DNA of 39,693 bases from Planctomycetota bacterium (GTDB lineage: Bacteria; Planctomycetota; Planctomycetia; Gemmatales; Gemmataceae). Shown here in pieces: positions 1 through 39,693 of this stretch. The position numbers and the translations under genes are program-made. How positions within the stretch are numbered: position 1 is the stretch's first letter; each line of letters opens with the position of its first letter. The DNA lies in contig JACPPF010000061.1 in the NCBI GenBank assembly GCA_016191165.1, positions 1-39,693 of the forward strand, written 5' to 3'. The notes under the pieces were generated by a model that saw nothing but the letters and a program-made list of their open reading frames with translations, searched no databases and was not told the origin of the DNA.

Positions 1-23
1 ACCTCAGACCAAAGCAACCCACG

Positions 24-94
24 CATACTAGCCCGAAGCGTAAGCGAGGGATCGCTTGCAACGGAAAACCTCGCTAACGCTTCGGGCTAGTATG
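24..94. repeat. Palindromic repeat element, intergenic copy
   Basis: Two 26-base arms (24-49 and 69-94) are reverse complements with one mismatch, around a 19-base loop. The arm core AGCCCGAAGCGTAAGCGAGG belongs to the same family as the elements at 9802, 18375 and 31093. The following stretch to 336 holds no convincing gene, only a candidate promoter. Confidence 0.85.
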
Positions 95-255
95 CAAACT
101 TGACTCAATCGCCATGAGTTTCGCGGTTCAAGAACACTAGTCATGCATCGCCTCCGCTTCTCCGGTCGCTTACGCGCCAGGCCCTCGCCGCTTCACCCGC
201 CCGCTCACGCGCCTCGTTTCGCCGCCGATCATTTTCGTCTTTATCAAGCAGCCCC

Positions 256-285
256 TTGTATCGTCACCGTGAAGCCAATTATACT
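256..285 (+). promoter_or_regulatory. Candidate sigma-70-like promoter for the WD40 gene
   Basis: TTGTAT (256-261) and TATACT (280-285) are separated by 18 bases, which would start transcription near 292 and leave a leader of about 45 bases before the ATG at 337. The -10 box is good and the -35 box is weak. It was read by eye only. Confidence 0.35.
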
Positions 286-336
286 CATCTCTAGGGCGTT
301 TTCGCGCGAAATCCTCAGCGAGCAAGGGAGAACATC

Positions 337-3300
337 ATGACGACTCGATCAATCGCGGCGTGGCTCGTGGCACTCTTGGCTCTGGCAGGCGGGTTCTCTC
401 CGCTCAACGCCCAGCCGACCAAGTTGCCCACGGCTGACGAGGTCAAGGCGCTGCAGGCGAAGTTTCGCCAGGAACGCGAGAAGGCGGTCAAGTCCGGCGT
501 GGCCGGGCGCTTTATTCCGGTGATCCTCGAAAAGGCGGATGAACTCGCCAAGAAATCCGACGTCGCCCTGGCCGCCGGGCGGTTGTTGCAAGCGGGCGAA
601 GCCATTCGGCAGGCGCGCTGGCAGCTTCCGTATCAGCCCAGCGGTGTCCCCGAACATGTCGCGCGCATCATTGGCAACCTGCGGCTGCGGCACAATCGCG
701 AGATCAACCGCCTTGCCTTCAGTCCCGACGGGCAACGCCTCGCCAGCGCCTCCGACGACGGGACTGTCCGCATCTGGGACCTCGGCAACGGACATGAAAT
801 CCTCGTTTTCAGCGGGCACACCGGCAAGGTCCAGTGCGTTGCCTGGAGCCCCGACGGCAAGTTCATCGCCTCCGCTGGCATGGAAAAGAACATCAAGATC
901 TGGAATGCCGATACCGGCAAGGAAATCCATTCCCTTGCCGCCGTCGGCGAAAACGTCCGCTCGCTGACCCTGTCGCGCAATGGCAAACACCTGATCACCG
1001 GTCAAAGCGGCGTGCCCGGCAACCCTTCGCACGGGTTGTTTGTGTATGACACCGCCAAGGGGACGCTCGTCCGCAGTCTGCGCGATTTCACCAACGCGGT
1101 CGGCGCGCTTCGGTTTAATACCGAGGGCAACATCCTGGCGGCGGGAGACGACAACGGCAACGTCCGACTGTTCCAGTATCCGACGTTTGTGGACAACATC
1201 AATCAACCCGCCTACTGGTCACAGCAGGACCCGACCGGCGCCACGCTTCATCTCGCCTTCAGTCCGGACGACAAGACCTTCGTCCGCGTCGGCCCGCTTG
1301 GCGTCAAGCTGTATGCGACCCCGCGGGCAGGCGACCCATTCCGCATCGCGACGCCGCGCATCGCTCTCAACGTCAATGGGCCGCGCTGCGCGGTCTACTC
1401 CAAGGACGGCAAGACGCTCTTCACCGGCGGTCTGGACGGATACATCCATTCGTGGGACCCCGACAGCGGCCAGAAACTGGGCGAGATCAAGAACGCCCAC
1501 GCCAGCCCCATCAACACCCTTGTCTTTTCGCCGGGGGGCAACCGCCTGGCGTCGTGCTCCGGCGACTTCACGATTCGGCTTTGGGACTTCGACATCGTGA
1601 TGCAGGCACGCGATTTTGAAGGACCCACCGCGCCGATCTGGAGCGCCGCCATCAGCCCCGACGGAACCCGCATCGCTGCCGGTGGCGCCGATCGCACCCT
1701 CAAGGTCTGGCAACGCGATACGAACAAGGTCCTTTTCACCATCACGGATCATACCGCTCCCGTGACCGTCGTCCTGTTCAGCCCCGACGGCAAGCTCATC
1801 GCTTCCGCCGGCGGCGACAAGATCATCCGCATCTTCGACGCCGACACCGGCAAACCCATCCGCACCTGCGAGGGGCATCAGGGCACGATCACTTCCCTCG
1901 ATTTCTCCGCCGATGGCAAACGCCTCGTCTCCGGCAGCGTCGATCGCCGCGTCAAAATCTGGGACGCCGACAAGGGTACCGAAATCGCGTCCTTCAACGA
2001 GCATCCGTCGATCGTGGCCGCGGTCGCCTTTCACCCCAACGGCAAACAAATTGCCGTCGGCAGCATCGATCAGACCATTCGGCTTTACGACGACAAGGGC
2101 AAGCTCGAAACAACCTGGAGCGCCCACGGCACCTCGGTCAACAGTCTCGCCTACAGCCCGAACGGCGTCTACCTCGCCTCGGGCGGCGTGGATGGGGCCG
2201 TGCAGATTTGGCCCCTCGCAACGCCCGGCACGAACAACATCCGCCTCAGCGGGCATGAAGGACCCGTCAGCTCCGTCGCCTTTCGCAAGGACAACCTTCA
2301 TGTGGTGTCCGGCGGCGCCGACCGCTCGGTCAGGCTCTGGAAGGTCGAGGGAAACGCCGGCAAGGAAGTGCAAAAGTTCAATGGCCACAAGGACTGGGTC
2401 ACGTCGGTCGTCTTCTCCCGGGATGGCTTCCATGTGGTCTCCAGCAGTGTTGACAAGCGCGTGAAGATTTGGGAAATCACGAGCCGCGAGTTGCCCTTGC
2501 TCGCCGAGCACCTCAGCTCCGTGCAAACGGTAGCCGTAAGTCCCGATGGCAAGTACATCGTTTCGGGTTCGAGCGATCGCACGATCAAGGTCTGGGATCG
2601 CGCCACCGGGGCCGAGGTCGCAACGTTAACGGGCCATCCGGGGGCGGTCATGTCGATCGCCTTCATGCCCGACAGCAAACGTTTCGTCACCTCCGGCACC
2701 GACATGTCGATCCGGTTTTGGGAGATCAATCCGCCACGTGAGATTCCGCGCACCCAGCAGCAGCTCAACACGTTTGACCGATTGCGGTATCGCTATTCGC
2801 CCTACATCTTCGTGGAGCCGGCGGGTAGCATTGTCTATGTTTGGCAGCCCGTGAATCAACCTACGGTTTCTACCTACGTCGAGGGCTTCGACATCCTCAC
2901 CGGGTTCCGGCGCACCGGTTTCACCGAGACGGCACGCAAGATCAACTCACTCGCCTTCTGTGCCAATGGCAAACTCGCCGCGACCGGCGCGAAGGACGGC
3001 AGCGTGCGCATCTGGGACCTGAAGGCCAACTTCGCGAACGTCGCGCCCGGCGGCGACTGGTTCCTCTTCGACAAGATCGGCGTCGCCGATCTCGCACTCA
3101 CGCCGGACGGCCTGACCCTCATTGCCACGAGCGACAAAGGGGAGATCAAGATCGGCAAGCTCCAGGGCAAGCAAGTCCTCAAGACGATCCAGGGGCACAC
3201 CGACCGCATCTTGGCCTGCATGGTCAGCCCGGATGGCAAGAAGTTCGCCACCGTCGGCGCCGACAATCTGGTCAAGGCGTGGGACATGGAAGGCAAGGAA

Positions 3301-3426
3301 CTGCGCCGCTGGTACGTGGGCAACCACCAGGGCCTGTTCGTCAATGCCATCGTATTCACTCACGACAGCCGCCAGATCGTGACCGCCAACGCCAACACGA
3401 CCGTTTACGTGTTGGATTTGCCCTGA
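337..3426 (+). CDS. Secreted WD40-repeat protein, about 21 blades
   Basis: This 1029-residue protein begins with a signal peptide ending near LNAQP, followed by a short helical region to about residue 110. Almost all the rest is WD40 repeats, recognisable by the recurring pattern F-S-P-D-G-K then D-x-T-V-R-I-W-D. I count about 21 blades; the one near residues 800-835 is degenerate. Twenty-one blades would fit three seven-bladed propellers in a row. Such proteins are protein-binding scaffolds outside or at the cell surface, and no catalytic domain is visible. The start is supported by AAGGGAG at 324-330, six bases before the ATG. It appears to be a single-gene unit. The binding partner is unknown; the WD40 assignment is secure and the role is not. 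Confidence 0.95.
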   Translation: MTTRSIAAWLVALLALAGGFSPLNAQPTKLPTADEVKALQAKFRQEREKAVKSGVAGRFIPVILEKADELAKKSDVALAAGRLLQAGEAIRQARWQLPYQPSGVPEHVARIIGNLRLRHNREINRLAFSPDGQRLASASDDGTVRIWDLGNGHEILVFSGHTGKVQCVAWSPDGKFIASAGMEKNIKIWNADTGKEIHSLAAVGENVRSLTLSRNGKHLITGQSGVPGNPSHGLFVYDTAKGTLVRSLRDFTNAVGALRFNTEGNILAAGDDNGNVRLFQYPTFVDNINQPAYWSQQDPTGATLHLAFSPDDKTFVRVGPLGVKLYATPRAGDPFRIATPRIALNVNGPRCAVYSKDGKTLFTGGLDGYIHSWDPDSGQKLGEIKNAHASPINTLVFSPGGNRLASCSGDFTIRLWDFDIVMQARDFEGPTAPIWSAAISPDGTRIAAGGADRTLKVWQRDTNKVLFTITDHTAPVTVVLFSPDGKLIASAGGDKIIRIFDADTGKPIRTCEGHQGTITSLDFSADGKRLVSGSVDRRVKIWDADKGTEIASFNEHPSIVAAVAFHPNGKQIAVGSIDQTIRLYDDKGKLETTWSAHGTSVNSLAYSPNGVYLASGGVDGAVQIWPLATPGTNNIRLSGHEGPVSSVAFRKDNLHVVSGGADRSVRLWKVEGNAGKEVQKFNGHKDWVTSVVFSRDGFHVVSSSVDKRVKIWEITSRELPLLAEHLSSVQTVAVSPDGKYIVSGSSDRTIKVWDRATGAEVATLTGHPGAVMSIAFMPDSKRFVTSGTDMSIRFWEINPPREIPRTQQQLNTFDRLRYRYSPYIFVEPAGSIVYVWQPVNQPTVSTYVEGFDILTGFRRTGFTETARKINSLAFCANGKLAATGAKDGSVRIWDLKANFANVAPGGDWFLFDKIGVADLALTPDGLTLIATSDKGEIKIGKLQGKQVLKTIQGHTDRILACMVSPDGKKFATVGADNLVKAWDMEGKELRRWYVGNHQGLFVNAIVFTHDSRQIVTANANTTVYVLDLP

Positions 3427-3456
3427 GTTCGTGCTATTTTACAGTGTCGATGAAAT

Positions 3457-3483
3457 CCAGGGTTGAGCACGGCGAAACCCTGG
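3457..3483 (+). terminator. Hairpin after the WD40 gene
   Basis: A perfect 8-base stem (CCAGGGTT 3457-3464 with AACCCTGG 3476-3483) and an 11-base loop lie 30 bases after the WD40 stop codon. There is no T-run behind it, so termination is only a possibility. Confidence 0.25.
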
Positions 3484-3498
3484 GATCGGGGAGTCATC

Positions 3499-3636
3499 AT
3501 GCCCGTCGCGGTTCTCAAAAAGATGCGCGCGATCGATAATGGCAAAGCGGCGCAAAAGTATTTGCGACGCATGAATTCAAGCCCGACCGTCCCCTACGGG
3601 AATTACCACGCCGATTCACAATTCTCTTTGAGGTAA
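3499..3636 (+). CDS. Possible 45-residue small ORF upstream of the YHS-like protein gene
   Basis: An ATG at 3499 opens a 45-codon frame ending in TAA at 3636, only six bases before the next start at 3643. GGGGAG at 3488-3493 is a plausible ribosome binding site. The peptide starts MPVAVLKKMRAIDNGKAAQK and is basic in its first half. Its last codons (AGG TAA) contain the AGGTAAG that probably serves the next gene, so the two could be translationally coupled. I recognise no family. It may be a real small protein, a leader peptide, or chance. Confidence 0.35.
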   Translation: MPVAVLKKMRAIDNGKAAQKYLRRMNSSPTVPYGNYHADSQFSLR

Positions 3637-3642
3637 GATTCA

Positions 3643-4353
3643 ATGCGTATGCTCCTCCTTGGCGCCTTGCTTTTTTCGCTCCTCGCTCTCTTGCCGCTCG
3701 CCGACGCCGGCAAGAAAGGCAAGGACGACGCCGTCAGTTCCAAACAAGCCTTGCAGGCGTTCCAGGAATTCATCGGGAGCTGGAAAGGCACCGCCAGCGA
3801 CAAGAAGAAGGGCTTCTGGACCGAGAAGGCCGAATGGAGTTGGCGCTTCAAGGGCAAGGACGTCTGGTTGAGCTTCAACCTCGAGAACAGCAAGCGCTAC
3901 AAGGGCGGCGAGGTCCGCTACTTGCCCGATCAAGCCAAGTTCGAGATCACCCTGATCGACAAGGCTGGAAAGAAAGCCGCCTATGTCGGCGCGTTCAAGA
4001 AAAAAGTCCTCATCGTCGAGCGAGTCAACCCCGACACCAGCGATACCGAACAATTGAAAATGAACATCGCCGGCGGCGGCGATCGGCTCATCTATGAAAT
4101 GTGGGTCAAGGCCGACGGCCGAACGCAGTTCTTCAAGCAACTTCAAGTCGGCTTCACCCGCGAAGGCGTCACTTTCGGCCTTGAGGCGGGCGGCAAGCGA
4201 CCCGAATGCGTCGTCACCGGCGGGCTCGGCACGTCCACGGTAAGTTTCAAGGGCGTCACCTACTACGTCTGCTGCTCTGGTTGCCGCGACGCTTTCAACG
4301 ACAACCCGGCCAAGATCATCGCGGAGTATTTGGAAAAGAAAAAGAAACGCTAA
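3643..4353 (+). CDS. Secreted protein with C-terminal YHS/TRASH-like metal-binding motif
   Basis: This 236-residue protein has a signal peptide of about 22 residues (MRMLLLGALLFSLLALLPLA). The middle part, about 30-180, resembles a lipocalin-like or secreted beta domain of unknown role and is rich in lysine. The C-terminus carries Cys189 (ECVVTGG), then F-K-G-x-T-Y-Y-x-C-C-S-G-C with Cys210, Cys211 and Cys214, followed by a helix DAFNDNPAKI. This is the pattern of YHS/TRASH domains, which bind metal ions through cysteines and are common in metal sensors and transporters. A periplasmic metal-binding role is an inference. AGGTAAG at 3631-3637 is a suitable ribosome binding site. Confidence 0.85.
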   Translation: MRMLLLGALLFSLLALLPLADAGKKGKDDAVSSKQALQAFQEFIGSWKGTASDKKKGFWTEKAEWSWRFKGKDVWLSFNLENSKRYKGGEVRYLPDQAKFEITLIDKAGKKAAYVGAFKKKVLIVERVNPDTSDTEQLKMNIAGGGDRLIYEMWVKADGRTQFFKQLQVGFTREGVTFGLEAGGKRPECVVTGGLGTSTVSFKGVTYYVCCSGCRDAFNDNPAKIIAEYLEKKKKR

Positions 4354-4413
4354 CTCCTCATCATCGGGAAGGGTCGGCTCCTGCCGATGGGTGCGGGACA
4401 ACGTCCTCAGGAG

Positions 4414-4460
4414 TCAGAGTGCGTTTCGCTCTGATGGACCGCGACCGCGTTTCTGGTCGC
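4414..4460. terminator. Paired hairpins between convergent genes
   Basis: Between the stops of two converging genes lie TCAGAG/CTCTGA (4414-4419 with 4429-4434) and GCGACC/GGTCGC (4441-4446 with 4455-4460), each with a loop of 8-9 bases. The position suits a shared terminator, but no clear T-run follows. Confidence 0.3.
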
Positions 4461-4471
4461 AACCAAAAGCG

Positions 4472-7903
<3,432 letters not shown>

Positions 7904-8026
7904 GGGTTTTTCCTTTCCGACATGAAACGGGCAACCAGATGCTCGCCCTTTCTATCATAGGGCGCGGGCCGATTTTCAGGTTGGGCGGACGCCAGACCGG
8001 TGGGATCCTCGCCGCCACGCCGCCCG

Positions 8027-8695
8027 TCATGGATTTTGGCCCGACCCACGTTCGCGGTAGGGCTGGATCCTTTCGTAGAGAATGCGCACGAACTGTTCGA
8101 GCAGATCGACGTGTTCGGTGGCGGCGATGACGGCAACGTGTTCGAGTATCCGACGCCGGCGCTCGATCTGTTCGACGTGGTGGGCGACGCCGAATTCGGT
8201 CAACGGGCCGCCGGTTCCCTGCAAGGAAAGCAGTTCGTCAATCTCCTGCGGGGAAAGTTGAGCCGCCCGGTCCGGATTGCGTTCGAGCCAGGCGAGAAGT
8301 TCCGGCTGAGTTGCCTGTTCGTAAAGCACCCGGGCCTGATCATTCACCGGCAGGGCGACCCGCATCCGTGGCAGCAGCTTTTCGATCGGCTGCGTCAGCA
8401 GGTCATGGACGCTCACGCCAAGCGCCCGCGCGCAGGATTGGACCGTGGCATTGTGCAGCTTGCGCGGCGGGCCTCGAAAGATACTGCGGACGGTCAAGCG
8501 ATTGAGATCGGCGTTGCGCGCGAACTCCTCCTGATGCCAGCCACGCTCCTTCACGAGCGCGACAATCTTGGCACGCAGAGGCAAATCCGATTTGGCGGGA
8601 ATCTCGTTCATCAACCACGATTGTAATCGCCCCGGCCACGGCGGGACAGGTTGGTTGCACGCGCCGTGCGAGCGCCAGGCCGCAAACCGCGTCAT
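8027..8695 (-). CDS. XRE-family helix-turn-helix regulator
   Basis: The protein has an XRE-type helix-turn-helix at about residues 40-92 (KIVALVKERGWHQEEFARNA, then a recognition helix around LNRLTVRSIFRG), and a C-terminal helical region of about 120 residues rich in Glu and Arg that I cannot assign. The ATG at 8695 overlaps the stop of the upstream radical SAM gene as ATGA, arguing for coupled translation. However, the first 28 residues look unlike protein, and an internal ATG at 8611 (MNEIPAKSD) gives a more usual XRE start. Neither start has a well-spaced ribosome binding site. The regulated target is unknown; the gene overlap suggests the partner gene or its own operon. Confidence 0.85.
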   Translation of the reverse strand: MTRFAAWRSHGACNQPVPPWPGRLQSWLMNEIPAKSDLPLRAKIVALVKERGWHQEEFARNADLNRLTVRSIFRGPPRKLHNATVQSCARALGVSVHDLLTQPIEKLLPRMRVALPVNDQARVLYEQATQPELLAWLERNPDRAAQLSPQEIDELLSLQGTGGPLTEFGVAHHVEQIERRRRILEHVAVIAATEHVDLLEQFVRILYERIQPYRERGSGQNP

Positions 8696-9750
8696 CCTTC
8701 GGCGAACAACAGGGCCGGCGTGTCATTCGGCCGACGAAACGCCTTGGTGGAGAGCGGTTTTTTTCCCGGGAACCCATTTTTCTTGTAGGCGACCTTGTAC
8801 ATCTGTTTGACGGCGTCCGCGATCGGGCCTTCCCCTCTCATGCGGGCGCCAAAGCGCGGGTCGTTGAGGTCGCCGCCGCGCACCGCGCGGATTCGGCTCA
8901 GGACCTTGTCTTTTTTTTCAGGAACGTGCTGATCGAGCCAGTTGTCAAAAAGTGTCGGCAAGCCGTACGGCAGGCGTAACATCGTGTAGTTGGCGTGAAC
9001 GGCGCCCGCCTGGCGCGCGGCGGCGAGGACCGCGGGCAACTCGTGATCGGTCAGACCTGGGATGACCGGCGCCATCAGCACTGCCGTCGGAATGCCGGCC
9101 GCTGTCAGATCGCGAATGGCTTGCAAACGTCCCGCCGGCGTCGTCGCGCGCGGCTCCATCATTCGCGCCAGCTCCGCGTCCAGCGTCGTCACCGCGATGA
9201 CGACGGCGGCCGCATCGTGGGCGGCGAGCGCTTGCAGCAAATCGATGTCGCGCGTCACCAGCCGATTCTTCGTGACGATCCACACCGGATTGCGAAACGC
9301 CGCCAGCACCTCCAGACAATGACGCGTCACCTCGAGCCGACGCTCGATCGGCTGGTAGCAATCGGTGACGCCGCTCATGCCAAGAATCTGCGGCGTCCAT
9401 TTTTTCGAATTCAACTCCTTGCGCAAAAGGCGCGGCGCGTCCTCCTTGACCATGATCTTGGTCTCGAAATCCAGACCGATCGAAAAGCCGAGGTATTCGT
9501 GATACGGGCGCGCGTAGCAATAGACGCATCCATGCTCGCAGCCGCGATAGGGGTTGATGCTGGCGGAAAACGGGACATCCGGGCTGTCGTTGGTGGCAAT
9601 GATGGAAGCGGTCGCATCGCGAAAAAACTGCGTCGCGGGCGCGGGGCGTTCGTCGCACGCGCCGTCCTCCAACGGCTCGTAGCGAATCAGCTCGAAGCGG
9701 TTGGGTGGATTGTCAGCGGCGCCGCGGCCCTTGATTGGCTCCAAGGTCAT
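8692..9750 (-). CDS. Radical SAM protein, PA0069/SplB-like family
   Basis: This 352-residue protein carries the radical SAM cluster-binding motif C-x3-C-x2-C as CEHGCVYC (Cys71, Cys75, Cys78), preceded by S-I-N-P-Y-R-G. Together with the HEYLGFSIGLDFETKI stretch and the later WIVTKN and APVIPGLTDHE motifs, this is typical of the PA0069 family, related in sequence to spore photoproduct lyase. The family has no firmly established reaction; it should use a 4Fe-4S cluster and S-adenosylmethionine to make a 5'-deoxyadenosyl radical. It is followed with a 4-base overlap by an XRE regulator gene. No clear ribosome binding site is seen at the start. Confidence 0.92.
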   Translation of the reverse strand: MTLEPIKGRGAADNPPNRFELIRYEPLEDGACDERPAPATQFFRDATASIIATNDSPDVPFSASINPYRGCEHGCVYCYARPYHEYLGFSIGLDFETKIMVKEDAPRLLRKELNSKKWTPQILGMSGVTDCYQPIERRLEVTRHCLEVLAAFRNPVWIVTKNRLVTRDIDLLQALAAHDAAAVVIAVTTLDAELARMMEPRATTPAGRLQAIRDLTAAGIPTAVLMAPVIPGLTDHELPAVLAAARQAGAVHANYTMLRLPYGLPTLFDNWLDQHVPEKKDKVLSRIRAVRGGDLNDPRFGARMRGEGPIADAVKQMYKVAYKKNGFPGKKPLSTKAFRRPNDTPALLFAEG

Positions 9751-9801
9751 GTGAACAATTTTACAGGCATCGCGGATTGAATGGCAAGGGGACTTCTGAG
9801 G

Positions 9802-9845
9802 CTGAAGCGTAAGCGACGGCTGGCACTCCTTCGCTCACGTTTCAG
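9802..9845. repeat. Palindromic repeat, diverged intergenic copy
   Basis: CTGAAGCGTAAGCGA (9802-9816) pairs with TCGCTCACGTTTCAG (9831-9845), with two mismatches and a 14-base loop. The arm core GAAGCGTAAGCGA matches the element at 24-94. It sits in the 113-base gap between two minus-strand genes. Confidence 0.65.
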
Positions 9846-9863
9846 GGTCGGACAAGGTCAGTC

Positions 9864-12800
9864 TTACTTGTGGTGTTCTTTCAGCAAGGCCAGGTAGCGC
9901 AGGGCGATCGGCCGATCAATGAAATGCAACTCGCCCGCTTCCTTGGTGGCGCGGAGGAAGTAAGCCTGCGCCTGTTTGGTATCGCCGGCCTCCAGGGCGC
10001 AGATGCCGCGCAGGGTGATCAGGTTGCACAACTCGTTGCGGGCCTGTCGTTCCTGTCCGACGGCGCCGGCGGCGACAATCAGCGAATCGACGGTGGCACG
10101 GGTCGCCAGCATCAACGCCAGCGGTGAGGTTTGCATCCCGGCGGAGGAAAGCATCGGCACGGCGCTCTGGGCGCGGGCAAGGGCCTCCTTCTTTTTTCGT
10201 TCCAGATCTTCGCGCGCGGCCTTCTCGATGACGGCCAGCGATTCGTCCATGGCCTTGTAATCGCCCAGGGCGCCGGCCGACATCACCTTGTACGACGCGA
10301 AGATTAGCGGTTGCTGTTCCTTGAGGGCCGCGGACTTGGCGAGGTTTTCCGCGACGACGTCCACGCGCCCCATCTCAAGGAGGAGTGCCAGGACGGTCTG
10401 GGTATAGTTTTCCTGGTCCTTGCCCTTGAACGACTTCGGGTCGATTTTTTCGAGAATATCAAGAGCGGTCCTGCCCAGGCCCAGCGTGGTCTGCTGGACC
10501 TTGCCGCTGGCGCTGTCGAAATCTTGAAACGGCCCCCGCATGGCGTAAACGGCCTGCTCGACCTGCGAGAACTTGCTGCCGGCGGAATTGAACTTCGCCA
10601 GGCGCTGTTTGACTTTTTTCTCCAGCGGTTCGACATTTTTTTCGCGGAACGATCGGACCAGGGCTTCGCGTTTTTTGGGATCCTTGGAGTAGACGCCGCG
10701 AATGTCCTTTCCGGCTGCGAGGCGGGACTCAATCGCCTTTTCTGCCAGTTTGATGTGCTCGAGAGCGAGATCGATGAGGTTGTTTTCCACATAAAGCTGG
10801 GCCAGTTCGAGATGTGGCTCGTGGTTATCGGGTTGCAACAGGGCGACCTGATAGCGGGCGGCGACGATCTGGTAATGCCTCAACCGATCGCGCAGGCTGG
10901 ACGGATGCCCGAAGCGACTGGGCCCCCGAAAGCCGATCCAGTGATCTTCTTGCCGGGTCCTCACCATGTCAATCGCGTCCGCAAGCGTTTGATAGCTCTC
11001 GGCGTCAAGCGGATTGTCGCCCACGGCTTTGCGGGCGGAGCGCACGGCGAGGACGGCGGCGGCAGGCGGACCGCGATCGCGCGTGTTCAGGGCCGTGATT
11101 TCTTCAACCAGCGTGGCCGTCACGGGCGCGAGAATGTGACAGCCCGGCAGCGCGGGCAGGGGGGCCAGCGATGCCGTGGCCACGATGAAGCTACAGTAGG
11201 AAGCCGGAGAGGGCTGATTGAAATAGACCTGCTGGGCCTTCGATTGGGCCACGCCGACGGGTCGCTGGCCAACGCCATGCAGATAGAGACTCCAGACCGT
11301 GGGGGCTGCCGCGGGCTTGATGCCTTGCGCCGGCGGGCGTTCGTCATTTGCGACGACGCCGAACGCGGCCCGGTCCCAGTCGTTGCGGACGGTGTTGACG
11401 GGCCAGGCCTCCTTGGCGCCTTTCCAGGAAAAGACAAACACGCGCACGTCGCCGTAGCGCTGGCGCCAGTGGTCCGGATCGATCCACCATTTGGTTATGC
11501 GTGGCGGCGACTTCGGATCGGGTGCGATCGTCAGGGTGAGCAGGTATTCCATGGCCACGTGGTCGATGCGACGTTCCTGAAAGACGGTTTGCCAGTCCTC
11601 CCGCGGTTGGTCCGGATCGATCAACGCCTTGTTCACGTTGGTGTATTGTCTGGTTTGCCCGGCAAATAGGTGAAAGCGTGTATCGGCGTAATACTTGACG
11701 CCGGGAGCGAACCAGCTCAGGTAGTTGCCCATCTCGAAACTGATGTTGAACACGCGCGCCGGCTTGTCGTTGGTATGAAGGTCGCGCAATGTCTCGGCGG
11801 CGCGCTTCAGCGACGGTTCGGGACGGATGTCAAACGCCACGCGGGTGCGCGAATTGTATTCGATGGCCCCATGCAGCCAGCCGGGCCAGGCCAGGTACAG
11901 CAAGAGCAACAAGAACGGCACGCTGACGAGCCGGGCCAGCCGCAGACCGCGATCCCGGTTGGCCAGGGAAACGCTGTTGTTCGTCTGCTGCCAGCGCAGG
12001 AATTCGCCGAGCGTCATCGCCGTCAACGGGGCGGCGACCAGCGCGAAAAAGGGAAGGACGCGGTAGAGCAACACACCCAGGATGGCAAAAAACAGCCAGA
12101 GCAAAAAACGGGTGGTGTGTAAAGTCGGCGCCTCGCTTGAGCCGCGCACGAAGGCGACCAGCGTGAACGCCGCCATCCCCATGAGAAGCAAGGGAAAAAA
12201 CGCGAGCCCCGCCACGTGCAGGCCCACCCGTGAGTCCTGCCAGTACTTCGCGGAAACGGGCGACATCACCCAGCGCGCGTCGATGAAGGCCTTGTCCATC
12301 TCTTTGATCGTTCGGCCAGCCGCCACCAGCTCGTCCGGCATTTTCACGCCGATCGGCTCCGTCGCCGAGATCGTCAAGTACGCCAACTCGAACGGTAGCT
12401 GAAATGCCCGCACATGATACGGATTGATCAGGCACGCCAGGACGCCGACGCCGAAGATGAGGCCTAGCTTCTTGCCCGGAATCTGCCCGGGGCCGCGAAA
12501 CCAGCGCGAAAGCCCGGTCGCCGCCCAGCACAGCCCGACGACGATCGGTCCAAGGACAAACCACCCATCGAGATTGACCCACAAGACAAACAGCGCTGGC
12601 AGCGCCCACAAGATTCTGCCGTCGGGCTCCCGTTCCGACTTTGACTCGAAAGCGCCGGCGCGATAAAGGACGTACAGGGTGGCGGCGAGAAACAGGTACG
12701 AAAGCACCATCGGTTGAAGGAACAGGCGAGTACTCACGGTCAGCGCCGCCATGACCAGGCAGATCACCAGGAACCAGCGGTTCGATTCGTTCCAGCCGAT

Positions 12801-13268
12801 GCGGGCCGACAGCGCGATGGCGGCGGTGAACACGATCGCCTTGCCGATCACGAGCCCGGCTCCGCCCGCGACGTTGTACAGTTGATACGCCAGGAACGAA
12901 AACAACCAGGATTGATGCACCCAAAAAACCGCGGGCCGCTCGCCGTGGGCCTCGGTGGCCCAGGAAAATGGATCAACGCCGAAAGTGAAGTCCCCCGCGC
13001 TGATGAGCTTGCCGATCGCCAGGTGCATCCACAGGTCGGAGTTCGTGGCGGTGAAGGCCGCGAGGCAGAAGCTCAGCACCAGCAGGAGACCGAACAGCAG
13101 GTAGTCCGCCTTGACGGGCCAGGTCGGCGCCACGTCGGGCTTCGCGGCGGCAGGCGCGGAGGCCGGCGCTGGCCCGTCCGACGCGGCGGGGGGTGGCGGC
13201 GCCGGATTGGGCGCCTGCTCGGTGATCTGCGTGTTCGGGGTACCGGCTGCGGTGGGTTCGGTCGTCAT
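9864..13268 (-). CDS. Large polytopic membrane protein, GT-C-like, with long soluble C-terminus
   Basis: This 1134-residue protein has a Pro/Ala-rich N-terminal tail (1-50), then multiple membrane segments starting near residue 54 and continuing to about 470. The first loop holds T-N-S-D-L-W-M-H-L (Asp78), then G-x-F-x-x-x-D-P-F-S-W and H-Q-S-W-L, a pattern seen in uncharacterised membrane proteins related to GT-C glycosyltransferases, where an acidic residue in the first outer loop is catalytic. The region after about 480 is soluble; from about 760 it is helical and TPR-like. A role in transferring sugars from lipid carriers is an inference, and a structural or transport role is not excluded. 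No ribosome binding site is obvious before the start. Confidence 0.85.
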   Translation of the reverse strand: MTTEPTAAGTPNTQITEQAPNPAPPPPAASDGPAPASAPAAAKPDVAPTWPVKADYLLFGLLLVLSFCLAAFTATNSDLWMHLAIGKLISAGDFTFGVDPFSWATEAHGERPAVFWVHQSWLFSFLAYQLYNVAGGAGLVIGKAIVFTAAIALSARIGWNESNRWFLVICLVMAALTVSTRLFLQPMVLSYLFLAATLYVLYRAGAFESKSEREPDGRILWALPALFVLWVNLDGWFVLGPIVVGLCWAATGLSRWFRGPGQIPGKKLGLIFGVGVLACLINPYHVRAFQLPFELAYLTISATEPIGVKMPDELVAAGRTIKEMDKAFIDARWVMSPVSAKYWQDSRVGLHVAGLAFFPLLLMGMAAFTLVAFVRGSSEAPTLHTTRFLLWLFFAILGVLLYRVLPFFALVAAPLTAMTLGEFLRWQQTNNSVSLANRDRGLRLARLVSVPFLLLLLYLAWPGWLHGAIEYNSRTRVAFDIRPEPSLKRAAETLRDLHTNDKPARVFNISFEMGNYLSWFAPGVKYYADTRFHLFAGQTRQYTNVNKALIDPDQPREDWQTVFQERRIDHVAMEYLLTLTIAPDPKSPPRITKWWIDPDHWRQRYGDVRVFVFSWKGAKEAWPVNTVRNDWDRAAFGVVANDERPPAQGIKPAAAPTVWSLYLHGVGQRPVGVAQSKAQQVYFNQPSPASYCSFIVATASLAPLPALPGCHILAPVTATLVEEITALNTRDRGPPAAAVLAVRSARKAVGDNPLDAESYQTLADAIDMVRTRQEDHWIGFRGPSRFGHPSSLRDRLRHYQIVAARYQVALLQPDNHEPHLELAQLYVENNLIDLALEHIKLAEKAIESRLAAGKDIRGVYSKDPKKREALVRSFREKNVEPLEKKVKQRLAKFNSAGSKFSQVEQAVYAMRGPFQDFDSASGKVQQTTLGLGRTALDILEKIDPKSFKGKDQENYTQTVLALLLEMGRVDVVAENLAKSAALKEQQPLIFASYKVMSAGALGDYKAMDESLAVIEKAAREDLERKKKEALARAQSAVPMLSSAGMQTSPLALMLATRATVDSLIVAAGAVGQERQARNELCNLITLRGICALEAGDTKQAQAYFLRATKEAGELHFIDRPIALRYLALLKEHHK

Positions 13269-13508
13269 AATGGTGGGTTACTCGATGATGCTGTTGCCCG
13301 CGCGATTCCTTGCGGCCCGACCGCACTCCCTTTCAGGTCGCGGCTATACGGGTCGAATCCGGTGCGGGTTGCCAACGTCCAATATATGGTTGATGTTATC
13401 GCCGGGGCGTCGCACGCAAAAATCCCGTTTCACGAATTCGCCTTGAGCCGTACAATAATGCAAGCCCATGGATCCTGACTGCCATCGCCCAGGACCTAGG
13501 AGAAAGCC

Positions 13509-15203
13509 ATGCAGAATCGTTGGATCGCATCCGTCAAGCCGCTGCTGGGCCGATTGCTCAGGCCATCGGTTGGCGTTTCGGTGGGAGCCGTCTTGATGGG
13601 TGCTTGCCTGGTTCATCTGTTGATGAACTACGCGGGAGCGCCGGCGCTGCCAACGCTCGAGGCCGCGCAGGCGGGCAAGCGATTCCCCGCCTTTGACTTC
13701 CCCGCCAAGCACGATTGGCTGAACACCGACAAGCCGGTCAAGCTCGCCGACCTGCGCGGGCGAATCGTCCTGCTCGACTTCTGGACCCTCTGCTGCATCA
13801 ACTGCATCCACACGCTGCCCGACCTGGCCAAGCTGGAGGCTCAATATCCTGGCATCCTCGTCGTCATCGGCGTGCATTCGCCGAAGTTTGAGAACGAGAA
13901 GAAAACGTCCAGCATTCACAAGGCCGTCCTCCGCTATGACATCAAGCACCCGGTCTTCAACGACATCGATCACCGCATGTGGCGAGCCTATCAGGTCAAC
14001 GCCTGGCCCACGCTCGTCCTGATCGATCCGAACGGGAACTACTACGGCTCCGCATCGGGGGAGGGCAACCTCGAGCTCGTTGACTTGCACATCAAAAAAT
14101 TAATCAAAGAGTTCGCGGGCAAGCTGAAAAAGGATCCGATCCATTTCAAGCTTGCCAAGGAAAAAGAGGTAACCCCGCTTTACTTCCCGGGCAAGGTCCT
14201 GGCCGACCCGGCCTCCAAGCGCATCTTCATCGCGGATAGCACCAATCAGCGTATTGTGATTACGAATCTCGAAGGCAAAAAGATCGCGATCGCTGGTTCG
14301 GGCAAGGAAGGCCTAAAGGACGGCACGTTTGCCGAGGCCCAGTTCAGCGATCCGCAAGGCATGGCCCTCGACGGCGACACGCTTTACGTGGCTGACCGCA
14401 AGAACCACTCGATTCGCGCGCTCGACCTCAAAAAGGAAACCGTCAAGCTGATCGCCGGCACGGGCGAGCAAAACCGCATGGGCTGGCGCGCCGCCGGCGG
14501 GCCGGCCTTGAAACTGGGCTTGAATAGCCCGTGGGACCTCTTGATTCACAAAACCAAGATGTACATCGCCATGGCCGGCTCGCATCAAATCTGGACCTAC
14601 GACCTCGCCAAGCAGCGTCTCGACAACTACGCCGGCTCGGGGCTCGAGCAAATCTACGACGGCCCGCTGCGCGGCTTCACCCTCGATAACCGCGTCTCCG
14701 CCTTCGCTCAACCCTCGGGCCTGGCGACCGACGGCAAACAACTCTTCGTCGCCGACAGCGAGACCAGCTCCGTGCGGGCCCTGCCGCTCGTGGGTATCAA
14801 GGGGAACGTCACCACCGTCGTTGGCTCCGGGCTCTTCGAATTCGGCGACAAGAACGGCAAAGGCAAACAGGTCCGCCTGCAACACGCCCTCGGCATCGCT
14901 TACCTGGACGGCAAACTCTACGTCGCCGACACCTACAACAGCAAAATCAAACTCATCAACCCCGTCACCCAAACCTGCGAAACCTACCTGGGCGACCCGC
15001 CCGGTTGGCTCAAAGAAAAGATGTTCAACGAACCCGGCGGGGTCCAGATTGCCGGCGGCAAGATGTATATCGCCGATACGAATAACCACCGCATCCAGAT
15101 CGTCGATATGAAAACCAAGGCGATCTCCACGTTGCGCCTGCAAGGCGTGGACCCCGTGCGCCGCGACGCGGTGGCGTCGAGCAAGGAGAAAGAGAAGAAG
15201 TGA
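13509..15203 (+). CDS. Membrane-anchored thioredoxin-like/NHL-repeat protein (NHLRC2-like)
   Basis: This 564-residue protein has one N-terminal membrane segment (about 20-40), a thioredoxin-like domain (about 55-205) with W-T-L-C-C-I-N-C (cysteines 95, 96 and 99) and the cis-proline turn N-A-W-P-T, then an NHL beta-propeller (about 215-545) with repeats such as LYVADRKNHSIRAL and MYIADTNNHRIQIV. The CCINC motif and the thioredoxin-then-NHL order match NHLRC2, an animal protein, and its bacterial relatives. It probably performs or senses thiol exchange outside the membrane; the partner is unknown. It lies directly upstream of a DsbD-like gene on the same strand, though a terminator separates them. 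AGGAG lies about eight bases before the ATG. Confidence 0.92.
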   Translation: MQNRWIASVKPLLGRLLRPSVGVSVGAVLMGACLVHLLMNYAGAPALPTLEAAQAGKRFPAFDFPAKHDWLNTDKPVKLADLRGRIVLLDFWTLCCINCIHTLPDLAKLEAQYPGILVVIGVHSPKFENEKKTSSIHKAVLRYDIKHPVFNDIDHRMWRAYQVNAWPTLVLIDPNGNYYGSASGEGNLELVDLHIKKLIKEFAGKLKKDPIHFKLAKEKEVTPLYFPGKVLADPASKRIFIADSTNQRIVITNLEGKKIAIAGSGKEGLKDGTFAEAQFSDPQGMALDGDTLYVADRKNHSIRALDLKKETVKLIAGTGEQNRMGWRAAGGPALKLGLNSPWDLLIHKTKMYIAMAGSHQIWTYDLAKQRLDNYAGSGLEQIYDGPLRGFTLDNRVSAFAQPSGLATDGKQLFVADSETSSVRALPLVGIKGNVTTVVGSGLFEFGDKNGKGKQVRLQHALGIAYLDGKLYVADTYNSKIKLINPVTQTCETYLGDPPGWLKEKMFNEPGGVQIAGGKMYIADTNNHRIQIVDMKTKAISTLRLQGVDPVRRDAVASSKEKEKK

Positions 15204-15303
15204 GCGTGCGGTAGTCGATATGGAAGAAGGGCGCCGCTACACCGGGCCCGTTTAGCCGCGACCTGAAGGGGAGCGCGGGCCCCTGCGACGTTTCGAGTCT
15301 TGC

Positions 15304-15355
15304 ACCATGCGTGAACCGTACCCGTTTTGGCGTGGTGCTTCACGCATGGTTTTTT
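15304..15355 (+). terminator. Intrinsic terminator after the thioredoxin/NHL gene
   Basis: ACCATGCGTGAA (15304-15315) and TTCACGCATGGT (15339-15350) form a perfect 12-base stem around a 23-base loop, followed at once by a run of T (15350-15355). It lies about 100 bases after the upstream stop and 18 bases before the downstream start, so it could also act as an attenuator. Confidence 0.75.
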
Positions 15356-15373
15356 CCCAGGCGGTATGGACAC

Positions 15374-17545
15374 ATGAAGCGAGTTTCAGCCAGCGCGCGG
15401 TGGTTAGGTCTTGGCATCACATGTGCATTGCTTTCCGCCAACCTGCCGGTAAGCGCAGGTGAATTCAACGTCGCGCCAAGCAAACTTGAGGATGTTCTCA
15501 AGTTTGAATCGCGCGTGCTCCCGGAAGACCCGTTCGACCCGGCCAACCGCAAGGATACCAAGCCATCGGCCAAAATGAAGGTAAGGCGTGGTCAGGTCAT
15601 TCGCGTGGAGCTCACGGGAACGCCGCAAGAGGGCTGGTACACCTATCCCCTCAATCAAAAAACCCCGGACACCTTCGCGCTGAATCGCTGGAAGAACGAA
15701 CCCGTCCCCGGCGTGTTTCCGCTCGATCCGATTCTTGAGACCCCTGCGCTCTCCTATTATGACAAGGATTTGAAAAAGACCTATTTCAAATACGTCTCGC
15801 CCTTTACCTGGAGCCAGGAAATCCTGATTGCCGAGGATGCCGCGGTTGGAACGCTCCTGATGCCGATCAAGCTGGAAGTCCAGGTATGCAAAACGTCCTG
15901 TTACAATTTCAAGCACACCGTGACGTTTCCAATCGACGTAAGCGACGAGGCGCCTCTCAAGGCGGCCCCCGACGTACTCAGCCGCATTCTAAAGAAAACA
16001 CCGGAAAGCCCAAAAGTAGCCCCGGTCTCTGAGGCCACACGGGCTCAGGGCTTGATCACCGATTCCCACGAACAGTACAAGACCAAGATGCAGGAACTCG
16101 CCAAGCGGATCGTTGGCGAGAAAATGAACGTCGCGGCCGAGGGCGATTCCGATCTGCTCGCCTTCATTCTCGCCGGTATCTTCTGGGGCGCCATTTCGCT
16201 CATCACGCCCTGCGTGTTTCCGATGATTCCGATCACCGTGAGTTTCTTCCTCAAGCAGTCGGAGAAGGAGCACCATCGCCCGATCGTCATGGCGACGGTC
16301 TACTCGCTGACCATCGTCGTTGTCCTGACTCTGGCGGCGGCATTTCTGCTTTCGATTTTCCGCTGGCTCAGCGTTCACCCGATCACCAACTGTGTCATCG
16401 GCGGCCTGTTCGTCTTTTTCGCCCTGAGTCTTTTCGGCATGTACGAGATCGAATTGCCCACCAGTTTGGCGCGATTCACGTCGGCGCGCGAAGGAAAGGG
16501 CGGTCTTTACGGCACCATGTTCATGGCGCTCACGTTCACAATCATCAGCTTCGCCTGCGTGGCGCCGTTCCTCGGCGGTTTCAGCGGCACCGCGGCGGGC
16601 AATCGTCCCCTGTGGCACAACCTGCTCGGCGGCCTGGCTTTCTCCGTGACGTTCGCGTCGCCGTTCTTCTTCCTGGCCTTGTTTCCCGTCCTGCTTCGCC
16701 AGTTACCCAAGAGTGGGTCGTGGCTCAACACCGTCAAGGTCGTCATGGGTTTTCTGGAATTGGCCGCCGCGTTCAAGTTCTTCCGCACCGCCGAACTCGT
16801 CTGGACCAACGGGGTGCCGTCGTTTCTTACCTTCGATTTCGTCCTGGGACTGTGGATCGCCATGAGCCTGTTGTGCGGCCTTTATTTGATCGCCATCTAC
16901 CGGTTGCCACACGATACGCCGGAGGAACATATCACGGTCCCGCGGCTCTTGTTCAGTGCGACGTTCCTGGGTTTGGCGTTGTACCTGACGCCTGCCTTGT
17001 TCAAGACGCAAACCAACCAGCCGCAGCGCCCGGCGGGGGCGGTCTATGCCTGGATCGATTCCTTCCTCTTGCCCGATTCTCATGCGGGCGAAGATTCAAG
17101 CACCGCCAATCTCCCCTATGCGATCAAAATCGCTCGCGACGAATTTCAGCGCACGGGCAAGCCGAAACGGATCTTCATCGATTTCACGGGGGTCACGTGC
17201 ACGAATTGCAAGATCAACGAGAAAAACGTGTTCCCGAAGCCACAAATTGCCAAGCTATTCACGCCTTATGTTATCGTGAAGCTTTATACCGATACCGTTC
17301 CCGCGGAGTATTATGCCAGTGAATTGCACATCGAGCTTTCAAGTGGCGAACGTGCGAAACGAGACGCGGTCGACGTGAATCTCGTTTTCCAAAAAGCTGT
17401 ATTCGACGATGAGCGTCTGCCGCTTTACGCAATCCTCGAACCCGAGCTGAATGGCCAAATCAAAATGGTCGCCGTTTATCGGGAAGGGCGCATCAACGAC
17501 GAAGCGGCGTTTGCCGAGTTCTTGGCCAATCCGGACAAGAAGTAG
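15374..17545 (+). CDS. DsbD-like thiol:disulfide interchange protein
   Basis: This 723-residue protein has a signal peptide (1-29), an N-terminal DsbD-alpha-like domain (about 35-195) with Cys172 and Cys176 (V-C-K-T-S-C-Y), and about eight membrane segments (260-545). Two membrane cysteines, Cys280 in TPCVFPMIP and Cys395 in SFACVAPF, match the electron-carrying pair of DsbD. The C-terminal thioredoxin domain carries C-T-N-C at 609-612. Such proteins pass electrons from cytoplasmic thioredoxin to extracytoplasmic proteins. The ATG at 15374 is preferred: the frame is open back to a GTG at 15311, but that start lies inside the terminator stem and would add a non-signal stretch before MKRVSASARW. 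The neighbouring thioredoxin/NHL protein is a natural candidate partner. Confidence 0.93.
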   Translation: MKRVSASARWLGLGITCALLSANLPVSAGEFNVAPSKLEDVLKFESRVLPEDPFDPANRKDTKPSAKMKVRRGQVIRVELTGTPQEGWYTYPLNQKTPDTFALNRWKNEPVPGVFPLDPILETPALSYYDKDLKKTYFKYVSPFTWSQEILIAEDAAVGTLLMPIKLEVQVCKTSCYNFKHTVTFPIDVSDEAPLKAAPDVLSRILKKTPESPKVAPVSEATRAQGLITDSHEQYKTKMQELAKRIVGEKMNVAAEGDSDLLAFILAGIFWGAISLITPCVFPMIPITVSFFLKQSEKEHHRPIVMATVYSLTIVVVLTLAAAFLLSIFRWLSVHPITNCVIGGLFVFFALSLFGMYEIELPTSLARFTSAREGKGGLYGTMFMALTFTIISFACVAPFLGGFSGTAAGNRPLWHNLLGGLAFSVTFASPFFFLALFPVLLRQLPKSGSWLNTVKVVMGFLELAAAFKFFRTAELVWTNGVPSFLTFDFVLGLWIAMSLLCGLYLIAIYRLPHDTPEEHITVPRLLFSATFLGLALYLTPALFKTQTNQPQRPAGAVYAWIDSFLLPDSHAGEDSSTANLPYAIKIARDEFQRTGKPKRIFIDFTGVTCTNCKINEKNVFPKPQIAKLFTPYVIVKLYTDTVPAEYYASELHIELSSGERAKRDAVDVNLVFQKAVFDDERLPLYAILEPELNGQIKMVAVYREGRINDEAAFAEFLANPDKK

Positions 17546-17725
17546 CGCTGGTTCGCGGGGGCATAATCGAAGTATTACGGCACGCCTGCCAACCCGTTCA
17601 GCAATAAACTTCATACTTAACGCTAATTAACCAGCCCCAGGAAATTGTTGCCTTGCCAGGGGTGTGAGGGGCCGGCATTCTGAAGAAAAACAAAGGCAAG
17701 GGCGGTTGCGGACAACCGAGGCCGA

Positions 17726-18352
17726 TCAGCTGGCAGTGATCCGCGCCAGGACATGATGCGTCACAACCTCAAGGCCTTTCTCGTAACCGCCGTGATTGGT
17801 GATGATCACGTGTGCCTCGTCGCGATAGGGCAGGATGAATTTTCGGTAAGCCGGCAGGACGTGGTTCTCCCACTGATACTCGGCATGTTCTGGCGGATAG
17901 CCGCGCTCGGTAGCGTCGCGTTCCAGACGGCGCCGTTTGCAAACTTCTTCGCGGGCATCGATGAAGACGCGCAAATCCAGCAATGCACGAATTTCTTCGT
18001 AGTGGAATAGAAACAGCCCCTCCACGATAATCACGTCCGCCGGGTCGATTGTGATGAGCCGGCCCGGCTTGTCGCGCTGATTGAACGTGTACTCGGCCCG
18101 AACGACGGTTTCGCGGCGGAGGAGCTTTTGCAGATCGTCATGAAAGTCCTGGCGATGAATCGCGCTGGGCAAATCGAAGTTGGGTTGGCCAACCGCGTCG
18201 CGTTCCTGCTCGGCAAGGGAGCGATAGTAGTTGTCCTGCGAGACGACGGCACATCGATCCGCGGGCAGCCGAGTGCAGAGATCGCGCAGAAACGAGGTCT
18301 TGCCCGAGGCGCTCCCGCCGACGATGCCGAGGAGGTAGGGTATGCGTTGCAT
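17726..18352 (-). CDS. udk: Uridine kinase
   Basis: This 208-residue P-loop kinase has the Walker A motif GGSASGKTS soon after the N-terminus, the substrate-binding S-Q-D-N-Y-Y-R stretch, N-F-D-L-P-S-A, the I-I-V-E-G-L-F-L-F Walker B-like segment, and R-R-R-L-E-R-D in the lid. This order is typical of uridine kinase, which phosphorylates uridine and cytidine in pyrimidine salvage. The ATG at 18352 (MQRIPYLLGIVGG) is chosen; the frame stays open to 18391, but that part lies in the palindromic repeat. No strong ribosome binding site is seen. It sits 99 bases downstream of thiSG on the same strand. Phosphoribulokinase-like relatives are a less likely alternative. Confidence 0.9.
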   Translation of the reverse strand: MQRIPYLLGIVGGSASGKTSFLRDLCTRLPADRCAVVSQDNYYRSLAEQERDAVGQPNFDLPSAIHRQDFHDDLQKLLRRETVVRAEYTFNQRDKPGRLITIDPADVIIVEGLFLFHYEEIRALLDLRVFIDAREEVCKRRRLERDATERGYPPEHAEYQWENHVLPAYRKFILPYRDEAHVIITNHGGYEKGLEVVTHHVLARITAS

Positions 18353-18374
18353 GGAATCAATCGATAATCTTTTC

Positions 18375-18452
18375 ACCAGCCCGGAGCGCAAGCGACGGGG
18401 CCGGTTTGCTTGCGGCCGTCGTATGCCCCCGTCGTTTGCGCTCCGGGCTGGT
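18375..18452. repeat. Palindromic repeat between thiSG and udk
   Basis: Two 26-base arms (18375-18400 and 18427-18452) pair with one mismatch around a 26-base loop. The left arm is identical in all 26 bases to the left arm of the element inside the PPDK-like gene (31093-31118). Its last base is the first base of the thiSG stop codon complement, so the element begins exactly where that gene ends. Confidence 0.9.
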
Positions 18453-19522
18453 TAGTGCCCCATCCGCCCCGCCATCGGGCTGGACGCGGTGGCATACAGT
18501 TTTTTCGGAATGCGGCCCGCCAGGTACGCGAGCCGGCCGGCGTCGCAAGCATATTTCATGGCATACGCCATCCGCAAGGGATCCTGCGCCGACGCGATGC
18601 CGGTGTTGAGCAAAACGCCGTCGCAACCCAGCTCCATGGCGATTGCGACATCGCTGGCGGTGCCGACGCCGGCGTCGATGATGACGGGGTAATCGGGATC
18701 GCCGTCTTTCAGGTATTCGAGGATGATGCGGATGTTGTTCGGGTTTAGCACGCCCTGCCCGGATCCGATCGGGCTGCCCGCGGGCATGACGCTGGTCGCG
18801 CCGGCCTCTTTCAATCGCTTGGCCATGATCGGGTCATCGCTGGTGTAGACGAGCACCTGAAAGCCTTCTTTCACTAGCGTCTGGGTCGCCTCCAGGGTTG
18901 CGACGGGATCGGGCAGCAGCGTCTTCGGGTCGGCCAGGCATTCGAGCTTCACCCACTCCGCGCCGGGGTTGCCCAGGTTCGTCAGCAACTCACGCGCGAT
19001 GCGGGCATGGCGGACAGCATCCTCCGCCGAAAAACAGCCCGCAGTGTTGGGTAGGATGGTCAGCTTCTTCAGATCGAGGAAATCGAGGATGCTCTTGCCT
19101 TCTTTATCGATCAGTCGTTCGCGCCGCACCGCGACGGTGGTGGCTTCACAGGCGCTCGCGGCGAGGCAATCGCGCATCAGATCGTACGTCTTGTACTTAC
19201 CAGTGCCCGTGATGAGGCGGGAGGTGAAGGTGAATTTGCCGACCTTGAGCGGCTTGTCGTTAGCCGGACGCGCCAGCGACGGTTCGGGTGCTCCGTCGCT
19301 GGCGCGTCCGGCTAACCCGGAGCCGCCGCCGACCAGGGTGACGATTTCGACGGCATCGCCCGCTTGCAGCCGATGCTGCGGATGTTGCGCTTTCGGCACG
19401 ACTTCGCGATTGACCTCGACGGCGATCTTCCGCGGATCGAGGCCGATATGCTCAATCAACTCGGTGACGGTCAAGGGTTCAGGCAGCGAATTGCGTTCGC
19501 CATTTAACGTGATTTCGATCAT
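18452..19522 (-). CDS. thiG: ThiS-ThiG fusion: sulfur carrier and thiazole synthase
   Basis: Residues 1-69 form a ThiS domain (MIEITLNGE... ending V-T-L-V-G-G-G-S-G). Residues about 90-345 form ThiG: it begins [18 protein letters not shown], has E-W-V-K-L-E with the lysine expected to bind deoxyxylulose phosphate, and ends with the phosphate-binding part G-V-G-T-A-S-D and the L-L-N-T-G-I-A motif. ThiG builds the thiazole of thiamin using sulfur from the ThiS C-terminal Gly-Gly. Here the Gly-Gly is internal and followed by a linker of about 20 residues encoded by a perfect palindrome. Similar fusions are known in other bacteria. Whether the carrier is freed by cleavage is not visible. I saw no TPP riboswitch upstream. 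Confidence 0.93.
19260..19315. repeat. Palindromic element in frame at the ThiS/ThiG junction
   Basis: Two perfect 23-base arms (19260-19282 and 19293-19315) flank a 10-base loop. On the coding strand they read L-A-G-R-A-S-D-G and P-S-L-A-R-P-A-N, the linker just after the ThiS Gly-Gly. The core (AGCCGGACGCGCCAGCGACGG) is a variant of the family at 18375. Confidence 0.85.
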
Positions 19523-19724
19523 GATGGACCATGTTGTGCGGGCATTGGTCAGTTGTCAGGAGTCTCAATTCAGTGTACAGTAACCGTTGAAAGAAGCGAA
19601 GGTCCCTGAGTCAAACGACCTGGTTCAAAGCAGGGGTTCCGCGGCCCACGATCCCAGTCGTGTGATCAGCCACTCATACGATTGGAATCGTGCGCCACGA
19701 ATCGCGGCCAAGGGGAGCCATTCG

Positions 19725-19967
19725 ATGGGTGCGCTAGCGTGTGGCAGCCTCGATATCTACCCGGCGGACATCCTGCGGATGCGGGCAACGTTGCCGGGGG
19801 TGGCCGAGGCGATCGGCGCGTTCACCGGCGTGGGTCAAGTTGTCGACTGGATGGCGACGTTTCTGGTACGGCCTTCCGTTGATCTCGTGGCGATGGATGA
19901 GTTCGAATACGACTTTTTGGTCGAACTCAAGCACCACGACTGCTGGCTTGCATTCGGCGTTACTTGA
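19725..19967 (+). CDS. Hypothetical 80-residue protein
   Basis: The ATG at 19725 is preceded by AGGGGAG (19711-19717), a strong ribosome binding site at good spacing. The same frame is open back to 19587, but the extra part has no such site. The product is small, with hydrophobic stretches (TLPGVAEAIGAFTGVGQVV) and an acidic segment (DLVAMDEFEYDFLVELKHHD), ending W-L-A-F-G-V-T. I recognise no family. It stands alone between thiSG (divergent) and nagB (286 bases downstream). It could be a soluble accessory protein or a remnant of a longer gene. The 202 bases before it hold no other clear signal. Confidence 0.55.
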   Translation: MGALACGSLDIYPADILRMRATLPGVAEAIGAFTGVGQVVDWMATFLVRPSVDLVAMDEFEYDFLVELKHHDCWLAFGVT

Positions 19968-20163
19968 CTGGGCAGCTTGACGGCGGTCGCTGTCTGGTCG
20001 AGTAAGCCGAACGCGGATGAGCTACTGAGATCTCGCATGGCACAGGGTTGGCAGCCGACGGCGACGCGGTTGCAAACCGGGCCCGTGATTCTCGGACATG
20101 CATCCTGTTCGTTTGACGCCAAAACGGCTCGTTGCTGACAACTGTATGGTGGTACACTTTGGC

Positions 20164-20225
20164 GTAGGTCAGGCTTTCCAGCCTGACGGGTAACCCGAAA
20201 AGTCAGGCTGGAAAGCCTGACCTAC
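20164..20225. repeat. Perfect 24-base inverted repeat upstream of nagB
   Basis: The arms 20164-20187 and 20202-20225 are exact reverse complements around a 14-base loop. Each arm is itself nearly palindromic (CAGGCTTTCCAGCCTG). This is a different family from the GCGCAAGCGAC elements. It ends 28 bases before the nagB start, in a gap with no other feature, and could affect its expression or end upstream transcripts. Confidence 0.9.
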
Positions 20226-20253
20226 CACCGAAAACTGAAAACCGACAACTCCC

Positions 20254-22188
20254 ATGACCTCGCACTACATTCCCCACATGAAAATCCCCACGCTGGTGTT
20301 TCCGACCAGCACGCAGGCCTCGCGCCATGTGGCGCTGATGATCGAGAGCCTGATTCGGCAAAACAATTCCGCGGGCCGGCCGACGGTCCTCGGCCTGGCG
20401 ACCGGTTCAACGCCAGTCGGGCTTTATCGCGAATTGATCCGGCTGCACAAGGAGGCCGACCTCGATTTTTCGCGCGTCATCACCTTCAACCTTGACGAAT
20501 ACCATCCGATGACGCCGGACGATTCCCACAGTTACAACCTGTGGATGCACGAGATGCTTTTCAAGCACATCAACATCAAGCCGGAGAATATCCATATCCC
20601 CGACGGCATGACGCCGACGCAGGACATCGAGGAGTACTGCGCCCGCTACGAACAGATGATTCGCAGGGCAGGGGGGATCGACCTGCAAATCCTCGGCATC
20701 GGGCGCAGCGGGCATATCGGTTTCAACGAGCCCGGCTCGACGCGCCATAGCCGCACGCGCGCGGTCACGCTCGATCCGGTGACGCGCCGGGACGCCGCCT
20801 CTGATTTCTTCGGCGAGGAAAACGTTCCGCATCAGGCCCTGACGATGGGCGTCGGCACGATCATGGAGGCGCGCAAGATCGCCATCATGGCCTTCGGCGA
20901 ACACAAAGCGCCCATTGTCCGCAAGGCGGTCGAAGAGGAAACCACCGAGGCGGTGACGGCCAGCTTTTTGCAAAAGCACAACGACACGACGTTCCTGCTC
21001 GATCATGCCGCGTCGGGGCATTTAACGCCGATTCGCATGCCGTGGGTCGTCGGTTCGGTGAACTGGACGTCGAACCTGATCCGCCGGGCGGTGATCTGGC
21101 TCAGCCTCAAAGTCGGCAAGGGGCTGTTGAAACTGTCCGATGACGATTTCCGCGAGCACGAACTCTATGAACTCCTGCGCGAGCACGGCCCCGCGCACAA
21201 GCTGGGCCGGCGCGTCTTTGACGAGATGATGGGCACGATCTGCACGCGCCCCGCGGGCGACGCCGGTCCAAAAACGTGCCTCGTATTCAGCCCGCACCCC
21301 GACGATGACGTCATCAGCATGGGCGGGACCATCATCCGCCTCGTCGAGCAAGGACACAAGGTCTACATCGCGTACATGACCTCGGGCAACATCGCCGTTT
21401 TCGACCACGACGCCTGGCGCTTCACCGATTACGCCTGCGCGTTCAACGGACTGTTCGCCATCAACAAAGAGAAATCGGACGACGTGAAGCGGCGCGTGCG
21501 CGAATTCCTGGGCAAGAAGAAACCCGGTGAGCCGGACACGAAGGACCTGCTCGACATCAAGAAGTTGATCCGCGAAACTGAGGCCCGCGCCGGCGCGCTG
21601 GCCGCGGGAGTGCCGCCGGAGCAACTCATCTTCATGGATTTGCGCTTCTATCGCACCGGCACGATCGCGAAAGCGCCGATCCATCCGGACGATATCAACG
21701 ACATTGTCAACCTCTTGAAGGCCCTGGAACCGGACCAGATTTATGTCGCCGGCGAACTGTCCGACCCGCACGGCACCCACCGCACCTGCGCGACCGCCAT
21801 CTACGAAGCAGTCCGCCGTGTGCGCGGTGGAATGGATGAAGGGGGAAGGACGATCGATGACTCGGCCGACGCCAACGATGCGGATTCCTCCTTCGTCCGT
21901 CGTCCCTCTTCCTTCGAAGTCTGGCTCTACCGCGGGGCGTGGGAGGAATGGGAGCCGCACGAGATCGAACGCGCCGTGCCCTTGAGCCCGTGCGATCTGG
22001 AGCGCAAGAAAAACGCGATCTTTCGGCATCAATCGCAGAAAGATCGCGCCATGTTCCCCGGCGGCGCCGACAAACGCGAGTTTTGGCAACGCGCCGAATT
22101 CCGCAATCTGAATACCGCGAAGACCTATGACCAACTCGGCCTGCCCGAGTTCTATGCTCTGGAAGGCTTCGTCCAGTGGCGCGAGTAA
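20254..22188 (+). CDS. nagB: Glucosamine-6-phosphate deaminase/PIG-L deacetylase fusion
   Basis: Residues about 15-265 are a NagB domain: L-A-T-G-S-T-P at 48-54, F-N-L-D-E-Y-H with Asp81, and G-I-G-R-S-G-H-I-G-F-N-E-P-G (148-161) with His154 and Glu159. The Asp found at the position of Ser152 in E. coli NagB is not conserved here. After a linker, residues about 340-640 are a PIG-L/LmbE-type domain with the zinc motif H-P-D-D-D (348-352), S-M-G-G-T and D-P-H-G-T-H. NagB converts glucosamine-6-phosphate to fructose-6-phosphate and ammonia; PIG-L enzymes remove N-acetyl groups. A two-step route from an N-acetylglucosamine derivative is an inference. The same fusion occurs in Bacteroidetes. The PIG-L part carries an extra Asp/Ser-rich segment near residues 528-552. 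ATG 20278 is an alternative start. Confidence 0.9.
   Translation: MTSHYIPHMKIPTLVFPTSTQASRHVALMIESLIRQNNSAGRPTVLGLATGSTPVGLYRELIRLHKEADLDFSRVITFNLDEYHPMTPDDSHSYNLWMHEMLFKHINIKPENIHIPDGMTPTQDIEEYCARYEQMIRRAGGIDLQILGIGRSGHIGFNEPGSTRHSRTRAVTLDPVTRRDAASDFFGEENVPHQALTMGVGTIMEARKIAIMAFGEHKAPIVRKAVEEETTEAVTASFLQKHNDTTFLLDHAASGHLTPIRMPWVVGSVNWTSNLIRRAVIWLSLKVGKGLLKLSDDDFREHELYELLREHGPAHKLGRRVFDEMMGTICTRPAGDAGPKTCLVFSPHPDDDVISMGGTIIRLVEQGHKVYIAYMTSGNIAVFDHDAWRFTDYACAFNGLFAINKEKSDDVKRRVREFLGKKKPGEPDTKDLLDIKKLIRETEARAGALAAGVPPEQLIFMDLRFYRTGTIAKAPIHPDDINDIVNLLKALEPDQIYVAGELSDPHGTHRTCATAIYEAVRRVRGGMDEGGRTIDDSADANDADSSFVRRPSSFEVWLYRGAWEEWEPHEIERAVPLSPCDLERKKNAIFRHQSQKDRAMFPGGADKREFWQRAEFRNLNTAKTYDQLGLPEFYALEGFVQWRE
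21834..21915. repeat. Imperfect GA/CT-rich inverted repeat inside nagB
   Basis: A GA-rich stretch (about 21834-21853) faces a CT-rich stretch (about 21887-21915) that pairs with it imperfectly, with gaps. Together they encode the extra segment M-D-E-G-G-R-T-I-D-D ... S-F-V-R-R-P-S-S-F just before VWLYRGAWEEW. Confidence 0.35.
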
Positions 22189-22204
22189 GAGCAAACCTGG
22201 GGGC

Positions 22205-23281
22205 TCAATTGCCCAGGACGGCACCGATCAACTTGTACGCCTCCTGCCGCATTTCCGGCGAGAACACATGCCCGCAGTCCGGATGAGCGATGCGGAGGCT
22301 CTTCTCCGCGCCATAAAGTTTGTAAACTTCGGCCGCGCTTTTCACGACCTTGGCCGCGCTTTTCCAGCGAAAATTGCTGTCCATTTTCGGCGCCACGACG
22401 AAGACGTGTCGGGGTGCGATCGCGCCCAGGATTTCGCCGAAGTCAAACGGAATCTGATCGAGTTTTTTCTCATAGTCGAGCAGCTTCGGCATGTAGCGGT
22501 CGCTGGTCCAGCCCTTGATTTTGCCGTTCATGTAATCGCGATACGAATCCAGCCCGCAGCAGGAGACGGCGATCTTGACGCGTTCGTCAAAGGCCGCGGT
22601 ATAGACGCTGTTGTGCCCGCCGAGCGAATGGCCGATGGCGGCGTAACGCCCCTTGCGCACGAACGGCAGCGAATCGAGCACGTCCAGCGCCCGCATGTTG
22701 TCCCAGATCGCCTTCATCGTCCCGCTCTGGTAGCCGAGCTTTTTGAGGTCGGGATTGTAATCGGAAAGCTGCGGATACGGCGTGGCGATGACGACGTGGC
22801 CAAGCTCGGCGAGTTCGACGCCATACTCGCGGTTCATCGTATCGGCGAGCCCAACCGTCACGCGGAAGCCCTTGGCATTCGTCGGATGCAGCGACAGCAC
22901 CGCGGCGGCGGGCGGGACTTTCTTCTCTTTTTTTGACACGAGATGTTTTGGGACCAGCAGATAGGCCGGCACGCGCATTCCCGGCTCGGATTGATAGGTG
23001 ATCAGCCAGCGCTCGTAGGTTTTGCAATCGACCTTCTCGACGATCTTCATGGCCAGCGGGCAGCGTTTTTCTTCCTTGCCCGGCATCGGACCCATGATCG
23101 TTTGCATCGCGGCGTGAATCGAGGCGCGGCGTTTCTCCCAGTCGGCCACGGTCTGCACGGGCTGCACCTTGCCCGCGTTGTCCCGGTAGAACAGGAGCTG
23201 ATCGCGATTCAGCTTTTCCTGGGCAGCGCCGGTCGGGGCCGCGATTATTGTCGCAAACAAACAAACCATGATGGCACGCAT
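22205..23281 (-). CDS. Secreted alpha/beta hydrolase (acetyl-xylan-esterase/dienelactone-hydrolase-like)
   Basis: This 358-residue protein has a signal peptide (MRAIMVCLFATIIAAPTGAA). The alpha/beta-hydrolase core shows the nucleophile elbow G-H-S-L-G-G with Ser219, a likely acid near Asp301 (A-P-K-M-D-S-N) and the catalytic His at about 338 (H-P-D-C-G-H-V-F). The preceding W-D-N-M-R-A-L-D-V-L segment and the R-V-P-A-Y-L-L-V-P strand are typical of secreted planctomycete esterases related to acetyl xylan esterase. The substrate is not certain; ester removal from plant or algal polysaccharides is an inference. GAAAGGA lies just before the ATG. It converges on nagB with a 16-base gap. Confidence 0.88.
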   Translation of the reverse strand: MRAIMVCLFATIIAAPTGAAQEKLNRDQLLFYRDNAGKVQPVQTVADWEKRRASIHAAMQTIMGPMPGKEEKRCPLAMKIVEKVDCKTYERWLITYQSEPGMRVPAYLLVPKHLVSKKEKKVPPAAAVLSLHPTNAKGFRVTVGLADTMNREYGVELAELGHVVIATPYPQLSDYNPDLKKLGYQSGTMKAIWDNMRALDVLDSLPFVRKGRYAAIGHSLGGHNSVYTAAFDERVKIAVSCCGLDSYRDYMNGKIKGWTSDRYMPKLLDYEKKLDQIPFDFGEILGAIAPRHVFVVAPKMDSNFRWKSAAKVVKSAAEVYKLYGAEKSLRIAHPDCGHVFSPEMRQEAYKLIGAVLGN

Positions 23282-23494
23282 GGCCGGTCCTTTCGTTGAT
23301 GCAAGGGCGGGAAGGTGAAACCATTATATCGATCCCACGCTGCTTAGCCGCTAGCCATTGGCAAGCGCTGGGGACGCCGAATAGCCGCAGCTATCGCCAA
23401 GGGCAAGCGGTTAAACGAGGACAAAACCCTTGCACACAGCGCCTCGATCCGGTAACCTGACCGGTACTCTATTATTTTTTTCCCGGGAGTGCCC

Positions 23495-26400
23495 ATGGCC
23501 GCACTATCCGTTCAGTGTCCCGAATGCGCAGCCGTCCTCAAGGTCAACTCAAAGGGTTCTGGCCTGGTCAAATGCAAGTGCCCCAAGTGCGACGCGCGTT
23601 TTGAGGTGCCGGGCGCGGATGCCAAGGATCGCCCGATGCTGCGGCGCAAAACCGGGGACGGGGCCGATGGGGCATCTGGCTCATCGTCAGCTACGCGCTG
23701 GCTCATTGCTGGCGCCGCGTTGTTCGTCGTCGTTGGCGCCCTGGCGGTTGGCTGTATCGCCCTGGGCTCGCTGGGCTTTCTTTCGGGTACCGCGGATGAG
23801 AAGGACAAGAAGATCGCCCAGGCCAACACCGATGCCAAGAAAGACAATTCAGATTCCGACAAGGTGATCCCTCCGAAAGAAGAGAAAAACGACGATGGCC
23901 GGCCCGTCGTGAAAGATGACGCCAAGGAAAAGGCTCCCCCGGTCGATGGCAACAAAGTCCCCGATCCGTTGCCCAAAAAGAAGCCTCAGTATCGTGGCGG
24001 CAGCCTCATCATCCCGTTTGACGCCATCGCGCCGCAAGAGCGGCTCCGCGAAGTCAAAACCGTTCAGATCAAGGGTTCAATCAAATTCGTCCAGGCCAGC
24101 AACACAAACGAAGTCGTCATCACCTGGGAATCCATGCGCCGACTGAAATATGCCGAGTCGATCGGCACGTCCGGCCGAAACCTTGACGTGGTCCTCGTCG
24201 GCAGTCATGGCTGGATGCTAAGCGGCGCCAAGACCATCACGCTCCAGGGCGATGGCCTGGGCTTTTATCAAAACTTCAACTACGCCACCATCCTGAGCAA
24301 CCTCATTCTCCTCACCGAGGGAGGCTTTGAGGTCGAGAAGGCCGGCACCAGCACGATTCGCGGCAAGGAATGTTTCGGCGTCATCGTCAAACGGGCGGGC
24401 CGGCCCAACCTGAAGATGTTCTTCGAGCGCGACACCAACCTCCTTTACAAGGCCGATTTCAATGGCCGATTCGTTGACCAGAACCTGAACTTCATGGCCA
24501 ACACGACTTACGTCGAGTTTTATTTCAGCGACTACGAAGTCATCGACGGCATCAAGCACTGGCAGACGCAAGAACAATGGCGCGACGGAAAAAAGTATTC
24601 AGTGACGAAGCTTTCTCAGGTCAAGTTCCTCGCCAAGGCCGATGATTCCCTGTTCTCGGCCCCGGGGCTTGAACGAGAGATCGAGCGAGCCCTGGAAGAG
24701 GACAAGGCCGGCATCATCAAGCGGACGCTCGCGAAACTGGGGCCCGGTGCGGGCTCCGATTTCACACGCCTGGTCAACGGCCTTTCCGCCGGCGACGCCG
24801 AGTCGCGAACGGCCGTGCGCAAGGCGCTGGGCATATTCATCGAATTGAGGCGCACCAATCAGGTCGCGGCCCTGGATCGCGACGACGTTGGCGCGCTCGC
24901 GGTCCTGCTCAAGGCCGGCAGCGAGCCGCAGTTGCGGTCCTTCGCGCTCGAGGCGGTGACCCAGTTAGGAATGCGCGCGGAAGCCGCCGCCGACACCCTG
25001 GTGAGCCTTGGACGAACCAGTTCGGACGCGCGGTTCCTGGCTCAGGTGCTGGCCGCCCTGAAGGCGATCGGCGCTCGCAGTCCCGATGCGCTTGGGCTGT
25101 ACGAAAAACGAATCGCTCATGCCGATACCGAGGTCCAGGACGCCGCGGCCCTTGCCCTGATCGTGCTGGGGCCGGACCGTTTGCCCATCACTCGCCTGAC
25201 CGAATTGATGGCGGGACGCAACAACGAAGTTCGCACGGGCGCCGACCGGCTGCTGCGCCAGAAGCTGGCCAGCGTCACCCGCAAGGATCTGCCGGAGCTT
25301 CGCAAGGGCTTGAAGAACCCGGTGAAGGAAGTGCAGCTTGCGTTCATCGACGCCATCGGCTCCCTCAAGACCGACGGCGCCGACGCCGCCACCGATCTCA
25401 TGCCGCTGCTGGGTTCGGCGGACAAGCAGGTTGCCGATCGGACGGCACATGCGCTGGACGCCCTGGGCAAACTCGTCGCCGTCGCGGGCGCCAGCGTTGA
25501 TGCCGACATCCTGGCCACCGCGCTTGCCGCCTTGCGTGCGAATGGCGTGAAGACGGTTGAGAGTGTGACGATCTATGCCAAGAATCTGAATCACCCCGCG
25601 GTTCGCGTGAAGAACGAGGCGTGCCTGGCGATGTTGAACCTGGCGCCCGAGCGCCTGCAAATCGGGCAACTGACCGACATGATGGCCGGCGACAACGCAG
25701 AGGTCAAGGCGGCCAGCGCGAAACTGCTGCGCACCAAATTGACGGCAGTCACCAGCAAGGATCTGCCCGCGCTGCGGCAAGGTTTGAAGAGCCCGGTGCG
25801 CGAGGTGCGCATCGCGTTTATCGATGCGGTTGGGTTGTTGAAGAAGGCCGGCGCTGAAGCCGCGCCGGAGCTTGCAGACCTGGTGAATGGCCCGGATACG
25901 GAAATCGCGGTGCAGGCTTGCCGAGCCATTGAAAGTATGGGCAAGGCCGCCGCGGCCGCGGCCCCGACCTTGGCCAAGGCGCTGGATAACACGGAGAAGC
26001 CGATCGCGGTCGCCGCCACCCTCGCGCTATGTAAAATCGACCCCGCGAACGTCGCCCTGAAAACCAAGGGAGTCGGCCTGCTGGTGGAGGACCTTTCTCC
26101 CAACATCAACGATCTGAACGCCTTCATCGCCCGACCCCTGGAAAGTAAGGCGGCGGCGCTGATCCAGGAAATCGGCGCGCCCGCGGTTACTCCCGTCGTC
26201 AAGCATTTGATCAGCAAACACAACGCGCGCCTGCAGGCCAATCAGCAGATCGGCCCGACCGCCTCTCGGTACTTGGGATTTGCCCTACTTCGCGAATATG
26301 CCAAGCGGGCCAAAGCCAACGCGGACAGTGGCCTGGCCGCGGCTCTCAAGAAATACGAAATCCACATCAAGATATGGGAAACGGATGAGGCGAACCTGGC

Positions 26401-26515
26401 AAGGCAAGCCAAGCAAGCCTTCGGCCTGACGCCCGAAGCACGCCTCCTTTACGCCAAGACCGCCGATGCCGCGTTTCACGCCAAGCGAGAAATCTCGGCC
26501 CTGCGAGCGCCGTGA
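23495..26515 (+). CDS. MJ0042-type zinc-ribbon, membrane-anchored HEAT-repeat protein
   Basis: This 1006-residue protein starts with a zinc ribbon, C-P-E-C (Cys8, Cys11) and C-P-K-C (Cys29, Cys32), of the MJ0042 type common in planctomycetes. A membrane segment follows (about 68-96), then a charged linker. Residues about 175-395 form a beta-rich domain resembling the LolA/RseB lipoprotein-binding fold (weak). From about 400 to 960 there are HEAT-type helical repeats, including a duplicated block of about 158 residues. The zinc ribbon should be cytoplasmic and the rest outside. GGGAG (23485-23489) supports the ATG at 23495 over the GTG at 23489. The function is unknown; a scaffold or envelope sensor is a guess. 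Confidence 0.88.
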   Translation: MAALSVQCPECAAVLKVNSKGSGLVKCKCPKCDARFEVPGADAKDRPMLRRKTGDGADGASGSSSATRWLIAGAALFVVVGALAVGCIALGSLGFLSGTADEKDKKIAQANTDAKKDNSDSDKVIPPKEEKNDDGRPVVKDDAKEKAPPVDGNKVPDPLPKKKPQYRGGSLIIPFDAIAPQERLREVKTVQIKGSIKFVQASNTNEVVITWESMRRLKYAESIGTSGRNLDVVLVGSHGWMLSGAKTITLQGDGLGFYQNFNYATILSNLILLTEGGFEVEKAGTSTIRGKECFGVIVKRAGRPNLKMFFERDTNLLYKADFNGRFVDQNLNFMANTTYVEFYFSDYEVIDGIKHWQTQEQWRDGKKYSVTKLSQVKFLAKADDSLFSAPGLEREIERALEEDKAGIIKRTLAKLGPGAGSDFTRLVNGLSAGDAESRTAVRKALGIFIELRRTNQVAALDRDDVGALAVLLKAGSEPQLRSFALEAVTQLGMRAEAAADTLVSLGRTSSDARFLAQVLAALKAIGARSPDALGLYEKRIAHADTEVQDAAALALIVLGPDRLPITRLTELMAGRNNEVRTGADRLLRQKLASVTRKDLPELRKGLKNPVKEVQLAFIDAIGSLKTDGADAATDLMPLLGSADKQVADRTAHALDALGKLVAVAGASVDADILATALAALRANGVKTVESVTIYAKNLNHPAVRVKNEACLAMLNLAPERLQIGQLTDMMAGDNAEVKAASAKLLRTKLTAVTSKDLPALRQGLKSPVREVRIAFIDAVGLLKKAGAEAAPELADLVNGPDTEIAVQACRAIESMGKAAAAAAPTLAKALDNTEKPIAVAATLALCKIDPANVALKTKGVGLLVEDLSPNINDLNAFIARPLESKAAALIQEIGAPAVTPVVKHLISKHNARLQANQQIGPTASRYLGFALLREYAKRAKANADSGLAAALKKYEIHIKIWETDEANLARQAKQAFGLTPEARLLYAKTADAAFHAKREISALRAP
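25145..25906 (+). repeat. Duplicated HEAT block within the zinc-ribbon protein gene
   Basis: Two segments 474 bases (158 codons) apart encode similar sequences: L-L-R-Q-K-L-A-S-V-T-R-K-D-L-P-E-L-R and L-L-R-T-K-L-T-A-V-T-S-K-D-L-P-A-L-R, both followed by F-I-D-A-(I/V)-G. The DNA has diverged, so the duplication is old. Confidence 0.65.
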
Positions 26516-26687
26516 GGCGATCGTTGACAAGATTATGTCTCGCAGGACAGAAGCTCGCTCGTCCGAGACTGGGCCTTTCCGATACACTCTGCCAGGAGTC
26601 CAGTCGCTGCACGCCAGGCCCAGGACAGGTTTGGAACGCTGTCCCAAGTTCTCAAGATCGCCCTAGCCGGAAATCGAGGTCACGCTA

Positions 26688-29219
26688 ATGCCGGGACGTT
26701 TCCTTTGCATCTTGTGCCTGTTGCTCGCTTGCATTGTCCAGCGAGCTGACGCGGTCATCACGGCGGCCGCGCCCTTGAAGAAATTCGAGGCAGACGCGGT
26801 CTATATCGTCGTCGGGAAGGTCGAGAAGTTCTACGCCGAGAAGCCGGCCATGCTGGTGACAGTCACCGAGGACATCAAGGGCAAGGCGCCGTTCCGATTG
26901 CTTCCCGTCAACTGCAAAGTCGATGACCCGAAGGCCGCCAAGGCAAACCTGATTGAACCTTTGATGAAGCGCCTCGGGCCCGATTTGGACATCATCTTTT
27001 TCATCACCCCGCGTGGCAACAAAAGTTATATTACCTTCGCATTCACCAACGGAACCTGGTTTCAATTGCAAGGTACGAAGGTGGACAAGGACAAGGCCGT
27101 CTTCAGCTTGAAGTCGGCGGAGCCGTACTTCTACAAGACGTTTCACGGCACCACGGCCGAGCTGCGCAAGTTGCTCAAGGATCACGCGGCAGGCAAGGGG
27201 AAGTTGCCGCCGCTCGATGACAAGGTGAAACCGGGGCTTGGGCCGGAATATCGCAAGGGCAAGGGGGCCAAGAAGCCCCAGGAATCGCTGCGCTCATCCT
27301 GGGGCTTGGTTGGGATGAACGCGGGCGGCCCGTTGTTCGCGGTGATCCCGACGCTGGGCATCGGCGCCCCGCTGGCGATTTTGGCGCTCCTATTTCCGAC
27401 CGTGTTCGGCGGCGTCTTTGTGCTCTTTCGCCAGTGGATGGCGTTCATCACCGCGATCAGCCTCAACAGCACCTTGATGATGGCGCATATTTTTGTCACG
27501 GCAAAATACTTCCGCGGGACCTTCTGGGGAACCGATGCGGCCCTCTGGCTGGTGATGATGCTGGCAACCTTCGCGTGCTTGTTCTGGGCCTGGCGCCGGC
27601 AACTCGACCTTCTCGCGGCAGGCGAGCGCGAGGTTTCACGACGAGTTGAAATACTCATCCTGGGCATCATGACCGCGTGCAGCGTCGCCGCCCTGATCGG
27701 CACCTGGGCGATGGCCGACCGCATCAGCTGGAGCGACGCCGGCTGGGGCCTCACCGTTGTCCTGACGTTCGGCGTGCTCGTCGGCACGCTTTATCGCTGC
27801 GTCCATGCGCTCAAGACCGAGCCGCTTTTTGGCGCGCCGCCCCTGGCAACCGAGGGGGTCATTCTCGCCTCGCTCATGGCCGGGCACCTCTTGTTCGTAC
27901 CGTTGATCTGGGGCGGCAGCGCAGGCGCCGAGGGGAGCATTGTCGTCAATGAGCAGGCGGGGAACATCAATACGAAGATTTCCGCAGTCGTCAAAAAATG
28001 GGACTTCACGCTCGAACCTCGCGTCAAGGGTATGTACGCCTCCGCCCCCGTCGTCGATGGCGACGCCATCTTCGCCGCCTATGCCGAATCGACGCAATAC
28101 TCCACGCTCGTTCGGCTCGATCGGCAGACGGGGCTCAAGAAATGGGCGTTCTTCGGCAAGAACGACGATCTGCGCCAGATGATCTCGACGCCTTATCTCG
28201 CGGACGGCAAACTCTACTTCGGCGAAGGGTTTCATTTTGACAAGAACTGCAACGTCTTCTGCGTCGATGCCGAGAATGGGGAGGAGGTCTGGCGCTACGC
28301 CACCGAAGGGCAGACCGAATCCAGCCCGACGGTTGCCAACGGGAAGCTCTACATCGGCGCGGGGAACGATGGCATCTACTGCTTCGATGTCAAAAAGAGC
28401 CTCGAACAAAAAAAGGGAGTGGTTCTTTGGAGGTATCCCCCGGTTGCGCGGCGAACGCAGGCGGCTTACCATGGCCGAATCCTTCGTTTTGGCGGCGGGA
28501 TGCGCGTCGTCGGCGATCGCCTTTACTGCGCGACGGGCGTCGATCGCGCCGCGGCAGGCGACAAGGGTGAAACCGCTACCTTCTGCCTCGACGCGGACAA
28601 CGGCAAGCTCCTCTGGAAAACGCCCGCCCCCTTCGCCGTCTGGTCCAAGCCAGTCGTCAAGGACGGCCTCATCTACGTCACAAGCGGCAACGGCGATGTC
28701 TTCGACGACGCCAAGCCGCCGGAAAAGCCAGGCGGGGCGCTGCAATGTCTCGATCAGCAAACCGGCACGGAGAAATGGCGTTTCAAAGTTGACAACGGCA
28801 TCATCGAGGCGCCCGCGGTGGACGCCCATCGTGTCTACTTCGGCAGCCGCGATTGGAATGTCTACTGCCTCGATCGCCAGAACGGCAAGGAAGTCTGGAA
28901 ATACTTCATGCAAGCGCCGGTCATCGCGACGCCGGTGCTCGACAGCGATCCGGTCTACGGTCGCACGCTCAGTGTGTTCGTCATCACGTCCCAGGGCAAA
29001 GTCTGCTGCATGAACCCGCGCAGCGGCGACATCGTCTGGACCTTCATGCCAAATGAACCCGCCTACGCGTCCGCCGCCCCGCGTCTGGTCGTCACACCCA
29101 CGGCCGATGGATACCGCCGCCAGCTTTACTTCGGCTGCGGCCTGGGCGGCGGAACCGCTGACTACGGCGCTAATCGACCCATTTTCTACTGTCTGGAAGA
29201 CCAGGTCATCGTAAAATAG
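26688..29219 (+). CDS. Membrane protein with C-terminal PQQ-type beta-propeller
   Basis: This 843-residue protein has a signal peptide (1-22), an extracytoplasmic N-terminal domain (about 25-160) of unknown type, a basic linker, about six membrane segments between 215 and 410, and a PQQ/BamB-like propeller from about 440 to the end. Propeller repeats are clear, for example L-V-R-L-D-R-Q-T-G-L-K-K-W, C-V-D-A-E-N-G-E-E-V-W-R-Y and C-L-D-Q-Q-T-G-T-E-K-W. Whether it binds PQQ as a cofactor is doubtful; no dehydrogenase heme or metal motif is seen, so a binding or structural role is more likely. GAGGT lies upstream of the ATG. The order of membrane block and propeller is unusual compared with simple BamB-like proteins. 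Confidence 0.88.
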   Translation: MPGRFLCILCLLLACIVQRADAVITAAAPLKKFEADAVYIVVGKVEKFYAEKPAMLVTVTEDIKGKAPFRLLPVNCKVDDPKAAKANLIEPLMKRLGPDLDIIFFITPRGNKSYITFAFTNGTWFQLQGTKVDKDKAVFSLKSAEPYFYKTFHGTTAELRKLLKDHAAGKGKLPPLDDKVKPGLGPEYRKGKGAKKPQESLRSSWGLVGMNAGGPLFAVIPTLGIGAPLAILALLFPTVFGGVFVLFRQWMAFITAISLNSTLMMAHIFVTAKYFRGTFWGTDAALWLVMMLATFACLFWAWRRQLDLLAAGEREVSRRVEILILGIMTACSVAALIGTWAMADRISWSDAGWGLTVVLTFGVLVGTLYRCVHALKTEPLFGAPPLATEGVILASLMAGHLLFVPLIWGGSAGAEGSIVVNEQAGNINTKISAVVKKWDFTLEPRVKGMYASAPVVDGDAIFAAYAESTQYSTLVRLDRQTGLKKWAFFGKNDDLRQMISTPYLADGKLYFGEGFHFDKNCNVFCVDAENGEEVWRYATEGQTESSPTVANGKLYIGAGNDGIYCFDVKKSLEQKKGVVLWRYPPVARRTQAAYHGRILRFGGGMRVVGDRLYCATGVDRAAAGDKGETATFCLDADNGKLLWKTPAPFAVWSKPVVKDGLIYVTSGNGDVFDDAKPPEKPGGALQCLDQQTGTEKWRFKVDNGIIEAPAVDAHRVYFGSRDWNVYCLDRQNGKEVWKYFMQAPVIATPVLDSDPVYGRTLSVFVITSQGKVCCMNPRSGDIVWTFMPNEPAYASAAPRLVVTPTADGYRRQLYFGCGLGGGTADYGANRPIFYCLEDQVIVK

Positions 29220-29294
29220 CCCGCTCACCCGCTTGCGGTTTCGCGCTCCCGCGCGCTTGCCATGCCCCAAGCCGCTTTCCCGACGGACCCACCC

Positions 29295-31886
29295 ATGACG
29301 CAGCGCTGGATCTACTTCTTCGGCAACCATCAGGCGGACGGCTCAGGCGAGATCAAGCACCTCATCGGCGGCAAGGGCGCGAGCCTTGCCGATATGACCC
29401 GCGCCGGCCTCAATGTCCCGCCAGGCTTCACGATCTCGGCTGAATGCTGCGACTACTACTACAAGCACGGCAAAACCTGGCCGGACGGCCTCGAAGCCGA
29501 ACTGCGAACCAGCCTGCAACGCCTGGAAGACCTCGCCGGGCGGAAATTCGGCGTCGGCGCCCAGCCCCTTTTGGTCGCGGTTCGTTCTGGAGCCGCCCAA
29601 TCGATGCCGGGGATGATGGACACGCTGCTCAACGTCGGCGATCCGTCGCAGGGCGATGCGTGGACTGCCCTCAAGACCGCCATTGATGCCGTCTTTGAAT
29701 CCTGGCACAGCGAGCGGGCCCTCGCCTACCGCAAGCATCATCAGATCAACGATCTGCTGGGCACCGCCGTCACCGTGCAGACGATGTGCCCGGCTGAGGT
29801 CGCGGGCATCCTGTTCACCGCCAACCCGGTCAACGAGGCCGACGAAATCATCATGGAAGCGGCCCCTGGCCTGGGCGAGGCGATCGTGCTGGGCAAGGTG
29901 ACGCCCGACCGCTTTGTGCTCGACAAGGGGTCGTTGGCCTTCAAGGAACGCGTTCTCGCTGATCCGGAAGCCGGGGCCTCGCTTGCGGATGGGCAAATCC
30001 AGGAACTCGCTCAACTCGGCCTGCGCGTCGAGACGCACTTCCAGTCGCCGTGTGATATCGAGTGGGCACTTTTTGGCGGCCAGTTTTTTCTCCTGCAATC
30101 GCGGCCCATCCGGTTCAAGGGAAGCGCTGGCACGCCGATTAGCCTGGTCGACCAGGAAAACGCGCGGGCCAGGGAAGTTGCCGCACTCAAGGCGATGGCG
30201 GAACCGACCGGCACCGTGTGGGCGCGTTTCAACCTCTCGGAAATCCTGCCCGAGCCGACGCCGATGACGTGGTCGATCGTCCGGCAGTTCATGTCGGGCA
30301 AAGGCGGGTTCGGGCAGATGTATCGCGACCTGGGCTTCGACCCCGACCCCGCGCTTGACGAGATCGGCATGTTCGACCTCATCTGCGGGAGGCCCTACTG
30401 CAACCTGAGCCGGGAGCCGCGGATGCAGTACAAGAATTTGCCCTTTGAGCACAACTTCGCGTTCCTGAAAAAGAATCCTGACAAGGCGATCTATCCGCAG
30501 GCGACATTCAACCCGCGCCGGGCGGGGCTGATGTTCTTCTTCAAGGTTCCGCTGTTGTTTCTGAAGATGTGGTGGTCGCAGATCAAGCAGCAACAGTTGA
30601 TCCGCACCTTCGTGGACGATTTCACGCAGCACATTGTGCCGAACTATCTGGCGCTCGTCGAGAAAGCCGAGCGGGTGAACCTGGGGGCGCTTTCGAGCGA
30701 GGAAGTCGTGCGGCACCTGAACGAGGCGATCCAGCTCACGCTGTTCGACTTCGCCAGGCACAGTTTGAAGCCGACTGCCCTGGCGGCGCTGATGCTCGCC
30801 AATCTCGAACGCGCCTTCGCGGCCCGCTTGCAGCCGGTGGACATGAAACCCGCCGAGGCGATGGCGATCGGCCTGCAAAAGGCGCAGACCGCCCTGCGCG
30901 AGTTGATGATGGGCGCGCATCCCGACGAGCACACCGACCTCGCCGCGGGCATTCGCGCTTTGCGCGAGGGCCGCTTGTCAAAAGACGAATTCCTGAAGCG
31001 TTTCGGCCACCGCGGCAGCCAGGAGATGGAGTTGAGCAAGCCACGCTGGGCCGAAGACCACACGGTCCTGGATCGCATGACGCAAAGCGCCAACCAGCCC
31101 GGAGCGCAAGCGACGGGGAGCGCCGTCGCGGCAACCCCGTCGCTTGCGCGCCGGGCTGGTGTGGACGACGCGTGGCAAATGGCCTGGTTCAAACTCGCCG
31201 ACGAAGCACGACTCTTGCCCAATCAACGCCCTGCCGTCGAAGCGGAGCTGCGCCGTTTGCAAACCTACATGGGATTGCGCGAAACCGCCAAGCATCACCT
31301 GATGCGCGGTTACGCATTGATTCGTCGAGGACTCCTTGAATTGGATAGGCGTTATCAACTTGACGGCGGAGTTTTTGATTTGACGATAACTGACCTGGCA
31401 GCCCTGGCGAGGCTTCCAGAGGGAAAAACGCCGACGGAACACTTGGAGACCGTTGACAAAAACCGACGTCAACGCGCGATCGCGCTGAGCCTGACGGCGC
31501 CGACCGTTCTCTTCAGTGACGATCTTAACGCCATCGGTCGCCAAGCGGCGTTTGAGGGCGCAGGCGTCCTGCAAGGCACGCCGCTGTCGGCCGGCATCGT
31601 CGAAGGCACGGCCTGGGTGCTCGACGACGTCGCCGGCGCCGAGATGCCGGTCGAACCGTACATCCTCGTGTGCCCGTCCACCGATCCGGCCTGGGTCCCG
31701 CTCTTCGTGCAAGCGCGTGGCCTCGTGATGGAGACGGGCGGCATGTTGTCGCACGGGGCCATCGTCGCGCGCGAGTTCGGCCTGCCCGCGGTCGCCGGCA
31801 TCGCGAATGTGCATCGCCGCATCAAGACCGGGCAACGCTTGCGTATGGACGGCGGGACTGGAGCCGTTCAGATCGTGGCGGGGTGA
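29295..31886 (+). CDS. PPDK/PEP-synthase-like phosphotransferase (rifampin-phosphotransferase-type architecture)
   Basis: From the ATG at 29295 this is an 863-residue protein. The N-terminal ATP-grasp domain is PPDK-like: Y-F-F-G-N, L-I-G-G-K-G-A-S-L-A-D-M, V-R-S-G-A-A-Q-S-M-P-G-M-M-D-T and Q-S-R-P-I. A middle domain of about 450 residues matches no PPDK part I know. The C-terminal swivelling domain has G-G-M-L-S-H-G-A-I-V-A-R-E-F-G-L-P-A-V with phosphohistidine His820. The PEP/pyruvate TIM barrel of true PPDK is missing. Length, domain order and histidine position resemble rifampin phosphotransferase, which transfers the beta-phosphate of ATP to its substrate; the substrate here is unknown. 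A palindrome-encoded linker interrupts the middle domain near residues 600-622. ATG 29262 is an alternative start. Confidence 0.88.
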   Translation: MTQRWIYFFGNHQADGSGEIKHLIGGKGASLADMTRAGLNVPPGFTISAECCDYYYKHGKTWPDGLEAELRTSLQRLEDLAGRKFGVGAQPLLVAVRSGAAQSMPGMMDTLLNVGDPSQGDAWTALKTAIDAVFESWHSERALAYRKHHQINDLLGTAVTVQTMCPAEVAGILFTANPVNEADEIIMEAAPGLGEAIVLGKVTPDRFVLDKGSLAFKERVLADPEAGASLADGQIQELAQLGLRVETHFQSPCDIEWALFGGQFFLLQSRPIRFKGSAGTPISLVDQENARAREVAALKAMAEPTGTVWARFNLSEILPEPTPMTWSIVRQFMSGKGGFGQMYRDLGFDPDPALDEIGMFDLICGRPYCNLSREPRMQYKNLPFEHNFAFLKKNPDKAIYPQATFNPRRAGLMFFFKVPLLFLKMWWSQIKQQQLIRTFVDDFTQHIVPNYLALVEKAERVNLGALSSEEVVRHLNEAIQLTLFDFARHSLKPTALAALMLANLERAFAARLQPVDMKPAEAMAIGLQKAQTALRELMMGAHPDEHTDLAAGIRALREGRLSKDEFLKRFGHRGSQEMELSKPRWAEDHTVLDRMTQSANQPGAQATGSAVAATPSLARRAGVDDAWQMAWFKLADEARLLPNQRPAVEAELRRLQTYMGLRETAKHHLMRGYALIRRGLLELDRRYQLDGGVFDLTITDLAALARLPEGKTPTEHLETVDKNRRQRAIALSLTAPTVLFSDDLNAIGRQAAFEGAGVLQGTPLSAGIVEGTAWVLDDVAGAEMPVEPYILVCPSTDPAWVPLFVQARGLVMETGGMLSHGAIVAREFGLPAVAGIANVHRRIKTGQRLRMDGGTGAVQIVAG
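31093..31160. repeat. Palindromic element in frame inside the PPDK-like gene
   Basis: Two 26-base arms (31093-31118 and 31135-31160) pair with one mismatch. The left arm equals that of 18375-18400 base for base. In the coding frame it reads Q-P-G-A-Q-A-T-G-S ... A-T-P-S-L-A-R-R-A-G, a low-complexity insertion between M-T-Q-S-A-N and V-D-D-A-W-Q. Confidence 0.9.
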
Positions 31887-31993
31887 GCACCCCACCAAAT
31901 TTAATAAAATAGGTCCGAAGAGGCGTTCCATGCTCACCGAAATGGGAAGCGGCGCGCCGTGCCTCGACCGATGTTTTTACGAAAGGAAGTTCC

Positions 31994-32425
31994 ATGAAGC
32001 TCTGGAAACCGTTCTCGCTGGTCTGCGTTTTGCTCGTCGCCGCCTGGCTTGGCTACGCCGCCCGCGACGCCGAGGGAGGAAAAGCCGTGAAGACGCGCGT
32101 TTTTGAAATGCGAACCTACTACGCTCATCCGGGCAAGATGAAAGCCTTGCACGCCCGGTTTCGCAATCATACGAACAAGTTGTTCGTCAAGCACGGCATG
32201 ACCCTCATTGGCTACTGGAGCCCGATCGACGCCAAGGATGCGCAGGAGAAGATGGTGTACATCCTCGCCTACCCGAGTCGGGCGGCGGCGAAGAAAAGCT
32301 GGGACGCCTTCCGCGCGGACCCCGATTGGATCAAGGCCCGCAAAGCCTCCGAGGTGGACGGCCCGCTGGTCGCGAAGGTGGATTCGGTGTTCCTGAATCC
32401 GACCGATTATTCGCCGATCAAATAA
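31994..32425 (+). CDS. Secreted NIPSNAP-family protein
   Basis: This 143-residue protein has a signal peptide or anchor (KLWKPFSLVCVLLVAAWLGY). One NIPSNAP domain follows, with F-E-M-R-T-Y-Y at the start, the characteristic aromatic pattern G-Y-W-S-P and the second half Y-P-S-R-A-A-A-K-K-S-W-D-A-F-R-A-D-P-D-W. NIPSNAP domains are small ferredoxin-fold units of unknown activity, and planctomycetes often secrete them. AAGGAAG lies just before the ATG. It stands alone between the PPDK-like gene and the ABC exporter operon. Confidence 0.9.
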   Translation: MKLWKPFSLVCVLLVAAWLGYAARDAEGGKAVKTRVFEMRTYYAHPGKMKALHARFRNHTNKLFVKHGMTLIGYWSPIDAKDAQEKMVYILAYPSRAAAKKSWDAFRADPDWIKARKASEVDGPLVAKVDSVFLNPTDYSPIK

Positions 32426-32440
32426 AGAAACCCTGGTTTA

Positions 32441-32478
32441 CGTTTAGCGCTCGCGCGGCGCCTGGCGGGCGCTAAACG
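32441..32478. repeat. Palindrome upstream of the ABC exporter operon
   Basis: CGTTTAGCGCTCG (32441-32453) pairs with CGGGCGCTAAACG (32466-32478), with one wobble position and a 12-base loop. No T-run follows. It ends 16 bases before the exporter ATPase start and is a third sequence type of palindrome in this window. Confidence 0.6.
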
Positions 32479-32494
32479 CAAGCAGGAGTGGTCC

Positions 32495-33499
32495 ATGCCG
32501 ATCATCGAGGCCAATGGCCTGTCCAAAACCTATCGCGTCTACCAGAAAAAAGAGGGGCTGCTCGGCGCCCTGCGCGGACTGTGGCGGCGCGAGTACAAGG
32601 AAGTCAAGGCCGTCGAGAGTGTTTCGTTTACCATCGAACCCGGGGAAATCGTCGGCTTCCTCGGCCCAAACGGCGCAGGCAAGACGACAACTCTCAAGAT
32701 GCTCGCCGGGTTGATTTATCCGAGCGCCGGAAACGCCCAGGTACTTGGCCACGTGCCCTGGGAACGCGCCGATGACTTTCGCCGGCGCTTCGCCCTCGTC
32801 ATGGGCCAGAAGAACCAGCTCTGGTGGGACCTGCCTGCCGCGGATAGCTTTCAGTTGCACCGCGAAATCTATTCCCTTTCCGCCGAGCAATTCCAGCGCA
32901 CGCTTGGCGAGTTGACCGATCTTTTCGGCGTCAAGGAACTCACCCGGCAGCCGGTGCGCGAGTTGTCGCTCGGCGAACGCATGAAAATGGAGCTGATCGC
33001 CGCCTTGCTGCATCAACCGCGGCTGTTGCTCCTGGATGAACCGACCATCGGCCTGGACGTGGTTGCCCAGGTTACCATTCAGAAATGCCTGCGCGACTAT
33101 AACTCGATCCGCGGCGTGACCATCCTGCTCACGAGCCATTACATGCGCGATGTCGAGGCCCTGTGCAAACGCGTCCTCGTCATCACGCATGGCAAACTGG
33201 TGTATGACGGCCCCCTCACCGGCATTGCCGAGCGCTTCGGCAACGAGAAACTCGTCAAACTACAATTTGACGGCACTGAAACCCCGGGCGATCTCGGCGC
33301 GTTTGGCGAAGTGACGAGCCGCGAGGGCCCTATCGCCACGCTCAAGGTCGAGCGCCTGCGCGTCGCGGAGGTCATGGCGGCGATGCTCGACCGCTATACC
33401 GTCCTGGATGTGAGCATCCACGATCCGCCGCTCGATCAGATGATCGCCAAGGTGTTCGAGGAGGGTACTACCCCGGCGCCGGAGCTGGTTGAAAAATGA
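32495..33499 (+). CDS. ABC exporter ATP-binding protein (ABC-2 type)
   Basis: This 334-residue ATPase shows Walker A G-P-N-G-A-G-K-T-T (57-65), a signature L-S-L-G-E (157-161), a variant of L-S-G-G-Q, Walker B L-L-L-L-D-E-P (177-183) and the switch His in L-L-T-S-H. It belongs to the group that works with DUF990/PF06182-type permeases (COG4586-like). The C-terminal part (about 240-334) is an extra domain. It is the first gene of a three-gene operon: its stop overlaps the next start as ATGA. AGCAGGAG precedes the ATG. The substrate is unknown; export or envelope remodelling is the usual role of this type. Confidence 0.95.
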   Translation: MPIIEANGLSKTYRVYQKKEGLLGALRGLWRREYKEVKAVESVSFTIEPGEIVGFLGPNGAGKTTTLKMLAGLIYPSAGNAQVLGHVPWERADDFRRRFALVMGQKNQLWWDLPAADSFQLHREIYSLSAEQFQRTLGELTDLFGVKELTRQPVRELSLGERMKMELIAALLHQPRLLLLDEPTIGLDVVAQVTIQKCLRDYNSIRGVTILLTSHYMRDVEALCKRVLVITHGKLVYDGPLTGIAERFGNEKLVKLQFDGTETPGDLGAFGEVTSREGPIATLKVERLRVAEVMAAMLDRYTVLDVSIHDPPLDQMIAKVFEEGTTPAPELVEK

Positions 33500-34314
33500 C
33501 GCAAGGTCTCCGCAAATACCTGAAGATCCTGCGCATCTCGCTGGTCGAGCGCCTGGCCTACCGCGCTGATTTCTTCCTCACCACGTTCTTACGCTTTCTG
33601 CCACTCATCACGACGTTTCTCCTCTGGGAGGCGATTTATCGCGGGTCGGGCACGGACCAGATCGCCGGCTTCACGCGCGATTCGATGATCGCCTATCTCC
33701 TGCTCGTGCAAATTAGCCGGATGTTCTCGAGCATGCCCGGCCTGTCAACCGGCATCGCGCGGGACATCCGCGACGGAAATCTGAAGAAATACCTGCTCCA
33801 GCCGATCGACATGCTTTGGTATTTACTGTCGTATCGCGGCGCGCACAAGATCGCCTACATCGCCACCACCGCCTTGCCTTATGGCGTGCTTTTCCTGCTG
33901 TTCCACGAGGTGTTCACGTTGCCAAGCGCCTGGACCTGGGTCGCTTACATCGTGTCGCTCTTGCTCGCCTTTCTTATCGGTTTTTTCTTCGAGGCTTGCA
34001 TCGGCGTCGCGGGCTTCTGGATTCTCGAAGTGACCTCGCTCATGTATATCATCAACATTGTCAACTTCTTCATCTCGGGGCAGATGTTCCCGCTCGATCT
34101 TTTGGAGCGTTACCCCTACGTGCTGGACGTGCTCAACGTGCTGCCGTTCCACTATCTGGCCTATTTCCCGGCGATGGTGTTTCTGGAAAAGAAGCAGGGG
34201 ACAGAGTTGCTCGTCGGACTTTTGATCGAGGCGCTGTGGGCCCTCGCCCTGATCCTGTTGAGCCGGTGGATGTATCGGCTCGGTTTGCGGCACTATAGCG
34301 CTTATGGAGGCTAG
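33496..34314 (+). CDS. ABC-2 type permease, first subunit
   Basis: This 272-residue integral membrane protein has about six membrane segments, the first starting near residue 25. The conserved M-F-S-S-M-P-G-L-S-T-G-I-A-R-D-I-R-D-G-N-L-K-K-Y-L-L-Q-P-I-D region is followed by the F-F-I-S-G-Q-M-F-P-L-D-L motif, typical of PF06182-like ABC permeases (COG4587-like). The start overlaps the ATPase stop by four bases (ATGA), so the two are coupled. It should pair with the next permease to form a heterodimer. Confidence 0.92.
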   Translation: MTQGLRKYLKILRISLVERLAYRADFFLTTFLRFLPLITTFLLWEAIYRGSGTDQIAGFTRDSMIAYLLLVQISRMFSSMPGLSTGIARDIRDGNLKKYLLQPIDMLWYLLSYRGAHKIAYIATTALPYGVLFLLFHEVFTLPSAWTWVAYIVSLLLAFLIGFFFEACIGVAGFWILEVTSLMYIINIVNFFISGQMFPLDLLERYPYVLDVLNVLPFHYLAYFPAMVFLEKKQGTELLVGLLIEALWALALILLSRWMYRLGLRHYSAYGG

Positions 34315-34382
34315 GCCGGTTCGCCTGGCAAACGGTCGCGCTTCGCTGCGCGTCGCGGCCAAACTTCGCGGAGTGGTTCATC

Positions 34383-35189
34383 GTGTGGCGTTACCTGAAG
34401 CTGTGGCTCTCCCTCGCCAAGTTCAGCCTGCTGGGCGAGATGGCGTTTCGCGGCAATTTCCTGGTGAAGATTTTCGTCGAGGTCCTCTGGCTGGCCATCT
34501 TGTTGGTGTTCAACTTCACGCTCTTTCAACAGACTACACACATCGAGAACTGGGACGTCAACCAGTACCTCTTCTTCATCGGCTGTTACTTCGCGATGGG
34601 CGGTTTGATCGAGACGCTTTTCCTTGAGAATTGCAATCAATTCGCCGACCTGATTCGCACCGGCGACCTCGACTTCTTCCTGCTCAAGCCGATCGACGAG
34701 CAGTTTCTCGTCAGTTGCAAGCACATCGACTGGTCGTGCGCGCCGAATTTCCTGCTTGGCCTCGGTGTGATGGGCTACGCCCTGTGGACATCCGGGTGGG
34801 TGTTGAATTACTCTCAGATCTTTGCCTTCGTCGCCCTCTTCATCAGCGGCGCGGCACTGGCGTATGGCTTCCTGTTGCTTTTGACGTCAGCGTCGATCTG
34901 GCTAATGCGCAATCAAAGTTTGTACGAAATGTGGTGGCTGTTCACGACCCTGATGCGCTACCCGCGCGAGATCTTCTCGCACGGAAACTGGGCGACGCCC
35001 GCGGGGTTTTTCTTTTCGTTCGTCATCCCGATCATGCTGGTCACCAACGTGCCGGCACGCATGATGGTGAAAACGCTGGAGCCGAGCTGGCTGGCGTGGT
35101 ACGCCCTCGGCTCCGCGGTGGTGGTCTTGATCGTGAGCCGCTACGTTTTCCGGGCGGCATTGCGGCGCTATCGCAGCTCCAGCAGCTAA
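34383..35189 (+). CDS. ABC-2 type permease, second subunit
   Basis: This 268-residue membrane protein has about six membrane segments and, early on, the G-D-L-D-F-F-L-L-K-P-I-D-E-Q-F-L stretch that parallels D-G-N-L-K-K-Y-L-L-Q-P-I-D of the first subunit, indicating a related permease (COG3694-like). It starts with GTG, preceded by GGAG (34370-34373) at nine bases. A 68-base gap with small GC-rich hairpins separates it from the first permease. It ends 19 bases from a converging gene. Confidence 0.9.
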   Translation: MWRYLKLWLSLAKFSLLGEMAFRGNFLVKIFVEVLWLAILLVFNFTLFQQTTHIENWDVNQYLFFIGCYFAMGGLIETLFLENCNQFADLIRTGDLDFFLLKPIDEQFLVSCKHIDWSCAPNFLLGLGVMGYALWTSGWVLNYSQIFAFVALFISGAALAYGFLLLLTSASIWLMRNQSLYEMWWLFTTLMRYPREIFSHGNWATPAGFFFSFVIPIMLVTNVPARMMVKTLEPSWLAWYALGSAVVVLIVSRYVFRAALRRYRSSSS

Positions 35190-35208
35190 AGCCGCTTGTG
35201 GATGGCCA

Positions 35209-36501
35209 TCACTTGCCAATGCAATAAAGATTGAACTGCCCGCGAATGTACAGCCGGCCGTCGGCCACCGCGGGCGTCGCACGAATGCGTTCGTCCAGCG
35301 CGTTCTTGGCCAGCAGTTGATATTCCTTCGGGTTGGTCGCGGTGACGTACACGTCCCCCTGCTCGCTGGCGGCATAGATCTTGCCATCGATCAAGACCGG
35401 CGATGCATAGAACCTTGCGCCGGGCAGGCGTTCAAACCAATTCTTCTTGCCGGTCTTCGGTTCAAAGCATCCGGCGAAACCGGAGTCGTTAACGATGTAA
35501 ATGTGTCCGCCCAGCGCGAGCGGGCAGGTCACGTACGGAAACTCCTTCTGGTTCCCCCAGAGCAAGTCGGGCCGAGCGTCCTTGCCAAAACCGTTGGTCG
35601 CCACGGCGACCATGCTGCGATCGCCGCGCCCGTCGCCGCTGCACGCCAGGATGACGCCGTTGACGTAAATCGACGAGGCAACGGTCCGCAGCGGCATCTC
35701 GCTGAAGGTCCATTTCCAGTTCCAGTTGGGCGTTCCCGTATCGGGGTCGTAGCTCGTGATAGCCGTCGTGCTCGTGACGATCATCTCTGGCTTGCCGGCC
35801 TTGCCCGTCAAGAAAAACGGCGCCGAATAGCAGGCCCGGTATGCCTCGCGCGGCTTCTCCCAGGCGGTCTGCCCCGTCTTTTTGTTGAGCGCGAAGAGCA
35901 CGGACGGGCGGGTGACTGGCTTCTTCGAGGTCTTGATGTCGAAATGTGAATCCATGTCGTTGGCAAGAATGAGCTTGTCCTTGTAAAGAACGGGCGACGC
36001 TCCGGGGCCGTGCTGGCTGATGAACGCGCCGAGATTGCGATGCCAGAGTTCCTTGCCGGTAAAGTCATAGGCCGTGACGATGATGTCCTTGCCATTCCAG
36101 TAGGAAACGTAGACGGCCTCGCCATCGGTGGTGGGCGTGGAGGAGGCCATGGAACTATCCTGGCGAATCTTGACCTTCTTGCCCTTGAGCGTTTTTTTCC
36201 AGAGTTGTTTGCCATTGGCGACATCGTAGCATGTCAGGGAACGCTCGGCGCCGTCCACGGTGGTCGCATGAAGGAAGAGCCGATTGCCCCAGATGATCGG
36301 GCTGGCGTTACCATCCCCGACAGGAATTTTCCAGAGCACGTTGTTGGCGTTGAACTTGACCGGAATGTTCTTGTCGGTGGAAATGCCGGTCCCGTTGGAG
36401 CCACGAAAACGGGTCCAGTTGTCGGCGAACGCGCCAACGGCGGTCAGCGCCAAGGTGACGCCGACGGCAACAACACGAAGAAAAAGCGAACCAGCAGGCA
36501 T
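35209..36501 (-). CDS. Secreted PQQ-like (BamB-like) beta-propeller protein
   Basis: This 430-residue protein has a signal peptide (1-27, ending A-F-A) followed at once by N-W-T-R-F-R-G-S-N-G-T-G, the usual opening of planctomycete PQQ-like propellers. Repeats such as C-Y-D-V-A-N-G-K-Q-L-W-K-K and A-L-N-K-K-T-G-Q-T-A-W-E-K follow to the end. It is most likely a non-enzymatic binding propeller; no quinoprotein catalytic signature was seen. GAGGT precedes the ATG. It lies alone, convergent to the exporter operon. The 249 bases between it and the tRNA hold no other gene I can support. Confidence 0.92.
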   Translation of the reverse strand: MPAGSLFLRVVAVGVTLALTAVGAFADNWTRFRGSNGTGISTDKNIPVKFNANNVLWKIPVGDGNASPIIWGNRLFLHATTVDGAERSLTCYDVANGKQLWKKTLKGKKVKIRQDSSMASSTPTTDGEAVYVSYWNGKDIIVTAYDFTGKELWHRNLGAFISQHGPGASPVLYKDKLILANDMDSHFDIKTSKKPVTRPSVLFALNKKTGQTAWEKPREAYRACYSAPFFLTGKAGKPEMIVTSTTAITSYDPDTGTPNWNWKWTFSEMPLRTVASSIYVNGVILACSGDGRGDRSMVAVATNGFGKDARPDLLWGNQKEFPYVTCPLALGGHIYIVNDSGFAGCFEPKTGKKNWFERLPGARFYASPVLIDGKIYAASEQGDVYVTATNPKEYQLLAKNALDERIRATPAVADGRLYIRGQFNLYCIGK

Positions 36502-36750
36502 GATGTAACCTCAAGCAAAAGGTGAGAATTCCGGCGAGATGAGGAAATTATCGCAGAAGCAGTTCCAGGGTCAAGCATTTGTTCAGCGTGCGTCTGTTTT
36601 TTGGGCGCGCGGCTTTCCGCCTATGGACGCGCCGCCAGCTGATCCTTAACATCAAGGATTGGCAAAGCCCGGCAACCTGGCCGTGGCCGGCAAGATTAAA
36701 GTACGCGACGGAATTTGTCGATTGTAACAAAGGTAAGCGTCAAAAGGGTC

Positions 36751-36822
36751 GGCCCCTTCGCCAAGCGGCTAAGGCAGCGGATTGCAAATCCGCCATCCCC
36801 GGTTCGAATCCGGGAGGGGCCT
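36751..36822 (+). tRNA. trnC: tRNA-Cys (anticodon GCA)
   Basis: A full cloverleaf can be drawn: acceptor GGCCCCT (36751-36757) with AGGGGCC (36815-36821), D arm GCC/GGC, anticodon stem GCGGA/TCCGC (36777-36781, 36789-36793) around loop TTGCAAA, and T arm CCCGG/CCGGG with loop TTCGAAT. The anticodon GCA is at 36784-36786. The discriminator base is T (36822), as expected for tRNA-Cys. CCA is not encoded. Confidence 0.97.
36769..36822. other. Probable attachment site: tRNA-Cys 3' part shared with the integrase end
   Basis: The 3' three quarters of the tRNA gene is, on the other strand, the last 17 codons plus stop of the tyrosine integrase (N-R-G-W-R-I-C-N-P-L-P). Integrases that target tRNA genes usually recombine in this 3' part. 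The second copy expected at the far end of the element is not in this window. Confidence 0.65.
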
Positions 36823-38412
36823 CTTTGTCTCACCCTCGCTCACCGCGCCGCATCTCGTCTCAACCACCCGAAAGAGAACGAGTTGCGTAGCGGCACCTTT
36901 CCAGCCCGCCTCGTAGGCATCCGGACCATGTCTTCTCACGTTGACGCATGTTTGGTCAATGGAGTGTACGGCTTCAGTACGGGCAAAACGGCCCGCTTCG
37001 GATTCCGATGCTGTTATCGCGGCGACTTCTGTCCCTGATCCGCTTGGCAAGAAGCTCGGCAATTTTTTCACGCTGCCCAAAAGATCATGCAGGCTGACAT
37101 GCATGTATTTGGCAGTCAAGACCGGGCTCGAATGGCCTGCCAGCTCCTGAGCCGACCGCAGGTCCACGCCAGCCCGCCCAAGCGCCGTGATGAAGGAATG
37201 CCGGAGGCAATGGAAATCGGCGTATAGCGGACCATTGGGTCCACTCACGATATAGGGGATGCCGGCGTCCTGCAGATCCGCTCGCAACATTTCAGCCCCC
37301 TCTCCCCTCTCTGCCCAATCTCCGCCCCAGACCGGAACGTCGGGATGCCGATTCGCCAGGTACCCCCGGAGCAAATCAACCAATTCGCTGGGCAAAGGCT
37401 GAACACGTGGCTTTCGGGATTTGTTTCTTCGGGCCGCAAGAGTGACCGTTGGCGTTTCACCATCAAGTTCGAAGCTGGCCGGCGTTAAGCTCGCTAATGC
37501 GCCCGCTCGGAGCCCTGTCCCGCATGCGGTGAGGTACAGGTGGAAACGATCCTCGCCATTCATTCCCCGCATGGTCCGTTTGCTGGCCCGAGTGACAACG
37601 AGCAGACGAGTCAACTCCTCGGCCGTCAACTCGCGCCGGTCATGCCTGCGGTCAACCTCGACGTTATTCGCTTCGAGGTGAGAAACGGGGCTTTGAGCCA
37701 TGCGCCCGTCCCGCACCATCCAATGGCAGAAGCTTTTGAGGTGCGATAAATAATAATTCGTAGTTTGCACGCTGCTACCCCTGCCGAGCCGATCGCGTAC
37801 CGCCTCCACAGTTGCCCGCGAATAGCGCCGCGATCTGCCGGCGCCGATGGCCGCCAGGCTTTGCCGCTTGACGGCATCGCGAAACGCCGTGACGGTCATA
37901 CCGAGAGCTGCTGCAGCTTCACTGCGGGTAAACTCAACCTGATCCTTAGGCAAATCGGAAATCTGTGTGTCGCTTCGTTGCTTGGCAAGCCAGTCGGTCG
38001 CTTTCGACGCCGAGATGTCGGCAAGAAAACGGAACTCGCAACCGTCGCACAGAGCCTTGAGGCGAGCATGAACGAGCGAGACATAACGGGGGGCGTTCCC
38101 CCGTGCTGCTAACGCTGCGCGAAAATCGTCAATGTGTTCACCCAGCGGCTTTTCGCCCTGATCCTTGAAAGGGTTTACGAGGCCGACCTTGCCGAGCTGA
38201 GCATCCGTCACGAGCTTGGCAAGCATCTGCTGGGCAACAGTCTTGTTGGTCGAGAGGGCCACGGTGATTTGTCTTCCGGCCGCGTCTCTGTAACGTCCGG
38301 ACCAAGTTTTTGACTTGGTCGGTTTCTTGCTCGCGCCGGGGGTGTTTTTGTCGCACCGCCGGCCGTCGGCGGAGTAGTAGTGACTGGTCGTAGCACGAAA
38401 GAGGGACGCCAT
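36769..38412 (-). CDS. Tyrosine integrase with internal HTH
   Basis: This 547-residue tyrosine recombinase has all its catalytic residues: Arg302 (G-T-G-L-R-A-G), Lys331, His401 and Arg404 (H-C-L-R), His427 (A-G-H-S-S) and the nucleophile Tyr436 (T-A-K-Y-M-H). The N-terminal part (1-150) has the usual DNA-binding arms. Unusually, a second helix-turn-helix of excisionase type (about 159-207, F-T-R-S-E-A-A-A-A-L-G-M-T-V) interrupts the core-binding region. The last 17 codons and the TAG stop lie antisense in tRNA-Cys. AAGGA lies about ten bases before the ATG. The order HTH gene then integrase on the minus strand suggests an integrative element. The gene looks intact and probably active. Confidence 0.92.
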   Translation of the reverse strand: MASLFRATTSHYYSADGRRCDKNTPGASKKPTKSKTWSGRYRDAAGRQITVALSTNKTVAQQMLAKLVTDAQLGKVGLVNPFKDQGEKPLGEHIDDFRAALAARGNAPRYVSLVHARLKALCDGCEFRFLADISASKATDWLAKQRSDTQISDLPKDQVEFTRSEAAAALGMTVTAFRDAVKRQSLAAIGAGRSRRYSRATVEAVRDRLGRGSSVQTTNYYLSHLKSFCHWMVRDGRMAQSPVSHLEANNVEVDRRHDRRELTAEELTRLLVVTRASKRTMRGMNGEDRFHLYLTACGTGLRAGALASLTPASFELDGETPTVTLAARRNKSRKPRVQPLPSELVDLLRGYLANRHPDVPVWGGDWAERGEGAEMLRADLQDAGIPYIVSGPNGPLYADFHCLRHSFITALGRAGVDLRSAQELAGHSSPVLTAKYMHVSLHDLLGSVKKLPSFLPSGSGTEVAAITASESEAGRFARTEAVHSIDQTCVNVRRHGPDAYEAGWKGAATQLVLFRVVETRCGAVSEGETKRPLPDSNRGWRICNPLP

Positions 38413-38544
38413 ATCAGGATGTCCTTTGTCGAAAGTGGCTGGCTACCGTGTGCCAGGTTCTCTGGACCCACGGAAGCTCAGCCAAGGGATCAATCAGCTG
38501 GAAAGAGTTTACGTTTCACGATCGAACAAGAAAAGGTCAGCAGA

Positions 38545-38868
38545 TCAGTTTTTTCGCTTCAGTTTTTCCGGTCCCGGCTCAAGGCCGGCAACATATTGCA
38601 TTAGGGACGCCCGTTTCCAGCGCCTGCTACCTGGGCTCACGGCAACCGGCTTCAGGATCACGATGTTCGCTGCACGCCGATAGAGAGTTGCAACGCTGAT
38701 GCTGAGAAACCTCGCCGCAGCCTTCGCCGTCAAGAGCTCGGCTTGCTGGCTCGCCAATACGGACCTTATGGCGCGCAGCTCATGAACGACATCGGCCAGA
38801 GTGATTGCGCGTCGGTCGGATTCGGAATCAGAAGCTTGATGCCCTGTCCCTCGTTCGGGGTCGTTCAT
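38545..38868 (-). CDS. Excisionase-like helix-turn-helix protein
   Basis: This 107-residue protein has a C-terminal MerR/excisionase-type helix-turn-helix (about 45-98): L-L-T-A-K-A-A-A-R-F-L-S-I-S-V-A-T-L-Y-R followed by S-P-G-S-R-R-W-K-R-A-S-L. The first 40 residues look disordered or helical. ATG 38868 is preferred over the longer frame to 38943 because AGGGG lies nine bases upstream. Its ATG overlaps the stop of the preceding ORF as ATGA. It lies 132 bases upstream of the integrase on the same strand, the usual order of an excisionase and its integrase. A role in excision direction or repression is inferred. Confidence 0.75.
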   Translation of the reverse strand: MNDPERGTGHQASDSESDRRAITLADVVHELRAIRSVLASQQAELLTAKAAARFLSISVATLYRRAANIVILKPVAVSPGSRRWKRASLMQYVAGLEPGPEKLKRKN

Positions 38869-39131
38869 GGCCGGCCCCCTTCCACGCTGCGGGATTTGTG
38901 CATCGTCTTCTGCGAGAAAACGCGATCGAAGAAGAAGGTCCACTTATGGTCCGGGGAAAACTCTTGGTAGGATTGGCCACGGAGAAAACACGTGCGCACG
39001 GCAAGCCTCCCGGGCTGAACAGCCCAAATGGGGAATAACGGCTTGCCAAGCCCGACGGAGGGACGCCGCGGGTCGAAGCTGACATGGATGAGGCCGGCCT
39101 CCCTTGATCTTGGCCGGGGTGATCGCCACAC
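38865..39131 (-). CDS. Possible 88-residue ORF upstream of the excisionase-like gene
   Basis: A frame runs from a GTG at 39131 to TGA at 38865, overlapping the next ATG by four bases. The residues from about 12 on (G-L-I-H-V-S-F-D-P-R-R, K-P-L-F-P-I-W-A-V, D-H-K-W-T-F-F-F-D-R-V-F) look protein-like and codon third positions are GC-rich. The start is very close to the expected transcription start of the promoter at 39140-39168, so translation would be leaderless or begin further in. I recognise no family. Two other frames are open across the same bases, so this is uncertain. Confidence 0.35.
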   Translation of the reverse strand: MWRSPRPRSREAGLIHVSFDPRRPSVGLGKPLFPIWAVQPGRLAVRTCFLRGQSYQEFSPDHKWTFFFDRVFSQKTMHKSRSVEGGRP

Positions 39132-39139
39132 CCAAAGAA

Positions 39140-39168
39140 ATCATAAGGCACTCGTTGTCATCTGTCAA
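39140..39168 (-). promoter_or_regulatory. Near-consensus sigma-70 promoter of the integrase region
   Basis: On the minus strand TTGACA (39168-39163) and TATGAT (39145-39140) are exactly 17 bases apart, 11 of 12 bases matching consensus. Transcription should begin near 39133 and run into the small ORF, the HTH gene and the integrase. Confidence 0.75.
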
Positions 39169-39339
39169 CGAAGCGACCACCGCCATAGGGGGCCACGCCG
39201 TCCAGAGCACGCATGGCATGCGGATAGCATTTCTTGGAAAATATTTTTTTTGTTGCCGATAAAGGACCGAAACGGCCCTTTCCACCGGCACGGAACGCGG
39301 CATGAGCCGTTGTCGCGTGCATCGTCGCGCCGGAGCCAA

Positions 39340-39549
39340 CCGTAGAAAGCAATTCACGTCAAGGATTGCTGACCCGTCGAGTTCGCCCCGTTCAAGTGCA
39401 GCCAAGGCAAGTGAATCAACTGCCGGCCAGTTTGCCCGCAGGAGTCGCGCTACATCTTGCCAACCCTTATTAAATGCAAGACGGTCGGCTCTTATCCGGC
39501 AGCTACCTGGTTTCTTCAGCTTAATTTGCAAAACCTCATCAACTCTTTT
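39340..39549 (-). pseudogene. Gene remnant cut by the IS end
   Basis: Directly next to the IS end, a minus-strand frame without its own ATG reads V-D-E-V-L-Q-I-K-L ... D-V-A-R-L-L-R-A-N-W-P-A-V, then A-L-A-A-L-E-R-G-E-L-D-G. The last part resembles the C-terminal L-L-E-R-x-x-L-x-G pattern of FtsH/M41-like proteins and small planctomycete relatives. The end is not clear; the frame stays open to 38944 but the later part is not protein-like. The rest of the gene would lie beyond the IS. The bases 39169-39339 show nothing else I can support. Confidence 0.35.
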
Positions 39550-39693
39550 CCGGACACTACTGTCCGGTTATATGTCGAATAGTGTCAACTGTTTATGACT
39601 GGGCGTTTTTTCCTTCTGTTCGCCGAGTGCGTTTAGCATGGTAAAAAGCTGGGTTTTCTCGAAAAGCGTGATGCTGAGAATTTGCAAGATCTC
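39550..39693 (-). mobile_element. End of an IS4-like insertion sequence, running off the window
   Basis: CCGGACA (39550-39556) and TGTCCGG (39561-39567) form a perfect small palindrome immediately after the transposase stop codon, the place where an IS terminal repeat is expected. The element extends past 39693, so its other end and any target duplication cannot be seen. Confidence 0.6.
39568..39693 (-). CDS. IS4-family-like transposase, C-terminal fragment (partial)
   Basis: The minus strand is open from the window edge to TAA at 39568-39570, giving 41 residues. They begin E-I-L-Q-I-L-S-I-T-L-F-E-K-T and end K-Q-L-T-L-F-D-I. The I-L-Q-I-L-S-x-T-L-F-E-K-T segment with a Q-L-x-L-F ending is the typical C-terminus of IS4-family DDE transposases. 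The catalytic domain lies outside the window. Confidence rests on this short tail and its position beside a palindromic end. Confidence 0.7.
   Translation of the reverse strand, partial: EILQILSITLFEKTQLFTMLNALGEQKEKTPSHKQLTLFDI

Follow-up and report, generated by a model that had tools for sequence, protein, structure and literature searches.

How a palindrome came to lie in frame inside a dikinase gene, and by what means it arrived there, is the question raised by positions 31093–31160 of the window, the 39,693-nucleotide stretch of Gemmataceae (Planctomycetota) DNA analyzed here. The element is a 68 bp inverted repeat with a left arm on the forward strand (31093–31118, A(CCAG)CCCGGAGCGCAAGCGACGGGG) and an inverted right arm on the opposite strand (31135–31160) that differs from it by one mismatch. 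The 26 nt arms are complementary at 25/26 positions (96%) and stand 16 nt apart, around a spacer (31119–31134) that differs from copy to copy. Folded as DNA, the element reaches −47.5 kcal/mol compared with −26.4 ± 2.5 kcal/mol for shuffled sequences (z −8.6, 0/200). It encodes residues 611–633 (NQPGAQATGSAVAATPSLARRAG) of an 874-residue ORF on the forward strand (29262–31886) and falls between its two Pfam domains, PPDK_N and PEP-utilizers, whose order resembles a PEP synthase or rifampin-phosphotransferase-like architecture. A codon model finds coding signal in the frame of the palindrome on either flank. The left arm is an exact copy of the arm at 18375–18400, and the 23 nt core occurs four times in the window with up to three mismatches, where 0.00 occurrences are expected. 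The first-pass annotation had described a palindrome with exactly these arms, an identical left arm in the intergenic element at 18375–18400, and the in-frame addition of about 23 residues to a PPDK-like enzyme, and all of these observations are borne out.

The fine structure of the arm defines the type of element. A single arm forms a small hairpin in which an unpaired 5' CCAG foot is followed by CCCG-(GA)-GC-GCAA-GC-(GA)-CGGG, with a GCAA loop, a central GA/GA bulge and a folding energy of −5.1 kcal/mol (DNA parameters). The bulge resembles that of the E. coli REP, which needs mismatched bases there for cleavage by TnpAREP (PMC8266576). The upstream flanks favor pyrimidines and place an A before CCAG in 26/26 distinct cases, while T follows the final CTGG in 21/22 copies; these constant bases extend the symmetric unit to ACCAG...CTGGT. 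The spacer differs between copies in both length and sequence, save among those with common longer flanks. Two inverted REPs, each with its unpaired CCAG tetranucleotide at the 5' foot, form the larger hairpin, which is present in high copy number. A tetranucleotide foot and a short mismatched stem, paired head to head, constitute the plan of a REPIN, and the dikinase segment is thus a REPIN, a pair of inverted REPs with CCAG feet. Membership in the GTAG-tagged REP superfamily, whose tag is GTAG or GTGG, is ruled out by the CCAG foot. Several REPINs of this type (L018, L024, L027, C122:112000 and others) are enclosed in a longer repeated unit, possibly composite or MITE-like in nature, that has ggtcggtattaactta and tggggatattttt on its flanks.

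The arm is abundant in the genome. Palindromes were placed in families by consensus, with family A having the CCAG foot and its sister family B a CTAG foot. A genome search for the arm, one of the checks suggested at first pass, yields 59 exact copies of its 15 nt core in 7.2 Mb and none of the reversed control, and a 24 nt consensus of the two sister families has 327 matches with up to three mismatches, against one for the control. Among other genomes the exact A arm (at most one mismatch) is patchy, present in 14/95 genomes of the taxonomic family and 14/392 of the phylum. The window itself contains a second REPIN of family A (18375–18452) between a uridine-kinase-like gene and thiSG, which overlaps the 5' edge of the upstream ORF in its longest possible form. 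A related family with TTAGCCGGACGCGCCAGCGACGG arms has a copy at 19249–19326, in frame in the ThiS-ThiG fusion ORF (18452–19522, minus strand), where it inserts about 20 extra residues between ThiS and ThiG. In addition, the window holds two paired REPs of the CTAG sister family (23–95, CTAGCCCGAAGCGTAAGCGAGGGA), a perfect 24 bp inverted repeat whose foot is a genuine GTAG (20164–20225, GTAGGTCAGGCTTTCCAGCCTGAC) and a GTTTAGCGC...GCGCTAAAC palindrome (32438–32481) that has a NIPSNAP-like gene on one side and an ABC transporter gene on the other. Repeats similar to the last of these are widespread in the genome.

A search of the genome with Pfam Y1_Tnp finds 11 places, one of which provides a candidate enzyme for family A. 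This is an intact 150-residue Y1 (HUH) transposase ORF, a RAYT (contig C106:4377–4826; minus strand of L069, 1426–1878), with the motif HVHV and a C-terminal YVLERQ, the HUH and Y----Q of class 3 TnpA. REPINs of family A lie on both sides of it (L069 1319–1382 and 1893–1958) and carry one identical 12 nt spacer; the gene and its flanking REPINs are a REPtron. Five further Y1 genes are each flanked by their own different palindrome family, of the GTAG-GTCAGGC, CCAG-CCCCACGC, CTAG-CCCGAAGCG, CGGCGGGCG and GTTTAGCCGC types. Three of these families are present in the window too; the Y1 gene on contig C14 (L065) is flanked by the same GTAG repeat as is found at 20164–20225, and that of L071 by repeats like the one at 32438–32481. 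The RAYT of the CTAG family (contig C3, L068) has one stop in its Y1 match and is apparently broken. Next to the C106 RAYT, a molybdopterin-oxidoreductase-like ORF (L069:1978–3210, minus strand) contains GRKPSPPTPLPKGEGRLAGPRGE, which looks like the translation of a CTCCCC-type palindrome. Among named Planctomycetota, relatives of the C106 RAYT often have AGCCCGNAGCGCAAGCGA-type palindromes on their flanks; most of these genomes are MAGs labelled Planctomycetaceae, and the rest include Pirellulaceae and Phycisphaerae. In the family, 59/95 genomes have a RAYT match. Genomes G084 and G054 have A-type arms but distant RAYT matches only; the arm and close relatives of the RAYT thus do not always occur together, a point against the RAYT as the agent of spread.

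Copies inside and outside genes were compared, as the first-pass annotation had also proposed, over 1.07 of the 7.2 Mb, a sample chosen around element matches that shows context and not genome density; genes were called there with a trained codon model (86% coding). In frame and with coding signal on both flanks are 8/38 A-type dimers but 0/38 B-type dimers (P 0.005). A ninth A-type dimer (C92), with one flank scoring −24 and probably a miscalled start, was dropped from this count. When single arms are included, 19/58 A sites lie inside genes compared with 76% of random positions: A copies are depleted in genes, yet far from absent. Apart from the dikinase, the hosts are RarA/MgsA, IleS, CinA, a TIGR03960 (B12-)radical-SAM protein, a WD40/PSCyt1 protein, a DUF7133 protein and a Ser/Thr kinase, and the related family seen in ThiS-ThiG also lies in frame in an AroD-AroE-like fusion. 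IleS (L090:3676–7239, minus strand) has two different palindromic inserts, at residues 235–267 and 793–813. The genome yielded a single full-length IleS, and as this one carries the A-type insert, the insert must be tolerated in a presumably essential enzyme.

Reading frames offer a partial explanation for which copies are found in genes. Arms of family A are free of stop codons in all six frames, each B arm has one of three frames closed, and palindromes with at least four open frames are placed in genes in 14/73 cases compared with 4/82 (P 0.01). Neisseria elements show a similar contrast of open and closed repeat forms (PMC2229807). Families H and K break this rule, having mostly open frames and in-gene copies in 0/6 and 0/12 cases, so open frames are at most part of the placement story. 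In-gene copies are read most often in the QPGAQATG frame, a preference that by a rough estimate is not significant. In-gene copies are fewer in other genomes (3/29 in G036 and 3/30 in G044), and the studied genome may be extreme in this respect.

Orthologues reveal what else occupies these sites. Alignment of the dikinase, another check put forward at first pass, finds the segment absent from 29 orthologues compared; it is not conserved among them, nor is the arm missing from the rest of the genome, the two outcomes that the first-pass annotation had regarded as contrary to its view. The linker region is variable in all orthologues, and its occupants are the A type here, a CTCCCC type in G054 and G030, and a CAGATT repeat in G036. 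The ThiSG insert at 19249–19326 is absent from 16 orthologues compared, one of which has a different, partly palindromic insert at the site; in ThiSG of the same genus (86–91% identity), GGGA runs directly into PADKPL. The ThiSG linker of G030 (L235) contains GGAGCGCGGAGCGC repeats encoding GGARSAEGGARSAE, part palindromic and part tandem. RarA has the A type here, CTCCCC-type sequence in G054 and G030 and a third inverted repeat in G085, and the remaining orthologues are empty or have short unrelated sequence at the insertion site. CinA, tried as a fresh case, has TGCCGCTTGCGGCTTGGCAG in the same loop in G083 and a CTCCCC-type insert in G030. When RarA and CinA are set against solved structures, their inserts lie where the alignment is poor or has gaps.

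In IleS, the A-type REPIN is common only to the studied genome (G000) and G054, whose copy is slightly shorter, keeps the frame and largely retains the hairpin. The same loop in G083 and G084 has AAGCCCAGGGACG-GC-CGTCCCTGGGCTT instead, a palindrome with 28 copies in G083, 63 in G084, 8 in the studied genome and 0 in G054. Unrelated high-copy palindromes clearly occupy the same loop in IleS orthologues. This bears on a question posed for Rickettsia in PMC3767692, namely whether the loci shared by Rickettsia palindromic elements (RPEs) are hot spots for different elements or hold one diverged insert. The IleS loop has two occupants, each from a separate family that is present in high copy number in its own genome, and this supports hot spots as the answer in this group. 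Five other repeats, in five IleS orthologues, all lie at residues 245–264 and overlap another palindrome pair at residues 235–267 of the studied genome. When all inverted repeats with arms of at least 12 in orthologues of IleS, RarA, CinA, PPDK and ThiSG are considered, 8/15 lie within 12 residues of the studied genome's insertion compared with 0.85 expected (P 3e-7), under a null of uniform placement that is too generous, as all indels favor loops. Without the shared IleS insert and with G083 and G084 merged, the count is 6/13 (P 4e-5). Given this generous null, the clustering shows shared permissive loops and not targeting.

The explanation that we consider very probable is that the dikinase segment is a REPIN spread by a RAYT, and that within genes only frame-keeping copies in tolerant loops or linkers survive. 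The REPIN would be a non-autonomous element, most likely copied via single-stranded DNA by the small HUH/Y1 transposase (RAYT, class 3 TnpA) at C106:4377–4826; from the motifs and flanks of that gene, transposition by it is the most likely route. New copies would be mostly intergenic, or purged from genes. Those in genes would survive in loops or interdomain linkers, provided that their net length preserves the frame, with the stop-free CCAG arms, open in six frames, aiding survival and the host proteins keeping their function with about 20 extra flexible residues. We infer that such copies persist by neutrality. Because few permissive loops tolerate inserts, unrelated palindrome families would accumulate there across species.

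The same pattern might arise if the transposases recognized features of the loops, such as short hairpins or pyrimidine-A junctions, with hot spots reflecting targeting more than survival. The presence of at least five families in the same IleS loops, the pyrimidines favored upstream and the junction A in 26/26 flanks are in keeping with this, though that A may be the element's own. The loops of different species, however, have no obvious common sequence and are used by families with different feet, the copies are mostly intergenic, and survivorship predicts an identical pattern; we regard targeting as unlikely. A selected role, either as a functional linker or as an mRNA hairpin that acts as a regulatory or folding pause element, could explain why G000 and G054, two species, share the IleS insert and have kept most of its hairpin, but it is made improbable by sister species that have unrelated peptides or hairpins, or nothing, at the site.

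The first-pass annotation had likened the element to RPEs. That likeness stands as far as a dispersed palindrome in frame in a conserved protein is concerned, and is not supported as kinship. A true RPE relative would be a palindrome spreading into genes by its own RAYT-independent route, a reading that is quite improbable even though RPEs too form in-frame insertions of 20–30 residues at solvent-exposed sites of conserved enzymes, with several palindrome families in one genome (PMC3767692, PMC2229807). The unit here measures 64–68 bp and not 100–150 bp, it consists of two REP hairpins with CCAG feet, and the genome has a cognate Y1 transposase flanked by it. It also has no unpaired terminal CGTC tag of the kind reported for R. 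conorii elements (PMC3733652); CGTC here lies inside the paired arm. CCAG-footed REP pairs together with a flanked Y1 transposase point to REP/RAYT kinship rather than to RPEs. A palindrome arising by chance in an ordinary variable linker, or an artefact of assembly, would suit the variability of the dikinase linker in all orthologues, but has a negligible probability: the arm recurs identically dozens of times elsewhere, where zero copies are expected, the fold has a z of −8.6, and many independent genes and genomes show likewise.

The REPIN described here ties in-gene palindromes to an identifiable transposase. It also has a consequence for annotation: where proteins of planctomycetes contain stretches like PGAQATG, PSLALRAG, CAPGW, SASDG and PLPSGEG, these are best read as translated mobile DNA. 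A broader proposal, which we advance tentatively as somewhat less than an even bet, is that proteins of this planctomycete family offer permanent landing sites (two loops of IleS and single loops of RarA, CinA, the dikinase and ThiSG) to which unrelated RAYT-linked palindromes come time and again, and that at least one REPIN family shed its stops (CTAG to CCAG), with genes becoming its habitat. If so, REPINs would keep supplying proteins with new loops.

A comparison with known systems places these elements. Like REPIN/BIME elements and their RAYT (TnpAREP), family A has inverted REPs with a tetranucleotide foot and a small bulged hairpin (PMC3116915, PMC6006769, PMC8266576), a high copy number and one flanked Y1 gene per family; it differs in its foot, CCAG (CTAG in the sister family) instead of GTAG or GTGG, and in its many copies in frame in genes. 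REPs as such were reported earlier for Planctomycetes, and class 3 TnpA with atypical REP-like structures occurs mainly there (PMC6006769). By its motifs and planctomycete setting, the C106 RAYT appears to belong with the class 3 TnpA that Quentin et al. describe (2018, PMC6006769), with HUH and Y----Q, atypical flanking palindromes and high copy number in common, a likeness drawn from the published description. The foot reported for class 3, CnGA (PMC6006769), has no clean counterpart in CCAG; CGGA occurs inside the A arm, without a clear foot position, and atypical palindromes flank the C106 RAYT.

We know of no RAYT described for RPEs. Like the A REPIN, which inserts in frame into conserved ORFs, RPE-1 to RPE-7 lie in frame in conserved enzymes, and in both cases orthologues often have inserts at shared loci (PMC3767692, PMC2229807). 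As RPEs are described, elements of 100–150 bp in Rickettsia and Wolbachia that are CGTC-tagged in R. conorii (PMC3733652), the A REPIN is set apart by length, sequence, tag and host. In-frame REPs and RPEs are already established (PMC2229807, PMC3767692, PMC3733652), the former in several bacteria including Opitutus terrae of the related phylum Verrucomicrobia. According to Di Nocera et al. (2013, PMC3733652), the in-gene GTAG/CGTC REPs of O. terrae, R. conorii and others are dimers encoding 20–30 residues, like the A REPIN, that lie in DNA-repair and tRNA-related proteins and are presumed harmless in linkers or loops. They belong to other families with another foot, and occupancy of orthologues by unrelated families, seen here, does not appear to be described for them there. 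As far as searches of the open literature show, what is new is the REPIN family with its RAYT in this planctomycete family, and the occupation of the same orthologue loop by unrelated high-copy palindromes.
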